Assembly (NCBI GenBank): GCA_013299115.1
Contig: JAAFKA010000001.1
Location: 124,001 to 188,000, forward strand
Length of the DNA: 64,000 nucleotides
Direction of reading: 5' to 3'
DNA from: Cytophagales bacterium
GTDB lineage: Bacteria; Bacteroidota; Bacteroidia; Cytophagales; Thermoflexibacteraceae
Part shown: positions 1-64,000 of the stretch, one piece after another
How the letters are laid out: each line of letters opens with the position of its first letter
Position numbering within the stretch: position 1 is the first letter of the stretch
Made by a program: the position numbers and the translations under genes
Notes under the pieces: generated by a model
What the model was told of the DNA's origin: nothing
Databases searched by the model: none
The model's input: only the letters and a program-made list of their open reading frames with translations

Positions 1-2
1 GT

Positions 3-155
3 GAATTATTGTACAATATTGAGCATAACGTACATCACTTAGCAATTATAAAAATTGCAATGAAACAGGCTTTTCCCGAAGTCAAGACTGCCGAAAATTT
101 GGGTGTGGCTGCTTCTACTTTGGAATTTAAGGCAAAGCAAGCAACTAAAAATTAA
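3..155 (+). CDS. DinB-like family protein, 3' end only
   Basis: The frame is open from the left edge to TAA, so only the last 50 codons are in the window. The residues ELLYNIEHNVHHLAIIKIA contain the 'E..YN.EH..HH..ii' helix and histidine pair found near the C-terminus of DinB/YfiT-like four-helix-bundle proteins, where one of the His residues helps bind metal. The following 'FPEV...LGVAASTL' segment fits the usual tail of Bacteroidota members. The function of these proteins is mostly unknown; thiol transfer or stress response is typical of the superfamily. The assignment rests on a short tail and is moderate. The gene is followed by a large hairpin. Confidence 0.55.
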   Translation, partial: ELLYNIEHNVHHLAIIKIAMKQAFPEVKTAENLGVAASTLEFKAKQATKN

Positions 156-177
156 ATATTTTGGTATTAGCTTTTAT

Positions 178-276
178 ACGTTGGCAATGGCTTAAGCAGC
201 CCCGTCAGACCTTGACAAACGTATAAAAGGTACGATTGTCAAGGTCTGACGGGGCTGCCTAAGCCATTGCCAACGT
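178..276. repeat. Long hairpin, repeat family A (ACGTTGGCAATGG...CTTGACAA)
   Basis: Two 41-base arms (178-218 and 236-276) are reverse complements with a single mismatch and a 17-base loop. This is far longer than a terminator stem. Related sequences occur at 1982-2036, 30367-30407 and 34169-34269, so this is a dispersed palindromic repeat. It sits between two same-strand genes and could end or stabilise transcripts. Confidence 0.8.
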
Positions 277-310
277 ACTCAAACAGTTACAAAAATTCAC
301 AATTTCAAAT

Positions 311-721
311 ATGAAAAAAACAGGTTATTGGTTGAGTGTTATAGCTACTGCGGTTGTGCTAATTTGGATAGGTTTGTTCAAATTTACACCAACAGAGGCA
401 AAAGCTATAAAACCATTGGTAGAAAATCATTTTGCTATGGCTTGGCTATACCAAATTTTGTCGCAACAAGGAATTTCTAACCTCATTGGTATTGTCGAAA
501 TTGTTGTGGGAATTGGTTTGTTATTGTCTGCAAAGTTCAAAATTATTGGCAAATATGCAGCTTTGGGTTCAATAATCATCTTTGCAACTACGTTAAGTTT
601 TTTATTTACAACACCAAACGTATGGCGAATGATAGACGGATTTCCAATAACAGACTTTTTTATTATCAAAGACCTTGCTTTTTTAGGAATTTCGATAATG
701 GCTTGGGAGGAAAATAAGTAA
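311..721 (+). CDS. RclC/YkgB-like inner-membrane protein (DUF417 family)
   Basis: A 136-residue protein with four predicted membrane helices: about residues 7-24, 55-75, 80-100 and 115-132. The segments 'IGLFKFTPTEAKAIKPLVENH', 'TTPNVWR' and 'DGFPITDFFIIKDLAFLG' match the conserved blocks of the DUF417 family, which includes E. coli RclC (YkgB), a membrane protein of the reactive-chlorine response. It is shorter than E. coli RclC (about 197 residues), mainly in the loops. Its stop codon overlaps a downstream ATG (TAATG at 719-723), so the next gene may be translationally coupled. The biochemical role is unknown; only the family name is inferred. Confidence 0.75.
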   Translation: MKKTGYWLSVIATAVVLIWIGLFKFTPTEAKAIKPLVENHFAMAWLYQILSQQGISNLIGIVEIVVGIGLLLSAKFKIIGKYAALGSIIIFATTLSFLFTTPNVWRMIDGFPITDFFIIKDLAFLGISIMAWEENK

Positions 722-730
722 TGAAGTTCC

Positions 731-767
731 GTAAAGATGTCATCTTTTCGGAAAATGACATCTTTAC
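731..767. repeat. Hairpin of the AAAGATGTCATYTT repeat type at a gene start
   Basis: The arms GTAAAGATGTCATCTTTTC and the complementary GAAAATGACATCTTTAC form a near-perfect hairpin. The same core is the centre of the MITE-like elements at 18855, 43196 and 59130, and a degenerate version lies at 3846-3897. Here it lies between the coupled ATG at 721 and the more plausible start at 787. Confidence 0.7.
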
Positions 768-786
768 TACCAAAAATATAGAAATT

Positions 787-1461
787 ATGAAGTTTTTAAT
801 TTATTTAGTTTTGCTTTTTATTTTCTCGCAACAAGCTGTTTCACAAGTAATTAGGAAAGAGTTTTTGTTAAGTGATACAATAAATTTTGAGGGATTGCAA
901 GCCGAATTTGGGCAAAATAAAACCATTCCAAAGGAATTTGAAAAGCAAATTTTGTTGGCACTTTCGTTTTATGCTGAATTGCGAAATACAAAGATTGTGT
1001 TTAAAGTCAAAAATACATTAATTCCTTTGGCATCACGACCTACTTTTTGGAGTGTGTTTAAAAGGCGAAAAAATAGGACTTACAAAGTTACGATAAGTTC
1101 AAAAACCATTGCGTTTTTGACACCAATTTTACTTAAAAACTTGTCTTATAATGCACAAATTGGCGTTTTAGGACACGAAATAGCACATATTGCCGAATAT
1201 ATCAACAAAAATGCTTGGCAAATTATGGGTATGGGTTTTGGGCAATTATCGGGAAAATATATCGATAAATTTGAGTATGCAACAGATTTGCGTTGCATAG
1301 AACACGGTTTGGGTTATCAACTGCTGGCGTGGAGTGTGCAGGTGCGTGAGAAATTGCAAGTAAAAGAATGGAAAAATGTGTCGGCAAAATCAAGTTCAGA
1401 AAGGTATATGAACCCCGAAACCATAGAAAAATATATGAAGGAAAGTGAAAAGTATCAATGA
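787..1461 (+). CDS. Secreted zinc-metallopeptidase-like protein (HExxH)
   Basis: A 224-residue protein with an N-terminal signal peptide (hydrophobic residues 3-18, cleavage likely after AVSQ at about residue 20). Residues 129-135 read GHEIAHI, a classic HExxH zinc site. About 30 residues later 'FEYATD' (E163, D167) could supply the third zinc ligand, as in gluzincins of the M48 type. I chose ATG 787 because the signal peptide begins there. An in-frame ATG at 721 overlaps the previous stop but would add 22 residues encoded by a repeat hairpin. The substrate is unknown. It probably acts in the periplasm and may be co-transcribed with the RclC-like gene. Confidence 0.65.
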   Translation: MKFLIYLVLLFIFSQQAVSQVIRKEFLLSDTINFEGLQAEFGQNKTIPKEFEKQILLALSFYAELRNTKIVFKVKNTLIPLASRPTFWSVFKRRKNRTYKVTISSKTIAFLTPILLKNLSYNAQIGVLGHEIAHIAEYINKNAWQIMGMGFGQLSGKYIDKFEYATDLRCIEHGLGYQLLAWSVQVREKLQVKEWKNVSAKSSSERYMNPETIEKYMKESEKYQ

Positions 1462-1474
1462 GTTGTAACAAAAA

Positions 1475-1497
1475 TTCCCCCTTCGGGGGTTAGGGGG
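1475..1497 (+). terminator. GC-rich stem-loop after metallopeptidase gene
   Basis: CCCCCTTCGGGGG is a perfect 5-bp G/C stem with a TTC loop, 14 bases after the stop codon. Most of the following bases are G rather than T, so termination may be weak or factor-dependent. Confidence 0.45.
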
Positions 1498-1514
1498 CTT
1501 AACCAAATAAAATT

Positions 1515-1970
1515 ATGAAATCAGCAAAATTAATAATCATTTATGGACTTATTTTAAGTCTATTTGTTGCTTGTAGCAGCGAAGTTATTGCACCACAAGC
1601 ACCACAAACCGCGGATTTAACCACTCGCAAAGGCGTAATTGTGAAAACAGGTGTTATTTCTGGTCGTCAAGGTGAAACCGCGAGTGGCACTGTCTATGTA
1701 AAAAAAGACGAAAAAGGCTTTTATGTAGAATTTGCTTCTGATTTTAAAGTCCAAGATGGTCCCGATTTGCGAGTTTACTTGTCCGCAGTTGAAGAAGGTA
1801 GCGGGGTGGCTACACAGGCAGAATTAGCTGCTTTTAAAGGAAGTGGTGCTTCTATTTATGAAGTTGCACCGAGTTTTGTGGCTACTGCTGCGGATTTGGC
1901 GAAATATTCTTTTGTGGTGATACATTGCAAAAAATATACGCATACATTTGGGGCTGCAAAATTGCAATAA
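1515..1970 (+). CDS. DM13-domain lipoprotein
   Basis: A 151-residue protein. The signal peptide ends in the lipobox LFVAC (Cys 20), so it is lipid-anchored. The rest is one DM13 domain: 'GRQGETASGTVYV', 'FKVQDGPDLRVYLS' and the C-terminal 'YSFVVIHCKKYTHTFGAAKL', where the conserved Cys (the proposed redox residue of DM13) is present. DM13 is thought to act in electron transfer or redox reactions at the cell surface, but no bacterial member has a firmly assigned reaction. It follows a stem-loop and is followed by a family-A repeat, so it is probably transcribed alone. Confidence 0.8.
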   Translation: MKSAKLIIIYGLILSLFVACSSEVIAPQAPQTADLTTRKGVIVKTGVISGRQGETASGTVYVKKDEKGFYVEFASDFKVQDGPDLRVYLSAVEEGSGVATQAELAAFKGSGASIYEVAPSFVATAADLAKYSFVVIHCKKYTHTFGAAKLQ

Positions 1971-1981
1971 TTTTAATTTGC

Positions 1982-2036
1982 TACGTTGGCAATGGTGCTT
2001 TTCGCACGGGACTGCCTAAGTCTTGACAAGCGTAGT
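1982..2036. repeat. Degenerate repeat family A copy
   Basis: It begins ACGTTGGCAATGGTGCTTTTCGCAC and ends CTTGACAAGCGTAG. It shares its ends with the family-A hairpin at 178-276, but the arms are shorter and the centre differs. It contains a nested GTGC...GCAC stem. Confidence 0.6.
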
Positions 2037-2076
2037 AAAAAATGGTAATCTCGTATGTTAAAAAGAACATTAGACG

Positions 2077-2664
2077 ATGAGTAAACACAGAATAATTGAA
2101 TACATAGAAAAATTTGTGAAACTGACAGACGAAGAGAGTCTATTTTTTATTTCTTATTTCAAAGAATCCAAGATTAAAAAAAGGCAATTTATTGTTCAGC
2201 CAGATTTCACAGCCAAGTACAGAAATTATGTTTTGAAAGGAGCTTTTAGGGCTTATGTTGTGGCAGATGAAGGGCAAGACCACACCATAAGTTTTGCGAT
2301 TGACGATTGGTGGATTACAGATTACAACAGTTATATTTTTCAACAACCAGCAACAATGTTTGTTGTTGCTTTGGAAGATAGCACTATTTTGCAGCTTGAT
2401 TATGACAAAGAACAGGAATTAAAAAGGTCAAATCACAAGTTTGAAACTGTTTTTAGAGTTATGGCAGAACGTGGACTTGCCTTTCACCAACGTAGAATTA
2501 TATCGAATTTAACCCAGACAGCAGAAGAACGGTATATTAATTTTGTTGATAGATATCCGCAAATTGTGCAGCGAATACCACAATATGCTTTGGCTTCGTA
2601 TTTGGGTATGACAACAGAATTCCTATCAAGAATACGAAATAAAAGGGTTTCAAAGAAAAGTTGA
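2077..2664 (+). CDS. Crp/Fnr-family transcriptional regulator
   Basis: A 195-residue protein. Residues ~20-115 form a cyclic-nucleotide-binding-like beta-roll ('KKRQFIVQP...YVLKGAFRAYVV...TISFAIDDWW'). A dimerisation helix spans ~120-150. The C-terminal helix-turn-helix is 'IPQYALASYLGMTTEFLSRIRN' at about residues 168-189. The effector-binding arginine/glutamate pair of true Crp is not evident, as is usual for the many Bacteroidota Crp-like regulators, so the signal is unknown. The AhpD-like gene lies 104 bases downstream on the same strand and is a plausible target. Confidence 0.85.
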   Translation: MSKHRIIEYIEKFVKLTDEESLFFISYFKESKIKKRQFIVQPDFTAKYRNYVLKGAFRAYVVADEGQDHTISFAIDDWWITDYNSYIFQQPATMFVVALEDSTILQLDYDKEQELKRSNHKFETVFRVMAERGLAFHQRRIISNLTQTAEERYINFVDRYPQIVQRIPQYALASYLGMTTEFLSRIRNKRVSKKS

Positions 2665-2768
2665 ACTACATCAACCGAATTTCCTAAACTACATCATTTT
2701 TAAACTTTATAAGTTGTTGCACCTTTGTATTGTAAATAATTGATAAACAGTATTAAATACAAATCAAA

Positions 2769-3122
2769 ATGACAACGACAGAAAAAAGAACTTTTACAGT
2801 TCCAACAAGAGCAGAAGTATCTGCAAATAATCAAGGTATTTTTGATAATATTCAAAAAGGCTTAGGTTTTGTTCCAAATCTTTATGCGTATTTCGCTAAA
2901 AATGAAACAGCATTGGGTGATTACTTGACTTTGCAAAATCGCAAAAGCACATTAAAAGCGAAGGAAAGAAAGGTTATTAATTTGGTAACAAGCCAAATTA
3001 ATGGTTGTCGCTATTGCCAATCTGCCCACACTGTTTTAGGCAAAATGAATGATTTTACAGACAAACAAGTTTTAGAAATTCGTAAAGGCACTGCAACTTT
3101 TGATTTTGTTTATCAGAACTAA
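2769..3122 (+). CDS. Carboxymuconolactone decarboxylase/AhpD-like protein, C-terminally truncated
   Basis: A 117-residue protein. Residues 80-87 (CRYCQSAH) carry the CxxC...H redox motif of the AhpD/CMD family, preceded by the typical 'LKAKERKVINLVTSQINGC'. Such proteins reduce peroxides or relay thiols using the two cysteines. Close family members run on for roughly 60 more residues after the 'EIRKGT..FD' segment. Here the frame ends eight codons later, right where a hairpin (3114-3133) begins, so the 3' end seems to have been lost. The catalytic motif is intact. Activity is uncertain because the missing helices help form the oligomer. Confidence 0.7.
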   Translation: MTTTEKRTFTVPTRAEVSANNQGIFDNIQKGLGFVPNLYAYFAKNETALGDYLTLQNRKSTLKAKERKVINLVTSQINGCRYCQSAHTVLGKMNDFTDKQVLEIRKGTATFDFVYQN

Positions 3123-3133
3123 CATTAGTTCTG
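3114..3133. repeat. CAGAACTAACATTAGTTCTG palindrome
   Basis: A 20-base palindrome with 8-bp arms overlaps the last three codons and the stop of the AhpD-like gene. Its sequence matches the arms of longer hairpins at 19022-19055 and, more loosely, 58662-58695. It may serve as the terminator of the shortened gene. Confidence 0.6.
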
Positions 3134-3164
3134 GGCAGTGCTTAATTAAGTTTTCGTAGTTGTT

Positions 3165-3785
3165 TTAGGTCAATTCAATAAAATTTTGTAATATTTTTTG
3201 CCCGACTGCCCCACTTTTTTCAGGGTGAAACTGTGCAGCATAAAAATTGTCTTTTTGCAAAGCAGCACTAAACGGCAAAATATAATCTGTGGTGGCTGTG
3301 GTGTATGTACCTAACTCCACAAAAAAACTATGCACAAAATACACATAATCAGTTAGTTGCAAACCTTTAAACAAAATATTGTCAGCATTTCTTAGCTTTG
3401 CAAAATCATTCCAACCCACGTGAGGTATTTTTTGTTGGGCTGTTTTGTCGGCAGGTTGTGGTTGCGAATGAAAACTCAATACTTGCTGGTCGAAAATATC
3501 CAAACAAGTTGTGTTGCCTTCTGCCGAATGTTTGCAGAGGAGTTGCATACCCAAACAAATGCCCAAAACAGGTTGTTTCAGTTGCTTGATAGTTTGGTCT
3601 AATCCTGTTTGGCGGAGGTGTTGCATGGTACTCGAAGCCTCGCCTACACCGGGGAAAATTACCTTGTCCGCAGCCAAAATTTCGTCTGTTTGGTCGGTCA
3701 GAAAAGGTTCTATACCTATTCTTTGGAGAGCAAAAGCCACTGAACTTACATTGCCCGCATTGTATTTGATAATGACAACTTGCAT
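3165..3785 (-). CDS. hisH: Imidazole glycerol phosphate synthase subunit HisH (glutamine amidotransferase)
   Basis: A 206-residue class-I glutamine amidotransferase. The nucleophile is Cys77 in GICLGMQLL; the triad is completed by His187 and Glu189 in QFHPEKSG. The N-terminal 'YNAGNVSSV' and 'IPHVGWN' are HisH-specific. HisH releases ammonia from glutamine for HisF, which uses it to form imidazole-glycerol phosphate and AICAR in histidine biosynthesis. The length is normal. No other his gene is adjacent, so the pathway is dispersed here. A probable reverse-strand promoter lies at 3809-3838. Confidence 0.95.
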   Translation of the reverse strand: MQVVIIKYNAGNVSSVAFALQRIGIEPFLTDQTDEILAADKVIFPGVGEASSTMQHLRQTGLDQTIKQLKQPVLGICLGMQLLCKHSAEGNTTCLDIFDQQVLSFHSQPQPADKTAQQKIPHVGWNDFAKLRNADNILFKGLQLTDYVYFVHSFFVELGTYTTATTDYILPFSAALQKDNFYAAQFHPEKSGAVGQKILQNFIELT

Positions 3786-3808
3786 AGAATAAATTGCGTG
3801 TGAAAATA

Positions 3809-3838
3809 CAAAGATATGAAAAACTGTTTGTTATCAAA
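3809..3838 (-). promoter_or_regulatory. Bacteroidota-type promoter for hisH
   Basis: On the minus strand TATCTTTG (3816-3809) matches the -7 consensus TAnnTTTG. A TTTG (3838-3835) lies 18 bases upstream, close to the usual 19-21. The start site would fall about 16 bases before the hisH ATG. The site overlaps the first codons of the opposite-strand gene. Confidence 0.5.
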
Positions 3839-4979
3839 AGGAGTTCGTAAAGATGACATCTTGCGAGTTGTCGCACCATTGAAAGATGTTATCTTTGCCC
3901 TACGTATCACCTCTTGTTGCATTACTATTTTGCTTTTCGGTTGCCAGCAAGACACCTTTCAGCAAACCAAAGCCTTGTTTAAAGGCGGCAAAATGAATTG
4001 GATTTTGACCCAACCCGCAATTTTGGCTACGAATTTTGTGCAGCAACCTCTTGGAAACGACAGCCTTAGACAAGCTAATGCTCTCGTTAGCAAGCAATTA
4101 CAAAACTGCTGTGGCGTGTATGTGGTGCAGGTAAAATTTGCTAATCTGGATACAGCAACCTACTGTTTTGTTCTCGATACAGGTTCTCCTACGGTTATTT
4201 CTTCGGCTTTGGCTCGGCGTTTGGGCTTGACTGTGGAGTGGATTTATGAAGATGCTATGTATAAAAGCTACCCTCGTTTGGGTGTTACTACTATCAAAAA
4301 TTTGCAACTGCCAATCAAAAGACTCATAGAAAAAAAAGGAGTAAAAGATAAAAAAAAGGAGCAAGATAGTTTGCAATGGATTGATTTTGAGGAGATTGGC
4401 ACTGTGATAGATAGTTTTCCTCCACATAGTTTTTTGGCAGGTTATGACGGGGTAATAGGGGCAAATGTGATGCAATCTACTTGTTGGCTTTTTGACGGCA
4501 AACAAAAACAAGTGCAACTACTCGACCCAACTTCGGCTGCAAAACAGAAGCAAAGCCACCAAAAAGTTCCATTTTTTCGCAATATTTACAGAGTACCCAA
4601 ATTTCATGCTTTTGTAAATCAATACGAAACGAAACAAGTTTTTCATCTCAGTACAGGTTTTGGGGGAGGTGTAAAGCTGCCTTTGTTCGAAAAAAAAAGA
4701 CTACCCACGATAGGCATAGACACTTTGCAATTTTTGCCCAAAGAAGAATTTGCAATTTGCAAAACGAATTACATCATTGGTAAAGAGATGCAAGGAAATC
4801 CATCAATACTTGTTTTTCAAGGTTTTGAGTTTAAAATAAGCAATTTTTCTACAAAAAACGTGCAAGGTATATTGAGTTTGGGCAGAAGTTGGCAAGTAGG
4901 CAATCAGGTGTTGCAAAACTATAGTTTGCTTATTGATTGGCAAGAAAAGTATTTGTATTGGAAAGATATTCCACACTGA
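3816..4979 (+). CDS. Retropepsin-like aspartyl-protease-fold lipoprotein
   Basis: A 387-residue protein if the ATG at 3816 is used. A lipobox LLFGC (Cys43) follows the hydrophobic stretch 'ALRITSCCITILLFG'. The pepsin-type motif is D121-T-G ('FVLDTGSPTVISS'). The later 'DGVIGANVM' and the C-terminal 'GILSLGRSW' and 'LLIDWQEKYLYW' are typical of single-domain bacterial retropepsin-like proteins. The N-terminus is odd: codons 8-27 are encoded by a degenerate repeat hairpin, which also creates a good promoter (3868-3897). A TTG at 3879 would give a near-ideal 21-residue lipoprotein signal peptide starting MKDVIFALR, so the true start may be there. Substrate unknown. Confidence 0.65.
   Translation: MKNCLLSKGVRKDDILRVVAPLKDVIFALRITSCCITILLFGCQQDTFQQTKALFKGGKMNWILTQPAILATNFVQQPLGNDSLRQANALVSKQLQNCCGVYVVQVKFANLDTATYCFVLDTGSPTVISSALARRLGLTVEWIYEDAMYKSYPRLGVTTIKNLQLPIKRLIEKKGVKDKKKEQDSLQWIDFEEIGTVIDSFPPHSFLAGYDGVIGANVMQSTCWLFDGKQKQVQLLDPTSAAKQKQSHQKVPFFRNIYRVPKFHAFVNQYETKQVFHLSTGFGGGVKLPLFEKKRLPTIGIDTLQFLPKEEFAICKTNYIIGKEMQGNPSILVFQGFEFKISNFSTKNVQGILSLGRSWQVGNQVLQNYSLLIDWQEKYLYWKDIPH
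3868..3897 (+). promoter_or_regulatory. Bacteroidota-type promoter inside the 5' end of the aspartyl-protease-like gene
   Basis: TTG (3868-3870), 19 bases, then TATCTTTG (3890-3897) fits the consensus well. The predicted start site (~3903) lies after both candidate start codons. Either the motif is a by-product of the embedded hairpin or the true start is downstream, which would remove the lipoprotein signal. Confidence 0.35.
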
Positions 4980-5093
4980 TTATTTTAAATAAAATATTAG
5001 ATTTTTTGCGAAAGTACCTATTGGGCACTCGAGGACACCTAATTAGGTATATTTTAGGTGCTAAAAAGGTTTTCTCAGGAAGTTTAGTGTTTC

Positions 5094-5903
5094 CTATTGG
5101 GTACGAAAAGCCTCAATAGCTGCTCTTACTTGTCCGTATTGATTGAGAAGGATGGTGGCTTGCTGTTCAGAAATTTGCAACTCTTCTATCAACATTCTTA
5201 CACCTCTTTCAATCAATTTATGGTTAGTGAGTTGCATATTCACCATTTTATTGCCTTTTACCTTGCCTAATTGTATCATCAGCGTAGTAGAAATCATGTT
5301 AAGTACCATTTTTTGGGCTGTTCCAGCTTTCATTCGTGTACTACCAGTGACGAATTCTGCACCCACTATGACCTCCACAGGATAAGCTGTAACGGCTGCT
5401 AAGGGTGAGTTGGGATTACAGACAATACAGCCCGTGGTCAATCCCTCCGCTTTGGCTTGAGTTATTCCACCAATGACATAAGGAGTTTTGCCCGATGCAG
5501 CAATACCTATCACCGAGTCGATGGACGTAGGTTGATAAGGTTGTAAGTCCTGCCACGCTTGGGTAAGGTGGTCTTCTGCAAACTCCACAGCCTTGCGAAT
5601 AGCCGAGTCGCCACCTGCTATTAAACCGATAACTACCTCAGGTGACACACCAAAAGTAGGTGGACACTCAGAAGCATCTACAACGCCCAATCTGCCACTG
5701 GTGCCTGCTCCTATGTAAAATAACCTGCCTCCTTGTTTCATTTTTGGGGCTATCTGCTGCACCAATCTCTCGATGGCGGGCAAGGCTTTTTGTACTTGAT
5801 GGGCTACGGTTTGGTCTTCGGCATTGATAGCTGCCAATAAGCTATCAATAGGCATCTTTTCTAAATCTTGATAGGCAGAAGACGTTTCGGTAATATTTAG
5901 CAT
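5094..5903 (-). CDS. murQ: N-acetylmuramic acid 6-phosphate etherase
   Basis: A 269-residue SIS-domain enzyme. Residues 63-85 hold the signature 'YIGAGTSGRLGVVDASECPP', with the proposed catalytic Glu79; 'GSTRMKAGTAQKM' is the second phosphosugar-binding loop. MurQ cleaves the lactyl ether of MurNAc-6-phosphate to give GlcNAc-6-phosphate and D-lactate during peptidoglycan recycling. The protein is somewhat shorter at the C-terminus than the ~300-residue E. coli enzyme, as in many Bacteroidota homologues. It converges with the aspartyl-protease-like gene and has no recycling gene next to it. Confidence 0.95.
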   Translation of the reverse strand: MLNITETSSAYQDLEKMPIDSLLAAINAEDQTVAHQVQKALPAIERLVQQIAPKMKQGGRLFYIGAGTSGRLGVVDASECPPTFGVSPEVVIGLIAGGDSAIRKAVEFAEDHLTQAWQDLQPYQPTSIDSVIGIAASGKTPYVIGGITQAKAEGLTTGCIVCNPNSPLAAVTAYPVEVIVGAEFVTGSTRMKAGTAQKMVLNMISTTLMIQLGKVKGNKMVNMQLTNHKLIERGVRMLIEELQISEQQATILLNQYGQVRAAIEAFRTQ

Positions 5904-6039
5904 AGCTTATGATAATTAGGGTAGTAGGCAATAATAAAAAATTATTTTAATTCCCATCTTTTAATAAGTCCTCTTACAAAGTTATTAAATTATTTTGTAA
6001 ATTATTCACAAACTCTATTTTTTTATGCCCAAGTTTTGC

Positions 6040-6047
6040 TACCTTTG
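6040..6047 (+). promoter_or_regulatory. TACCTTTG -7 element just before methyltransferase start
   Basis: An exact TAnnTTTG match lies only eight bases before ATG 6055. The upstream -33 position holds only TTTT. If used, the mRNA would be almost leaderless. Confidence 0.35.
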
Positions 6048-6054
6048 CCATGTC

Positions 6055-6819
6055 ATGGATTCTATTTACTACAAAGAATATTACCACTTAGAACGTAAAA
6101 ATTGGTGGTTTAAGGTAAGAAGTAATATTTTGCAGCAACGTATAGCCCAATTATTACCTCAACTTAACACCAACACTGTACTCAATGTTGGAGTGGCTAC
6201 GGGAGCTACTTCTGAAATGTTGGCTACCTTTGGGCAGGTCATGTCTATAGAGTACGATAAAGAATGTTTTGAATTTACCAAATCTATTCTCAAAAGCCCT
6301 ATTCTCAACGGCTCTATTTTGGAACTCCCTTTTGAGGAAGCCCAATACGATTTGGTTTGTGCTTTTGATGTGATAGAACACGTGGAAGACGACCTGTTGG
6401 CTGTCAATGAAATGAAAAGAGTCTGCAAAAAAGGCGGCTTGGTGGCTGTAACAGTGCCAGCTTTTATGAGTCTTTGGGGACAACATGATGTGGTAAATCA
6501 CCATTTTCGGCGTTATAAGTTGCAACAAGTCGTTAGATTATTTGAGCAAGGTGCAAAAGGCAAACTTTTATATAAAACTTACTTCAATTCTTTGCTTTTC
6601 CCACCCATTTTTGCCTTCAGAAACCTGATGCGAATTTTTCCCACCAATTTATTCCGTAACGAGGCAAAAGGCTCTGGGTCAGACCACAGCATTATAGCCG
6701 AAACAAGCCCTATCAACCAAGTATTAGAAAATATATTTGATACAGAAAGAAAACTGCTCAACAAAGGATGGACTTTCCCCGCAGGGGTTTCTGCTTTATT
6801 AGTTTGGCAAAAAGAATAG
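6055..6819 (+). CDS. Class I SAM-dependent methyltransferase
   Basis: A 254-residue protein. Motif I is 'VLNVGVATGATSEML' (residues ~42-56), followed by an acidic strand end 'MSIEYDKE' and the post-motif 'VCAFDVIEHVEDD', then 'GGLVAVTVPAF'. It belongs to the UbiE/SmtA-like Methyltransf_11 group. The C-terminal third ('HHFRRYKLQQVVRLFEQG...KTYFNSLLFPPIF') resembles methyltransferases often found with glycan or lipid modification genes, but the substrate is not evident. An in-frame ATG at 6025 would add ten residues. I prefer 6055 because the -7 promoter element lies between the two. Confidence 0.8.
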   Translation: MDSIYYKEYYHLERKNWWFKVRSNILQQRIAQLLPQLNTNTVLNVGVATGATSEMLATFGQVMSIEYDKECFEFTKSILKSPILNGSILELPFEEAQYDLVCAFDVIEHVEDDLLAVNEMKRVCKKGGLVAVTVPAFMSLWGQHDVVNHHFRRYKLQQVVRLFEQGAKGKLLYKTYFNSLLFPPIFAFRNLMRIFPTNLFRNEAKGSGSDHSIIAETSPINQVLENIFDTERKLLNKGWTFPAGVSALLVWQKE

Positions 6820-7053
6820 TTGATATAATAATGATGCAGATACTCCAAAAGAGTGGAAAAACTTTCCTTGTTCTATCTGTTGAGTTATAGCCGTCATAAA
6901 ACTTTTAGTTTTCTACGTTGGAGTTTGCAACTTATATTTTTAAACAAAAATACAAAATAAATTGTTTTTTTGAAAATTGAAACAAAAAGCCTTGCACTGT
7001 TTGTTGTTACTTGTGTTTATTCAATACAATTTGTAACTAATAAACATTTATAA

Positions 7054-7455
<402 letters not shown>

Positions 7456-7554
7456 GTTTGTTTTAGTCATAGAAATTAGTCGCGCAGTGTAGAGTTATGC
7501 AGTCGTTTAGGCTACTCCTTCATCAATCAAACCTATTCTGGCTTTTGCCACTCA

Positions 7555-7959
7555 TCAATCCAAAAACCTACTTTTCAGTTCAGGGGTGGGCATTCGGCAA
7601 CTTTCTGTTTTGCCAAACCACCGATAACGGTTGCGAGCAATAAGGTCATAGATAAAGTTGCGAATAAAATGCGGAACAATAATGAAGGCATACAATACTT
7701 GCCACCAACCTCCCAATATTTTGGCTACACGAAGGGCTGCGGTAGATTTTTGGTAGAGTTTTCCGTTTGAGTAGAGCAAAAATGAGTTGAATTGCTTAGT
7801 GTCTAAGTGGTGTGTTTGCAGCAACTGTTGCCCAAAATTGGACTGCAAAGAGGCAAAATAGAAGTGAAATTTGGGGTTGGGGTCGTGGTCTATCACAAAA
7901 TTGACTGCCCCATTGCAAAGGTTGCAAACTCCATCGAAAACTATAATATGATTCTGCAC
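7555..7959 (-). CDS. DCC-family thiol-disulfide oxidoreductase-like protein (DUF393)
   Basis: A 134-residue protein. The family-defining 'FDGVCNLCNGAVNF' lies at residues 8-21 with the CxxC pair C12/C15. The conserved 'ASLQS..GQQLL' and 'STAALRVAKILGGWW' follow, and the C-terminal 'IYDLIARNRYRWFGK' is typical. DCC proteins are predicted thioredoxin-fold redox proteins whose substrates are unknown. The gene lies 15 bases downstream of the XRE regulator on the same strand, so the two are probably co-transcribed. Confidence 0.88.
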   Translation of the reverse strand: MQNHIIVFDGVCNLCNGAVNFVIDHDPNPKFHFYFASLQSNFGQQLLQTHHLDTKQFNSFLLYSNGKLYQKSTAALRVAKILGGWWQVLYAFIIVPHFIRNFIYDLIARNRYRWFGKTESCRMPTPELKSRFLD

Positions 7960-7974
7960 AATTAATGAATTAGG

Positions 7975-8430
7975 TTATTTTTTAAATACCTCGTTTTCTT
8001 TTGTTAGTAGCTTTACTTTTTGCTCACTATCAATGAGTTTTTTTTCACAAGTTGCAAGGTTTCTTTTTAATATTCTTACCTCATCTTTCAAATAAGAATT
8101 GGTTAATTTATTTGTTTGTTTCTGTTTTTCTAACTCCAATTCTAAGGCTGCTATTTTTTCTTTGTCTGTCATCTTTTCTTTATCTCCTACATTGTCTTCT
8201 GTTTTATTTTCCTCTTGTGTTTCTTCTTCATTTTCTATACCTAATAAATCTGCTAATGTACCCCCCAATACCTTTGCTATTTGTTCTAAGCGGGGATGAG
8301 ATAGAATACTGTTTCCTCTTTCTATTTTAGCATAACCAGATTGGGACATAGAGAGCAATGATGCCATTTTATCTTGGGTATAACCACGCAGTTCTCGCAA
8401 AGCTTTTATTCTGTTTTGCACAGTTTCCAT
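7975..8430 (-). CDS. XRE-family transcriptional regulator with C-terminal coiled coil
   Basis: A 151-residue protein. Residues ~8-63 are a Cro/CI-type helix-turn-helix ('LRELRGYTQDKMASLLSM', then 'YAKIERG...HPRLEQIAKVLG'). Residues ~75-150 are strongly charged (EEETQEENK..., then KIAALELELEKQKQTN) and predict a long coiled coil, probably for dimerisation. Three copies of TAGGACTA/TAGTCCTA lie just upstream and are candidate autoregulatory operators. It probably forms an operon with the DCC-family gene. Confidence 0.88.
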   Translation of the reverse strand: METVQNRIKALRELRGYTQDKMASLLSMSQSGYAKIERGNSILSHPRLEQIAKVLGGTLADLLGIENEEETQEENKTEDNVGDKEKMTDKEKIAALELELEKQKQTNKLTNSYLKDEVRILKRNLATCEKKLIDSEQKVKLLTKENEVFKK

Positions 8431-8467
8431 ACAATTTTTTCTATTCAGTTTTTATTTTTTTATTCCC

Positions 8468-8508
8468 CATAGGACTATTTTTTTATTTTTTAACAAAATA
8501 GTCCTATG
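8468..8508. promoter_or_regulatory. Inverted pair of TAGGACTA/TAGTCCTA boxes, candidate operator
   Basis: CATAGGACTATTTT (8468-8481) and AAAATAGTCCTATG (8495-8508) are perfect inverse complements separated by 13 AT-rich bases, 38 bases upstream of the XRE start codon. A third box, AAATAGTCCTATT, lies at 8568-8580, outside any hairpin. Repeats of one motif next to an HTH gene suggest operator sites rather than a terminator. Confidence 0.5.
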
Positions 8509-8567
8509 AGGGTGCATTGATTTGCAAATAATTTTTTTTTAGTCCAAACTTTCATAAGAAAAAAGTG

Positions 8568-8580
8568 AAATAGTCCTATT
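8568..8580. promoter_or_regulatory. Third TAGTCCTA box
   Basis: AAATAGTCCTATT repeats the core of the paired boxes at 8468-8508. It stands alone about 60 bases further upstream of the XRE regulator gene. Confidence 0.4.
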
Positions 8581-8635
8581 GGAGTTCAGAACGTAACCTT
8601 AAACTACTTACCTTTGCCATATCAAAATACAAAAG

Positions 8636-8772
8636 GAATGTAGCATAGGCTTTAGCCTGTGAAAGAATGTAGCATAGGCTTTAGCCTGTGCCTTTCTTTG
8701 GTGTGTACTTTTGTCAGCGTATTTTCGGTTGCTCAAAAACCGAAACAACACCGCAGGCTAAAGCCCACGATA
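8636..8772. repeat. GTAGCATAGGCTTTAGCCTGTG repeats (two direct, one inverted)
   Basis: Two direct copies with a period of 29 bases (from 8640 and 8669) each contain the palindrome AGGCTTTAGCCT. A third, diverged copy in reverse (CGCAGGCTAAAGCCCACGAT) lies at about 8752-8771. The 8431-8902 gap otherwise holds the XRE operator candidates, a TACCTTTG -7 element (8609-8616) and no gene. Confidence 0.7.
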
Positions 8773-8902
8773 CAAAACACAAACCAAAGCAACTGAAAAC
8801 CCTACACAGTTGTAAAATCTAAAAATGTAGGGTAAAAATATAAAATACTTAGCAGACTACCAAAAATAGCTGCAATTATTTTTCTAAAACCTAATAAAAA
8901 AA

Positions 8903-10216
8903 ATGAAAACATTACGTTTTTTACCCGTTGCCAATGGCAAATCGTCTTTTGCAAGTCTATTGTTGCTTGCCTTGTTCTTTTGTGCAAGCTATAAAGCACA
9001 AGCATTTACTTATGTTGTAGTGCGAGGAGCTTCGCAAGTTTGCCCCTACAATGTAGTTTCGTATGAAATAGACATCACAAATATTTTTCCTACACAAATT
9101 CTTATTGTTTCAGTGAGTGGTGGCACCATAGTGGATATACCAGAATACAGCAATGAAACCTATAATGCAATGAGAACACAGGCGAAGGTTGATGCCAGCC
9201 TAAGTGACAATCCTGTTAGGTCGTGTACTGCAATAGTTCGGTGGGGTGCTGGTGGTAGTGGCTCTTTTAGTGCAAATATTGGCTATGACATAGGTATTTT
9301 TGGTGGTATGCAGTGGAACTCAGATTCTATTGATGTAGCTAATGGTTTGGGTACTTTGGGTAGTATTGGAGGAGCAAGAACTATTTCTTGCGGAACAAGC
9401 ACCAGCAGTTACAGCATCAGTCCTGTTTTTGGAGCAGATTCTTATGAATGGTCGTCTTCTTCGCCTGCCTTGCAAGTGCTTGACAATGGTAATAATTCGG
9501 CTAATTTTGATGTAAGTAATTTCAGAGGTAGTGCAACCATTACAGTCATTGCACGCAATAACACTTGTAATGTAACAGGTATGAGAACTCTGTCTGTTTC
9601 TCGTGTGCCAGCAAGAGGCGGTGTAAGTGGAACTTCGCAAGTATGTAGTGGTACGGTGGCTTATTATTCAGCTATAGACCAGTCGAGTTATGCCCCACTT
9701 TTGGGCAGTGGCTTTGTCTGGGGTTTGCCATCGGGATGGAGTATCATAGATGGCGATGGCACAGGAGATATTAGCGTACAAGTACCTTCTTATTATGCTA
9801 CCAGACCTTCTTCTGTTACACTATCTTATCAAGCATTTGACGGATGCGGCAATTCAGTAAGAGGCTCAATCGGTGTGCAGAAAATGCCAAATTCAAACTG
9901 CTATATGGAAAGGATACTACCACCTACCAAAGACGAAAAAGCAAAAGATACAACTGATGCAACAGATACAGATGAAATAGTAGCTTTTATGCTCTATCCT
10001 AACCCCTCACAAGGGCAGGTTACGCTGTCTTGTGGCACAAAGGAAAGTGGCACATTAAAAATCTACGACAAATTAGGCACAGAAGTAGCTTCTTTTGCCA
10101 ACGTAAGCAATGGTTTTGTGTTTACTGTTACAGGTTTAGTGGCAGATACCTATACAGCCCGTTGGATAACGATAGAAACTGTTAAAACATTTCGTTTAGT
10201 AGTCAATCACAACTAA
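8903..10216 (+). CDS. Secreted PKD/Ig-like protein with T9SS C-terminal sorting domain
   Basis: A 437-residue protein. A signal peptide (residues ~14-34, ending AQA) is followed by three Ig/PKD-like beta modules marked by 'GASQVCP', 'ARTISCG' and 'GTSQVCSG'. An acidic linker (KDEKAKDTTDATDTDE, ~350-368) leads to the T9SS type A sorting domain: 'FMLYPNPSQGQVTL', 'LKIYDKLGTEV' and the terminal 'TFRLVVNHN'. The sorting domain would direct export through the outer membrane by the type IX system and then be cleaved. This is the only intact copy of a sorting domain whose last codons recur four times downstream (10915, 11507, 13261, 13946). Ligand or enzyme activity is not evident. Confidence 0.8.
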   Translation: MKTLRFLPVANGKSSFASLLLLALFFCASYKAQAFTYVVVRGASQVCPYNVVSYEIDITNIFPTQILIVSVSGGTIVDIPEYSNETYNAMRTQAKVDASLSDNPVRSCTAIVRWGAGGSGSFSANIGYDIGIFGGMQWNSDSIDVANGLGTLGSIGGARTISCGTSTSSYSISPVFGADSYEWSSSSPALQVLDNGNNSANFDVSNFRGSATITVIARNNTCNVTGMRTLSVSRVPARGGVSGTSQVCSGTVAYYSAIDQSSYAPLLGSGFVWGLPSGWSIIDGDGTGDISVQVPSYYATRPSSVTLSYQAFDGCGNSVRGSIGVQKMPNSNCYMERILPPTKDEKAKDTTDATDTDEIVAFMLYPNPSQGQVTLSCGTKESGTLKIYDKLGTEVASFANVSNGFVFTVTGLVADTYTARWITIETVKTFRLVVNHN

Positions 10217-10230
10217 AAAATTCATTCAAG

Positions 10231-10267
10231 AAAAACTTGCAACACATGACTTGTTTTGCAAGTTTTT
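10231..10267 (+). terminator. Stem-loop terminator after T9SS protein gene
   Basis: AAAACTTGCAA...TTGCAAGTTTTTT forms an 11-bp stem followed by a T run. Near-identical hairpins follow the sorting-domain remnants at 10968-11005, 13407-13445 and 14005-14043, each just before a lipoprotein gene. Confidence 0.75.
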
Positions 10268-10286
10268 TAAAAACTTTATAACAAAT

Positions 10287-10913
10287 ATGAAAACTTTTTT
10301 TTGTGGTTGTCTGCTTGGTTTGTTACTTGGCTTACAAACAGTTTTATTTGCTCAAATTTCCTTAACTGATAGTAGTAAAAGACAGCAAGTTTTTGAGCAA
10401 TATTTAGATAGTTTGCGTAGTGCCAATAAAAAATATCCTAAAAATTTACTAAAACTGCAATGGTGGTCTAATCGTAGAAATGCTGATTGGTTTATTCCTA
10501 ATGGACTTTGCTATGAAAGAATATGGGGCAAAAACTCTACATTGAACTTGAACCTGTTTTTTATGATAGGTCGTACCTCTATTCCTGCTTATGCTTTGTA
10601 CGGAGAAACTCGTTATTATTTGCGTTCACGTAAAAACCAGCATACGTTTAATGGTTTTTTTCTAAGGGGCGGCTTAGTCTATGCTTATCAGGAATATTTG
10701 TATTTGCCTAATTTTAAGCCTGTAGTAGGGGCAACTCGTTTAGGTGGTGTATTAGGTGGTTTTGGCTATCAAAAAGTATGGTGGAAAAAAGTAAGTACCG
10801 CAGCTTTTTTTGCCACTTCGGTAGGTGTGTTTGAAGAGGAGTATCGCAAATCTGTTAAAATAGATGCTTTCCAATGGAATGAGCTGGGGGTGAGTATTGG
10901 CTATGCGTTTTAA
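10287..10913 (+). CDS. Secreted or outer-membrane hypothetical protein
   Basis: A 208-residue protein starting at ATG 10287 with a signal peptide (MKTFFCGCLLGLLLGLQTVLFAQ). After a helical segment come 'YPKNLLKLQWWSNRRNADWF' and alternating aromatic/hydrophobic strands ('LNLNLFFMIG', 'LYGETRYYLRS', 'FFLRGGLVYAYQEYLYLP'), ending in Phe. This suggests a small beta-barrel or surface protein. No family is recognised. The 5' part is related to the truncated gene at 11641 (shared 'YPKNLLKLQW'). The preceding terminator hairpin lies partly in its leader. Confidence 0.6.
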   Translation: MKTFFCGCLLGLLLGLQTVLFAQISLTDSSKRQQVFEQYLDSLRSANKKYPKNLLKLQWWSNRRNADWFIPNGLCYERIWGKNSTLNLNLFFMIGRTSIPAYALYGETRYYLRSRKNQHTFNGFFLRGGLVYAYQEYLYLPNFKPVVGATRLGGVLGGFGYQKVWWKKVSTAAFFATSVGVFEEEYRKSVKIDAFQWNELGVSIGYAF

Positions 10914-10914
10914 T

Positions 10915-10953
10915 ACAGTGCAAAACTTCCGTTTGGTAGTTAATCATAACTAA
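10915..10953 (+). pseudogene. Orphan T9SS sorting-domain 3' end, copy 1
   Basis: The codons TVQNFRLVVNHN plus stop directly follow the previous gene's TAA but in another frame, and they have no start. They match the last 12 residues of the sorting domain of the 8903-10216 protein and are followed by the same hairpin. Confidence 0.75.
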
Positions 10954-10967
10954 AAAATTCATTCAAG

Positions 10968-11005
10968 AAAAACTTGCAACACATGACTTGTTGTGCAAGT
11001 TTTTT
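10968..11005 (+). terminator. Repeated stem-loop terminator, copy 2
   Basis: Same sequence as the hairpin at 10231-10267, with a TTGTTGTGC change in the loop side of the right arm. It lies 17 bases before the lipoprotein ATG at 11022. Confidence 0.65.
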
Positions 11006-11021
11006 CAAAAATCTATAAACC

Positions 11022-11504
11022 ATGAAAAAAATATTTTTGTTTAGTAGTGTGCTATTCTTACTTTGTATAGCCTACACCAACTGCACCCAAGAGCCTTGTA
11101 TGGGTTGTGGTGTGCAAATGCCCGATGTTTTACGTTTTGCTATCACAGGGGATGCTATTTTTGCAAACCAATATGATGCACAGCGTAGCATTTCCTTAGC
11201 AGTTCAAGAGAACAATAAAAGTGCTGTTACTATACCATTGACAGTGGAAAAAATAGCATTAAAATCTCAAAAAGACAGTGTTTATAGCTTTAATGTTGTA
11301 AATACTTACTCTATGCAGGATAGCAAAATGCCTTTACAAGTTGCTTACTTATTGGCTTACAAGGGCAAAAATATCGGTACTTTATCAGTTCGATATGCTG
11401 CCAATCGTAAAAATATAGAAAAAGCATATTTCAACAACAAAGAATTGCCTACACTGGAACAATGCTGGTTTTTACTTAATCTTACAAACAAAGATTTGGA
11501 GTAA
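11022..11504 (+). CDS. Hypothetical lipoprotein, copy 1 of a duplicated gene
   Basis: A 160-residue protein. The hydrophobic leader MKKIFLFSSVLFLLCIAYTNC ends at a lipidation cysteine (Cys21), followed by a second cysteine-rich segment 'EPCMGCG'. The remainder is predicted beta-rich ('VLRFAITGDAIFANQY', 'TIPLTVEKIALKS', 'YAANRKNIEKAYFNN'), a single domain resembling other small Bacteroidota outer-membrane lipoproteins. I do not recognise the family. The copy at 13461 differs at one residue (V31 here, M there). A third, truncated copy is at 14059. Confidence 0.75.
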   Translation: MKKIFLFSSVLFLLCIAYTNCTQEPCMGCGVQMPDVLRFAITGDAIFANQYDAQRSISLAVQENNKSAVTIPLTVEKIALKSQKDSVYSFNVVNTYSMQDSKMPLQVAYLLAYKGKNIGTLSVRYAANRKNIEKAYFNNKELPTLEQCWFLLNLTNKDLE

Positions 11505-11506
11505 CG

Positions 11507-11551
11507 GCAGACACAGTGCAAAACTTCCGTTTGGTGGTTAATCATAACTAA
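11507..11551 (+). pseudogene. Orphan T9SS sorting-domain 3' end, copy 2
   Basis: ADTVQNFRLVVNHN plus stop begins three bases after the lipoprotein stop. It has no start codon. It matches the end of the 8903-10216 protein and the copy at 13946-13990. Confidence 0.75.
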
Positions 11552-11569
11552 AATACACCTTTCATCAAT

Positions 11570-11619
11570 TTTTATACGCCTGTCAATATGCAAAAAATCA
11601 CGATTGACAGCGTATAAAA
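11570..11619. repeat. Hairpin TTTTATACGCCTGTCAAT...ATTGACAGCGTATAAAA
   Basis: Arms of about 18 bases surround a 14-base loop. The TTGACA...CGTATAAAAG end is shared with the loop region of the family-A hairpin at 178-276, so this is a relative of family A. It lies between the array genes. Confidence 0.65.
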
Positions 11620-11640
11620 GTTAATCATAAAAACATCATC

Positions 11641-11898
11641 ATGAAAAATATACATCATATTTTTGTTCTCTTGTTTTCCTGCCTTTCTTTTTGGGTGCAA
11701 GCACAAAACAACGAAGATAGCTTGGCTATCAAACAAAAACAATTTGCTCAAAAATTAGATAGTATTACGCAGCAAAAGTTAAACTATCCAAAAAATTTGC
11801 TCAAGCTTCAATGGAGTTTAAATAGGTGGAATACGCCAGCTTGGGTGTTGCCAACAGGTCATTCGGCAGGCACTTGGTCAGGTAATTTTACTTGGTAA
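11641..11898 (+). pseudogene. Truncated paralogue of the 10287 secreted protein
   Basis: An 85-residue frame with a signal peptide (ending WVQAQ). Its 'SITQQKLNYPKNLLKLQW..NRWNTPAW' aligns with the start of the 208-residue protein at 10287, then it stops after 'GTWSGNFTW' at about two fifths of that length. A stem-loop (11912-11937) follows at once. It is probably a decayed or partial duplicate, but a short secreted product cannot be excluded. Confidence 0.6.
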
Positions 11899-11960
11899 TT
11901 CTTAATTTTCCCCTTACCTGCAAAAGGCAGGTAAGGCTTTACCTTTTTTAGCACACCATC

Positions 11961-12575
11961 ATGAACTTAAAACATTTAATTTATTTCTTGCTACCTCTTT
12001 TTTTCATAGGTTGTACAGAACAAGATGAGCTTTTGCTCAAGGACATTGGTATTTTGCGTTATGAAATAGACGGAAAACCTTATCAAACTGCTATCAAATA
12101 TAAAGTTGATACTGGCTATTCTTATCCTTTTTTCAATAATGATATTGGGCGTAGCTCAAGCGGCACAGGTTCATCTGTCATATTTACAGACCACACAGAT
12201 GGAGACAGAGGTTTATTACAGTTGTCGCGACACTGTTATATTGAGCCTTTAACAAATAAAACAGTTTGTAAAGACAGTGCCTGGTCAGATAATCAAACAG
12301 AATTGTTAAAAGTAGGGATAAAAATTCCATTTGATACACCTCATGGAGCATCAAATACAAAGCCTGATTTATATGCCTCTCTTCGTTTTATGATAGATGG
12401 CTCTATGTATTCTGTTCCTGATAAATTAAACAATGAAGTGCCAGGTAGCTTGACCATCCTAAAAAATGATGAAGAAGTTTTTGAGGCTACTTTTGAGTGT
12501 GTCATTGCTTATCTTTCAGATAAAAATAAAAAAAGTATCCTCAAAAATGGCTTTATTTCTGTAAGACGTAATTAA
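11961..12575 (+). CDS. Hypothetical lipoprotein, paralogue A
   Basis: A 204-residue protein. The signal peptide ends in the lipobox FFIGC (Cys18), followed by TEQDELL. It is related along its length to the next gene: 'DIGILRYEIDGKPYQTAIKY', 'VIFTDHT', 'WKVG/LKVGIKIPFDTP', 'LTILKNDEEVFEATFECVI' and the terminal 'KNGFISVRRN'. Predicted all-beta. No known family is recognised. Such pairs are common among surface lipoproteins of the phylum. Confidence 0.72.
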   Translation: MNLKHLIYFLLPLFFIGCTEQDELLLKDIGILRYEIDGKPYQTAIKYKVDTGYSYPFFNNDIGRSSSGTGSSVIFTDHTDGDRGLLQLSRHCYIEPLTNKTVCKDSAWSDNQTELLKVGIKIPFDTPHGASNTKPDLYASLRFMIDGSMYSVPDKLNNEVPGSLTILKNDEEVFEATFECVIAYLSDKNKKSILKNGFISVRRN

Positions 12576-12610
12576 AAATACTTAGCACGAGATAACACTT
12601 CATTTACCTT

Positions 12611-12645
12611 TTATCAGCCAACAGCTATCCTCTGGTTGGCTGATA
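12611..12645 (+). terminator. Stem-loop ATCAGCCAAC...GTTGGCTGAT between the lipoprotein paralogues
   Basis: A 10-bp perfect stem with a 12-base loop lies between the two paralogous lipoprotein genes. It has no long T run, so its strength as a terminator is uncertain. Confidence 0.5.
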
Positions 12646-12680
12646 TTGTAAATAAATTCAATTTTAAAGCCTTCAAAAAA

Positions 12681-13256
12681 ATGAAAAAATTATTTATAGT
12701 CTTGTTTACAGCTTTTTTGGCTGTCGGCTGTACCCAAGACGAACTGTTTACCAAAAACATAGGCATCATTCGATACGAAGTAGATGGCAAACCTTACCAG
12801 ACCGACATCAAATACCAAGTGGACTGCAATACAAAATATCCTTGTGTGAATGTAGATATTGGTATAGGCTATCAAACAACTGGTATTGTATTTAGAGACC
12901 ACACAGGTGATAATAGAAATGGGCTTTCTTTTGGTGGGTTCAGAAGTAATATTGAATGTGATAGTGTATGGCAAGACTGTGCAACAAATTTTTGGAAAGT
13001 GGGTGTAAAATTTCCAATGGATACACCTTTTAGACCCGACACCAAACCCAAGCCAGAGAGGTATGCTTATTTTGGTTTCAGAGGTTTTCATTCGTTGGCA
13101 GAAAACATGAGTAATGAAACTCCTGCGTTTCTGACTATCACTAAAAATGACGAGAATACATTTGAAGCTACTTTTGAGTGTATGATTAGTTATGACGCTA
13201 ACAGAACTAAAAAAGCTGTTATCAAAAATGGATTTGTTTCTATTCGCAGAAATTAG
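12681..13256 (+). CDS. Hypothetical lipoprotein, paralogue B
   Basis: A 191-residue protein from ATG 12681, chosen because the signal peptide starts there; an ATG at 12636 would place 15 polar residues in front. The lipobox is FLAVGC. It is a diverged duplicate of the 11961 protein: 'NIGIIRYEVDGKPYQTDIKY', 'VGVKFPMDTPF', 'LTITKNDENTFEATFECMI' and 'KNGFVSIRRN' are shared. The 3' end runs almost directly into a sorting-domain remnant that starts five bases after the stop. Confidence 0.72.
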   Translation: MKKLFIVLFTAFLAVGCTQDELFTKNIGIIRYEVDGKPYQTDIKYQVDCNTKYPCVNVDIGIGYQTTGIVFRDHTGDNRNGLSFGGFRSNIECDSVWQDCATNFWKVGVKFPMDTPFRPDTKPKPERYAYFGFRGFHSLAENMSNETPAFLTITKNDENTFEATFECMISYDANRTKKAVIKNGFVSIRRN

Positions 13257-13260
13257 ACAA

Positions 13261-13392
13261 ATGAAAACATACACCCATGTAGGCAATGATTTTGTGTTTA
13301 CGGTTGCTGGTTTAGTGGTAGATACGTACACAGTACGTTGGGTAACGACAGACACAGTGCAAAACTTCCGTTTGGTAGTTAATCATAACTAA
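13261..13392 (+). pseudogene. Orphan T9SS sorting-domain fragment, copy 3 (longest)
   Basis: The 43 codons from ATG 13261 read 'MKTYTHVGNDFVFTVAGLVV' and end 'TVQNFRLVVNHN'. They align with the last ~38 residues of the 8903-10216 protein ('NGFVFTVTGLVADTYTARW'). There is no signal peptide or passenger. The sequence looks like the surviving tail of a T9SS protein whose body was replaced. Confidence 0.75.
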
Positions 13393-13406
13393 AAAATTCA
13401 TTCAAG

Positions 13407-13445
13407 AAAAACTTGCAACACATGACTTGTTTTGCAAGTTTTTTC
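13407..13445 (+). terminator. Repeated stem-loop terminator, copy 3
   Basis: Same AAAACTTGCAA/TTGCAAGTTTT hairpin as at 10231, again directly upstream of a copy of the 160-residue lipoprotein gene. Confidence 0.65.
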
Positions 13446-13460
13446 AAAAATCTATAAACC

Positions 13461-13943
13461 ATGAAAAAAATATTTTTGTTTAGTAGTGTGCTATTCTTAC
13501 TTTGTATAGCCTACACCAACTGCACCCAAGAGCCTTGTATGGGTTGTGGTATGCAAATGCCCGATGTTTTACGTTTTGCTATCACAGGGGATGCTATTTT
13601 TGCAAACCAATATGATGCACAGCGTAGCATTTCCTTAGCAGTTCAAGAGAACAATAAAAGTGCTGTTACTATACCATTGACAGTGGAAAAAATAGCATTA
13701 AAATCTCAAAAAGACAGTGTTTATAGCTTTAATGTTGTAAATACTTACTCTATGCAGGATAGCAAAATGCCTTTACAAGTTGCTTACTTATTGGCTTACA
13801 AGGGCAAAAATATCGGTACTTTATCAGTTCGATATGCTGCCAATCGTAAAAATATAGAAAAAGCATATTTCAACAACAAAGAATTGCCTACACTGGAACA
13901 ATGCTGGTTTTTACTTAATCTTACAAACAAAGATTTGGAGTAA
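13461..13943 (+). CDS. Hypothetical lipoprotein, copy 2 of the duplicated gene
   Basis: A 160-residue protein that differs from the 11022 copy only at residue 31 (Met instead of Val). The DNA identity extends upstream through the hairpin and sorting-domain remnant and downstream through the next remnant. The features are the same: leader ending at Cys21, an 'EPCMGCG' motif and a beta-rich body. Such identity means a very recent duplication or gene conversion. Function unknown. Confidence 0.75.
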   Translation: MKKIFLFSSVLFLLCIAYTNCTQEPCMGCGMQMPDVLRFAITGDAIFANQYDAQRSISLAVQENNKSAVTIPLTVEKIALKSQKDSVYSFNVVNTYSMQDSKMPLQVAYLLAYKGKNIGTLSVRYAANRKNIEKAYFNNKELPTLEQCWFLLNLTNKDLE

Positions 13944-13945
13944 CG

Positions 13946-13990
13946 GCAGACACAGTGCAAAACTTCCGTTTGGTGGTTAATCATAACTAA
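13946..13990 (+). pseudogene. Orphan T9SS sorting-domain 3' end, copy 4
   Basis: ADTVQNFRLVVNHN plus stop has the same sequence and position relative to the lipoprotein gene as the copy at 11507-11551, and is followed by the hairpin at 14005. Confidence 0.75.
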
Positions 13991-14004
13991 AAAATTCATT
14001 CAAG

Positions 14005-14043
14005 AAAAACTTGCAACACATGACTTGTTTTGCAAGTTTTTTA
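14005..14043 (+). terminator. Repeated stem-loop terminator, copy 4
   Basis: Same hairpin sequence as at 10231 and 13407. It lies 15 bases before the truncated lipoprotein copy at 14059. Confidence 0.65.
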
Positions 14044-14058
14044 AAAAATCTATAAACC

Positions 14059-14292
14059 ATGAAAAAAATATTTTTGTTTAGTAGTGTGCTATTCTTACTT
14101 TGTATAGCCTACACCAACTGCACCCAAGAGCCTTGTATGGGTTGTGGTATGCAAGTGCCTGATGTTTTACGTTTTGCTATCACAGGGGATGCTATTTTTG
14201 CAAACCAATATGATGCACAGCGTAGCATTTCCTTAGCAGTTCAAGAGAACAATAAAAGTATAGCGGAAATGGAACAAAAATTGTGGCAATAA
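14059..14292 (+). pseudogene. Truncated third copy of the 160-residue lipoprotein
   Basis: The first 67 residues match the copies at 11022 and 13461 (only 'MQVPD' differs from 'MQMPD'). After 'QENNKS' the sequence switches to unrelated 'IAEMEQKLWQ' and stops. The break is abrupt at about 14262, the right edge of the tandem duplication (period 598 bases from the copy at 13461). The signal peptide and lipidation Cys remain. Confidence 0.75.
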
Positions 14293-14352
14293 ACAACAAC
14301 AAAATACATAAAATTTTACCAAATATGCACTTCAGCCTGTGCTTTTAAAATT

Positions 14353-14781
14353 ATGATAGAAGACTACCAATTAGTCCCCGCCTTTTACTTTTCAGTACGA
14401 ATAGATGACGAGGAGATTCCTTTTCAAAGTGTTTCAGGATTAAGTGCAGAGGTGCAGTACAAAGAAACAATGGGCATAAAACTTCCCGAAGGCACAAAAT
14501 ATGGCGACTTAGTTTTAAACAGGGCTTTGACCACTGTGAATTCTAATTTTGCTACTTGGCTTTTTGACATTTTTTACAGAGGTTTTAATACGCCCCAACG
14601 ATTTGTTCCCAAAACAGCATTGCTTAGACTCTTAGGTACAGACGACCAACCTATTTTTGTATGGCAATTCAATGATTTGTTGCCTAAAAAATGGCAAATT
14701 TCCTCACTCGATGCCAAAAAAAATGAGCTAATTATAGAAACCATTACATTTGAATACGACTCGGTGTTTAAGTTGAAGTAA
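14353..14781 (+). CDS. T4 gp19-like phage tail tube / contractile injection system tube protein
   Basis: A 142-residue protein of normal length for the family. The opening 'YQLVPAFYFSVRIDDEEIPFQSVSGLSAEVQYKE' is the usual start of T4gp19/Afp1-type inner tube proteins ('p.Ff.V.i.....fqevsGl..e'). The C-terminal 'LPKKWQISSLDAKKNELIIETITFEYDSV' matches the family's closing block ('..gp.l....nev.iE.l.l.ye'). In phages and extracellular contractile injection systems this protein stacks into the tube. No sheath, baseplate, spike or ATPase gene is visible here, so it stands alone between array debris and nuoF. It may be part of a dispersed system or have been captured for another role. Confidence 0.82.
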   Translation: MIEDYQLVPAFYFSVRIDDEEIPFQSVSGLSAEVQYKETMGIKLPEGTKYGDLVLNRALTTVNSNFATWLFDIFYRGFNTPQRFVPKTALLRLLGTDDQPIFVWQFNDLLPKKWQISSLDAKKNELIIETITFEYDSVFKLK

Positions 14782-14860
14782 AAAATGACAAAATTTGCTA
14801 AATTTTGGAAATGTGCCAAACAGTTTATAGATTTGTAAAAATCCTTAGACTGAAACACAG

Positions 14861-16195
14861 ATGGGCAAAAAGATATTAACCGAGCATATTCACACACCTA
14901 ATATTGAAACTTTTGAGGTCTATCGCAAGCATGGCGGTTATGCTGCCGTAGAGAAGGCACTCAAAACCATGACTCCTGACGAAGTAACGGAGGAGGTAAA
15001 AAAATCGGGATTGAGAGGGCGAGGCGGAGCTGGTTTCCCTGCGGGCATGAAGTGGAGTTTTATAGACAAAAAAACTACGCCCCGTTACTTGGTTTGCAAT
15101 GCAGACGAAAGTGAACCTGGCACCTTCAAAGACCGTTATCTGATGAGCAAAAACCCACATAGTTTGGTAGAGGGCATGATAGTGGCAAGCTATGCGTTGG
15201 GTGCTAACACCTCCTATATCTATGTGCGGGGAGAAATGTTGTATGTTATTCAAATTTTGGAAAAAGCAATAGCCGAAGCCTATGCCAAAGGATTCCTAGG
15301 CAAAAATATTTTAGGAACAGATTATTCCTTAGACTTATATGTACACCCTGGCGGCGGTGCATACATTTGCGGAGAAGAAACGGCTTTATTAGAGTCTTTG
15401 GAAGGCAAAAGAGGCAATCCTCGCAACAAACCCCCATTTCCTGCGGTCAAAGGTCTGTACCAACAGCCTACGGTGGTCAATAATGTAGAAACCATTGCAG
15501 CCACGCCTTGGATTATCAACAACGGTGGCGATGCTTACGCAGCCATTGGCGTTGGCAAAAGTACAGGCACTAAACTCATTTCGGCTTGCGGACACCTCAA
15601 AAAACCAGGTGTTTACGAAATAGAATTGGGAGTACCCGTAGAGGAATTTATTTATTCAGACGAATATTGCGGAGGAATCAGGGCAGGACATACCTTAAAA
15701 GCAGTAGTGGCTGGTGGTTCTTCCGTACCTATTTTGCCCACCGCCTTGATACTGAAAACAGCCAAAGGAGAACCACGCCTGATGACCTACGAGTCTTTGT
15801 CTGACGGAGGTTTTATTACAGGCACTATGTTAGGCTCTGGAGGTTTTATTGCCATGGACGAAACAGTTTCAGTAGTCAAAAACTTGTGGAACTTCTCACG
15901 TTTTTATCACCACGAATCTTGCGGACAATGCTCTCCTTGCAGAGAAGGCACAGGCTGGTTAGAAAGAATTTTGCACCGCATGGTAAAAGGCGAAGGCAAA
16001 CTACACGACATAGATTTGTTGGTCGATGTTGCCAAAAAAATAGAAGGCAATACCATTTGTCCGTTGGGTGAAGCAGCAGCTTGGCCTGTGGCAAGTGCCA
16101 TTCGCCACTTCCGCCACGAATTTGAGTGGTATGTGAACAACAAAGACAAAGTAAAACGAGGCGAAATTTACCAAGAACAGTTGGTAAATGCCTAA
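14861..16195 (+). CDS. nuoF: NADH-quinone oxidoreductase subunit F
   Basis: A 444-residue flavoprotein of complex I. The FMN/NADH loop GRGGAGFPAG is at residues 53-62, and 'CGEETALLESLEGKRGNPR' is the NADH-binding segment. The N3 [4Fe-4S] ligands are in 'ESCGQCSPCREGT' (about Cys353/356/359), with a fourth Cys in 'NTICPLGEA' (~399). It accepts hydride from NADH and passes electrons down the peripheral arm. Neither nuoE nor nuoG is adjacent, so complex I genes are dispersed in this genome. A strong bidirectional hairpin follows. Confidence 0.96.
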   Translation: MGKKILTEHIHTPNIETFEVYRKHGGYAAVEKALKTMTPDEVTEEVKKSGLRGRGGAGFPAGMKWSFIDKKTTPRYLVCNADESEPGTFKDRYLMSKNPHSLVEGMIVASYALGANTSYIYVRGEMLYVIQILEKAIAEAYAKGFLGKNILGTDYSLDLYVHPGGGAYICGEETALLESLEGKRGNPRNKPPFPAVKGLYQQPTVVNNVETIAATPWIINNGGDAYAAIGVGKSTGTKLISACGHLKKPGVYEIELGVPVEEFIYSDEYCGGIRAGHTLKAVVAGGSSVPILPTALILKTAKGEPRLMTYESLSDGGFITGTMLGSGGFIAMDETVSVVKNLWNFSRFYHHESCGQCSPCREGTGWLERILHRMVKGEGKLHDIDLLVDVAKKIEGNTICPLGEAAAWPVASAIRHFRHEFEWYVNNKDKVKRGEIYQEQLVNA

Positions 16196-16247
16196 ATAGA
16201 GTAGAACTTGCAATTAAAAGGATAAACTTCTTGAGTAAATATTTTGG

Positions 16248-16290
16248 AACTCATCTATTGGACACTTGTAAAGTGTCCGATAGATGAGTT
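16248..16290. terminator. Bidirectional terminator between nuoF and lepA
   Basis: AACTCATCTATTGGACACTT and its near-perfect inverse surround a 2-3 base loop, with a T run on the plus strand. It serves the two convergent genes. Confidence 0.85.
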
Positions 16291-16315
16291 TTTTAGGTTT
16301 TTACAAAAACGTCTA

Positions 16316-18106
16316 TTATGAATCCAACTTCAACACCGCCATAAATGCCTCTTGTGGCACTTCTACACTGCCCACCTGACGCATACGTTTTTTGCCTTTT
16401 TTCTGTTTTTCCAACAATTTGCGTTTACGGCTGATGTCGCCACCATAACATTTGGCGGTTACGTCTTTTCGCAATGCCCTTACATTTTCGCGGGCAACAA
16501 TTTTTGCACCGATAGCAGCCTGAATAGCTATTTCAAATTGCTGTTGTGGTAGCAATTCTTTTAGTTTTTCGCACAATTTTTTGCCCCAAGGATAGGCTTT
16601 GTCGCGGTGGACAATGGCAGACAAGGCATCTACTTTTTCGCCATTGAGCATAATGTCTAATTTCACCATGTCCGTTTCTCTGAAACCAATGAGTTCATAG
16701 TCTAAGGAAGCATAGCCGCGTGAAATACTTTTGAGTTTATCGAAAAAGTCAAAAACAACTTCTGAAAGAGGCAAGTCAAACACCAATTCTACTCTGTCGG
16801 TTGTCAAATACGATTGGTTTTTAATCAAGCCTCGTTTGTCCATACAAAGTGAAATGATACCGCCAATGTATTCGGCTTTGGTAATAATTTGTGCCTTGAT
16901 AAAAGGTTCTTCGGTGTGCGACAAAGCATTAGGCTCTGGCATTTCAGACGGGGCATTGACAATTACTTTTGTGCCGTTGGTAAGGAAAGCATGAAATTGT
17001 ACGGAGGGAACAGTGGTGATAACAGTCATATTAAACTCCCTTTCCAATCTTTCTTGCACAATTTCCATGTGGAGCATACCCAAAAAACCGCAACGGAAAC
17101 CAAAACCCAAAGCTGCCGAAGTTTCTGGCTCCCAAACTAAGGAGGCATCGTTGAGTTGCAATTTTTCCAAAGATGCACGCATTTCTTCAAACTCAGAGGT
17201 ATCCACAGGATACAAACCCGCAAAAACCATAGGTTTTACGTCTTCAAAACCCTGAATGGCTGCTGCACAAGGTCTTTCGCTATGCGTAATGGTATCTCCT
17301 ACTTTTACTTCTTTTGCATTTTTAATACCTGAAATCAAATAGCCTACGTTGCCTGCCGATAATTGCTGCACTTCCTCTTGTTTGAGTTTCAAAATACCAA
17401 TTTCATCAGCTTGGTAGTTGATATTGGTTGCCATGAACTTCACTTTGTCGTTTTTGCGTATCGTGCCGTTGAGTACCTTAAAATAAACCTCAATGCCTCG
17501 ATAAGAATTGAAAACCGAATCGAAAATCAAGGCTTGCAAAGGTGCTGCGATATCTCCCTTCGGTGGGGCTATTCTTTCTATGACTGCATTCAAAATATTT
17601 TCTATACCCAAACCTGTTTTGCCACTGGCGTGGATAATGTCTTCTCTTTTGCAACCCAACAAATCCACAATCTGGTCGCTAACTTCCTCTATCATAGCAC
17701 TTGGCAAATCTACCTTATTCAATACAGGAATAATGGTAAGGTCGTTGCCCAATGCCAAATACATATTCGAAATGGTTTGGGCTTCTATGCCTTGTGCTGC
17801 ATCTACTAACAATAAAGCCCCTTCGCAAGCAGCTATAGAACGTGAAACTTCATACGAAAAATCTACGTGACCCGGCGTGTCTATCAAGTTCAAAGTATAT
17901 TTGTTGCCTTGATATAAATAAGTCATCTGAATAGCGTGGCTTTTAATGGTAATGCCTCTTTCTCTTTCCAAATCCATGTCGTCCAGCAACTGGGCTTGCA
18001 TTTCTCTTGACGAAACAGTGTTAGTAAATTCGAGCAGACGGTCAGCCAACGTGCTTTTGCCGTGGTCTATGTGGGCTATAATACAAAAATTGCGTAAATC
18101 TTTCAT
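16316..18106 (-). CDS. lepA: Elongation factor 4 (LepA), back-translocating GTPase
   Basis: A 596-residue protein, the standard LepA length. The P-loop 'AHIDHGKST' is at residues 11-19, DTPGH is the G3 motif and NKVD the G4 motif. The LepA-specific C-terminal domain contains '[19 protein letters not shown]' and '[15 protein letters not shown]'. LepA binds the ribosome and affects translocation and assembly. The gene appears monocistronic, with a clear promoter upstream on the minus strand. Confidence 0.97.
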
Positions 18107-18134
18107 CGGGTAGTTTTCTTATCAAATCAAACCG

Positions 18135-18165
18135 CAAAGCTAATAAATTGTTTTGGTAGTTGCAA
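18135..18165 (-). promoter_or_regulatory. Bacteroidota-type promoter for lepA
   Basis: On the minus strand TTG (18165-18163), 20 bases, then TAGCTTTG (18142-18135) matches the -33/-7 consensus. It would start transcription about 20-25 bases before the lepA ATG. Confidence 0.55.
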
Positions 18166-18222
18166 TAAGACATCCAATATATGCTAAACTTTATATAAAA
18201 CAGTTTAACTATTGCGAGGTCA

Positions 18223-18840
18223 TTAACGAATAGATTTGAGTAACATACTCAATTTTTCAACATCTTTCAGCCCTGCCGACAATTCGAATTGGCTGTTTAT
18301 ATCTATGGCTACTAACTTGGGGTGGTTGAGTTCTTTTATTTGCTTTATATGAGCTAAACCAATGCCTCCACTCAAAAAAAATGGCAAATCAAAAGTATAG
18401 ATTTCCAATAGTTTCCAATCGAAAGCAATGCCATTGCCACCCAAATTTTTGCCTTTGGTGTCTAACAAAGCAAAATCTATGGCGTTTTGGTAGTTGGCAA
18501 TTTGCTGAATAGACTCTGCCGAATCTATATGAAAAGCCTTTATTACCTGATAACCTTGTTGGCGTAAGTATTGGCAAGTGGCGGGAGATTCGTCCCCATG
18601 TAGTTGCAAGGTGCGAAATTGGTAGTTCATAACAATTTGCTGCATTTGGGCTATGGTTTCATTGACAAAAACACCAACTTTTTCTATTGTAGCAGGCAAA
18701 GCTGCCAAAGCAGTAGGCGGCAATTCGCCTACAAAACGTGGCGAAGACGGATAGAAAATGAAACCCAAATAGTCGGGCAGCAATTCGGCTACAGCTCGAA
18801 TATTTGGTATTTGTTTCATACCACAGATTTTTATTTTCAT
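18223..18840 (-). CDS. trpF: Phosphoribosylanthranilate isomerase
   Basis: A 205-residue TIM-barrel enzyme. 'KIKICGMK' at the N-terminus carries the catalytic base Cys. 'LGFIFYPSSPRFV' is the next signature, 'LDTKGKNLGGNGIAFDW' holds the catalytic Asp, and 'FLSGGI' is the phosphate-binding loop. It converts N-(5-phosphoribosyl)anthranilate to CdRP in tryptophan synthesis. I used ATG 18840 rather than 18846 because the family starts at 'MKIKICG'. It is not next to other trp genes. Confidence 0.95.
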   Translation of the reverse strand: MKIKICGMKQIPNIRAVAELLPDYLGFIFYPSSPRFVGELPPTALAALPATIEKVGVFVNETIAQMQQIVMNYQFRTLQLHGDESPATCQYLRQQGYQVIKAFHIDSAESIQQIANYQNAIDFALLDTKGKNLGGNGIAFDWKLLEIYTFDLPFFLSGGIGLAHIKQIKELNHPKLVAIDINSQFELSAGLKDVEKLSMLLKSIR

Positions 18841-18854
18841 ACCCAAAATTTATT

Positions 18855-18945
18855 AGAGTTTATGAATAATTTTCGAAAGATGTCATTTTTTTGAAAAATG
18901 ACATCTTTTTTCAAACCTCATAACAAAAATTTATTCATAAACTCT
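18855..18945. mobile_element. MITE-like element, copy 1 (diverged)
   Basis: The terminal inverted repeats AGAGTTTATGAATAATT and TTATTCATAAACTCT flank a central AAAGATGTCATTTT...AAAATGACATCTTT hairpin. TA dinucleotides lie at both ends (TTAGAG...CTCTATT). It is the same size and layout as the copies at 43196 and 59130, but the right interior differs. It encodes no protein. Confidence 0.7.
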
Positions 18946-19021
18946 ATTGTAATTTACTTATTTTTCTAAGAGTTGTGCAAGCAACACAAGCAAAAAATGG
19001 TAGTGCCACAGATATAATGCT

Positions 19022-19055
19022 CAGAACTAACATTTCTTTGAGAAATGTTAGTTCT
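19022..19055. repeat. CAGAACTAACATTTC...GAAATGTTAGTTCT hairpin
   Basis: A 14-15 bp perfect stem with a short loop, flanked by a further imperfect palindrome (TAGTGCCACA...TGTGGCA and GTGTGGCACTAC) spanning about 19000-19085. It resembles the hairpins at 3114 and 58662. The 18946-19235 interval holds no gene. Confidence 0.7.
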
Positions 19056-19235
19056 AAGGTGTTTGTGGCATTACTTGTGTGGCACTACCCAAAAAATGAT
19101 GGGCATTTGCAAAAGCCCTGTCATTGTTTCTAAACATTTTTAGTTATAATTTGTTTGAGATTAATTTTTGCTTAATTTTAGAGTGTGTAATTTTTTTTCA
19201 ATTATTACAATATTTCACAAATAAACTTTTGGTTT

Positions 19236-22200
19236 ATGACCTCCAATTATCTAAAAAACAAAATTTGGCGAACAGCCAGCCTTGGGCTTACGTTTGCCTC
19301 TTTTTGTTGTGGTGCTTATTGGTATATGCAGCCCGACAAAACGGCTATTGTACCGAACACCCAACAAATCACAAACTCGGAGCCAACTAAGCAGATTGTT
19401 ACACAAAGCCTGCCTTTGGTGGAAACACAAACAAAAAACACCCAAGCAAGCAAACAAAAAGATGCTACAAGTGTTGCAAAACAAGCAGATAAGGCAACGC
19501 CAACCCCTGCCCTCCGTTACGACAAAAACGGCGTGCTAATAGAAGTCAATACCTTAAATGGCGACCCTTTGGCGGAGGAAAGAAAAGCCTTGCAAGCACT
19601 TATCAACAACCACAAGTACAGCAACAGACCTGCCTATAACAAGCAGGAGTGGAAAAGATTAGGCTTGCCTCGTGCCGACAGACCTGATTGGGCTTTTGAG
19701 CAAGACTTTTTGCGGACTATGAACCCTGCAACAGGAAAAGTGCCAGCAGATGGTAAAGACAAAGCAAACAGATACACCAAAGAATATTGGGAAAACCCAC
19801 GACCAGAGGCAGCAATCCCTGTTAATTGGACAGAAAGAGGACCTAACAACATTGCAGGTCGGGCAAGGGCTGTTTTGTTTGATGCCAATGACGCAACCAA
19901 CAAAAAAGTGTATGTCGGCGGCTCCAATGGTGGTTTGTGGTTTACCAACGACATTACCACAGTAGCTACTTGGACAAAAGTTGATGACCTCTGGGACAAC
20001 TTGGCAGTCAATGCCATAGCACAAGACCCACGTGTAGGCAATACGAACAACATCTACGTAGGTACAGGTGAGGCACAAGGTGGCGACGGCCCCCGCGGGG
20101 CTGGTATCTGGCGAACAACCAACGGAGGTACTTCTTGGGCAAGAATGGCTGGCACAGCACCTACTGATGCTTTGGGCGACCATTTTCGTCAAGTGGCACG
20201 TTTGGCTGTTCACCCTACTTCGGGCAATGTGTTTGCTGCCAATACAGGAGCTTTTGCCAATACAGGTGGGGTCATGCGTTTTGATGGCACAAACTGGATA
20301 AGAGTTTTAGCCCCTCGTTCGGGCGTGGGCGTAGCTGCTGATGCAGGAATGGGAACAGATTGGGGTTGCGATATTGAAATTGCAAGCAATGGAGATATTT
20401 ATGCCTCCATTGGGATTAGCACACAAGGCAAAATCTATAAATCTACCAACGGAGGTACTACTTGGACAGAACTTCCTAATGCTATTGCAGGAGCTCCAAA
20501 CGTAGGACGTATAGAAATGGCAGTAGCACCAAGCAATGCGAACACCATTTATGCAGTAGCAAGAGATTTAAACCCAGGTACTAATAATGCAGACGTTTCT
20601 TTTTTCCGTAAAAGTACAGATGGTGGAACTACGTGGACTGCTTGTGCTATTCCGATGAACAGAAATCAAGGAGCTTGTACTTTGTCTGGCACAGACCACT
20701 TCACAAGGGCGCAGGCTTTCCACGATTTAGCTATCAAAGTTCACCCAACCAACGCCAATTTAGTTATTGTCGGTGGTATTGACGTACACCGCACCATAGA
20801 CGGTGGCACAAGTTGGGCTAATATTTCTTTCTGGACAAGCAGAACACCTGCCTCCAACTGTAATTTGGCTTATGTTCACGCCGACTTAATGGATTTTGCT
20901 TTCAGACCAGGCAATACTAACGAAGTATTGGCTATTTCTGATGGGGCATCAGATTATTCTACCAATGCAGGTGATGCAGCAGCAACCAATATCAATTTTG
21001 CTTCGCGTATTCAAGGACACAATATTACACAGTTCTATTCTGTTGATATTGCCTCCACTGCGGGTAGCCAGTTGTTAATTGGCGGTACGCAAGACAATGG
21101 TTCTTTGTTAATGAATGGAGTAGGTATTCAAGGTGCATCTTCGCCATCGGGTGGCGATGGAGCATATTGCTTTATCAGCAAAACCAATTCAGATATTCGG
21201 ATTTCGTCTTATACCAACTGTAATTATTACAGAACAAACAACGGAGCAACAGCAGGTTTTACCGAAATTACTTCGGCAAGTCCACTCAAAGGCAACGGTT
21301 CTTTTATCAACCCTACGGAGTACGACAGTGATGCAGACATTTTGTATGCAAACATTCGCGGCGGTGGCAACAACTCTACTACGGATATTTTCCGTATTTC
21401 GGCTTTGAGTTCTGCCACCCCAACCATTGCTGCTGTAACCATTACAGGAGCAACGCCAGGTACAAATGCTGTAACACACCTCAAAAAATCTCCACACACC
21501 GCTAACACTATCTTTTTAGGTTTAGAAAGTGGCAATTTATTGAAAGTTACCAATGCTAACGCAACACCTGTCGGCACAGCCATTACGGGTCCCGCAGCAG
21601 GTTCTGTTTCTTGTATAGAAGTAGGTGCAACTGAAAACCAACTTCTTGTAACCTACTCTAACTATGGATTGGCTTCGCAAGTGTGGGAAAGTGCCGATGG
21701 CGGGGCTACTTGGCGTAACAAAAAAGGCAACTTGCCCGATATGCCTGTTCGTTGGTGCTTATACAACCCACAAAACCGCAATCAAGTTTTGTTAGCAACA
21801 GAAGTAGGCGTATGGTCTGCCGATGACTTCAACAACGGAGGCGTAGGCGTACCTGTTTGGGGGTCAAGCAGTGCAAGTTTAGCTAATACCCGTTGCGACA
21901 TGATGAAATACAGAGCCTCAGACGGTTTGGTGGCTATTGGCACACATGGGCGTGGCATTTATACCACAGACGTATTTGTTACGACACCTGTTGCCGAATT
22001 TTCGGCTTCGGCAAGAGCAAGCTGCACAGGCAATTTGACTGTAAACTTTACTGATGGTAGTGTAGGAGCAAACAACAACTGGGCTTGGGACATAGACAAT
22101 AACGGTTCTACGGATTATACAGTTCGCAACCCTACCCATACCTATACTGCACCGGGAGTTTACTCTGTAAAATTGACTATCAATAGCGGTGCTGCCACCA

Positions 22201-25200
22201 CTACCAAAGTTGGGCATATTGTGGTGATGAATGCAACGCCAACAGCCCACACAGGTTGTACGATAACAGCCAACAACAACAATGGAAACAACAACAGCAT
22301 CGGTATTTCCAGATTTGCTTTGGGAACTATTGATAATGTTACGCCAAATAATGACGGCGGTTATAACGACTATGCTTGTACGCAAGCCACCGCATTGGCT
22401 CTCAATACTGCCTACACCATTACCATTACCACAGGTACTTTGAATGCAGAGGGAGCAAGGGTATATATAGATTACAACAACAATGGTAATTTTGGTGATG
22501 CAGGCGAAGACGTAGCTTCTTTTGCTGCCAATACCACAGGCACAAGAACAGCCAACTTTACTACCCCCGCCACAGGCGTAACAATGAGTACAGGTTTACG
22601 AGCAAGAGTAGTTTCTAATTTTGGTGCTATCCCTACCGATGCTTGCGACAATGGTGGTGCAGGTGGTTTTGGGCAAATAGAAGACTATGCAGTTTTCTTC
22701 CAAGGTGCCACACCAACCATTACTTTGGGTGGTGCAGCCCTCACAGCCTTTACTTCTTGTGCAGGGTCAGTTTCAGCAGAGCAGCAATATACTGTTACAG
22801 GCACAAACCTAACTGCAAACATTGCCATCACAGCCCCAGCAGGTTTTGAACTTAGTTTGACTTCGGGAGGTACGTTTACAAATACCTTAAACTTGACCCA
22901 AACAGGTGGCAACGTGGCAACAACCACAATTTTTGTTCGCCAAACCGCAGGTGCTGCCAATAATGCAAGTGGCAATATTACGCACACCAGCACAAGTGCA
23001 AATAATCCGAACAATACCATTCCTGTAAGTACTGTTAATCCGTTGCCGACCATCACAGGCGTAAGTGCAGCCAACGTAAACACCGCAGCTACCACTTTCA
23101 ACTTGTCTTACACAGGCGTAACCAATGCACCAAATCAATATTCTATCACAACAGGTGCAACCGCCATGGCAGGTTTTGTTGCTGTTACGAATGTAGCTTT
23201 GACAGCTTCGCCTTTGGCAATTACCATTCCTGCAAGTGCAGCCAATACCTACGATTTTAACCTCACAGTTAGAAACAGTACCACAGGTTGCGTTTCGGCA
23301 GTTGTTCCGTTTACTTTGACTGTTTCGGCAGCAGCCACGCCGACCATTACTTTGGGTGGTGCAGCCCTCACAGCCTTTACTTCTTGTGCAGGTACAGTTT
23401 CAGCAGAGCAGCAATATACAGTAGCAGGTGCAAACCTAACTGCAAACATTGCCATCACAGCCCCAGCAGGTTTTGAACTTAGTTTGACTTCGGGAGGTAC
23501 ATTTACAAATACCTTAAACTTGACCCAAACAGGTGGCAACGTAAATACAACCACAATTTTTGTTCGTCAAACCGCAGGTGCTGCCAATAATGCAAGTGGC
23601 AATATTACACACATAAGCACAAGTGCAAATAACCCAAGTAGGGCAATTCCTACAAGTACAGTAAATGCCTTACCAGCTATTGGCACACAACCAACAGCCT
23701 CTACAATTTGTGCAGGTGCAAACACCACTTTCACAGTAGCAGCCACAGGTGCAGGTTTAACCTACCAATGGCAGGAAAAAGTAGGTGTAGCAGCTTTTGC
23801 TAACATTACCAATGGCGGTGTGTATGGCGGTGCAACAACAGCAAACTTGACACTCACAGGCGTAACGGCAGGGTTGAATACCAACCAATACCAATGTATT
23901 GTAGGTGGAACTTGTACGCCAACTGTTACAACTACGCCAGTTGCTTTGACTGTAAACGGATTGCCAACTATCACTACCCAACCCACAGCCCAATCTACTT
24001 GCGTTACGGGTAATGCAACTTTTGCAGTAGTAGCTTCGGGTGCAGGTTTAACCTACCAATGGCAGGAAAAAGTAGGTGTAGCAGCTTTTGCTAACATTAC
24101 CAATGGCGGTGTGTATGGCGGTGCAACAACAGCAAACTTGACACTCACAGGCGTAACGGCAGGGTTGAATACCAACCAATACCAATGTATTGTAGGTGGC
24201 ACTTGTACGCCAAGTGTTACGACTACGCCAGTTGCTTTGACAGTAACCGCAGGAACAACCTTTAACACCCAACCCACAGCCCAAGCAGGTTGCGTAGGTG
24301 GAACTGTTAATTTTGTTTCGGCAGCATCAGGTTCGGGAATTGTTACTTACCAATGGCAGGAAAAAGTAGGTGTGGCAGCATTTGCAAACATTACAAACGG
24401 AGGTATTTATAGCGGGGCAACTTCGGCTACCTTGACCTTGACAGGCATCACAGCAGGTATGAATACCAATGAATACCAGTGTATTGCCACCTCAACTTGC
24501 GGAACAGCCACAAGCACAAACGTAGCTTTGACTGTTAATGCAGCCACAGTGATAAACACCCAACCAACAGCCCAAACAATTTGCTTAGGTGCAAACGCAA
24601 CTTTCACAGTAGTAGCCACAGGCACAGGTTTAACCTACCAATGGCAGGAAAAAGTAGGTGTGGCAGCTTTTGCAAATATTACCAATGGTGGTATTTATGG
24701 TGGTGCAACTTCGGCAAACTTAGTTCTCACAGGCGTAACGGCAGGGTTGAATACCAACCAATACCAATGCGTAATCACTTCAACTTGCGGTAACTTGACT
24801 TCTTCGGCAGTAGCCTTGACTATCAATGCTTTACCAGCTATTGGCACACAACCAACAGCCCAAACAACTTGTGCAGGAGGTAACGCAACCTTCACAGTCG
24901 CAGCCACAGGTGCAGGTTTGACTTATCAGTGGCAGGAAAAAGTAGGCGTTGCAGCCTTTGCAAACATTACCAATGGTGGTGTGTATGGAGGTGCAACTTC
25001 GGCAAACTTAGTTCTCACAGGCGTAACCGCAGGTATGAGTACCAACCAATACCAATGTATTGTTTCGGGAACTTGTACGCCAACTGTTACAAGTGCAGCA
25101 GTAGCTTTGACTATTAATGCTTTGCCAACTATAACTACCCAACCCACAGCCTCAACAATTTGTGCAGGTGCAAACACCACTTTCACAGTAGCAGCCACAG

Positions 25201-28200
25201 GCACAGGTTTAACCTACCAATGGCAGGAAAAAGTAGGTGTTGCAGCTTTTGCAAACATTACCAATGGCGGTGTGTATAGCAATGCAACCACAGCAACTTT
25301 GACACTCACAGGCGTAACCGCAGGTATGAATACCAACCAATACCAATGTATTGTTTCGGGAACTTGTACGCCAACTGTAACAAGTACAGCAGTTGCTTTA
25401 ACTGTTAATGCTTTGCCAGCAATTACAACTCAACCCACAGCCCAATCTACTTGCGTTACGGGTAATGCAACTTTTGCAGTAGTAGCTTCGGGTGCAGGTT
25501 TGACGTATCAGTGGCAGGAGAAAGTAGGCGTTGCAGCTTTTGCAAACATTACCAATGGTGGTGTTTACGGTGGTGCAACTTCGGCAAACTTAGTTCTCAC
25601 AGGCGTAACCGCAGGTATGAGTACCAACCAATACCAATGTATTGTAGGTGGAACTTGTACGCCAAGTGTTACGACTACGCCAGTTGCCTTGACTGTAACC
25701 GCAGGAACAACCTTTAACACCCAACCCACAGCCCAAGCAGGTTGCGTAGGTGGAACTGTTAATTTTGTTTCGGCAGCATCAGGCTCTGGTTTAGTAACCT
25801 ACCAATGGCAGGAAAAAGTAGGTGTGGCAGCTTTCACAAACATTACCAATGGTGGTATTTATAGCGGGGCAACTTCGGCTACCTTGACCTTGACAGGTTT
25901 AACAGCAGGGTTGAACACTAACCAATACCAATGTATTGCCACTTCAACTTGCGGCGTGGCTACAAGCACAGCAGTTGCCTTGACTATCAACACCGCAACG
26001 TCTATCACCACCCAACCAACAGCAATGTCTGTTTGCGTAGGTTCTAACGCAACATTTACTGTTGCAGGTGCAGGACAAGGTGTTGTAACTTACCAATGGC
26101 AGGAAAAAGTAGGTGCGGGTGCATTTACCAACATTACCAATGGTGGTGTCTATGCAGGTGCAACCACAACAACTTTGGCTTTGATAAGTGTAACAGCCCC
26201 AATGAACACCAACCAATACCAGTGTATCGTAACAGCAGGTTGCGGAAGTGTTACAAGTAATGCAGTAACTTTGGGTATCAATACGGCAACTTCTATCACT
26301 ACGCAACCCACAGCTCAAACTGCTTGCGTGGCAGGCAACGCAACTTTCAGCGTAGCAGCAGCAGGTTTAGCTTTGACCTACCAGTGGCAGGAAAAAGTAG
26401 GGGTAGCAGCTTTTGCAAATATTACCAATGGTGGTATTTATGGTGGTGCAACTTCGGCAAACTTAGTTCTCACAGGTGTAACCGCAGGTATGAACACCAA
26501 CCAATACCAATGTGTGGTAACAGGAACTTGTCCTCCAAGTGTTACGACTACGCCAGTTGCTTTGACTGTTACAGCAGGCTTGGTTATCAACACCCAACCA
26601 ACAGCCCAAACAATTTGTGCTACCCAAAATGCTACCTTCACAGTGGCAGCAACAGGGGCTGGACTTACGTATCAGTGGCAGGAAAAAGTAGGTGTGGCAG
26701 CTTTTGCTAACATTACCAATGGTGGTGTATATAGCGGTGCAACAACAGCCTCTTTAACTTTGACAGGTGCAACAGTTGTTATGAGTACCAACCAATACCA
26801 ATGCGTGATTAACAGTTCTTGCGGTAACTTGACTTCTTCGGCAGTAGCCTTGACAGTGAACCCCGCAACAACCATTACTGCACAACCGACAGCCCAAACT
26901 ATCTGCGTAGGTCAGAATGCAACTTTTGCAACGACTGTAACAGGTGCAGGGGTAACGTATCAGTGGCAGGAAAAAGTAGGTGCTGCACCATTCGCAAACA
27001 TTACCAATGGCGGTGTGTATGGCGGTGCAACAACAGCAACTTTGGTTTTGACAAATCCAGCTATTGGGTTGAGTACCAACCAATACCAATGCGTCATTAC
27101 TTCTACTTGCGGTAACTTGACTTCTTCGGCAGTAGCCTTGACAATCAATGCTTTACCAGCTATTACTACACAACCAACAGCCCAAGTTATCTGTTCAACA
27201 GGCAACGCAACTTTCACAGTAGCAGCCACAGGTGCAGGTTTGACTTACCAATGGCAGGAAAAAGTAGGTGTAGCAGCCTTTGCAAACATTACCAATGGTG
27301 GTGTGTATGCAGGTGCAACTACAAATAGCTTGACTTTGACAGGTGTACCTATTGGTATGAGTACCAACCAATACCAATGTATTGTTTCAGGTGCTTGTAC
27401 GCCAAGTGTTACGAGTACAGCAGTAGCTTTGACTGTTAATGCAGGTGCAAGTGTAACGACACAACCAGCAGCAGCTACAATTTGTGCAGGTCAAAATACA
27501 ACTTTTGCAGTAGTAGCTTCGGGTGCAGGTTTGACGTATCAGTGGCAGGAAAAAGTAGGTGTAGCAGCTTTTGCAAACATTACCAATGGTGGTGTGTATG
27601 GCGGTGCAACTTCGGCAAACTTAGTTCTCACAGGCGTAACCGCAGGTATGAGTACCAACCAATACCAATGCGTGATTACAGCAGGTTGCGGAAGTTTGAA
27701 CTCCAATGCAGTAGCCTTGACAGTGAACACAGCCCCTGCGATTGGCACACAACCAACAGCCCAAACTGTATGTGCGAATGCAACCGCAACTTTCACAGTC
27801 GCAGCAACAGGCACAGGTTTAACCTATCAGTGGCAAGAAAAAGTAGGGGTAGCAGCTTTCGCAAACATTACCAATGGTGGTGTGTATGGAGGTGCAACTT
27901 CCGCAACTTTAACCTTGACGAACCCAGTAGCAGCCATGAGTACCAACCAATACCAATGTGTGGTAACAGGAACTTGTACGCCAGCAGCAACGACTACACC
28001 AGTGGCTTTGACTGTAACGCCAGTGAATGCAACGCCAACTTTAAATGCCTTGTCAGCCTTGACTGTTGCAACTTCTGCACCAGCCCAAACAGTGAACTTG
28101 GCAGGTATTGGCATGGGTGCAGGTGATACAGGTCAGACTTTGGTTGTTACGGCAACAAGTAGCAACTTGGCTTTGATACCAAACCCAACCGTAACCTACA

Positions 28201-30242
28201 CAAGTGCAAATGCTACGGGTACTATTCAGTTTACGCCTGTTGCAGCCCAAACAGGCACAGCAACCATTACGGTTACTGTTACGGACAATGGCGGCGTGGC
28301 TTGCGGTGCGGTGAATAATGTGGTGAGGACTTTTGTGGTCAATGTGGGTGTTTCTGCACCTCCGCCGCCACCTGCCCCAGCTTCGCAAACCATTACGTTT
28401 ACTCAACCTACTGATGTAGTTTTTGGTAGCCCAGCCTTTACTTTGGTAGCAACGGCAAGTTCTGGTTTGCCTGTTACCTTTGTAGTAGTTACAGGAACTA
28501 ACAATGTGTTTTTGAGTGGCAATTCGGTTACAACTGCCAATGTGGGCGAAGTTACCATAGAAGCAAGACAAGCAGGTAACGGAACTACTTTTGCAGCAGC
28601 TACGCCTGTTTCTCGTACTTTCAAAGTATTGCCCGCACCACAAACCATTACTAATTTTGGTGTAGGTAATGCCTTTAACTTGCCTGATGTAGCTTGGAAC
28701 AGTGGCAATTTCTTCTTGACAGCCTCAACCACTTCGGGAGTGCAGCCAACTTATACCATTACAGAAGGGGCAAATATGGCAAGTATCTCGGCAACTAATC
28801 CAAACTTAGTTATTTTGAATACAGCAACACCTGCCGTTGGTAGAGTTACCATCACAGCAACTATTCCCGCAGGAGGTAACTTCCAAGCAGCCCAAACTGT
28901 AACACGCAGTTTCAATGTTTTGAAAGCAGACCAAACCATTGGTAGTATCAATATACCTGTTGGTGGTGTATTCAATCAATTAACGACTGCCCAAATCAGC
29001 AGTGCAGCCACTTCGGGCTTGCCTGTTACCACCGTAGTAGCTGGCAACGCAACCTTAGCAGGTAACACCTTGACTATCAACGGAGCAGGAACAATTACCT
29101 TTACGTTCTCGCAAGCAGGTAATGCAGTTTGGAATGCAGCCACTACTGTTACACGCAGTTTTGTAGTTGCCAAAGCAGACCAAACTTTGACCTTTACCCA
29201 GCCTGTCAATACCTTGATTGGTAGAAATTTCAATTTGGCAGCCACAGCAAGTTCAGGTTTGCCTGTATTGGTAAGTGTAGTACCGCCAAGTGTAGCCACA
29301 GCCAATGTTGTAGGTAGCGTAGTAACACCAACTTCGGCAGGAGAATTGGTTTTGGAATTGACCCAAGCTGGCAATGACAACTTCAACCCCGCCCCAGTGA
29401 GTCGCACAAGATTGACAGCTATTGCAAACTTGACTATCACCACCTTGTCGGCAAGTCGTGTGTGTGCAGGTAGCAATTTGACTGTTAATTACACCACAGA
29501 CGGTGCTTTGCCTGCGGGTACGATTGTGGCAGCTTATTTGTCTAATGCTGCGGGTAACTTTGACAACGCAACAGGTATTGGCTCTGTTATCGCAACAGGT
29601 TCAGGCAGTGTGCAAGTTACACTTCCAACTGATTTGGCAAGTGGCACAGCCTATCGTGTGCAAGTGCGTAACTTGTCGTTCAACAATGCAAGCAACAGCA
29701 GCCCCGCCTTGTCTATTGATAGATTGCCCAATATGCCATTTATCAATTATACGCAAGACCTCAAAGGTTTGACTGTTGGCACAGATGTTACAGGTTTGAC
29801 TTTGCAATGGGTGCAGCTAAACGCCAACGGCACAACAACACCAGTAGCAGGAAGTACAGCTACTACGTTTAACCCAACGGCAAACGGCAACTACCAACTG
29901 CAAGTAAGCAACAACGGCTGCACAACCTTGTCAAATATTTTGACTTTTGGCATACCAACTGTAACAGGTGCTAACAATGACCCTGAATTAGACAAAGCAA
30001 CGGACATCTATCCTAACCCTCACGAGGGCAAAGTAATGGTAAGCACTACGCTTGCCAAAGCAGGAAAGGTAAGTATAGAAGTTACCGATGTCTTGGGCAA
30101 AAAAGTCTATGTAGCAACAGAAAACGTACAGGCGGGCAAATACAAACACCAAATTCAATTGGAAACTTTGCCATCAGGTATGTATATCATCACGTTGCGT
30201 ACAGAAGACAAAGTAGTGAGCCGCAGGACAGTGAAACAGTAA
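19236..30242 (+). CDS. Giant T9SS-exported multidomain repeat protein (3668 residues)
   Basis: Residues ~10-32 form a hydrophobic export or anchor segment. Residues ~190-910 are a BNR/VPS10/sialidase-like beta-propeller with many 'STNGGTTWT' Asp-box-like motifs. A PKD domain lies at ~915-1000 ('NPTHTYTAPGVYSVKLTI') and a GEVED domain at ~1025-1157 ('YIDYNNNGNFGDAGEDV'). Two copies of a 'CAG.VSAEQQYTV' module follow. Then come 15 near-identical Ig-like repeats of ~97 residues (~1480-2930), each with the core 'TYQWQEKVG' and a Cys pair. MBG-like modules and a Pro-rich linker (PPPPPAPA) precede the T9SS type A sorting domain (~3585-3668, 'IYPNPHEGKVMV' to 'RTVKQ'). It is probably a surface adhesin or scaffold; no catalytic site was identified. 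Confidence 0.88.
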   Translation: MTSNYLKNKIWRTASLGLTFASFCCGAYWYMQPDKTAIVPNTQQITNSEPTKQIVTQSLPLVETQTKNTQASKQKDATSVAKQADKATPTPALRYDKNGVLIEVNTLNGDPLAEERKALQALINNHKYSNRPAYNKQEWKRLGLPRADRPDWAFEQDFLRTMNPATGKVPADGKDKANRYTKEYWENPRPEAAIPVNWTERGPNNIAGRARAVLFDANDATNKKVYVGGSNGGLWFTNDITTVATWTKVDDLWDNLAVNAIAQDPRVGNTNNIYVGTGEAQGGDGPRGAGIWRTTNGGTSWARMAGTAPTDALGDHFRQVARLAVHPTSGNVFAANTGAFANTGGVMRFDGTNWIRVLAPRSGVGVAADAGMGTDWGCDIEIASNGDIYASIGISTQGKIYKSTNGGTTWTELPNAIAGAPNVGRIEMAVAPSNANTIYAVARDLNPGTNNADVSFFRKSTDGGTTWTACAIPMNRNQGACTLSGTDHFTRAQAFHDLAIKVHPTNANLVIVGGIDVHRTIDGGTSWANISFWTSRTPASNCNLAYVHADLMDFAFRPGNTNEVLAISDGASDYSTNAGDAAATNINFASRIQGHNITQFYSVDIASTAGSQLLIGGTQDNGSLLMNGVGIQGASSPSGGDGAYCFISKTNSDIRISSYTNCNYYRTNNGATAGFTEITSASPLKGNGSFINPTEYDSDADILYANIRGGGNNSTTDIFRISALSSATPTIAAVTITGATPGTNAVTHLKKSPHTANTIFLGLESGNLLKVTNANATPVGTAITGPAAGSVSCIEVGATENQLLVTYSNYGLASQVWESADGGATWRNKKGNLPDMPVRWCLYNPQNRNQVLLATEVGVWSADDFNNGGVGVPVWGSSSASLANTRCDMMKYRASDGLVAIGTHGRGIYTTDVFVTTPVAEFSASARASCTGNLTVNFTDGSVGANNNWAWDIDNNGSTDYTVRNPTHTYTAPGVYSVKLTINSGAATTTKVGHIVVMNATPTAHTGCTITANNNNGNNNSIGISRFALGTIDNVTPNNDGGYNDYACTQATALALNTAYTITITTGTLNAEGARVYIDYNNNGNFGDAGEDVASFAANTTGTRTANFTTPATGVTMSTGLRARVVSNFGAIPTDACDNGGAGGFGQIEDYAVFFQGATPTITLGGAALTAFTSCAGSVSAEQQYTVTGTNLTANIAITAPAGFELSLTSGGTFTNTLNLTQTGGNVATTTIFVRQTAGAANNASGNITHTSTSANNPNNTIPVSTVNPLPTITGVSAANVNTAATTFNLSYTGVTNAPNQYSITTGATAMAGFVAVTNVALTASPLAITIPASAANTYDFNLTVRNSTTGCVSAVVPFTLTVSAAATPTITLGGAALTAFTSCAGTVSAEQQYTVAGANLTANIAITAPAGFELSLTSGGTFTNTLNLTQTGGNVNTTTIFVRQTAGAANNASGNITHISTSANNPSRAIPTSTVNALPAIGTQPTASTICAGANTTFTVAATGAGLTYQWQEKVGVAAFANITNGGVYGGATTANLTLTGVTAGLNTNQYQCIVGGTCTPTVTTTPVALTVNGLPTITTQPTAQSTCVTGNATFAVVASGAGLTYQWQEKVGVAAFANITNGGVYGGATTANLTLTGVTAGLNTNQYQCIVGGTCTPSVTTTPVALTVTAGTTFNTQPTAQAGCVGGTVNFVSAASGSGIVTYQWQEKVGVAAFANITNGGIYSGATSATLTLTGITAGMNTNEYQCIATSTCGTATSTNVALTVNAATVINTQPTAQTICLGANATFTVVATGTGLTYQWQEKVGVAAFANITNGGIYGGATSANLVLTGVTAGLNTNQYQCVITSTCGNLTSSAVALTINALPAIGTQPTAQTTCAGGNATFTVAATGAGLTYQWQEKVGVAAFANITNGGVYGGATSANLVLTGVTAGMSTNQYQCIVSGTCTPTVTSAAVALTINALPTITTQPTASTICAGANTTFTVAATGTGLTYQWQEKVGVAAFANITNGGVYSNATTATLTLTGVTAGMNTNQYQCIVSGTCTPTVTSTAVALTVNALPAITTQPTAQSTCVTGNATFAVVASGAGLTYQWQEKVGVAAFANITNGGVYGGATSANLVLTGVTAGMSTNQYQCIVGGTCTPSVTTTPVALTVTAGTTFNTQPTAQAGCVGGTVNFVSAASGSGLVTYQWQEKVGVAAFTNITNGGIYSGATSATLTLTGLTAGLNTNQYQCIATSTCGVATSTAVALTINTATSITTQPTAMSVCVGSNATFTVAGAGQGVVTYQWQEKVGAGAFTNITNGGVYAGATTTTLALISVTAPMNTNQYQCIVTAGCGSVTSNAVTLGINTATSITTQPTAQTACVAGNATFSVAAAGLALTYQWQEKVGVAAFANITNGGIYGGATSANLVLTGVTAGMNTNQYQCVVTGTCPPSVTTTPVALTVTAGLVINTQPTAQTICATQNATFTVAATGAGLTYQWQEKVGVAAFANITNGGVYSGATTASLTLTGATVVMSTNQYQCVINSSCGNLTSSAVALTVNPATTITAQPTAQTICVGQNATFATTVTGAGVTYQWQEKVGAAPFANITNGGVYGGATTATLVLTNPAIGLSTNQYQCVITSTCGNLTSSAVALTINALPAITTQPTAQVICSTGNATFTVAATGAGLTYQWQEKVGVAAFANITNGGVYAGATTNSLTLTGVPIGMSTNQYQCIVSGACTPSVTSTAVALTVNAGASVTTQPAAATICAGQNTTFAVVASGAGLTYQWQEKVGVAAFANITNGGVYGGATSANLVLTGVTAGMSTNQYQCVITAGCGSLNSNAVALTVNTAPAIGTQPTAQTVCANATATFTVAATGTGLTYQWQEKVGVAAFANITNGGVYGGATSATLTLTNPVAAMSTNQYQCVVTGTCTPAATTTPVALTVTPVNATPTLNALSALTVATSAPAQTVNLAGIGMGAGDTGQTLVVTATSSNLALIPNPTVTYTSANATGTIQFTPVAAQTGTATITVTVTDNGGVACGAVNNVVRTFVVNVGVSAPPPPPAPASQTITFTQPTDVVFGSPAFTLVATASSGLPVTFVVVTGTNNVFLSGNSVTTANVGEVTIEARQAGNGTTFAAATPVSRTFKVLPAPQTITNFGVGNAFNLPDVAWNSGNFFLTASTTSGVQPTYTITEGANMASISATNPNLVILNTATPAVGRVTITATIPAGGNFQAAQTVTRSFNVLKADQTIGSINIPVGGVFNQLTTAQISSAATSGLPVTTVVAGNATLAGNTLTINGAGTITFTFSQAGNAVWNAATTVTRSFVVAKADQTLTFTQPVNTLIGRNFNLAATASSGLPVLVSVVPPSVATANVVGSVVTPTSAGELVLELTQAGNDNFNPAPVSRTRLTAIANLTITTLSASRVCAGSNLTVNYTTDGALPAGTIVAAYLSNAAGNFDNATGIGSVIATGSGSVQVTLPTDLASGTAYRVQVRNLSFNNASNSSPALSIDRLPNMPFINYTQDLKGLTVGTDVTGLTLQWVQLNANGTTTPVAGSTATTFNPTANGNYQLQVSNNGCTTLSNILTFGIPTVTGANNDPELDKATDIYPNPHEGKVMVSTTLAKAGKVSIEVTDVLGKKVYVATENVQAGKYKHQIQLETLPSGMYIITLRTEDKVVSRRTVKQ
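23673..28023 (+). repeat. Array of 15 tandem ~290-bp Ig-domain repeats within the giant gene
   Basis: The core 'CARTGGCARGARAAAGTAGG' recurs 15 times (near 23765, 24057, 24351, 24639, 24930, 25217, 25509, 25802, 26095, 26383, 26671, 26962, 27249, 27540 and 27830) with spacing of 287-294 bases. Some non-adjacent units are more alike than neighbours (for example units 3 and 8, and units 2 and 7). That points to block duplication or gene conversion. Confidence 0.92.
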
Positions 30243-30249
30243 ATTTAAT

Positions 30250-30298
30250 TTTTTTAACTTTGGCAGTGGTCGATAGACCCTGCCAATAGTTAAAAAAA
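30250..30298 (+). terminator. Terminator of the 3668-residue protein gene
   Basis: TTTTTAACTTTGGCAG...CTGCCAATAGTTAAAAA forms a long stem just after the stop. Two further perfect hairpins follow (30305-30332, CTTCGGGTTTCTCAAAACCCGAAG; and 30335-30353, GCGGTTTTGAGAAACCGC). Confidence 0.7.
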
Positions 30299-30366
30299 CA
30301 AAGTGTGCTTCGGGTTTCTCAAAACCCGAAGTATTGCGGTTTTGAGAAACCGCAAACACCAAAAAA

Positions 30367-30407
30367 GTACGATTGTCAAGGTGCGAAAAGCACCGTTGCC
30401 AACGTAC
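30367..30407. repeat. Compact repeat family A copy
   Basis: GTACGATTGTCAAGGTGC, a GAAAA loop and GCACCGTTGCCAACGTAC. It carries both family-A end sequences and is the shortest version seen. It lies in the 672-base gap 30243-30914. Confidence 0.7.
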
Positions 30408-30590
30408 TTTATTAGTGTTGTCTGTTGCACACAAAGAGATAGATTACCTAATATTAGAAAATATATATAACAAAACCTACTCTTTTTTAGCAGACTCTGC
30501 AAAAAGCTACTTCATCTTCTAATTGTGCCATTTGACTGTCTTTGGTGGCAACAATTTTTTTGTATAAGTGTTTTGTGTTCACCAGCATGA

Positions 30591-30887
30591 TGCTTTATCT
30601 TTATTTATCTCAATAATCAATCGCAAGATTATTACAAACAATACAATGCAGCCATAGAACCAGAGCAGCGAAATATGCTTTTTGACAAGGCTAATTTATA
30701 CAATAAAATTTCTATCACAAGCCAATGGACAGGCTTGGCTTATTGGGGTGCTACGATTGTTGCAACTTATATCAATACACCAAAAAAATCTAAAAAAGTT
30801 GCTTTTAGTCCAATACCACAAAAACCTCAACCTTTTTGGTCAGCCAATGTGCAACCTTCGGGTTTGGGTTTGGTTTATTCGTTTTAG
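30591..30887 (+). pseudogene. 3' remnant of a secreted-protein gene
   Basis: An open frame after a TGA reads 'NNQSQDYYKQYNAAIEPEQR' (about 30612-30671) and continues from ATG 30675 as 'MLFDKANLYNKISITSQWTG' to 'PSGLGLVYSF'. The composition and the final 'GLGLVYSF' beta-strand look like the C-terminus of a TPR- or DUF5683-type outer-membrane protein. No start, signal peptide or N-terminal domain remains upstream. It is probably a relic. Confidence 0.5.
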
Positions 30888-30914
30888 GATTAGGAGGACT
30901 TCATGCTGTTGTGA

Positions 30915-31223
30915 TTACGAAGCATAAAGTCTATCTTGAAGTTTAAGCTTAATTCTCACACAGTCTATTTCGTATTTAGACTGTATTCGCATCCAGAACT
31001 CGGCTTCTATTCCTAAGACTTTCTCAATTTTAACTGCCAACTCTGCGGTCATATTACGTTTTTTGTGAATTAGTTCACTCAATACGTTAGGTTTTATGGC
31101 TATCATTGCAGCAAATGCTTTTTGCGTAAAATGACGAGCCTCTAATTCATCTTTCAAAATGTCGCCTACATGAATGGCATCGCCAGGAATGAGGTCATTT
31201 GCTATTTTTATATTATCATTCAT
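30915..31223 (-). CDS. higA: HigA-family antitoxin
   Basis: A 102-residue XRE-type helix-turn-helix protein: 'HVGDILKDELEARHFTQKAFAAMI' then 'PNVLSELIHKKRNMTAELAVKIEKVLG', the HigA/VapI signature, and 'AEFWMRIQSKYEID' near the end. I start it at ATG 31223, which overlaps the toxin stop in ATGAATGA (31223-31216), a typical coupled arrangement. HigA binds HigB and represses their shared promoter. The toxin is encoded first, as in classical higBA. Confidence 0.9.
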   Translation of the reverse strand: MNDNIKIANDLIPGDAIHVGDILKDELEARHFTQKAFAAMIAIKPNVLSELIHKKRNMTAELAVKIEKVLGIEAEFWMRIQSKYEIDCVRIKLKLQDRLYAS

Positions 31224-31539
31224 AATGTTTAGAAATTTCGGTAATGTGAATAATCTCCACAATAATTCGGTCATTTTCGGTTTTGACTACTTGGAATATA
31301 AGCCTATATTGCTGATTTAAACGAATTGAATAATAATCTTTTAATTCACCTTTCAGTTTTTCGAAGTTCAAACCGCCAAATTTGTATAAATCTGTTAAGG
31401 TTAAAATATTCATTAAGATTGTAACTTTATTTTTAAACTGCTTAATGACTTCAATAGGTACTTTTTGTTTACCTTTTATTTCGTCAAGTGGAGTTTCAAA
31501 TAAATAAACAAGTTCGTCTGTAGTCAGTAATACCTTCAT
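31216..31539 (-). CDS. higB: HigB-family (RelE/ParE superfamily) mRNA-interferase-like toxin
   Basis: A 107-residue protein. The central 'LYKFGGLNFEKLKGELKDYYSIRLNQQYRLIF' is the HigB/ParE core, in which 'L.GdlkgyySIRiN.QyRl.F' carries the Arg residues used for ribosome-dependent mRNA cleavage. It ends 'IIHITEISKHYE', as in HigB-like proteins. An N-terminal extension of ~40 residues ('TDELVYLFETPLDEIKGK') is longer than in minimal HigB toxins but occurs in some Bacteroidota members. The 8-base overlap with higA supports a functional pair. Confidence 0.88.
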   Translation of the reverse strand: MKVLLTTDELVYLFETPLDEIKGKQKVPIEVIKQFKNKVTILMNILTLTDLYKFGGLNFEKLKGELKDYYSIRLNQQYRLIFQVVKTENDRIIVEIIHITEISKHYE

Positions 31540-31612
31540 AACGTAAATATAACATAAATGATTTACTATTTTAGTAAATTTTGTAAAAATAATCTAAAAA
31601 AATAATATATCC

Positions 31613-33368
31613 ATGAAAAAATACCTTTCTATCATTTATACTTTATTAGTAGCTACTTTTCTCATCAGCAGTTGCCGCAAATGGGAGTTGGAGAAAGTAG
31701 AACTTTTGCCAACCATAAAAACGACCACCCTCACCAATATTACACTGACCACAGCAACTGTTGGGGGAGTTTTTGAGGTCGTAGGTAGTCAAACAGTTGA
31801 GGAATATGGGCATTGCTGGTCAGAACTTCCCAATCCAACTATTACCAATCCTCGTAGTACACAAACAGAACGAAAAAAATAGGAGATTTTTCGTCTGAAC
31901 TTAGCAGTTTGAAAGCAAACACAACGTATTATGTACGTGCATACGCAAAAATTGGTGACAAAATAGTCTATGCAAGCAATGAAGTGAGTTTTAAAACACT
32001 TCGGCTGCCAAGCATAGAAACTTTTGCGAGCCAAGACGTAACTTCTAATAGTGCTAAAATATTTGTCAGCCTTAGTGATTTGGGTAATCCACCTGCCAAT
32101 ACTTATGGCATTGTTTGGGCAACAACTCCTAATCCTCATCTTGCAAGTACGCCCAACCGTACGACAGGCAATTTGCCTACTATGGGAACTTTGCAAATAG
32201 AAATGAGTAATCTACAACTGAATACAACTTATTAAATACGTGCCTATGCAATCAATGCAGCAGGAACAGCGTATAGCAGCAAAGATTTTATCGTACAGAC
32301 CACTTGTAGTTTGGCAGAACTAACTTTGCAAAATACACCTTCAAATTTACAATCAAATTCAGCCACTTTAATAGTAAGTTCCATAAAAACAAATTGTGAT
32401 AAATTAAGCATTTTAGAGTTGCAATATGCCACAGACGTAAACTTTAATAATCCTCAAAAAGTTAGCAATATTGCCAATGCCAACAATACGCCTATTCTTT
32501 TGCAGGATTTACTCCCCAATACTATTTATTTTGCTCGTGTCTATGCCATAAACTCTGCGGGAGCTTCTTTGAGTAATGTCGTTTCGTTTAAAACTCCATG
32601 TGCTTTGCCTATTGTAGTGGCACAAAACGCAACTAATATAACCACTACGACTGCCAATATTTCTGCAGCAGTTAGTGCTATCAACTGCACCAATTTACTT
32701 AATTTTGGCTTTTCCTTAGCCACCAATGCCACCTTTACCAATGCTACAAATTTTCCTCCTCCTCGCAAACTCCCTTAATTGGTGGTACAGGCGTAAACAA
32801 TGTAGGAACACAAACCCGTATAAGCACAGGAAGTTTTATCACAAATGCAGATTTACAAATAAACAATCGAAGGAACAACCTAAATAGTGCTTTATCTTTT
32901 AGTGGCACAACAGCCAATAGTCGTTTTAGCATCAATAATCCTACCTATACTTCCAGTAATGTAAATTTTAGCCTATCTTTTTGGCTAAAAGCAAATGAAA
33001 CCAACCGTTTGCAAACCTTATTTAGTACATCACCTGCTACCCAATTAATCTATATTTCTCAAAATTTACTGTATTATTTTGCTGATAATGTTACTATTGC
33101 AAGTATCTCAGTCAATACATCAGGTTGGTATCATTGTGTAGTTGTTTATCAAGCCAATAGTAGAACAACAACTCTTTATATCAACAACACCGTCTTAAAT
33201 ATCAGAGCAGCTAATAACGCCGTCACATTAAGTCCTACACTTTTATTTGGGCATAACGGACAATCAGTCCTTGCTAATGCAGCTATTTTCAATGGAACTG
33301 TTGATGATATTAAAATTTACAATCGTGTGCTTAATCAATCAGAAATAACCCAACTTTACAACGAGTGA
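31613..33368 (+). pseudogene. Decayed lipoprotein gene with fibronectin-like repeats and a LamG domain
   Basis: A lipoprotein signal (FLISSC) is followed by three fibronectin-III-like 'TYYVRAYA.N..G..YS..V.FKT' modules and a C-terminal LamG/concanavalin-like domain ('NFSLSFWLKANETNRL', 'VDDIKIYNRVLNQSEI'). Three lesions break it: a frameshift near 31876-31882 at an A7 run, an in-frame TAA at 32233-32235 inside 'NTTY*IRAYA', and a frameshift near 32760-32770 at a CCT repeat. Read across the lesions, the gene encodes ~585 residues. No T9SS sorting domain follows. It was probably a surface carbohydrate-binding lipoprotein. Confidence 0.8.
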
Positions 33369-33420
33369 GATAGCAAATTTCTCTATCACTTTCTTGTATT
33401 ACATTTGAATCTTGTTTTTT

Positions 33421-33456
33421 TACGCATCGGGTGGCTTAAAGCCACCTAATGCGTAT
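33421..33456 (+). terminator. Stem-loop TACGCATCGGGTGGC...GCCACCTAATGCGTA
   Basis: A ~15-bp stem, one internal mismatch and a following T run. A sister hairpin lies at 35039-35073 after the next two genes. Confidence 0.75.
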
Positions 33457-33496
33457 TTTTCATATCTCACCACCAAAAACTTATTGCCTTCAATCA

Positions 33497-33527
33497 TTTG
33501 TCTGCCCAACTATTTTGTTTATTTTTG
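33497..33527 (+). promoter_or_regulatory. Consensus Bacteroidota promoter for PD-(D/E)XK-like gene 1
   Basis: TTTG (33497-33500), 19 bases, then TATTTTTG (33520-33527): an exact match in sequence and spacing, 35 bases before ATG 33563. The same promoter is duplicated before gene 2. Confidence 0.65.
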
Positions 33528-33562
33528 CAAGGAAGTTTACAAATTTATTAATCAATAAAATT

Positions 33563-34168
33563 ATGGGCTACAGCAAATTCAAAAAACTAAAAGAAGTTAC
33601 AAAAAAATTTGGGTTAGCTGCCAAAAGGCAAAATCTTTTTCAATCTATTGTAAGCAAACAACCAAGCAGTTGGTTATTAGATACCTTAGAGTTTGCAAAA
33701 TTAGTTCCTTTGCGAAACGAAAAGGTAAAGTCTGAACGGATAGTATCACCTATTCTAATTGAAGTAGCAAAAGTGTTTGAGGAAAATGTTACCCTATTTT
33801 CTGGTGAAGATTTATCCATAGATGCTGATAAAGATTTATCAGGTGAATGTGATTTTTTCTTTACACTTATTCCTCAAAGTATATATTTAGAAAGCCCAAT
33901 TATTTCAATTTCTGCACAAAAGTTCATGAGTGAAAGCATAGCCCAATGTGCTGCCCAACTCTATGGTGCAAAATTATTTAATGAAATGGAAGGCAAAAAC
34001 TTTCCTGTTTTGTATGGTTGTGCAACTAATGGCAACGATTGGCAGTTTATACGTTTTGAAAACAATACATTTTATATTGATAACAAAATTTACACAGACC
34101 TGCAAGAAATCCTTGGTGTTTGGCATCACATCATACAACTCTATATCCATCCTGAAAGCAAAAGATAA
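33563..34168 (+). CDS. PD-(D/E)XK-nuclease-like hypothetical protein, paralogue 1 (motif degraded)
   Basis: A 201-residue cytosolic protein starting 'MGYSKFKKLKEVTKKFGL'. The order of conserved blocks is 'SERIVSPILIEVAK', 'DLSGECDFFF', then a strand-turn 'PIISISAQKFMSESIAQCAAQLYGA', 'LYGCATNG.DW' and the terminal 'DLQEILGVWHHIIQLYIHPESKR'. In its neighbour the strand reads 'VIAIAESKDED', giving the D...ExK triad of PD-(D/E)XK nucleases. Here the E is Ala (AQK), so catalysis is probably lost. I do not know the family by name; the fold assignment is my inference. The last 26 residues are almost identical in the two copies. Confidence 0.65.
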   Translation: MGYSKFKKLKEVTKKFGLAAKRQNLFQSIVSKQPSSWLLDTLEFAKLVPLRNEKVKSERIVSPILIEVAKVFEENVTLFSGEDLSIDADKDLSGECDFFFTLIPQSIYLESPIISISAQKFMSESIAQCAAQLYGAKLFNEMEGKNFPVLYGCATNGNDWQFIRFENNTFYIDNKIYTDLQEILGVWHHIIQLYIHPESKR

Positions 34169-34269
34169 GTACGTGCAGGAGGCTTTTCGCAGTTTGCCAA
34201 CGTACTTTTTAAAAACAAAGTACGTTGGCAATGGCTTAGGCAGCCTCGTCAAGACCTTGACAATCGTAC
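34169..34269. repeat. Two adjacent repeat family A hairpins
   Basis: The first hairpin is GTACGTGCAGGAGG...TTTGCCAACGTAC (34169-34206). The second runs from GTACGTTGGCAATGGCTTAGG to CTTGACAATCGTAC (34220-34269). They separate the duplicated PD-(D/E)XK-like genes. The start of a similar sequence follows gene 2 at 34993. Confidence 0.7.
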
Positions 34270-34314
34270 TTTATTTTTTCTCTACCACCACCAAAAACTT
34301 ATTGCCTTCAATCA

Positions 34315-34345
34315 TTTGTCTGCCCAACAATTTTATTTATTTTTG
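34315..34345 (+). promoter_or_regulatory. Consensus Bacteroidota promoter for PD-(D/E)XK-like gene 2
   Basis: TTTG (34315-34318), 19 bases, TATTTTTG (34338-34345). This is the duplicated counterpart of the promoter at 33497-33527, with only a few changes in the flanks. Confidence 0.65.
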
Positions 34346-34380
34346 CAAGGAAGTTTACCAATTTCCTAATCAATAAAATT

Positions 34381-34992
34381 ATGGGCTACAGTAACTTTAA
34401 AAAAATAAAAATAGTGGTTAAAAAATTTAACCTCGATTTAGAAATCATAAAATTATTTGACGAAATTACTCCCCGACAACCAAGTAATTGGTTAGAAGAA
34501 AGTCTTGCCGTAGCTGATTTTTTACCTCTTACAAACGAAAAATCAAAAGCAGAACGGATTATATCTCCTGTTTTGATAGAAGTAGCCAAACATTATAAAC
34601 AAAAAATTGCTCTTTTTTCAGGAGAAAGTATAGAAATTGATAGTACACAAGATTTATCAGGGGCTTGCGACTTTATTTTTGCTCTCCAAAAATTGAAACC
34701 TTACATAGAAGCTCCTGTCATAGCCATAGCAGAATCAAAGGACGAAGACATGGAATGGGGCATAGCCCAATGTGCAGCCCAAGTTTATGGGGCATCGTTA
34801 TTTAATCAGGCAGAGGCTAAAAATATTCCTTTTGTTTATGGTTGTGCTACCGATGGCACAGAATGGCGTTTTATGCGTTTTGAAAATAATATTTTTCATT
34901 TAGACAGCAAAATTTATACAGACCTGCAAGAAATCCTTGGTGTTTGGCATCACATCATACAACTCTATATCAATCCTGAAAGCAAAAGATAA
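34381..34992 (+). CDS. PD-(D/E)XK-nuclease-like hypothetical protein, paralogue 2 (motif intact)
   Basis: A 203-residue cytosolic protein, a paralogue of the preceding gene. The candidate active site is Asp in 'LSGACDFIFA' followed by 'APVIAIAESKDEDMEWGIAQCAAQVYGA', which reads as D-(~20)-E-x-K with a trailing conserved Gln. This is the arrangement of the restriction-endonuclease-like superfamily. 'RIISPVLIEVAKHYKQKIALFSGE' precedes it as the N-terminal helix carrying a Glu. No restriction or defence partner is adjacent. Both the fold and any nuclease activity are inferred. Confidence 0.65.
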   Translation: MGYSNFKKIKIVVKKFNLDLEIIKLFDEITPRQPSNWLEESLAVADFLPLTNEKSKAERIISPVLIEVAKHYKQKIALFSGESIEIDSTQDLSGACDFIFALQKLKPYIEAPVIAIAESKDEDMEWGIAQCAAQVYGASLFNQAEAKNIPFVYGCATDGTEWRFMRFENNIFHLDSKIYTDLQEILGVWHHIIQLYINPESKR

Positions 34993-35038
34993 GTACGTGC
35001 AAGGATACTTTTGCACATTACCAATCGTGCCTTGTTTT

Positions 35039-35073
35039 TACGCATCTGTTGGCTCAAAGCCACCCGATGCGTA
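35039..35073 (+). terminator. Stem-loop TACGCATCTGTTGGC...GCCACCCGATGCGTA
   Basis: A stem of about 14 bp followed by a T run. It is a relative of the hairpin at 33421-33456 and ends the duplicated block. Confidence 0.7.
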
Positions 35074-35136
35074 ATTTTTTTATACCTTCTCCTCCAAAAT
35101 TTATTCCTACCAACTTTTTTGTTCACTTATTTTGTT

Positions 35137-35144
35137 TACCTTTG
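35137..35144 (+). promoter_or_regulatory. TACCTTTG -7 element upstream of the second giant gene
   Basis: An exact TAnnTTTG match lies 67 bases before ATG 35212. The nearest TTTG (35118-35121) is only 15 bases away, so the -33 part is weak. Confidence 0.35.
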
Positions 35145-35211
35145 TCGCAAAAATTGCAATGTGCTTTATTTACAGTTTTTTCCCACTCTTTTTTAATTCC
35201 AAAAAATCAAA

Positions 35212-38200
35212 ATGAACAGAAATCTACTTGTGCTTATCAGACAAATTATAACCATGTCAAAAAATTTAACAGCATTGAAAGTTTTAACTTTGGCATTTGT
35301 AACCTCGGCAGTGGTGCTTTTTTGCACCCTGCCGATGGTTTCCTACGCTCAAACTATTTATGAGTGGCAAGGTTCCTCTACAAATATTAGGGCTACTCAT
35401 TTCATTTCCAATACCAAAGGATGGGCAGTAGGAGAATTTGGTCTTATTCTAACTACCTCCAATGGTGGCATGACTTGGACAGTCCAAAATTCAGCTACTG
35501 GTAATAGGCTTAATAGTGTGTATTTTATTTCTGCCAATCAAGGTTGGGCAGTAGGCGAGGGTGGTGTTATTTTGACAACATCCAATGGTGGAATTGATTG
35601 GACAATCCAAAGTACTACTGCTACTGGCTTGCGTTGTGTTTATTTTATTTCTGCAACAAAAGGTTGGGCTACAGGAAATGCTGGTGCTATTTGGACTACT
35701 TCCAATGGTGGCACGACTTGGACACCTCAAAATTCGGGGACATCAATCAACCTTCGCAGTGTGTTTTTCTCTTCTGCCACACAAGGATGGGCAGTGGGAG
35801 AGATTGGTGTAGTTCGTACTACTTCTAATGGTGGGATTACATGGACAGCACAAACTTCAGGGTCTATTGATGAACTTCAAAGTGTTTATTTTATATCTGC
35901 CACTCAAGGTTGGATAGTTGGAGCTAATGGAACTATTCTAACCAGCACAAATGGTGGCACTACTTGGACAGCCCAAAATTCTAGAACTCCTCATGACATA
36001 AACAGTATTTATTTTATCTCTGCCACACAAGGATGGGCAGTAGGCAGGCATGGTACTATTTTAACTACTAATAATGGTGGAGTTACTTGGACAGCCCAAA
36101 TATCAGGAACTACCAATGAGATTATACATACTTATTTTTTGTCTCCTACACAAGGATGGGCAGTTGGCAATAGTGGCTCCATCTTGACAACTTCTAATGG
36201 CGGTAATACATGGATACCAAAAATAGAAGTTGCAACTAGAAATCAGCTCTATGATATTGCTTTTGTTTCTACAACTAAAGGTTGGACTGTGGGAGTTGAA
36301 GGTACTATTTTGACCACCGATAATGGTGGGGTTACATGGACAGTCCAAAATTCAGGTATTCGTAGTGATATAAAAAGTATTCATTTTATATCCCCAACAC
36401 AAGGATGGATAGCAGGTAATGAAGGTACTATCTTAACTACTACTAATGGAGGTATAACATGGACAACACAAGTATCAGGAACTTGGAATAACCTTACAAG
36501 TATTTATTTTACATCTGCTATGCAAGGCTGGGCAGTGGGGGAAGGAGGTACTATTAGAACAACATCTAATGGGGGAGTCACATGGACGACGCAAATATCA
36601 GGAACAATAAGTAATCTTAGAGATGTTTATTTTATTTCCAATACCAAAGGATGGGCGGTAGGAGAAGGGGGACTTATTCTAACTACCTCCAATGGGGGAA
36701 TTACTTGGACATCTCAAACTTCGGGGACTACTCGAAATCTCAATAGTGTTTATTTTACATCAGCTACGCAAGGATGGGCAGTAGGTGCAAGTGGTGTAAT
36801 TCGAACTACCTCTAACGGAGGTACCACATGGACAGGTCAGTATGGATGGACTAGCCAAAATTTCAATAGTGTTTATTTTATCTCTGCCAACCAAGGTTGG
36901 GCAGTAGGAGAAAGTGGAACTATTAGTACTACTTCTAATGGAGGAGTCACTTGGCGTGTGCAACCTTCTGGTACTATGCGAAACTTCAATAGTGTAGCTT
37001 TTGCCTCTACTACTCTAGGTTGTGCAGTAGGGGCAGAAGGAATTGTTTTTTCTACTGAGAATGGTGGGAATAATTGGGTAAATACGCCTTCATGGACAAA
37101 GGAAAATCTCTATGATGTCTTTTTTATATCTTCTACACAAGGTTGGATGGTTGGCTGGAATGGTGTTATTTTGACAACAACTAATGGAGGAGCTACATGG
37201 AGTACGCAAGCATCAGGGGTTGCAAGTTATCTAACAGGTGTTTATTTTATATCTCCAACTAAAGGCTGGGTCGTGGGTACAAACGGCACCATTCTATCTA
37301 CTTCTAATGGGGGGAATACGTGGACACGACAAATTTCTGGGGTAACAGCACAACTCAATTCCATTTATTTTATCTCAGAAACTCAAGGATGGGCAGTTGG
37401 TATTAACGGCACTATCTTAACTACTTCCAATGGAGGTACTACCTGGACAGCTCAAGCAAATAATGGTCGTGATTTTTATGATATTCATTTTATATCTGCT
37501 ACACAAGGGTGGGTAGTAGGAAATGTTGGTACTATTATGACTACCTCTAATGGAGGTATTACATGGACAGCTCAGACATCTGGATTTAATCAGTTTTTGT
37601 CAGATGTTCACTTTATCTCTGCTACACAAGGATGGGCAGTAGGTGGGAATAGTACTATTTTGACTACCTCTAATGGAGGGATTACTTGGACAATCCAATT
37701 CCAAGATATAACTAATTCTAACATACTATATAGTGTTTGCTTTATATCTTCTATTCAAGGCTGGGCTGTGGGAGGGGGGCGAATTTTGACTACCTCTAAT
37801 GGAGGTGTTACTTGGACTAATCAGGGATACCACGCAGGATTATGGCAAGGTATGCATATTAATGGTGGCAAGGGGTATATAGTAGGCGAATTGGGAATTT
37901 GTCTCAAATTTGATGCATCTCCTATAGCTAATACTATTTCAGGCAATGCCTTTGCTGATGGTAATAATAACTGCACCAAAGAAACAGGTGAAGTTAATTT
38001 AAAAGGTTTAGTAGTAAAAGCAACCCCTGGTAATTATTATGGTATGACAGATGCTAATGGTAATTATACGTTTGGTGTACCCACCACAGGCACTTACCAA
38101 GTGGAGTTGTTACCCCAAAATCCTACAGGTGGTACACATACCATTACAGCCGTCTGCCCTCCTAAAACAGTGAATGTAACTGCAGCTATACCCAATGTTA

Positions 38201-41200
38201 CAGGTGCTGATTTTGGAGCAAAGGCAAAAGTATGCTCTCAACTCACTGTAAACGTCAGCATCAACCGTTTTCGTCGTTGTTTCGAGGGCAATACTTACAT
38301 TACCTACAAAAATATAGGATTACTTGCAGCCAATAGTGTAGAGGTCAAAGTAGAATTGCCTCCTGATATTGATGCCTTGAGTAGCATACCTGCTTGGACA
38401 AGTAGGGTAGGCAATGTTTTGACTTATAACATTGGCACTCTTGCGGGGCAAAGTGAAGGCACTATCAACCTGCGCCATTTGGTAGTTTGTGGCAATGAGG
38501 CTATTCGCGGGCAGTCCAGATGTATCAAAGCTACTATTTCTCCCGCCACTTATTGTACGCCTTTGGTTTCGCCTACTTGGGACAACGCCGATTTGACAGC
38601 CACAGCCACTTGCGTTAATCAAAAATTAGGTCGTTTTACCATTAAAAACGAAGGCACAGGCGACATGGCAGACAGCAGTAGCTATAGAATTTTCTTCGAC
38701 AACGTGATAGTGCGGACAGGCAAAGTAAAGTTGCGTGCCAACGAAGAATTTTTGATAGACATTAACAACACTCGCCAATTCCTCCGTTTAGAAGTTGAGC
38801 AGACCCCTATGCACCCCACAGGACTATCTGCTATGGCGTTTTTCAACCGTTGCGGTGATGTGCCTTTGTCGGCTGCTTTTAATCAGCAACTCCCTAACCT
38901 TACCAACATTGCCACAGGTTCTGCTTGCGAAACCATCAGGGACAGCTACGACCCGAATGACAAACGGATAATGCCCGCAGGCGTAACCGCACAAACTTTG
39001 GTGGAGAAAGACCAAGACTTAGAGTTTCAAATTCGTTTTCAAAATACAGGCAATGACGAGGCTTATACCGTAGTGGTGCGTGATACCTTAGACCAAAATT
39101 TAGACCTTGCCACCATTCGCACCATTGCCACCTCCCACACCAGCACAGTGAGTATGGAAGGCGTAGGACAGGGCATTGTCATTTGGACTTTCAATAACAT
39201 CAACCTCCCCGCCAAAAGTGTAAACGAGGCAGCAAGTATTGGCGTGATTACGTTTCGTATTCGTATGAAACCGAACTTGCCCATCGGGACGACTATCAAA
39301 AACAAAGCAGGGATTTATTTTGACTTCAACAGCCCTATTATTACCAACGAAGCTGTTATCAAAATTGGTAGTTTGCCCACAGATTTTGGTAATCCTGCCC
39401 ACGTCAATACCATTTTCCCTTGCCCCACTTTGCCTTCGGTGGCAGTGGCAGGTGCAAACCAAAACATCAGCACCAGCACCAGCACCTTAGCAGCCACACC
39501 CATTGTGAAAGGTTACGGACAGTGGACAGTGGTGCAAGGCACAGCCACTTTTGCCGACCAGTTTAGCCCTACTTCGGCAGTGAGCAACTTGTCAAATGGT
39601 TTGAATATTTTGAAGTGGACAAGCTACTTGTGCAACAATACATCGGAGAGCCAAATGCAGATAATGGTTGCACTGCCTCCTTGCACAACCATTACCTTAA
39701 ACCCTGCTAATTTGCCTAATGCAACCACTGGTACGGCTTATTTACAAACCATTACCCAAACAGGTGGCGTAGGTGCAATTACTTATTCAATTAGTGCAGG
39801 TTCATTGCCAACTGGTTTAACTTTAAACGCAAGTACAGGCGAAATTTCAGGCACGCCGACAGTTGCCAATACTTTTAACTTTACAGTCGAGGCAAAAGAT
39901 GTGAATAATTGCGTGGGAACAAAAACCTACACCATTCAAACAGTTTGCCCTGCGATTGCCATTTCTCCAAACTCTTTGCCTAATGGAACTTTGGGAACTG
40001 CTTACGCCCAAACTATTACCCAAGTAGGAGGAATTGGTGCAATTACTTACGCAATTAGTTCAGGAACTTTGCCAAATGGCTTAACTCTCAATGCAAGCAC
40101 AGGCGAAATTTCAGGTACGCCGACTGTTGCCAATACCTTTAATTTTACAGTTGAGGCAAAAGATGTGAATAATTGCACAGGCACAAAAGCCTATACCATT
40201 CAAACTGTTTGCCCAACCATTGCCATTTCTCCAAACTCTTTGTCTAACGGTACATTGGGTACTGCTTATTCGCAAACTCTTACACAAACAGGTGGCGTAG
40301 GTGCAATTACTTACGCAATTAGTGCAGGTACTTTGCCAACTGGTTTAACTTTAAACGCAAGCACAGGCGAAATTTCAGGTACGCCGACTGTTGCCAATAC
40401 TTTTAGTTTTACAGTTGAGGCAAAAGACGTGAATAATTGCGTGGGAACAAAAACCTATACTATTCAAACTGTTTGCCCTGCGATTGCCATTTCTCCAAAC
40501 TCTTTGCCAAATGGCACGTTGGGTACTGCTTATTCCCAAACTCTTACACAAACAGGTGGCGTAGGTGCAATTACTTACGCAATTAGTTTGGGAACTTTGC
40601 CAACAGGTTTAACTTTGAATGCAAGCACAGGCGAAATTTCAGGCACACCGACTGTTGCCAATACTTTTAATTTTACAGTCGAGGCAAAAGACGTGAATAA
40701 TTGCACAGGCACAAAGGCATACACCATTCAAACTGTTTGCCCTGCGATTGCCATTTCTCCAAACTCTTTGCCTAACGGCACGTTGGGAACTGCTTACGCC
40801 CAAACCCTTACCCAAGTAGGAGGAATTGGTGCAATCACGTACTCAATTAGCACTGGTTCGTTTCCAAATGGCTTAACTCTCAATACAAGCACAGGCTTAA
40901 TTTCAGGCACGCCGACAGTTGCCAATACGTTTAGTTTTACAGTAGAAGCAAAAGATGTGAATAATTGCACAGGCACAAAGGCATACACCATTCAAACAGT
41001 TTGCCCTGCGATTGCCATTTCTCCAAACTCTTTGCCAAATGGAACTTTGGGTACTGCTTACGCCCAAACTCTTACCCAAGTAGGAGGAATTGGTGCAATT
41101 ACTTACGCAATTAGTTTGGGTACTTTGCCAACTGGTTTAACTTTAAACGCAAGCACAGGTTTAATTTCAGGCATGCCAACTGTTGCCAATACTTTTAATT

Positions 41201-43134
41201 TTACAGTTGAGGCAAAAGACGTGAATAATTGCGTGGGAACAAAAGCCTATGCGTTGGTGGCTAATCCTGCCCCTGTGCCTCCGCCACCGCCAACTTTGAC
41301 AGCCCAAACCATTACCTTTGCTGCTCCAGTTGATGTAGTTTTCGGTAGCCCCGCCTTTACTTTGGTGGCTACAGCAAGTTCGGGTTTGCCTGTTTCGTTT
41401 GTGGTGCTTGCAGGTGCAAACAATGTATTTTTAGGTGGCAATTCGGTTACAACTGCCAATGTGGGCGAAGTTACCATCGAAGCAAGACAAACTGGCAACG
41501 CCAGCTTTGCAGCAGCTACGCCTGTGCAAAGGACTTTCAGAATCTTGCCTGTACCACAACGCATTACAGGTTTTGATAGCATACCCGACAGGGCTTGGAA
41601 CAGTGGCAATTTCTTCTTGAATGCAACTACAACTTCGGGAACACAACCTATTTATACGGTAACTGCAGGTCAAAACATTGCGACTATTGCCACAGGTTCG
41701 AGTTTAGTGGTATTAAATCCTGCGGTTGGTCGTGTTACCATCACTGCTTTTGTTCCTGCATCAGGCAACTATGCTGCCTCAACTACCTTGACTCGTAGAT
41801 TCAATGTAGTAAAGGCAGACCAAAAAATTGACAATGTTAATTTGCCGACTGATGGAGTTTTTGGACAACTAACTACTGCCACAGTTTCAGCAACTGCAAC
41901 CTCTAAACTACCAATTACTACTGTTGTAACAGGCAACGCAACCCTAACTCCTAATCCAAATAGTGCAGATAATACCTTGACTATCAACGGAGCAGGCACA
42001 ATTACCTTGACTTTTGCCCAAGCTGGCAATGACCTTTGGAATGAAGCCACTTCGGTTACACGCAGTTTTGTGGTGGAAAAAGCAAACCAAACCATTAGTT
42101 TTATACAACCCCTAAATACCAAAATAGGAGTACCTATCAACTTACAAGCTTTAGCAAGTTCTGGTTTGCCTGTCTTGGTGAGTGTGATTTCAGGAACTGC
42201 CACCGTCAATGGTAGTAGGGTAATACCAACCTCTGGTGGTGAATTGGTCTTGGAACTGACTCAAGAAGGAAACGAAAACTTCAATGCAGCACCAGTGAGT
42301 CGTGTCAAATTGATAGCCATACCCAACATCACAGTAAGTAATTTATTGACAACTCGTGTTTGTAGCAGTAGTTCTATTACTATTAATTATAACACTGATG
42401 GTAATTTCCCTGCGGGCAATATATTTATAGCTTATCTTTCTGACGCCAATGGGAATTTTAACAATGCTCTTGCTTTGGGTAGTGTAGTTGGCACAGGGGC
42501 AGGTAGTATAGTAGGTACAATTTCCGCAGATTTACCAAGTGGCGTGGGTTATCGAATCCAAATTCGCAGTACCTTATATGGTATAGTAAGTAACAATAGT
42601 GCAGCTTTTGGCGTTGATAAACTTCCCGATAGTCCTACTATTGGATATGCGACCAATGGAGATTTGCAAGTTACTGTACCAATGGCAGGTTTGACTTTGC
42701 AATGGGTGCTGCTCAACGCCAACGGCACAACCACGCCTGTTGTGGGTGCTACTTCGGCAACTTTCACGCCAACAGCAAACGGAAACTACCAACTGCAAGT
42801 GAGCAACAACGGCTGCACAACTTTGTCAAAAGCCTTGACTTTTGGCTTGCCTGTCATCACAGCCAGCAATGACTTTGATTTGGAAACTGCAACAGAGATT
42901 TATCCTAATCCTCACGAGGGCAGCGTAAATGTAAAAACAGTGTTGAAAAAATCAGGTTTGGTAAGCATAGAAGTTACTGATGTCTTAGGCAAAACAGTCT
43001 ATACGCATACAGAAACCGCAGTGTCGGGCAAATATGAACACCAGTTGGCGTTAGACAAGTTGGCTTCGGGGGTGTATGTCATCACGTTGCGTGCCGAAGA
43101 CAAGGCGGTGGTGAAGAAAACGGTGAAACAGTAG
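35212..43134 (+). CDS. Giant T9SS-exported Ycf48-like/Ig-repeat protein (2640 residues)
   Basis: The signal peptide is 'LTLAFVTSAVVLFCTLPMVSYAQ'; ATG 35254 (MSKNLTALK) fits it better than 35212. Residues ~55-900 hold about 20 tandem ~42-residue Ycf48/BNR-type units ('FISATQGWAVG..GTILTTSNGGTTWT'), enough for several beta-propellers. Next come a prealbumin/SdrD-like domain (~905-985, 'MTDANGNYTFGVP') and a DUF11/conserved-repeat domain (~1240-1400, 'DPNDKR' to 'GIYFDFNSPI'). Six He_PIG Ig-like repeats of ~87 residues (~1490-2016) are followed by a Pro-rich linker, MBG-like modules and a T9SS sorting domain ('IYPNPHEGSVNV' to 'KTVKQ'). The last ~600 residues are closely related to those of the 3668-residue protein. 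Probably a surface adhesin; function unknown. Confidence 0.88.
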   Translation: MNRNLLVLIRQIITMSKNLTALKVLTLAFVTSAVVLFCTLPMVSYAQTIYEWQGSSTNIRATHFISNTKGWAVGEFGLILTTSNGGMTWTVQNSATGNRLNSVYFISANQGWAVGEGGVILTTSNGGIDWTIQSTTATGLRCVYFISATKGWATGNAGAIWTTSNGGTTWTPQNSGTSINLRSVFFSSATQGWAVGEIGVVRTTSNGGITWTAQTSGSIDELQSVYFISATQGWIVGANGTILTSTNGGTTWTAQNSRTPHDINSIYFISATQGWAVGRHGTILTTNNGGVTWTAQISGTTNEIIHTYFLSPTQGWAVGNSGSILTTSNGGNTWIPKIEVATRNQLYDIAFVSTTKGWTVGVEGTILTTDNGGVTWTVQNSGIRSDIKSIHFISPTQGWIAGNEGTILTTTNGGITWTTQVSGTWNNLTSIYFTSAMQGWAVGEGGTIRTTSNGGVTWTTQISGTISNLRDVYFISNTKGWAVGEGGLILTTSNGGITWTSQTSGTTRNLNSVYFTSATQGWAVGASGVIRTTSNGGTTWTGQYGWTSQNFNSVYFISANQGWAVGESGTISTTSNGGVTWRVQPSGTMRNFNSVAFASTTLGCAVGAEGIVFSTENGGNNWVNTPSWTKENLYDVFFISSTQGWMVGWNGVILTTTNGGATWSTQASGVASYLTGVYFISPTKGWVVGTNGTILSTSNGGNTWTRQISGVTAQLNSIYFISETQGWAVGINGTILTTSNGGTTWTAQANNGRDFYDIHFISATQGWVVGNVGTIMTTSNGGITWTAQTSGFNQFLSDVHFISATQGWAVGGNSTILTTSNGGITWTIQFQDITNSNILYSVCFISSIQGWAVGGGRILTTSNGGVTWTNQGYHAGLWQGMHINGGKGYIVGELGICLKFDASPIANTISGNAFADGNNNCTKETGEVNLKGLVVKATPGNYYGMTDANGNYTFGVPTTGTYQVELLPQNPTGGTHTITAVCPPKTVNVTAAIPNVTGADFGAKAKVCSQLTVNVSINRFRRCFEGNTYITYKNIGLLAANSVEVKVELPPDIDALSSIPAWTSRVGNVLTYNIGTLAGQSEGTINLRHLVVCGNEAIRGQSRCIKATISPATYCTPLVSPTWDNADLTATATCVNQKLGRFTIKNEGTGDMADSSSYRIFFDNVIVRTGKVKLRANEEFLIDINNTRQFLRLEVEQTPMHPTGLSAMAFFNRCGDVPLSAAFNQQLPNLTNIATGSACETIRDSYDPNDKRIMPAGVTAQTLVEKDQDLEFQIRFQNTGNDEAYTVVVRDTLDQNLDLATIRTIATSHTSTVSMEGVGQGIVIWTFNNINLPAKSVNEAASIGVITFRIRMKPNLPIGTTIKNKAGIYFDFNSPIITNEAVIKIGSLPTDFGNPAHVNTIFPCPTLPSVAVAGANQNISTSTSTLAATPIVKGYGQWTVVQGTATFADQFSPTSAVSNLSNGLNILKWTSYLCNNTSESQMQIMVALPPCTTITLNPANLPNATTGTAYLQTITQTGGVGAITYSISAGSLPTGLTLNASTGEISGTPTVANTFNFTVEAKDVNNCVGTKTYTIQTVCPAIAISPNSLPNGTLGTAYAQTITQVGGIGAITYAISSGTLPNGLTLNASTGEISGTPTVANTFNFTVEAKDVNNCTGTKAYTIQTVCPTIAISPNSLSNGTLGTAYSQTLTQTGGVGAITYAISAGTLPTGLTLNASTGEISGTPTVANTFSFTVEAKDVNNCVGTKTYTIQTVCPAIAISPNSLPNGTLGTAYSQTLTQTGGVGAITYAISLGTLPTGLTLNASTGEISGTPTVANTFNFTVEAKDVNNCTGTKAYTIQTVCPAIAISPNSLPNGTLGTAYAQTLTQVGGIGAITYSISTGSFPNGLTLNTSTGLISGTPTVANTFSFTVEAKDVNNCTGTKAYTIQTVCPAIAISPNSLPNGTLGTAYAQTLTQVGGIGAITYAISLGTLPTGLTLNASTGLISGMPTVANTFNFTVEAKDVNNCVGTKAYALVANPAPVPPPPPTLTAQTITFAAPVDVVFGSPAFTLVATASSGLPVSFVVLAGANNVFLGGNSVTTANVGEVTIEARQTGNASFAAATPVQRTFRILPVPQRITGFDSIPDRAWNSGNFFLNATTTSGTQPIYTVTAGQNIATIATGSSLVVLNPAVGRVTITAFVPASGNYAASTTLTRRFNVVKADQKIDNVNLPTDGVFGQLTTATVSATATSKLPITTVVTGNATLTPNPNSADNTLTINGAGTITLTFAQAGNDLWNEATSVTRSFVVEKANQTISFIQPLNTKIGVPINLQALASSGLPVLVSVISGTATVNGSRVIPTSGGELVLELTQEGNENFNAAPVSRVKLIAIPNITVSNLLTTRVCSSSSITINYNTDGNFPAGNIFIAYLSDANGNFNNALALGSVVGTGAGSIVGTISADLPSGVGYRIQIRSTLYGIVSNNSAAFGVDKLPDSPTIGYATNGDLQVTVPMAGLTLQWVLLNANGTTTPVVGATSATFTPTANGNYQLQVSNNGCTTLSKALTFGLPVITASNDFDLETATEIYPNPHEGSVNVKTVLKKSGLVSIEVTDVLGKTVYTHTETAVSGKYEHQLALDKLASGVYVITLRAEDKAVVKKTVKQ
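35374..37917 (+). repeat. About 20 tandem ~126-bp Ycf48/BNR-like coding repeats
   Basis: Each unit contains 'GGATGGGCAGTAGG' or a variant (GWAVG) and 'ACTACTTCTAATGGTGG' (TTSNGG) followed by ACWTGGAC. I counted 20 GWxxG or GCAVG units plus a final degenerate 'GKGYIVGELG'. The DNA sequences are more diverged than in the Ig array of the other giant gene, so the array looks older. Confidence 0.88.
39685..41262 (+). repeat. Six tandem ~261-bp He_PIG Ig-like coding repeats
   Basis: The unit core is 'AISPNSLPNGTLGTAY', then 'SGTPTVANTF' and 'VEAKDVNNC'. Starts of the Pro-Asn-Ser block are near 39961, 40222, 40483, 40744 and 41017, after a first diverged unit at 39690. Nucleotide identity between units is high. 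Confidence 0.88.
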
Positions 43135-43140
43135 CAAAGA

Positions 43141-43173
43141 AACCTTGCAAGGTCTTAGAAGTCTTGCAAGGTT
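43141..43173 (+). terminator. Terminator of the 2640-residue protein gene
   Basis: AACCTTGCAAG...CTTGCAAGGTT forms an 11-bp perfect stem six bases after the stop codon. Confidence 0.75.
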
Positions 43174-43195
43174 TGAGAAAAAATCTTATATGATT

Positions 43196-43286
43196 AGAGT
43201 TTATGAATAATTTTTTGTTAAGAGGCTTGGCAAAAGATGTCATTTTTCAAAAAAATGACATCTTTGGGTAATTATTCATAAACTCT
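43196..43286. mobile_element. MITE-like element, copy 2 (intact)
   Basis: 91 bases. The perfect 17-bp terminal inverted repeats are AGAGTTTATGAATAATT and its complement. The inner hairpin is AAAGATGTCATTTTTC...AAAAATGACATCTTT. The ends sit in TTAGAG...CTCTATT, consistent with a TA target. Nearly identical to 59130-59220. A half-element (ATAGAGTTTTTGAAATAA) lies at ~43311. Confidence 0.82.
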
Positions 43287-43406
43287 ATTTACCACAAACA
43301 GCAACCGAATTAATAGAGTTTTTGAAATAAGAACAAAACGGCACAAAACAAAGCTATGTAAATTCGCAACAATAGCGTATCTTTACAAACATTAAACAAC
43401 TTAATT

Positions 43407-43637
43407 ATGGGCTACAGCAACTTTCAGAAATTAGAACAAGTTACAAAAAAATTTGGGTTAGCAGCCAAAAGGCAACGACTGTTTGGGCAAGTGGAGTTCC
43501 TCAAACCCAGCAGTTGGTTGGTGCAAACCTTAGAAATTTCTGAGTTTTTTGCACTAAGAAACGAAAAAGCAAAAGCAGAAAGAATAGTTTCGACTATTCT
43601 TACCGAAAGGGAGTTCGTGCAGAGGCAAAAAGATTAG
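43407..43637 (+). pseudogene. Truncated third copy of the PD-(D/E)XK-like gene
   Basis: 76 codons start 'MGYSNFQKLEQVTKKFGLAA' and match paralogue 1 up to 'KAKAERIVSTILTE'. The frame then switches to unrelated 'REFVQRQKD' and ends, before any active-site residue. The next bases, in another frame, read 'KGVRAEAKRLENEAKDEVRK', a Lys/Glu-rich tail from a different gene. The junction looks like a deletion joining two gene ends. The product, if made, would lack the nuclease core. Confidence 0.75.
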
Positions 43638-43713
43638 AAAATGAGGCAAAAGACGAGGTAAGGAAGGCGAAAAAGGAAGTGAAAAGGTTGATTTTGGGCA
43701 GGCAAAGCATTTG

Positions 43714-43809
43714 ATAAATCAAATACCTACAATAAATCAAATACCTACGATAAATCAAATACCTACATTGTTTCCATTCCACAAAAATTGTTGGACAACC
43801 AAAAAAACT
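43714..43809. repeat. Three 18-bp tandem repeats plus a repeat family C end
   Basis: ATAAATCAAATACCTACR is repeated three times exactly (43714, 43732, 43750). After TTGTTTCCATTCC comes CACAAAAATTGTTGGACAACCAA, the core of family C, found also at 48913-48939, 59240-59300 and 62515-62600. The 62515 copy contains one inverted ACGTAGGT.TTTGATTTAT unit, so the 18-mers belong to the same element. The 43638-43896 gap holds nothing else apart from the promoter element at 43835. Confidence 0.8.
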
Positions 43810-43834
43810 TATAAGGTTTTTGCGTATTTTTTCG

Positions 43835-43842
43835 TATCTTTG
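43835..43842 (+). promoter_or_regulatory. TATCTTTG -7 element for the lipoprotein gene at 43897
   Basis: An exact -7 match 54 bases before the start codon. No clear TTTG at the right distance, only a TTTTTGCG 13 bases upstream. Confidence 0.4.
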
Positions 43843-43896
43843 TGAAAAGTATAAAACGCCACATTGGCGTGTGTAGTTTCTTAAATATTTATACAA

Positions 43897-44454
43897 ATGA
43901 AAAAGAAAATTCTTATAGTTGCTCATTTTTTTGCAATTTTTTTGCTTACAAATTGCTCAGATTTACAGATGAAACCACAGCAGGCAACTCACTTGTATTT
44001 TGATTTGCCAGCTCTGGTAAAAAATCAGCTGGCTACTCTCCAACAGACTTCTTGTAAGGTAAAGAAAAAATTGGTGACAAATGAACAAACTCAGAATTTT
44101 GAGGCTCAAGCAGTAGATTGGCAAAAAGAATTGGCTTTGTTTGCAGAGTCGGATATCAATAAACCTTCTTTGCGTGGAGTCTATCAATGCAATGAAACGC
44201 CGCATTTTGTAGAATACACCACCTTAGACCCCAAACCCAAAGTGCGAAGTATCAAAATAATGGGAACAGTCAACCAGCCAACTACTATAGAAGTTTGGAT
44301 AGTGGACAATAATTTACTTTATCAGACCGAAAAAAGGTTGCAAATGACCATCGACCAACAAAAATTGCTTGGCTATACGATAAAAGGTTTGCAGAAAGTA
44401 CTTTTCAAAGTCCCTCTACATTATGAAATGCAAGCAGAGGTAATTTGTCAATAG
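43897..44454 (+). CDS. Hypothetical lipoprotein
   Basis: A 185-residue protein. The lipobox is FLLTNC (Cys20), after MKKKILIVAHFFAI. The body alternates helix and strand: 'HLYFDLPALVKNQLATLQQT', 'LRGVYQCNETPHFVEYTTLDP', 'IKIMGTVNQPTTIEVWIVDNN' and a closing 'VPLHYEMQAEVIC'. The last part reads like a beta-sheet around a Tyr/Trp-rich core. I do not recognise a named family. It converges with the membrane protein gene, with only 12 bases between stop codons. Confidence 0.72.
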   Translation: MKKKILIVAHFFAIFLLTNCSDLQMKPQQATHLYFDLPALVKNQLATLQQTSCKVKKKLVTNEQTQNFEAQAVDWQKELALFAESDINKPSLRGVYQCNETPHFVEYTTLDPKPKVRSIKIMGTVNQPTTIEVWIVDNNLLYQTEKRLQMTIDQQKLLGYTIKGLQKVLFKVPLHYEMQAEVICQ

Positions 44455-44466
44455 TTTTACTTTGAT

Positions 44467-46044
44467 TTACCAGGCTACGTACACATCAAAATCGAGGTGA
44501 TAGGCTTTGGTAAAAATTCTATTTTTTAAGCTATCAGTAGCTAACTCTTCGAAAAGCAAAGTACCTGGTGGCAAAGTCAATGGTGTAAGTTTTATAGGTT
44601 TTTTGTTGCCTTGTTGTTGCAACTTTTGTAGATAGGCTATCCTTGCATCATATTCTTTTGCGTATTGTTTTACGCCTGCCAATTCATTTACCCATTTGTA
44701 CTTTGCCAGATATAATAAACCTAAGAGGGTATAAAAAAACAAAACAAAGGCAAGAGATTTTGGAAAAAAGCCTTGATAACCGATAAAAAAGGCAATAAAA
44801 TAGACAAACAAGACCACAAAAAACGCAACAAAGGTCAAACTTCGCAAAGGACCTACGCCACTTGTGGCATAAATGGCGGGCAAAGCACTAATGCTTAACA
44901 ACAAAAAAAACAGAGGGACAAACAAAAATAAAAAATAACTAAGTTGAGAAGTTGTAAAAAATGGCTTTTGGTATTTTGTAAGTTTTAAGTAATTTTTGTT
45001 GTTTTTTTCTCTAAAATAGACCCCAATATAAAGCAAAATGAATACAATAGGAATCAAGGTTGCAAAATTAGAGGTAAAAACTTGTCCAAAGAAATAAGGT
45101 ACATTTTTGCGAATTTGCCACAATAAAGCCGATAAATCCATAACTGCAAAGTGCGACCTGCGTATGGCATTGCCTGGGGCTGTTATCATCATGGTAAAAG
45201 AAAGTATTGAAATTATCCAAGTAATGATTAAATTGTAAGTGTTTATTTTGGTTGCTATGGCTGCAAGGAGTTTATAGTATGTTTTTGCAGCTATAAACAA
45301 GTGAAATGGGTGTTTTCTTGACAATTTTTTGAAAAATGACAAGATAATAATTTTATCTTTTGTGTTATTTCGTTTGGTAATCATTACCAAAACCAATAAC
45401 AAAGTCAAAATTAGCAACCAAACAGCAGCAAAATTTTCAGACGAACAAGCAGCATAAAAAGCACAAATGGGCAGCAAAAAGCAACTTTCTACGAACTGAA
45501 ATTTGCTATTTAGCAACAACCTACATACCACCAAAGCCGCCAACAAGCCCCAAAAATAGTTTACAGAAGCCGCAACCCAGAAAAAAGAGGAAAAACTATA
45601 TACATTCAGGAGTAGAAAAACGAACAAAAAAGTAGCCATATTGAATGTAATCAACCAGCGAAAAGATACAGATTGAATGACAGCCAAATAGGAGGCAAAT
45701 AACTTTGATGCTAAACTGTAAAAGACTACCAAATAGCCAACAACTAATATAGCAGAAAACCAGCCCAAAGCAACACCTTTGTCGTGGAGAGAAAATATAA
45801 ACAGGGAAAGAGCAAATGGTGCCACACGACCCATCCATTTATGGTAAATACCAATCGTACCTTTTATAACTCCTTGACTATGTGCAACATAGAGAGTATG
45901 AAAGTCATCACTTGCTGGTCTGTTGTAAAAACCAACGTGCAAAAGATAGCCTACAAAAATAAGATTGAACAAGGTGAGTAATCCCCAAAATAAGGAGTCT
46001 ATACTTTTAAAATATTGGAGCAAAGTGAGCAAAAAGTTTTTCAT
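44467..46044 (-). CDS. Polytopic membrane protein (DUF6056/GT-C glycosyltransferase-like)
   Basis: 525 residues from ATG 46044; an upstream ATG at 46095 would add 17 residues before the first helix. There are roughly 11-12 predicted membrane helices. After the first helix, 'VGFYNRPASDDFHTLYVAHSQG...YHKWMGRVAPF' gives an Asp-Asp pair in the first outer loop, as in GT-C-fold enzymes and DUF6056 proteins. The C-terminal ~75 residues are outside the membrane ('KQYAKEYDARIAYLQKLQQQG'). A lipid-linked sugar transfer role is plausible but not shown. No glycan cluster is adjacent. Confidence 0.6.
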   Translation of the reverse strand: MKNFLLTLLQYFKSIDSLFWGLLTLFNLIFVGYLLHVGFYNRPASDDFHTLYVAHSQGVIKGTIGIYHKWMGRVAPFALSLFIFSLHDKGVALGWFSAILVVGYLVVFYSLASKLFASYLAVIQSVSFRWLITFNMATFLFVFLLLNVYSFSSFFWVAASVNYFWGLLAALVVCRLLLNSKFQFVESCFLLPICAFYAACSSENFAAVWLLILTLLLVLVMITKRNNTKDKIIILSFFKKLSRKHPFHLFIAAKTYYKLLAAIATKINTYNLIITWIISILSFTMMITAPGNAIRRSHFAVMDLSALLWQIRKNVPYFFGQVFTSNFATLIPIVFILLYIGVYFREKNNKNYLKLTKYQKPFFTTSQLSYFLFLFVPLFFLLLSISALPAIYATSGVGPLRSLTFVAFFVVLFVYFIAFFIGYQGFFPKSLAFVLFFYTLLGLLYLAKYKWVNELAGVKQYAKEYDARIAYLQKLQQQGNKKPIKLTPLTLPPGTLLFEELATDSLKNRIFTKAYHLDFDVYVAW

Positions 46045-46180
46045 ATTGAGTAAATAATATAAGTTGCACAGTGCAATGTGGACTTTCGTCCACACACTCT
46101 AACTTAGTTAAAACGAATTATTAAACAATTTTCACAAATCTACACAAAAACTGACATTTAAAAGGTCTTAATTAAATTAT

Positions 46181-46200
46181 GTGTGGGCTGAAGCCCACAC
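46181..46200. repeat. GTGTGGGCTGAAGCCCACAC palindrome
   Basis: A near-perfect 20-base palindrome in the gap between the membrane protein gene and lipA. It is related to the GGCTTTAGCC palindromes at 8640-8770. Confidence 0.6.
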
Positions 46201-46222
46201 TACAATATAAAAAAATTGCAAA

Positions 46223-46254
46223 TTTGGAAACTTTATGTTAGTACACTATCTTTG
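46223..46254 (+). promoter_or_regulatory. Consensus Bacteroidota promoter for the lipA operon
   Basis: TTTG (46223-46226), 20 bases, TATCTTTG (46247-46254): a full match in sequence and spacing, 38 bases before the lipA ATG. Confidence 0.7.
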
Positions 46255-46292
46255 TTGTTGTATATTTGGTATAAAGTAGAATATACTGTTTT

Positions 46293-47171
46293 ATGATAGA
46301 ACTACCCGTTTTAGGAGCAACCGAAACCACCACCCGACCTCGCAAACCCGACTGGTTGCGTGTGAAGTTGCCCGTAGGAAAAGAATATGCCAAAGTGCGA
46401 GAAATTGTGGATACGCACAAGCTACACACCATTTGCGAAAGTGGCAACTGCCCAAACATGGGCGAATGTTGGGGGGCTGGCACAGCTACTTTTATGATTT
46501 TGGGCAATGTATGCACCCGAAGTTGCACTTTTTGTGCCGTAGCCACAGGCAGACCCAATGAATATGACACAGACGAACCGCAACGCGTGGCAAAAGCCAT
46601 AGCACTGATGGGCGTAAAGCACGCCGTTATTACTTCGGTTAATCGTGATGAATTGAAAGACAGAGGGGCAGAAATTTGGTATCAAACCATAGTAGAAGTG
46701 AAAAAAGCAAGTCCGCAAACAACCATAGAAACCTTGATACCAGACGTAAAAGGAAATTGGGAGGCTTTGTATAGAATGATTGACGGCGGGCAAGAAGTGG
46801 TTTCGCACAACATGGAAACAGTGAAAAGACTGTATCGTATGGTAAGACCACAGGCAAAATATGAACGTAGCCTCGAACAAATCAAACGGATAAAAGAATA
46901 CGGCAAACGCACTAAAACAGGCATTATGCTCGGTTTAGGCGAAACAGCAGATGAATTATATGAGGCAATGGACGACTTGGTTGCTCATGGGCTTGACGTG
47001 CTTACGCTGGGGCAATATTTGCAACCTACCAAAATGCACTTGGAAGTAGCCGAATTTATACACCCCGATACCTTTGCAAAATACAAAGAAGAAGGCTTGA
47101 AAAGAGGTTTCAACTATGTTGAGTCGGGACCCTTAGTCAGGTCATCTTATCACGCAGAAAGACATATTTAA
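46293..47171 (+). CDS. lipA: Lipoyl synthase (radical SAM)
   Basis: A 292-residue protein, the usual length. The auxiliary [4Fe-4S] ligands are C48, C53 and C59 ('[12 protein letters not shown]'); the radical-SAM cluster is C74-x3-C78-x2-C81 ('CTRSCTFC'). The C-terminal '[12 protein letters not shown]' carries the Ser that completes the auxiliary cluster. LipA inserts two sulfurs into octanoyl groups on lipoyl-dependent proteins. It is first in a three-gene operon; the Fe-S factors mrp and nfu lie 3.4-5.3 kb downstream. Confidence 0.97.
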
Positions 47172-47181
47172 TTTTAAAATT

Positions 47182-47730
47182 ATGCTCACTATTATTGCTG
47201 GCACCAACCGCAAAAACTCCACTACGTTGAAAATAGCAAAGTTCTACCAACAACGATTGGCTGCTAAAAACGTATCTTCTACGATTATGGATTTGGCACA
47301 GTTGCCAACAGATTTTGTATTTTCTGCCCTGTATGAAAACAGTGGCAAACACGAAGTTTTTAACCAATTTAGGAAACAGATAACCGACTCGCAGCAGTTG
47401 GTTTTTATTGTGCCAGAATACAATGGCTCTTATCCTGGTGTGTTGAAAAGTTTTATAGACGGCTTGCAATATCCCGATGGGCTTAAAGGCAAGGAAGTAG
47501 CCTTAGTCGGTTTGTCGGCGGGTGTGCTGGGCGGTGCGTGGGCGTTGAGTCACCTTACAGATATTTTGCATTTTCTTAATGTAGATGTAATTTCGGTAAA
47601 AGTTCGTTTGGCTTCTATCAAATCTCACTTTGTAGATGGCGAAATTACTAATCCTCTATACAACGAATTGCTCGAAATGCAGATAGAAAAATTGATGTTA
47701 AATAACACTACAATTTATAACATCTCTTAG
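47182..47730 (+). CDS. NADPH-dependent FMN reductase family protein
   Basis: A 182-residue flavodoxin-fold protein. The FMN phosphate loop is 'IIAGTNRKNSTTLKIAKF' (residues 3-20), followed by 'FIVPEYNGSYPGVLKSFID' and 'GLSAGVLGGAW', both standard for FMN_red/azoreductase-like proteins. It would reduce FMN, quinones or similar acceptors with NAD(P)H in the cytosol. It begins ten bases after lipA and ends five bases before the CoA-transferase gene, so all three are probably one transcript. Confidence 0.9.
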   Translation: MLTIIAGTNRKNSTTLKIAKFYQQRLAAKNVSSTIMDLAQLPTDFVFSALYENSGKHEVFNQFRKQITDSQQLVFIVPEYNGSYPGVLKSFIDGLQYPDGLKGKEVALVGLSAGVLGGAWALSHLTDILHFLNVDVISVKVRLASIKSHFVDGEITNPLYNELLEMQIEKLMLNNTTIYNIS

Positions 47731-47735
47731 TTATT

Positions 47736-48848
47736 ATGCAAATCCTCCGCAACTGCAAAGTCATCGAATTAGCCACTGTGTTGGCTGCCCCTGCCGTAGG
47801 GCAATTTTTGGCAGAATTAGGGGCAGAAGTCCTGAAAATAGAAAACCCCAACACAGGTGGTGATGTTACACGCAGTTGGAAACTTGCCTCCGAAAACCCA
47901 GAAACGACTATTTCAGCCTATTTCTCTTCAGTTAATTGGGGCAAAAAAAGTCTTTGTTTAGACATAACCCAGGCAGATGAATTAGCACAACTCTACGAAT
48001 TAGTAAAAACTGCAGACATCATCTTAGTTAATTATAAAGCTGGTGATGCCGAAAAATTAAAGGTAAGTTACCAAGATTTGCAACGAATTAATCCTAAATT
48101 GATTTATGGACATATCACAGGCTATGGTTTGCAGAATCAAAAAGTGGGCTATGATGCTGTTATTCAGGCAGAAGCAGGGTTTATTTATATGAATGGTGAG
48201 GCAAGTGGCAACCCTGTAAAAATGCCTGTTGCTTTGATAGATTTATTGGCTGCACACCATCTTAAAGAAGGACTGTTGGTTTCGTGGGTGCATCGGTTGC
48301 AAACAGGCGAAGGGAGTTATGTGGCAGTTTCTTTGTTTGAGGCGGCGTTGGCTTCGCTGGCAAATCAGGCAACAAACTGGTTGGTGGCGGGCAAAATTCC
48401 GCAACGCATAGGGTCAGAACACCCCAACATAGTGCCGTATGGCAACATTTTTATGACCAAAGACCAATCGGCTATTCTCATTGCCGTTGGAAACGACAAG
48501 CAATTCAAGGAGTTATGTCAATTATTGCAACTTCCTCACTTAGCCACAGACGAAAAATTTAGCACCAACCAGCAAAGGGTACGCCACCGCCAAGAACTCA
48601 ACGGCAGTTTAGCAAAGGCTTTTTTGAGTTTTGAGAAAACAACTTTGTTACTACAATTAGAGAAAATAAAAATACCTGCGGGCGGTGTAAATTCCATGCA
48701 AGAAGTATTTGAAAATCCTGAAAGTCATGCTGTCTTGCTCAAAGACAAAGAGATGACAGGCATACGTAATTTTGTAGCACAGTTTTTTGTGGGGAAGGAG
48801 TGGGTGCAGCCGAAGGAACTGACAGCACCACCAGCATTGGAGCAATAA
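47736..48848 (+). CDS. CaiB/BaiF family (class III) CoA-transferase
   Basis: A 370-residue protein. The N-terminal 'KVIELATVLAAPAVGQFLAELGAEVLKIE' is the family's CoA-binding start. The catalytic Asp is D140 in 'GYDAVIQAEAGFI'; 'NPVKMPVALIDLLAAHH' and 'PNIVPYGNIFMT' follow. These enzymes move CoA between carboxylic acids through an aspartyl-CoA thioester. The acid substrate cannot be told from the sequence. It is the last gene of the lipA operon and its stop is followed by a family-C-like repeat. Confidence 0.92.
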   Translation: MQILRNCKVIELATVLAAPAVGQFLAELGAEVLKIENPNTGGDVTRSWKLASENPETTISAYFSSVNWGKKSLCLDITQADELAQLYELVKTADIILVNYKAGDAEKLKVSYQDLQRINPKLIYGHITGYGLQNQKVGYDAVIQAEAGFIYMNGEASGNPVKMPVALIDLLAAHHLKEGLLVSWVHRLQTGEGSYVAVSLFEAALASLANQATNWLVAGKIPQRIGSEHPNIVPYGNIFMTKDQSAILIAVGNDKQFKELCQLLQLPHLATDEKFSTNQQRVRHRQELNGSLAKAFLSFEKTTLLLQLEKIKIPAGGVNSMQEVFENPESHAVLLKDKEMTGIRNFVAQFFVGKEWVQPKELTAPPALEQ

Positions 48849-48912
48849 TTATGGAATTTAAAAGACTCTTTTTGGCAGAGCATTTAATAAAACATAAGCC
48901 TACCTTGTTTCC

Positions 48913-48945
48913 GTTCCACAAAATTATCAGACAACCAAAAAAACT
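48913..48945. repeat. Repeat family C copy (diverged)
   Basis: GTTCCACAAAATTATCAGACAACCAAAAAAACT, preceded by CCTACCTTGTTTCC. It is the counterpart of 43777-43809 with three changes in the core. Confidence 0.6.
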
Positions 48946-48986
48946 CTCTTATTAATAGTAAATAAGTTGTAATGTTTGCACCTAAT

Positions 48987-50087
48987 TTACGCCACCGCCT
49001 TTTTGTCTGCCATCAAACTACTTGCGTGTGGGATAATTTGCTTTTTTTGTTTGTGAAATTCTTTGTATTTGGTTAAGAAAAAAGTAGCAACCAACAAAAT
49101 TGACAATAAAAAGATAACCAAATAGGTATTGCCTAAATCTTGGGCAACTAAGGCAATGGTAATTATCAATACGTTGCAAACGACTAAGGTAAGCGTAGCT
49201 TTAAGGTGCGAAAAACCAGAGTCTATGAGCAGATGGTGTATGTGAGTTCTATCGGGGTGGAAAGGAGATTTGCCTTTCAAGGCTCGCAGCGTAAATACCC
49301 GCAAGGTGTCAAAAAGAGGAACACAAAGAATGGCTACGGCTGTGGCAGGTGCTGCTTTGATTTCTATAAAGTGGTGTGCCACATGAGGGTGTAACTCTAT
49401 GAATTTGATTGCCAAAATAGACATGATAAAACCCAAAAGCAAAGCCCCTGTATCTCCCATAAAAACCTTAGCTGGCGTGATATTGTAATACAAAAACCCA
49501 ACCAAAGCCCCTGTAATGGTAAAGCATATCAAGGCAAATTGCTGGTAATCCATCAGGTAAAACAGAAACCCAAAGGCTACTGAGGTGGTGCAGCCTATCA
49601 TACCCAACAAACCATTGATGCCGTCGATGAGGTTAAAGGCATTGGTAATGACAATAACAGCAAAAACAGTGGAAATATAGCCAACCCAAGTAGGAATTTC
49701 GTGAATACCAAACAGCCCATGCAAGCTGGTAAGGTGAATATGTGCAAAATGTATGACTAACAAAGAGGCAAAAACCTGAGCAAATAGTTTCTTTTTGGGC
49801 GAAGTGCCTACAATATCGTCTTTAAAACCAATGGCAAAAATGACTAAAATGGCACAAAGTAAATAGTTCCATTCTTTCATCACAGTCGTGTCCATAAAAA
49901 ACAGGGCAGTGAATAAAAAACCAACGACCACGACCAGCCCACCCAAACGAGGGATTTTTTGCTTGTGTAGTTTTCTTTCATCAGGCTCATCGAAAAGGTG
50001 CTTGATACGGGCAATGTGGATAATGTGCGGAGTGAGGGCAAGCACAATTCCCAGAGCCATGAGGAATGAAAGTGATAAGTACAACAT
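48987..50087 (-). CDS. Undecaprenyl-phosphate GlcNAc-1-phosphate transferase (WecA/TagO-like)
   Basis: A 366-residue, ~11-helix membrane protein of the PNPT/MraY family. The Mg2+/substrate motifs are 'FKDDIVG' (D90/D91), 'NAFNLIDGINGL' (149-160), 'VFMGDTGALLLGF' and 'HPDRTHIHHLL'. The last, an H-x-R-x-H-x-H-H block, is specific to the WecA/TagO/RgpG branch. It attaches a sugar-1-phosphate to undecaprenyl phosphate on the inner face of the membrane, starting O-antigen or other surface glycan synthesis. It is alone here, without other glycan genes. Confidence 0.93.
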   Translation of the reverse strand: MLYLSLSFLMALGIVLALTPHIIHIARIKHLFDEPDERKLHKQKIPRLGGLVVVVGFLFTALFFMDTTVMKEWNYLLCAILVIFAIGFKDDIVGTSPKKKLFAQVFASLLVIHFAHIHLTSLHGLFGIHEIPTWVGYISTVFAVIVITNAFNLIDGINGLLGMIGCTTSVAFGFLFYLMDYQQFALICFTITGALVGFLYYNITPAKVFMGDTGALLLGFIMSILAIKFIELHPHVAHHFIEIKAAPATAVAILCVPLFDTLRVFTLRALKGKSPFHPDRTHIHHLLIDSGFSHLKATLTLVVCNVLIITIALVAQDLGNTYLVIFLLSILLVATFFLTKYKEFHKQKKQIIPHASSLMADKKAVA

Positions 50088-50254
50088 AAAAAAATAGGTT
50101 AGTTATTTGATTGCTTACGTAGATTGCTGAAATTCGTTTAACATTTTTTTGCAAATCTATACAATCTTAGTCTTAAAATTCTATGCCAAGCTTTATTTTA
50201 TTTTTAATTTTTTTTAATTTACTTCTTCTAGGCTTTTCGCATCAAAATTAACAT

Positions 50255-50262
50255 TATCTTTG
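50255..50262 (+). promoter_or_regulatory. TATCTTTG -7 element before transposase remnant
   Basis: An exact -7 match 17 bases before ATG 50279. No good -33 element is present; TTTTC at the expected place is weak. Confidence 0.3.
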
Positions 50263-50278
50263 GATTTATTTTAACTTT

Positions 50279-50437
50279 ATGGTTATTAGTCCTTATTTTC
50301 CTACAATCCAAGATTTTCGTGTTCGTGGTCGTCGTTCTCATTTATTGAGTGATATTTTAGACTTAGTTTTGGTAGCTATTTTGGCTGACTGTGATGATTT
50401 TTCAGAAATTTATGGTTATGGCATGCCAAGTACTTAA
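50279..50437 (+). pseudogene. N-terminal remnant of an ISAs1-family (H-repeat) transposase
   Basis: 52 codons from ATG to TAA contain 'FPTIQDFRVRGRRSHLLSDI' and then 'LDLVLVAILADCDDFSEIYG'. This is the conserved start of ISAs1/H-repeat DDE transposases ('f..i.DpR..rkkrH.L.diL.i.l.AvlcGa..w.eie.fg'). The DDE catalytic part is absent, and no inverted repeats were found in the 503-base gap 50088-50590. It is a decayed insertion-sequence fragment. Confidence 0.72.
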
Positions 50438-50590
50438 TTGCTTATCTCATAATTTAGCAGATTAAAAAAATAAACCAAAAATATCACTAATTTTGCGTCA
50501 AAGATTTCGTTTTGCCACTTAAAACTGATTTGGTATAAACTAAAACCTTGTAAAATAGGTTATAAATCAAATATTTCATTATATATTTTT

Positions 50591-51703
50591 ATGAACATCA
50601 CTACTGAAACCATACAAAAAGCCTTGCAGACGGTCAATGACCCTGATTTGAAAAAAGACCTTGTAAGTCTGAATATGGTAAAAGACATAGTAGTACAGGG
50701 CAAAGAAGTTAGTTTTACCGTTGTCTTGACTACGCCTGCCTGTCCGTTGAAAGAAAAAATCAGGCAAGATTGCGAGGAGGCTATTCACAAATTGGTAAGT
50801 CCCGACTTGGTTTTGCGAATCAACATGACTGCCAATGTAAGCAGTTTGCGGAGTGCATCGCCTATGCTCCCTCACGTAAAAAACATCATTGCCATAGCTT
50901 CGGGCAAGGGTGGCGTGGGCAAATCTACGGTTACGGCAAATTTGGCGGTAGCCTTAGCCCAAGAAGGGGCAAAAGTAGGTATTATAGATGCCGATATTTT
51001 TGGTCCTTCCATTCCTACTATGTTTAATTGCGAATCTGCTCAACCAGGGCTGATTCAGGTAAATGGTCGCAATTTGATATTGCCCATCGAACAATATGGT
51101 GTCAAATTGCTTTCGATAGGTTTTCTTACGCCACCTGATGACGCAGTGGTGTGGCGAGGTCCGATGGCAAGTTCTGCCTTGCGTCAATTTATGACTGATG
51201 CCGAGTGGGGCGAATTGGATTATTTGCTCATAGACTTGCCCCCAGGTACGAGTGATATTCACTTGACTTTGGTGCAGGCAGTGGCGGTTACGGGGGCAGT
51301 TATTGTTACCACGCCGCAAAAAGTGGCGTTGGCAGATGCCCAAAAAGGATTGGCTATGTTCAAACAAAAACAAATTAATGTGCCTGTTTTGGGCGTTGTA
51401 GAAAATATGGCTTACTTTACACCCGAAGAATTGCCCGAAAACAAATATTACATTTTTGGCAAAGACGGAGGCAAGGTATTGGCAACACGCAACGAAGTAG
51501 AGTTTTTGGGCGAAATTCCTTTGGTGCAGTCCATCAGAGAGGCAGGAGATAGCGGAAAACCCGCCGTATTGAAAGAGGATATTACGGCTAAAGCTTTCAA
51601 ACAGTTGGCACAAGGGTTGGCAAGGGCAGTGGCTATGCGAAACGCAATGGTGGAAAAAACCAAAAAAGTGGAGTTTACAGTGCATACAGCCCCCAATCAT
51701 TGA
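50591..51703 (+). CDS. mrp: Mrp/NBP35-family Fe-S cluster carrier ATPase
   Basis: A 370-residue protein. The N-terminal MIP18/DUF59 domain (residues ~4-85) includes 'VLTTPACPLKEKI'. The deviant Walker A is 'SGKGGVGKST' at 104-113, and 'DYLLIDLPPGTSDIHL' is the Mrp signature. The CxxC that binds the bridging cluster in many homologues is replaced by 'YFTPEELPENKYYIFG', which is usual in Bacteroidota. It delivers Fe-S clusters to apo-proteins. An nfu-type gene lies in the same cluster, supporting that role. Confidence 0.94.
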   Translation: MNITTETIQKALQTVNDPDLKKDLVSLNMVKDIVVQGKEVSFTVVLTTPACPLKEKIRQDCEEAIHKLVSPDLVLRINMTANVSSLRSASPMLPHVKNIIAIASGKGGVGKSTVTANLAVALAQEGAKVGIIDADIFGPSIPTMFNCESAQPGLIQVNGRNLILPIEQYGVKLLSIGFLTPPDDAVVWRGPMASSALRQFMTDAEWGELDYLLIDLPPGTSDIHLTLVQAVAVTGAVIVTTPQKVALADAQKGLAMFKQKQINVPVLGVVENMAYFTPEELPENKYYIFGKDGGKVLATRNEVEFLGEIPLVQSIREAGDSGKPAVLKEDITAKAFKQLAQGLARAVAMRNAMVEKTKKVEFTVHTAPNH

Positions 51704-51745
51704 TTTTTTTTATTTTCTTACTATCCACTAAAACTAAACCAAGTA

Positions 51746-52453
51746 ATGAAATATCTTTTTAAAGTACAAAAAATAATTTATTGTTTGTTTTTTTCTGTTA
51801 TTATTGCATCTTGCGGTGGCAGCAATAATAATCCGCAGCCTACACAAAATCAACTTTGTAGGTTGGTAAAAATAACTACTAATGGTAGTTCTTCAATCAT
51901 TGAATACAATGCCAATGGCAAGGTTTCTAATTTTTATGGTATGGCTTTCACTTACGACCAAAATGGCAGGGTAATCAGACGAGGAGAAACCACGTTTACT
52001 TACAAACCTAATGGACAATTAGATAGGGTACGCAGTGTAAGACAAGGTACTGTTTATGAGCAAATCTTTGAGTACAGTGGCGGAAGAGTCAGCAAAATAA
52101 CTTCGCCTGATGGCATACGTGAGTTTACTTATGATTCTGAAGGTAATGTGTTAAAGACCTTAGATAATGACCTTGCTGCAGTAGTGGTTACTACTTTCAG
52201 TGGGTATTCAAAAAAAAGTACGTTTCTTAGTATTGCTGATGGTTTTCCTGATTTTTTTTATTATTCGCAACCAAGCAGATATACAAGTTATAAATCTGTT
52301 TTTACATTCCCTAATGGTGTAGTGTCTGTAATAGAACCGCCACCTTTGGTTTTTACTTATAACCTAAAAAATATGCCTATTAAATCTGTACAGCCTATCA
52401 CGAACCCAGTAGGTGAGCATATAGAAGAGTATGAGTACACTAATTGTGATTAG
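51746..52453 (+). CDS. Lipoprotein with YD/RHS-like repeats
   Basis: A 235-residue protein. The lipobox is IIASC (Cys23), followed by GGSNNNPQPT. The body has repeated 'EYNANGKV', 'TYDQNGRVIRR', 'TYKPNGQLDRV', 'EYSGGRVSKI' and 'TYDSEGNVLKT' units, each ~20 residues. These match the YD-type repeats found in RHS proteins and in DUF4595-like Bacteroidota lipoproteins. It lies 42 bases after mrp and 51 bases before nfu on the same strand, although its export makes a direct part in Fe-S assembly unlikely. Confidence 0.78.
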   Translation: MKYLFKVQKIIYCLFFSVIIASCGGSNNNPQPTQNQLCRLVKITTNGSSSIIEYNANGKVSNFYGMAFTYDQNGRVIRRGETTFTYKPNGQLDRVRSVRQGTVYEQIFEYSGGRVSKITSPDGIREFTYDSEGNVLKTLDNDLAAVVVTTFSGYSKKSTFLSIADGFPDFFYYSQPSRYTSYKSVFTFPNGVVSVIEPPPLVFTYNLKNMPIKSVQPITNPVGEHIEEYEYTNCD

Positions 52454-52504
52454 TATTGATAAAATACCAAGCCTAATAGATTTGTACAAAAAACTATACC
52501 GAAA

Positions 52505-52774
52505 ATGGAAAATACAACACCTAACCTAACTTTGTTGGATAAAATAGAAACAGCCCTCAACAGCATAAGACCTTATTTGAAAGAAGATGGTGGTGATGTG
52601 AGAGTGGTAAATATAGCAACCAACGGCATTTTGCAGATAGAAATGCTGGGGGCTTGTGGCGACTGCCCTATGTCTAAAATGACTTTGAAGGCAGGAATAG
52701 AGCAAGCCGTATTAAAAGCTGTGCCTGAAATAAAGGCGGTGCAAGCCATTTATCCTGTGGCTGCGGATTTTTAA
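52505..52774 (+). CDS. NifU C-terminal-domain (Nfu-type) Fe-S scaffold protein
   Basis: An 89-residue single-domain protein. 'LNSIRPYLKEDGGDVRVV' and 'LGACGDCPMSKMTLKAGIEQ' contain the cluster-binding pair C51-x2-C54. Nfu proteins bind a [4Fe-4S] cluster between two subunits and hand it to targets such as lipoyl synthase. With mrp 0.8 kb upstream and lipA in the same 6-kb region, a shared Fe-S maturation role is likely. Confidence 0.95.
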   Translation: MENTTPNLTLLDKIETALNSIRPYLKEDGGDVRVVNIATNGILQIEMLGACGDCPMSKMTLKAGIEQAVLKAVPEIKAVQAIYPVAADF

Positions 52775-52855
52775 TCCAATATGATTAGGATAGATAAATT
52801 ATTTTTTAGTGCCGTTAGGCACGAAATATTTATAGAAAAGCACATTACTACCTCT

Positions 52856-52905
52856 CGAAGTGCCATAGGTACGAAATTTCGTGCCTACGGCACTTCGAGA
52901 GCATT
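52856..52905. repeat. CTCTCGAAGTGCCATAGG... palindrome
   Basis: Arms of ~23 bases (two mismatches) around AAAT form a long hairpin. The flanks carry a second, looser inverted pair (TTAGGCACGAAATATTTATAG at 52813 and CTATAAATATTTCG at 52920). It begins the 811-base non-coding stretch 52775-53585. Confidence 0.75.
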
Positions 52906-53153
52906 TGTATGTTTTTTGCTATAAATATTTCGCCCTTACAGGGCTATAATAATTTATAACACATCAGAGGGTATTACGATTTGTACCGTACCCTTTGGCG
53001 GGGGTTGCCTCCAACTGCAAGGTCAATTAACTGACAATCAACAAGTTAATTTTTTATACAAAAATTATCGTAATAACCTCTATTAAATTACACTAATTTT
53101 ACTCGTTTTACTACAGACTAAAGTCCAATGCTATTAAACTAAGAAACAACCTA

Positions 53154-53421
53154 CAACCCTGAAAGGGTTGAACAACAATAGCCCTACGTGAAACGTAGGG
53201 GAATATTTGCAAACTTGCATCCAACCTCGAAGAGGTTGAACAATGGCACAGGGTAAACAAGGCTGTTCAACCTCTTCGAGGTTGTGGCGTACTCTCTTAT
53301 CTTTTCCCTACGTTGCACGTAGGGCTATTGCTGTTCAACCTCTTCGAGGTTGTGGCGTACTCTCTTATCTTTTCCCTACGTTGCACGTAGGGCTATTGCT
53401 GTTCAACCTCTTCGAGGTTGT
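53154..53421. repeat. Array of CAACCTCTTCGAGGTTG and CCCTACGTTGCACGTAGGG palindromes, 68-bp period
   Basis: Two palindrome types alternate: CAACC(...)GGTTG (from 53154, 53221, 53268, 53336, 53404) and CCCTACG(...)CGTAGGG (from 53192, 53307, 53375). The unit from GCTGTTCAACC is repeated at 53262, 53330 and 53398, a 68-bp period with almost no change. A flanking GACTAAAGTCC palindrome sits on both sides (~53117 and 53448). The short open frames here are not genes. Confidence 0.88.
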
Positions 53422-53585
53422 AAAAAACTCTTAGCTTAACAGCATTGGACTAAAGTCCGTAGCTGTTAAGCTAAGGTGCTTTTGGTCGGCAGTTGTCACT
53501 GTGCTACAAACAAAAACCCCGCTGGGTTTGTAGCAACCCCCAGCAAGTTATTATTTTTTAGCTTAATAGGTCTAACAATTCGGGA

Positions 53586-53936
53586 TTAGTCGAGCAACAC
53601 GCCGTCATCACCCTCTCCGTCTAATGCTTGTAGGCTGCGGCTGCGTTGGAAAGACAATTTTTTGTCGCTAAATTCCTCTAAGGCTATGCTGGTTGGTTTG
53701 GGCAATCTTTCGTAGAATTTTGAGATTTCGATTTGCTCTCTGTTCTCAAAAATTTCTTCTAAGTTGTCCACAGTAGAGGCAAAATCAGACAATTTATTCG
53801 TCAATTCCTCTTTGAGTTTAGAAGAAAGTTGTCTTGCTCTGATTGCCATGACGACTACTGCCTCATATACATTGCCTGTTTGTTTAGACAAATCAGTTAC
53901 ATCTCTCGTGATGATGGAAGGAGTTGGTACAGCCAT
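53586..53936 (-). CDS. rpoZ: DNA-directed RNA polymerase omega subunit (Bacteroidota RPB6-like)
   Basis: A 116-residue protein. 'VTDLSKQTGNVYEAVVVMAIRARQLSSKLKEELTNKL' is the omega/RPB6 core, in which 'NVYEAVVVMAIRARQL' corresponds to the 'N.fe.v.va..RArqL' helix that clamps the beta' subunit. The acidic C-terminal tail ('LDGEGDDGVLL') is common in the phylum. It follows bamD by 35 bases on the same strand, the conserved order in Bacteroidota. Confidence 0.92.
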   Translation of the reverse strand: MAVPTPSIITRDVTDLSKQTGNVYEAVVVMAIRARQLSSKLKEELTNKLSDFASTVDNLEEIFENREQIEISKFYERLPKPTSIALEEFSDKKLSFQRSRSLQALDGEGDDGVLLD

Positions 53937-53971
53937 AAAGATTATTTTTTAGTAAGGTTACAAAGTTACAA

Positions 53972-54826
53972 TTAATTTTGTTGAGTATTCACAATTTTTG
54001 CAGTTTTTTCTTTTTCCTCTGCTTTTTGTTTTTCGACAGCCTCTCTTTTCTTAAACTCGTCTTGCGATTTTGCAAACATTGTTTCTGCCTCTTTCAAAAA
54101 CCTGCTTTCTGGATAACGGTCTATGAAATTTTGGTAAAAAGCCACAGATTTTTCGTATCTTTCTTTCTTTTTGTGTTCATAGCTTTTTTCTGCCATTTCA
54201 AATTGGGAGGCTACTCTCAAAAAAGCAGCTTCCTCTTGCATATAAGAATCGGGAAAATCTTTTTGGAAATTTTCCAAAGCAATGATAGCCGCCTGATAGC
54301 GTTGCAATTTGTGGTAGAGTTTGGCGGTGTTAAAAGCCTTTGTTTCTAATTTTACACGCAACTCTTTTATCAAATTATTTGATTGCACAGCATATTTGCT
54401 TTGTGGAAAACGGTTGAGAAATTCCTGAAAAGCATCGATGGCGGTGGAAGTGCTGGCTTGGTCGAGGTAAATAGGCGGCGAGTCGGCATATTGCGAATAG
54501 GCGTGCATATAAAAAGCCTCCTCTGCAAATTGACTGCGGTTGTAGGTATCGAAAAAAGTTTTGAAATAATGCGAACTCATCAGGTATTGCCCTTGTTGGT
54601 AGTTGCAATAAGCAAAATAAAATTGTGCTTTTTCGCCTTCGGGTGAGCCTTTGATAATGGGAATTAACTCCTCCAACAAGATGCCTGCGTGGTTGTAATC
54701 TCCTTTTTCGTAATAGGCTAAGGCTGCTTTGTAACGAAAACGCCAATCGTCATTTTTCAAAATTCTTTGGAATTTGCAAGACGACAAGGCTACCAAAATG
54801 AGCAAAAACAAACTAATTTTTTTCAT
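53972..54826 (-). CDS. bamD: Outer membrane protein assembly factor BamD
   Basis: 284 residues from ATG 54826; the ATG at 54871 adds 15 polar residues before the signal. The lipobox is ALSSC, followed by five TPR-like helical pairs ('YNHAGILLEELIPIIKGSPEGEKAQFYFAYCNYQQG', 'YNRSQFAEEAFYMHAYSQY'). It ends in a Lys/Glu-rich tail (FKKREAVEKQKAEEKEK). BamD is the lipoprotein core of the BAM complex that inserts outer-membrane barrels. It is co-directional with rpoZ and the RND adaptor. Confidence 0.93.
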   Translation of the reverse strand: MKKISLFLLILVALSSCKFQRILKNDDWRFRYKAALAYYEKGDYNHAGILLEELIPIIKGSPEGEKAQFYFAYCNYQQGQYLMSSHYFKTFFDTYNRSQFAEEAFYMHAYSQYADSPPIYLDQASTSTAIDAFQEFLNRFPQSKYAVQSNNLIKELRVKLETKAFNTAKLYHKLQRYQAAIIALENFQKDFPDSYMQEEAAFLRVASQFEMAEKSYEHKKKERYEKSVAFYQNFIDRYPESRFLKEAETMFAKSQDEFKKREAVEKQKAEEKEKTAKIVNTQQN

Positions 54827-54897
54827 AGCTGCAAAATTAAACCTTCTATGCGTGATTTGCAATGAAAACATACTTTTTTAAGATTTTTTAGCAAGTT

Positions 54898-55977
54898 TTA
54901 TTGCACTTCCAAAATTTTTACCATCCCATTAGGTTTGATTTGCAAAATACCTGAATAAATCACACTATCACCTATTTGTAAGCCTGATAAAATCTGCACT
55001 TTGTCGACTGTGCGTATGCCCGTTTCTACTTTTACGGCTACTGCCCTGCCTTCTTTAACCTGATAAACTTTTTTTGCTTCCATTTCAGGAATAAGTGCTT
55101 CGGTAGGCAATAATTGTGTGTTTTTGATAGTTTCGAGCAAAATTGTAATATTGGCGTAAGAACCAGCCAATAATTCATTTCGGGGATTTCCACACACTGC
55201 TCTTACTTTCATAGTTCTTGTGGTGGGGTCTATCTTGGGTTCAACTGCCTGCACCACTGCTGAATAAGGCGTGGCATTATCCACCACCTTAAACTGTATG
55301 GCTGTGCCTTGTTTTACAAAAGGGGCATACCTTTCTGGCACAAAAAAGTCTATTTTCAGCGTACTTTGGTCTGTCAAAGTCGTAATAGGTGTGTTGGTGC
55401 TTACAAAACTGCCTTCGCTTACCTGTCGCAGTCCCAACTGTCCTGCAAAGGGAGCTGCTACTTGCAACTTGACTATTTGAGCCTTAACTACCTCTATTTC
55501 AGCTTCTTTACCACGAATATCTGCCAGCAAAGCCTCCCAATCTTGCTCACTGATACCTTCTTGCTTGCGAAGTTGCTCATCTCTTTTTCGTCTTTGTTCT
55601 AACAAGTCTTTTTGAGTTATCAATCTTTTGAGTTGAGCTTGCAATTCTTGGTCATTTAGCTGTACCAATTTTTGCCCTTTACTCACTTTTGCCCCTTCTT
55701 GAAAATAGATTTGGGTAATTTTGCCCGCCACTTCGGGGGTTATCATTGTTTCTTCGTTGGCAACTAAACTACCAATGACTTGAATTTTATTTTCTAAGTT
55801 TTCATTTTTGACCACATAAACTTTTACAGCTATTGGTATTTTTGGTGGTGCAGCCTCAACCTTGGTAGGTGTGGTGGTGGAATTGGCAACTTTAGCCCCC
55901 CAAAAGTTAAATTTATAGGCAATACCTATCAAGAGCAAGGCAACCAAAGCAGCCCAAATACCATAACGAAGTTTCAT
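54898..55977 (-). CDS. RND efflux periplasmic adaptor (membrane fusion protein)
   Basis: 359 residues from ATG 55977. An N-terminal membrane anchor (residues ~6-22) precedes the barrel-sandwich half motif 'VTPEVAGKITQIYFQEGAKVSKGQKLVQL' (written here with the family's usual start), an alpha-hairpin coiled coil ('LKRLITQKDLLEQRRKRDEQLRKQEG', ~120-185), and the lipoyl second half 'APFAGQLGLRQVSEGSFV'. It links an inner-membrane RND pump to an outer-membrane channel. Neither the pump nor the channel gene is adjacent downstream, and the upstream gene is divergent, so its partners are elsewhere. Confidence 0.9.
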   Translation of the reverse strand: MKLRYGIWAALVALLLIGIAYKFNFWGAKVANSTTTPTKVEAAPPKIPIAVKVYVVKNENLENKIQVIGSLVANEETMITPEVAGKITQIYFQEGAKVSKGQKLVQLNDQELQAQLKRLITQKDLLEQRRKRDEQLRKQEGISEQDWEALLADIRGKEAEIEVVKAQIVKLQVAAPFAGQLGLRQVSEGSFVSTNTPITTLTDQSTLKIDFFVPERYAPFVKQGTAIQFKVVDNATPYSAVVQAVEPKIDPTTRTMKVRAVCGNPRNELLAGSYANITILLETIKNTQLLPTEALIPEMEAKKVYQVKEGRAVAVKVETGIRTVDKVQILSGLQIGDSVIYSGILQIKPNGMVKILEVQ

Positions 55978-56143
55978 GTTTTGTTCTTTAAAAAATTGCA
56001 ACAAACAAAATTGCAAAAGTAAAACTATATTTTGGCTATGAAAGTTCGAGAAATTAGATAGGAATAAAAAAACTTATTTCTCTCTCTTATTTTCGGCTTG
56101 CTTTTTGATTTTTTTATATCTTTACACCCAAACGGCAAATCAA

Positions 56144-57496
56144 ATGGCAACGAATACAGTCAAAAACTTTTTTAACCCCATTGTAAAACCCATAGCCAAA
56201 CCTATCGAGGAGTTTATCAAACTCGAACAGGCAAGCAGCTTAATTTTACTTGTGTGTAGTGTGCTGTCTTTGGGCATTGCCAATTCGCCTTTGAGCAGTG
56301 AATACATACAATTTTGGGATACACACACCAATTTGACTTTTGGTAGTTTCCACCTCGAAAAAAGTTTGGCTCACCTCATAGATGACGGCTTAATGGCTGT
56401 TTTTTTCTTGTTGGTCGGCTTAGAAATCAAAAGAGAAGTTTTAGAAGGGCAGCTTGCCACACTCAAACAAGCTATGTTGCCTTTGCTTTGTGCTTTGGGT
56501 GGGATGATATTCCCCGCCTTGTTTTACACTTTGTTTAATTACAACACCAACTTTTTGCGTGGTTGGGGTATTCCTATGGCTACGGATATTGCCTTTTGCT
56601 TGGCTATTCTTTCCTTGCTTGGCAAACGTATTCCGTTGACTTTAAAGATTTTTCTGACTGCCTTAGCCATTGCAGACGATTTGGGGGCTGTTTTGGTTAT
56701 TGCATTTTTTTATACAGCCGACCTGCATACAGATTATTTGTTGGCAATGGCTGCGGTGGTAGTCATTCTGTTTGGTTTAAATGCAGCAGGTATCAAATCG
56801 TTGGCTGTTTATTGGTTTTGTGGTATCTTTCTTTGGTATTTTACCCTCGAATCGGGGATTCATGCCACCATTTCAGGTGTGCTATTGGCTATTTTTATTC
56901 CATTCAAAACAGAGTTTACCAAACAACAATTATTGGAATTACTGCAAGAAAAGCTAAGTCTTATCAAAGATAATTTGCAAGCCCCCGATGTGAAACCTCG
57001 CGACATTACAGAAGAATTGGAAGATATTACCGAACAAACTTCTTCGCCCTCGCAGATGCTCGAACACCAATTACATAGTTTTGTTGCTTATTTCGTCATG
57101 CCTCTTTTTGCCCTCTGCAATACAGGTTTTTTGCTTTCGGGCAATGTCTTGCAGGAGTTAAACTCTACCATGAGTTGGGGAATTATAGTCGGTTTGGTGG
57201 TGGGCAAACCTTTGGGAATTTTCCTGACTGCTTATTTGGCTGTCAAACTCAATATAGCCGTTTTGCCTTATCAGGTGCAATGGTCGCATATCTTTGGGGC
57301 AGGTTTATTGGCAGGAATTGGCTTTACGATGTCTATTTTTACCACCTTGTTAGCTTTTCCTGAACAAATTATTATTCAATCAGGAGCAAAATCTGCCATT
57401 TTGTTGGCTTCAATGTTGGCAGGTATTATCGGTTACACATTTTTGAGAGTAGTCCCCAAAACAGAGGAACACCCAAAAGAAGAAACGACAAATTAA
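56144..57496 (+). CDS. nhaA: Na+/H+ antiporter NhaA
   Basis: 450 residues, with 11-12 membrane helices. The ion-binding Asp pair is in 'ALAIADDLGAVLVIAFFYT'; other signatures are 'AVFFLLVGLEIKREVLEGQL' and 'GWGIPMATDIAFCLAIL'. I chose ATG 56144 over 56105 because a -7-like TATCTTTA (56117-56124) lies between them. NhaA exports Na+ in exchange for protons at alkaline pH. Its TAA overlaps the stop of the convergent ABC permease gene in TTAA. Confidence 0.96.
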   Translation: MATNTVKNFFNPIVKPIAKPIEEFIKLEQASSLILLVCSVLSLGIANSPLSSEYIQFWDTHTNLTFGSFHLEKSLAHLIDDGLMAVFFLLVGLEIKREVLEGQLATLKQAMLPLLCALGGMIFPALFYTLFNYNTNFLRGWGIPMATDIAFCLAILSLLGKRIPLTLKIFLTALAIADDLGAVLVIAFFYTADLHTDYLLAMAAVVVILFGLNAAGIKSLAVYWFCGIFLWYFTLESGIHATISGVLLAIFIPFKTEFTKQQLLELLQEKLSLIKDNLQAPDVKPRDITEELEDITEQTSSPSQMLEHQLHSFVAYFVMPLFALCNTGFLLSGNVLQELNSTMSWGIIVGLVVGKPLGIFLTAYLAVKLNIAVLPYQVQWSHIFGAGLLAGIGFTMSIFTTLLAFPEQIIIQSGAKSAILLASMLAGIIGYTFLRVVPKTEEHPKEETTN

Positions 57497-58557
57497 TACC
57501 ATTTATACACTCGCAGCCCCGCCCACGCAAAAACAGTTCCGATAACAAAGAGTAAGGTTATTTTGTAACCTACCACAGTCAAATCTGCCGACTCGTGATA
57601 GACTTCTCGCAGCCCATCGATGAGTAAAGTTAAAGGCAATTTTTCTATGACAACTACCAACCAGTCTGGAAAACCTTTGTAGCTGAAAAATACACCAGAG
57701 GCTAAGGTCATGGGCAACGAAACAGCATTTATCAAGCCATTGCCTACTGTGGTGCTGCTGGTGCGTGAGGAAATCAAAACGGCAATGCCCGAAAAAGCCC
57801 ACAACCCTGCCGAAGCCAATAAGCCAAAAGCTAACCAACTTCCATTTACTTTGACATCGAAAGCTAAATAGGCAAAGAGCATCAGAATAAATAATTCGAG
57901 GGCTGCAAACAAATAACGCATTACGAAATGGGAAAAAATAAACACCCAACGCGGCAACGGCGTGGCAATCATACGCCGCATTAGCTTTTTTATCCGAAAT
58001 TCTATTAGCCCCCAACCCATCCCCCATAAAGCGGAGTTCATCAGCCCCATTGCCAATAAACCCGGTATCAGGAAATCAATATAACGGCTGCCTTGTGTAA
58101 GGATAGGCACTGTACGAAAGGGCAAAGCTACGGCTGTATGACGCAGCAAACCATTGGTTAATTGGAGATAGGTAAGCCTTGCCTCCTCGTTTTTGGCATC
58201 GAAGTGAAACAACAAACTATCTGCTTGCCCAAAAACAGGTAATTTGCTCTCTACCAGCAAGTTGATAGTACCTTTTCGCATTTTTTCCAATCCTTCTGCG
58301 TAGGTTTGCACCACTGTTTTTTGGTGAGTAATGGTTTCCAAACTGATAGTCAATCTTTGCAACTGTTCGGCAGGTGGTGCAGTGCTGTCGGCTACCAAAA
58401 CTCCTATTCGCAAGGGTGGTACTTCGTCTGACGAAAAGCCCAATCCAATTAACCCCGCTAAGAGTATGGGGAAAATAAATGTCCAAAACAAGGCTTCAGG
58501 AGTTCGGTAAAACTCACGGAAGTGCATCAAGATTAATTCAAGAAAAGCGTAGTGCAT
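57493..58557 (-). CDS. ABC-2 type transporter permease
   Basis: 354 residues from ATG 58557. An N-terminal helix ('TPEALFWTFIFPILLAGLIGLGF') is followed by a ~130-residue external domain and a C-terminal block of five helices. The block includes 'FLIPGLLAMGLMNSALWGMG' and 'RRMIATPLPRWVFIFSHF', the ABC2_membrane signature. It would form the membrane part of an exporter. No ATP-binding subunit is next to it. The frame stays open upstream to 58701, but that part encodes two repeat hairpins, so I exclude it. Confidence 0.85.
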   Translation of the reverse strand: MHYAFLELILMHFREFYRTPEALFWTFIFPILLAGLIGLGFSSDEVPPLRIGVLVADSTAPPAEQLQRLTISLETITHQKTVVQTYAEGLEKMRKGTINLLVESKLPVFGQADSLLFHFDAKNEEARLTYLQLTNGLLRHTAVALPFRTVPILTQGSRYIDFLIPGLLAMGLMNSALWGMGWGLIEFRIKKLMRRMIATPLPRWVFIFSHFVMRYLFAALELFILMLFAYLAFDVKVNGSWLAFGLLASAGLWAFSGIAVLISSRTSSTTVGNGLINAVSLPMTLASGVFFSYKGFPDWLVVVIEKLPLTLLIDGLREVYHESADLTVVGYKITLLFVIGTVFAWAGLRVYKWY

Positions 58558-58609
58558 AAAAATAGTAGAAACTTTGCCAATGATACGAAAAATACTGAGC
58601 ATAAAAAAA

Positions 58610-58695
58610 TTCGTCATACGACTTGAAGTTGTATGACGAATAAAGTTTTTTAGGTAATACTCAGAAATAACATTTCTCAAAGAAATGTTACTTCT
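58610..58695. repeat. Two perfect hairpins upstream of the ABC permease gene
   Basis: TTCGTCATACG...TGTATGACGAA (58610-58640) and CAGAAATAACATTTC...GAAATGTTACTTCT (58662-58695). The second resembles the hairpins at 19022-19055 and 3114-3133. Confidence 0.7.
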
Positions 58696-58723
58696 ATGCA
58701 TATTTCTTGCAAAAATCAGTCAA

Positions 58724-58987
58724 CTACTGAACAGCCGTAGTGGTGCTGCAAGAAGTTTTTTTAGAAGCCGAACAGCAAGATTTTTTCGTTGTTGTTTCGC
58801 AAGATTTAGCTTCCTCTGTTGTGGCGGTGGTAGTGGCAGTTTTCTTTTTCTTTTTGCCTTTGCCATCATCATTGATAGACAATTCTGTATTGGTGTTGTC
58901 ATTAGCTGTGCTTAATGCAATTACCTGTGTACCCGCAAAGCTGATAAATGCAGCCACAATTAAACCGAATGCAATTTTTTTTGTCAT
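58724..58987 (-). CDS. Small exported Lys/Thr/Cys-rich protein
   Basis: An 87-residue protein. A signal peptide (MTKKIAFGLIVAAFISFAGTQVIA) is followed by an Asn/Asp-rich segment, a basic cluster 'GKGKKKKK', a Thr/Glu stretch (TATTTATTEEAK) and a tail with four cysteines in 'SCETTTKKSCCSASKKTSC'. No family is recognised. The Cys spacing could bind metal or form disulfides after export. ATG 58987 is used because the signal peptide starts there. Confidence 0.65.
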   Translation of the reverse strand: MTKKIAFGLIVAAFISFAGTQVIALSTANDNTNTELSINDDGKGKKKKKTATTTATTEEAKSCETTTKKSCCSASKKTSCSTTTAVQ

Positions 58988-59129
58988 AACTTTAAAGAGT
59001 TGAAAGTGTATAGAATAGGTACTCTGTAGATGTAGCCTCTTGTGGCTTAGGTCTACTTTCTTGTGCCACAAACTTACAACAAAGGAAACAAATATTTTGT
59101 ACTTTTAGATTAAAAAAAAATTATAAATT

Positions 59130-59220
59130 AGAGTTTATGAATAATTTTTTGTTGAGAGGCTTGGCCAAAGATGTCATTTTTCAAAAAAATGACATCTTTG
59201 GGTAATTATTCATAAACTCT
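59130..59220. mobile_element. MITE-like element, copy 3 (intact)
   Basis: 91 bases, almost identical to 43196-43286 (TTGAGAGGCTTGGCC versus TTAAGAGGCTTGGCA). Perfect 17-bp terminal inverted repeats, an inner AAAGATGTCATTTTTC hairpin and TA at both ends (ATTAGAG...CTCTATT). Confidence 0.82.
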
Positions 59221-59239
59221 ATTGTAAAAAAACGAGTTA

Positions 59240-59300
59240 TCCGACAATTTTTGTGGAATGAGAATAATGTACGTTTTCACAAAAATTGTTGGACAACCAA
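59240..59300. repeat. Repeat family C, inverted pair
   Basis: TCCGACAATTTTTGTGGAA (59240-59258) and the inverse CACAAAAATTGTTGGACAACCAA (59278-59300) face each other across ~19 bases. They share the family-C core seen at 43781 and 62515. Confidence 0.75.
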
Positions 59301-59307
59301 CAAATGC

Positions 59308-59350
59308 AGAGGCTGTTCAAAAAGTATTTTTACCTCTTTAAACAGCCTCT
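59308..59350 (-). terminator. Terminator downstream of sucD
   Basis: AGAGGCTGTT...AACAGCCTCT forms a 10-bp perfect stem. It lies 25 bases beyond the sucD stop on the minus strand. A related AGGCTG/CAGCCT hairpin follows katG. Confidence 0.7.
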
Positions 59351-59374
59351 TTGACTTTGATTAAGAAACACAAA

Positions 59375-60250
59375 TTATCCTCTCAAAACTCTCAACATGG
59401 TTTCGCCAATCAAAGCTGGTGAGGCTACCACGTGAATACCGTTTTCTTGCATAATTTTCATTTTGGCTGCTGCTGTATCGTCTGCACCGCCTACAATAGC
59501 ACCTGCGTGTCCCATTCGGCGACCAGGAGGGGCAGTTTGCCCTGCTATGAAACCAACAACAGGTTTTTTATTGCCGTTTTCTTTTATCCAACGTGCTGCT
59601 TCGGCTTCCATTCCGCCACCAATTTCGCCAATCATTACAATTCCTTCGGTTTCGGGGTCATTCATCAGCAACTCTACGGCTTCTTTGGTTGTTGTGCCAA
59701 TGATAGGGTCGCCACCAATACCAATGGCTGTGGTTTGCCCCAGACCAGCTTTGGTTAGTTGGTCGACTGCCTCATAAGTCAAAGTACCAGATTTTGAAAC
59801 TAAACCAATCGTACCTTTTTTGAAAATAAAACCGGGCATAATACCTACTTTACATTCTTCGGCTGTAATAACGCCAGGGCAGTTAGGACCTACCAAACGG
59901 CAGCCTTTTGCTTTCAGATATTCTTTGGCATACATCATATCTTTGATAGGAATGCCCTCTGTAATGGTGATAATGACCTTAATCCCTGCATCGGCTGCTT
60001 CCATGATGGCATCGGCTGCAAAAGCTGGCGGTACGAAGATGATAGAAACATCTGCTCCCTCGTGTTTTACGGCATCTGCCACTGTATTAAAAACAGGTCT
60101 GTCTAAATGACGGCTACCACCTTTGCCCGGTGTAACGCCACCTACGACTTTTGTGCCGTATTCTATCATTTGTCCTGCATGAAAAGAACCTTCGGAGCCT
60201 GTGAATCCCTGCACAATTACTCTGGAATGTTTATTGACTAAAACTGCCAT
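59375..60250 (-). CDS. sucD: Succinate-CoA ligase (ADP/GDP-forming) subunit alpha
   Basis: A 291-residue protein of normal length. The CoA-binding Rossmann start is '[23 protein letters not shown]'; 'GPNCPGVI' and '[10 protein letters not shown]' follow. The phosphorylated His is H248 in '[12 protein letters not shown]'. With SucC it interconverts succinyl-CoA and succinate with substrate-level phosphorylation in the citric-acid cycle. sucC is not adjacent. On the minus strand TATTTTTG (forward 60307-60314) is a possible -7 element ~57 bases upstream. Confidence 0.97.
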
Positions 60251-60508
60251 ATCGGTTTGTATATAAGTTAAAATCGTGAGAACTTGCTACCTTATTACCT
60301 TTGCCACAAAAATATAATTTTCATTGACAAAACTACACAAACTGCGTTTTATTTTTTTGCAATTATTTAGGTTGGTTGGTTGTCGAAACTTAGTCTATCA
60401 AAAAATGCAACTATCCTAACTAATTAAAAAGAACTTAAATCTTTTATTTGTTGCACTATTTTCGTTTTGTTCGTGTATTTTTACAGCACAACTAAGCAAA
60501 CAAATAAC

Positions 60509-62500
60509 ATGAATCAGGTGCAAGTGTTAGAAGGATTAGTCCTTACTTCTTTTTTGGTTTTTGCCCTCCCAAAAAATATAAAATATTGGTTTACAGTCGG
60601 TTTGGTGTTTGCCCTTGCCTTGCTCACTTCATCTTGGGCGTTGGAGGTTTTGCGAGCCGAAGCCGACTATGTTTTTTCCAAACAGTTGTCGTTTAGTTTT
60701 TGGTCAGGCACGCCATTGTTGGTAATAGACAAATTGTCGGCATTTTTTATCTTGGTCGTCAATTTTATTGCCGTCATGGGCAGCATTTATTCTGGTGGCT
60801 ACCTCAAAGCCTATGCCCACCGCAGCGTAGTAGAGTTTTCTCTCCACTATTTTTGCTACTTTTTGTTTTACGTCAGTATGCTCTTAGTGCCTATGCTGCG
60901 CGAGGCGTTGAGTTTTTTCTTTGCTTGGGAAATGATGTCGGTTACGGCTTTTGTCCTCACCATTTTTGACTACGAACAGCCCAATGTTTTGCGGGCAGGT
61001 ATCAAATTTTTGATTTATATGCACGTGGGTATGTTGCTGTTGCTCTTTGCGTTTTTCTTGGTTTACGCCAAAACAGGGCAAATGACTTTCGATGCCTTGC
61101 AACTTTATTTTAGCAATCACGCCAATTTGCCTTTGTTTCTCTTGTTTTTTGTCGGTTTTGGTATCAAATGTGGCTTTTTTCCTCTGCATACGTGGTTGCC
61201 CCACGCAGACACCGCAGCCCCCGCACACGTGGCTGCCCTCATGTCAGGCGTAACTATCAAAATGGGTTTTTATGGTATTTTGCGTGTATTGAGTTTCGTC
61301 AGGCAAGATTATTTGGCTATTGGCAGCATTATTTTTGTTGTCGCAGCCATTACAGCCTTATATGGAATAACCAAAGCCGTTTTGCACCACAACCTCAAAA
61401 TGAAATTGGCGTACAGCACCATAGAAAATGCAGGAATTATTGGTTTGGGCATTGGTTTGGGCGTATTGGGCGTTGGTTTCAACAACAAGGTATTTGCTAT
61501 GCTTTGCTTTTTGGGTAGCCTGATGCACATACTCAACCATGCCTTGTTTAAGGCTTTGTTATTTTTTGGCGAAGGGGCAATTTACAAAAAACTCAAAACT
61601 CGTTACATCGAGCATTTGGGAGGTTTGCTCAAAAAAATGCCCCAAACAGGTATTCTGTTTTTGGTGGCTTGCTTGGCGGTGTGCGGCTTGCCCCCGTTCA
61701 ATGGTTTTGTGTCTAAGTTCCTCATTTACAGTGGCATTTTGCGTGCCTTAGACAATGCAGGTATGTATAAAGCAGCTATTTTGCTTATGGGGCTAATCAC
61801 GTTGGCTTTGGTAGGTGGCATCTCTTTGTTTGCCTTTGCCAAAACGTATGCTGCCGTATTTTTGGGTACTTCACGCAATCCCCAAATTACCGAACAAGCC
61901 AGCGAAGTTGGTTGGAATATTTTAGTTCCCAAATATATTTTGACTTTTGCCATTTGTTTGATAGGTTTAGTTCCCAGCCTCATCATTCCTATTTTGTTTA
62001 GCATTACCAAAATCTATGTGTCTATTGATATGCGAATAGTCCCCAACCAAATTTTTGGGATTTTGGAGCCACTTAGCGTAGTGATTGGTGTGTTTTTGGT
62101 CTTAGTTTTTGTTTTATTGGCAATTAAAATAAGGCAACAACAAAACAAAATTATTTTAGCAGGTAGCACATGGGGTTGTGGCTATGTGGGCAGTTCAACA
62201 AAATTGCAATACACTTCCACATCTTTTTCAGACAATTTTCTCCAATTAGTCAAGCCCATAGCCGAATACGACAAGCAAATGGAAGAAATCAGGGAGGAGG
62301 AGATTTATCCTGCCCCTCGCACTTTCAAAGCAAGAGCAGCCGACAAAATTGAAAATATTTATGCTCAACCAATGGAAAGTCTGATGGAAAATATGAAAAA
62401 AACTACTATTTTCCAAACAGGAAGTGTACAGCATTATATTATGTATGCTTTGTTGTTTATTGTGGTCGTGGCAGTGTTGAGTTTCTTTAATTTGATATAG
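60509..62500 (+). CDS. HyfB/NuoL-like proton-conducting membrane subunit
   Basis: 663 residues from ATG 60509; the ATG at 60467 would add 14 residues. It has about 14-16 membrane helices. The antiporter core shows 'SFFFAWEMMSVTAFVLTIFDYEQ' with the key Glu, 'KCGFFPLHTWLPHADTAAPAHVAALMSG' and 'KAVLHHNLKMKLAYSTIENAGIIGLGIGLG', as in HyfB/HycC and the Mrp/NuoL family. The N-terminal part and length fit hydrogenase-4 component B best. In a complete complex it pumps protons. No hydrogenase, HyfC/E/F or other nuo gene is adjacent, so the partner complex is unknown. Confidence 0.85.
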   Translation: MNQVQVLEGLVLTSFLVFALPKNIKYWFTVGLVFALALLTSSWALEVLRAEADYVFSKQLSFSFWSGTPLLVIDKLSAFFILVVNFIAVMGSIYSGGYLKAYAHRSVVEFSLHYFCYFLFYVSMLLVPMLREALSFFFAWEMMSVTAFVLTIFDYEQPNVLRAGIKFLIYMHVGMLLLLFAFFLVYAKTGQMTFDALQLYFSNHANLPLFLLFFVGFGIKCGFFPLHTWLPHADTAAPAHVAALMSGVTIKMGFYGILRVLSFVRQDYLAIGSIIFVVAAITALYGITKAVLHHNLKMKLAYSTIENAGIIGLGIGLGVLGVGFNNKVFAMLCFLGSLMHILNHALFKALLFFGEGAIYKKLKTRYIEHLGGLLKKMPQTGILFLVACLAVCGLPPFNGFVSKFLIYSGILRALDNAGMYKAAILLMGLITLALVGGISLFAFAKTYAAVFLGTSRNPQITEQASEVGWNILVPKYILTFAICLIGLVPSLIIPILFSITKIYVSIDMRIVPNQIFGILEPLSVVIGVFLVLVFVLLAIKIRQQQNKIILAGSTWGCGYVGSSTKLQYTSTSFSDNFLQLVKPIAEYDKQMEEIREEEIYPAPRTFKARAADKIENIYAQPMESLMENMKKTTIFQTGSVQHYIMYALLFIVVVAVLSFFNLI

Positions 62501-62514
62501 ATTTTTTAGTTTAT

Positions 62515-62600
62515 TTGGTTGTCCAACAATTTTTGTGGAAACGTAGGTCTTTGATTTATCAAAGACTGTCGGACAATTTTTGTGGACTGTCCGACAACCA
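62515..62600. repeat. Repeat family C, most complete copy
   Basis: TTGGTTGTCCAACAATTTTTGTGGAA, then ACGTAGGTCTTTGATTTAT (one inverted unit of the 18-mer at 43714), then GACTGTCGGACAATTTTTGTGG and TGTCCGACAACCA. It fills most of the 62501-62707 gap. Confidence 0.75.
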
Positions 62601-62653
62601 TTTATTTTTATACTTCTTGTGAAAACCTTTTATAGTAACAGGTTGCCAGAAAT

Positions 62654-62705
62654 TTATGGCACAAAAAGGGCTGCCGAAAATTTTTTCAAACAGCCTCTTT
62701 TTTTT
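62654..62705 (-). terminator. Hairpin downstream of katG
   Basis: AAAAAGGGCTG...CAGCCTCTTTTTTTT, about 8 bp of stem with one mismatch and A/T runs on both sides. It could act for the convergent HyfB-like and katG genes. Confidence 0.55.
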
Positions 62706-62707
62706 AC

Positions 62708-64000
62708 TTAAAACCTATCTGCATTCATTACCTTGTTCCACGCAGCCACAAAGTCTTTTGCAAACTTCTCTTTGCCGTCTGCACAAGCGTAGATTTCGGA
62801 AATAGCACGCAATTCGGAGTTAGAACCCAAAATAAGGTCGGCTCTGGTGGCAGTGAATTTCACTTTACCTGTGCTGCGGTCAGTGCCTTCAAACGTATCG
62901 CCAGCCTCAGAAGTTGCTTTCCAAGTTGTGCCTAAATCCAACAAATTCACAAAGAAGTCGTTGGTTAGTTGCTCTGGTTTGGCAGTGAAAACACCATGTT
63001 TTCCTCCGTTGTAATTGGCATCTAAAACCCGCAAACCACCCACCAAAACAGTCATTTCGGGTGCAGTCAAGTTCAATAATTGGGCTTTGTCCACCAACAA
63101 AACTTCGGCAGGAATATGGGCAAAAGCTGCACATTTATAGTTGCGGAAACCATCGGCTTTCGGTTCTAAGAAAGCAAAAGACTCTGCATCAGTCTGCTCG
63201 GCTGTTGCATCATTTCTACCAGCTTTGAAAGGTACAGCAATCGGATTTCCTGCATCTTGGGCTGCTTTTTCTATGGCTGCATTGCCACCCAGCACAATTA
63301 AATCTGCTAAGGAAACTTTTTTGTTGCCTTTTTGACTGCTGTTAAATTCTTTTTGGATAGTTTCCAAAGTAGCCAACACTTTTTTCAACTGTTGCGGATT
63401 GTTGCCCTCCCAGTTGATTTGTGGCGACAGGCGAATACGACCTCCGTTAGCACCACCTCTTTTGTCCGACCCTCTGAAAGTGGAGGCAGACGACCAAGCC
63501 GTTAAAACCAAAGCCGAAACCGACAAGCCCGAAGCCAAAATTTTTGCTTTCAATGCTGTAACATCAGCTTCGTTTATCACCTCAAAATCAACCGCAGGAA
63601 TAACATCTTGCCACAAATAGGTTTCTTTTGGCACTTCATTGCCCAAATACAAGGCAACGGGTCCCATATCTCTATGCGTCAATTTGAACCAAGCCTTTGC
63701 AAAAGCATCGGCAAAAGCATCAAAATTAGCTGCAAATTTTTTGGAAATTTCAATATATTTTGGGTCTGTCCGCAAAGCCAAGTCTGCTGTGGTCATCATG
63801 GGTGCATGGCGTTTGCTGCTATCGTGAGCATCTTGCACCAACGTAGCTGCTGCTTCGTCTGTTGGTATCCACTGGTTTGCACCTGCGGGGCTTTTGGTAA
63901 GTTTCCACTCGTATTTGAACAAAGTTGTGAAATAACCATTGTCCCAAGTCGTTGGATTTGGTTTCCACGCCCCCTCTATGCCACTTGTGATAGCATGAAC
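62708..64000 (-). CDS. katG: Catalase-peroxidase KatG, C-terminal ~430 residues (5' end outside window)
   Basis: The frame is open from the right edge to TAA at 62708. It starts in '[20 protein letters not shown]' (about residue 300 of a full-length KatG) and runs through '[17 protein letters not shown]', then the haem-less C-terminal domain with '[19 protein letters not shown]', '[14 protein letters not shown]' and '[22 protein letters not shown]'. KatG removes H2O2 by catalase and peroxidase activity. The distal and proximal His residues lie beyond the window, so activity cannot be checked. It is about 60% of the usual ~740 residues. Confidence 0.96.

Follow-up and report, generated by a model that had tools for sequence, protein, structure and literature searches.

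How did the 3' end of a gene for a T9SS-secreted protein come to be present five times in one gene array, once intact (8903-10216) and four times as a remnant, with small exported genes in between? An earlier note, made from the letters of this DNA, had proposed that recombination at the conserved 3' end and the adjoining hairpin repeatedly exchanged or inserted gene bodies, as in a cassette array for surface proteins, and had named decay of tandem T9SS genes as the alternative.

Organization of the locus and genomes compared

The window, i.e. the whole stretch of 64,000 nucleotides that was analysed, corresponds to positions 124001-188000 of contig 1; the genome comprises 5.5 Mb, distributed over 74 contigs. 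It was compared with one other genome of the genus (hereafter the congener), a MAG ('Cytophagales bacterium RE-15aug16-245'), the comparison covering one genome per species. The array (Table 1) is organized as follows: T9SS gene A, hairpin, OMP1, copied block (tail 1, hairpin, lipoprotein 1, tail 2), other hairpin, truncated OMP2, Q1, Q2, T9SS gene B remnant (ATG and tail 3), hairpin, lipoprotein 2, tail 4, hairpin and truncated lipoprotein 3. The region contains no Ns, and its 639-bp copies exceed short-read length.

Table 1. Features of the array, with positions in the window
Feature	Position	Strand	Description
Intact T9SS gene, copy A	8903..10216	+	437 aa, with signal peptide region, PKD-like domains and a sorting domain of T9SS type A
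Terminator-like hairpin 3' of tail A	10217..10275	+	RNA fold -17 kcal/mol, z -4.6
OMP1	10287..10913	+	Small exported protein, 208 aa; beta-rich C-terminal half, outer-membrane-like
Copied 639-bp block (lipoprotein with hairpin in front, flanked by two tails)	10915..11553	+	2/639 differences from 13354-13992
Orphan tail 1	10915..10953	+	39 nt, directly 3' of OMP1 stop
Lipoprotein copy 1	11022..11504	+	160 aa ORF; congener homologue 60% identical
Orphan tail 2	11501..11551	+	Joined to end of lipoprotein 1
Different hairpin after tail 2	11552..11630	+	RNA fold -21.2 kcal/mol, z -6.8
OMP2	11641..11898	+	Truncated OMP1 paralogue; 51% identity over 43 aa, E 8e-10
Lipoprotein Q1	11961..12575	+	204 aa; 46% identical to Q2; no tail in front
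Lipoprotein Q2	12681..13256	+	191 aa; Q1 paralogue; no tail in front
T9SS gene B remnant (tail 3)	13263..13392	+	ATGAAAACAT start in frame with last codons; 43-codon ORF
Tandem array of 598-bp unit (tail + hairpin + lipoprotein)	13342..14258	+	Second copy breaks off inside lipoprotein gene
Lipoprotein copy 2	13461..13943	+	160 aa; 99.4% identical to copy 1
Orphan tail 4	13940..13990	+	Joined to end of lipoprotein 2
Lipoprotein copy 3	14059..14292	+	Truncated after codon 67

The intact T9SS gene

The protein encoded by copy A has a PKD_6 (Pfam) match (E 8.7e-16). Its sorting domain scores just under the cut-offs (Por_Secre_tail 26.6 bits for a cut-off of 27; TIGR04183 21.8 for a cut-off of 23), and that of its congener homologue passes both (27.4 and 25.0, respectively). 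On the basis of this borderline match and of the presence of SprA of the T9SS in both genomes, copy A can be regarded as a T9SS cargo with a type A sorting domain. The profile search found PKD-like and sorting domains only, with no recognisable toxin domain and with an unclassified N-terminal part, and the protein has the appearance of a small surface protein of the PKD type. When it was used as the query of a contig search, the congener was the sole genome matched.

Orphan tails and hairpins

The five 3' ends are located where the earlier note had placed them, with small corrections of their starts. Indeed, (i) an identical 30-mer of the tail starts at 10924, 11522, 13363 and 13961, while the intact copy A deviates from it at several bases, and the ending NFRLVVNHN, initially attributed to all five, belongs to the four remnants, the intact gene ending in TFRLVVNHN; (ii) tails 2 and 4 begin slightly earlier than had been noted, at 11501 and 13940 instead of 11507 and 13946, at a GTAACG that they have in common with the lipoprotein gene end; (iii) the remnants had been described as startless, which does not apply to 13261-13392, where an in-frame ATG is present at 13263. 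This remnant has the composition expected of a second T9SS gene (copy B) that would have lost its body, and its coding tail differs from that of A at 24 of 119 sites (20%). From left end to stop codon, tails 1 to 4 measure 39, 51, 130 and 51 nt. A search for a 27-nt tail pattern, which took in 390 genomes of the order (this one, the congener and 388 others), found it at five places in this genome, at three in the congener and in none of the 388 others; a reversed control also gave no match, and a chance origin of the recurrence is thereby excluded.

Four of the five tails, as had been noted, have the same hairpin (52-57 nt, z -3.1 to -4.6) behind them. These are the tails with ends at 10216, 10953, 13392 and 13990; the hairpin behind the remaining tail (end at 11551) is a different one. 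Each hairpin was then said to be followed by a different or duplicated small secreted gene. The duplicates are indeed present, but the four identical hairpins precede two gene families only, namely one OMP-like gene and three copies of the 160-aa lipoprotein gene. The hairpin behind the congener tail differs from this one. Over the 52 nt after the stop codon, no difference separates copies A and B (tail 3), against the 24/119 in their coding tails (P about 8e-6 if rates were equal). Recent recombination or conversion of the hairpin accounts for this contrast with no need for strict selection, by which the hairpins could also have been kept identical.

Small genes of the array

The structure model of OMP1 displays long strands with low confidence (pLDDT 48), and by this model the protein looks like an outer-membrane protein; a sequence search of the PDB with the OMP family returned no match. 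The close relatives of OMP1 are confined to the congener, where they lie behind T9SS genes, and one distant relative is located behind a T9SS-sorted gene. A search for the OMP and lipoprotein families in 241 genomes of the order added two distant relatives on the OMP side and none for the lipoprotein.

The 160-aa product is predicted to resemble a beta-rich lipoprotein (model pLDDT 67). In a structural comparison that bore on the lipocalin-like fold of staphostatin/Bfi-type C10 inhibitors, its best hits (Z 6.2) were to pilin and other beta-sandwich domains, with no usable fold match; a PDB sequence match to a collagen adhesin is weak (42 residues, E 0.002), and a profile search gave no match to an immunity or inhibitor family. 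No similarity was detectable between Q1/Q2 and this lipoprotein. A scan for sigma-70-type promoters found fewer sites than in shuffled sequences, with a consensus that is not apt for this phylum.

Duplicated units and their junctions

The unit 13342-13939 recurs at a spacing of 598, with five differences in 316 bp. GTAACG is common to the two sequences that meet at the junction, GAGTAACGG from the lipoprotein gene end and GGGTAACGA from the tail. With its head-to-tail 598-bp unit and its short-homology junction, the segment 13342-14258 is a tandem segmental duplication. The 639-bp block is located 2.4 kb upstream of its source, between the two OMP gene copies. Its tail 1 carries the variant of tail 3 and its tail 2 that of tail 4; the block was therefore copied from 13354-13992, after the tandem duplication. 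Copies, junctions and copying order can all be read directly in the DNA.

Related loci in the congener

In related genomes, the tail might have been expected with other passengers. It was found in the congener only, in the three copies mentioned above, and the lipoprotein is encoded there behind the tail of a C10 peptidase gene and not behind a T9SS tail. The congener has two T9SS-OMP pairs, on two contigs, which may represent two loci or, as this genome is a MAG, partly strain variants. These pairs are mosaics, with near-identical ends and intergenic regions and divergent T9SS N-terminal domain and OMP blocks (dS about 1.0 in the T9SS N-terminal domain versus 0.1 in the adjoining sequence). 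In one of them (L032), an orphan tail (1983-2018) separates OMP1 from a frame-shifted OMP2, a layout parallel to that of the window. To within 3 nt, the codon with which this orphan tail begins is also the first one of tail 1 in the window. Because of this common start, the T9SS-OMP1-tail-OMP2 layout is probably ancestral to both species, and the lipoprotein block of the window would have entered at a pre-existing tail between OMP1 and OMP2.

The position of the array is not conserved, other genes adjoining nuoF in the congener. The homologue of the 160-aa lipoprotein is a single-copy gene there, located elsewhere than the T9SS-OMP pairs, in the order: C10 peptidase (PF01640, E 1e-30), another lipoprotein, orphan peptidase tail, lipoprotein homologue. 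The orphan peptidase tail is 36 nt long and identical to the end of the peptidase gene at 32 of 36 positions. Hence this lipoprotein family follows an orphan tail in both species, but the secreted-protein genes from which the two tails derive are unrelated, which is the best hint of something more than duplication; the passenger context thus varies between the two species.

Search for a dedicated mechanism

Nothing above cut-off was found with the integron integrase profile (TIGR02249) in either genome. The sole tyrosine-recombinase-like match on the contig of the array is about 136 kb away, and none adjoins the array. Nor was an att or attC site found. An integron gene-cassette array was considered and rejected, with no IntI over cut-off and no constant crossover point (tail left ends at 39, 51, 130 and 51 nt; a microhomology junction). 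A scan for local orphan gene pieces in 792 kb of the 5.5-Mb genome and 49 kb of the congener counted 14 3' ends, 11 5' ends and 8 and 8 internal pieces; with these small numbers, and with a coarse scan whose sensitivity is limited, diverged copies within the array itself having been missed, no clear general excess of orphan 3' ends over 5' or internal pieces was seen. This genome has further local tandem arrays with unit ends that cut into neighbouring genes, for example three units of about 1.16 kb (C23:36681-40178). A literature search for duplication or gene conversion of T9SS sorting domains returned no matching report.

Origin of the array

The array is likely to be a local product of ordinary segmental duplication combined with RecA-type or microhomology recombination among the tail and terminator repeats, which probably served as homology for the recombination. 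It would have started from a PKD-domain gene for a T9SS-secreted protein, followed by a small exported gene, and each duplicated unit would comprise the last part of the former, its terminator and the whole of the latter. Any leader or promoter in front of the small gene would thereby be retained, so that its copies would stay expressible, which may account for the survival of the units. The events, whose order is deduced from the differences between copies, could have been the following: (i) T9SS copies A and B diverged; (ii) the body of B was lost, its start and tail remaining; (iii) the unit composed of tail, hairpin and lipoprotein was duplicated in tandem through the short GTAACG microhomology; (iv) a copy of the block from tail 3 through lipoprotein 2 to tail 4 was inserted 2.4 kb upstream, the most likely route being homologous recombination with an orphan tail already present between OMP1 and OMP2; (v) the hairpin beside the tails was homogenised; and (vi) OMP2 and lipoprotein 3 decayed. 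The promoter content, the pre-existing tail and the recombination pathway are the conjectural parts of this scheme. The proposal of recombination at the 3' end and hairpin thus keeps part of its force, from the block copy with its two changes, from the identical hairpins beside coding tails that differ by 20% and from the other neighbourhood of the lipoprotein in the congener.

Some features of the locus fit duplication less well: two passenger families are found behind the same tail and hairpin, the arrival of the first lipoprotein behind a T9SS tail is left unexplained by simple tandem duplication, and in the congener the lipoprotein follows the orphan tail of another gene, that of the C10 peptidase.

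Formed in this way, the array would be a clean, datable example of the multiplication of small secreted genes in Bacteroidota. Furthermore, since the duplicated unit begins in the conserved 3' end of the upstream gene, conserved sorting domains can supply homology for rearrangement.

Alternative explanations and comparison with known systems

A displacement array, as in T6SS effector-immunity loci, where incoming pairs of a secreted protein and its partner oust older ones, of which the partner gene and the T9SS gene's 3' end persist, appears unlikely. Its anatomy is that of the Vibrio cholerae orphan immunity arrays (Kirchberger 2017, PMC5361080), in which the effector 3' end is shifted back with the old immunity genes. 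These arrays consist of serial small genes, in front of some of which a displaced secreted-protein gene has left its 3' end, and grow through recombination without an integrase, as could be the case here. However, they bring together different immunity types from other strains, whereas the small genes of the window are mostly duplicates, and here the secreted protein is of the T9SS type with PKD domains. In the congener, the T9SS gene and the OMP gene vary together as a pair, and the C10 locus, with its peptidase, lipoprotein, orphan peptidase tail and second lipoprotein, has the arrangement that displacement would leave. It also recalls the Bacteroides C10 peptidases, which are co-transcribed with small inhibitors that are often lipoproteins (PMC3462683). 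The window locus, in contrast, contains no C10 peptidase, and its 160-aa lipoprotein is at most a candidate inhibitor. Against displacement, the T9SS protein has PKD-like domains, an unclassified N-terminal part and no recognisable toxin domain, the lipoprotein matches no immunity or inhibitor family, and the genes behind the orphan 3' ends are of two kinds (OMP and lipoprotein), but three of the units are near-identical copies of one gene, which points to duplication. A T9SS version of such arrays, with a variable T9SS surface protein, cognate OMP or lipoprotein partners and the sorting-domain end and terminator as recombination anchor, is decidedly unlikely; if the partners were indeed cognate to the T9SS protein, the locus would be the T9SS counterpart of the T6SS and T7SS immunity-gene arrays.

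Stepwise decay of full-length tandem T9SS genes, without recombination between units, is very improbable for the array as a whole. Copy B is clearly such a remnant (13263-13392), and OMP2 and lipoprotein 3 are truncated, so that this explanation stands for tail 3. It is contradicted for tails 1, 2 and 4, which are joined directly to other genes, and decay cannot yield the copying of 13354-13992 into 10915-11553, which match at 99.7% with the two tails included. A site-specific cassette system, with tail and hairpin as a recombination site like attC or the att of an integrative element, is scarcely credible: the tail and hairpin are repeated, the units end in a tail, the hairpin is identical in four places and the orphan tails of two species begin at the same codon, but the genome has no integron integrase above cut-off, the sole tyrosine-recombinase-like match on this contig is distant, the junctions vary and the tandem one uses microhomology, the tail is missing from 388 other genomes of the order, and the congener tail has a different hairpin behind it. 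The cassette array with repeated exchange of passengers, as first proposed, is not supported, given that most units are same-passenger duplicates, that no clear excess of orphan 3' ends was seen in 792 kb of this genome and that neither the junction nor the integrase search supports it.

The tandem esaG and tipC immunity genes of T7SS (Garrett 2022, PMC9484751) are also among the closest known systems. They are paralogues that are gained and lost by recombination via short blocks of high identity; these blocks lie inside the small genes, whereas here they lie in the 3' end of the upstream gene and in the terminator. By analogy with the T6SS and T7SS arrays (PMC5361080, PMC9484751), a partner or immunity role of the small genes is possible. 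The TANFOR polymorphic-toxin paper on Bacteroidetes mentions neither orphan modules nor recombination. A further comparison is with the orphan CdiA-CT/CdiI and Rhs modules (e.g. PMC3150448). In these, too, 3' fragments of a large gene for a secreted protein stand alone, each followed by a small gene; unlike the tails described here, which comprise 13-43 codons of a conserved sorting domain, these pieces contain a whole variable toxin domain.

Orphan gene ends and repeats in the congener

In the congener, the 160-aa lipoprotein gene is preceded by an orphan tail, 36 nt long, from a C10 peptidase gene, and this arrangement is a second case of the anatomy of the array, with a different secreted-protein gene. 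A short MITE-like element is inserted immediately before this tail. Another MITE-like element, of about 230 bp, separates an orphan T9SS tail from OMP2 at L032, one of two congener sequences carrying T9SS-OMP pairs. Both pairs are mosaic: divergent blocks, namely the N-terminal domain and the OMP body, lie amid nearly identical stretches, a pattern resembling that of gene families in which conversion occurs alongside diversifying blocks. The congener T9SS tails are followed by a GC-richer palindrome related to the dispersed palindrome upstream of the T9SS gene of the window.

Other repeats and neighbouring genes

An intergenic palindrome beyond the array has similar copies at about 20 further genome sites, on both strands, and together they are a family of REP-like elements or terminators. 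A solitary gene for a phage/contractile-injection tail-tube-like protein (gp19, TIGR02241; CIS5-like) separates the array from nuoF. Elsewhere in the same genome, contig C23 carries three tandem units of about 1.16 kb, each consisting of a ~190-aa lipoprotein gene and a fragment of a nearby gene. The same contig encodes a 1590-aa protein with a long internal repeat array; the last ~350 bp of this gene are present as a second copy, and parts of the surrounding genes lie dispersed in the vicinity. Each of the two species has a pair of adjacent genes with a near-identical 3' end in common; these are probably a methylase-restriction pair sharing a recognition region.

Coordinates of the features (bare numbers are window positions; L032, L033, L034 and L055, congener sequences; C12 and C23, contigs of the genome containing the window)
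Feature	Position	Details
Orphan C10 peptidase tail	L034:6763-6798	versus 5949-5984
MITE-like element	L034:about 6666-6765	inverted ends GGTAGTGCCA...TGGCACTACC; GATTTTCA duplicated on flanks
MITE-like element	L032:about 2045-2290	inverted ends CTATTAAGCTAAGAA...TTCTTAGCTTAATAG; repeated flank GACTTTAGTC
Mosaic T9SS-OMP pairs	L032:1-1500; L033:1-1500	
Dispersed palindrome	8633-8775	around AGGCTTTAGCCTG
Intergenic palindrome	16240-16310	20-bp arms, 95%
Tail-tube-like gene	14353-14781	
Tandem units	C23:36681-40178	in L079 (L082-L078 region)
1590-aa gene	C23:169039-173811	
Copy of its 3' end	C23:167579-167930	
Adjacent gene pair	C12:50745-54607	903/375 aa
Adjacent gene pair	L055:11158-15332	1002/380 aa
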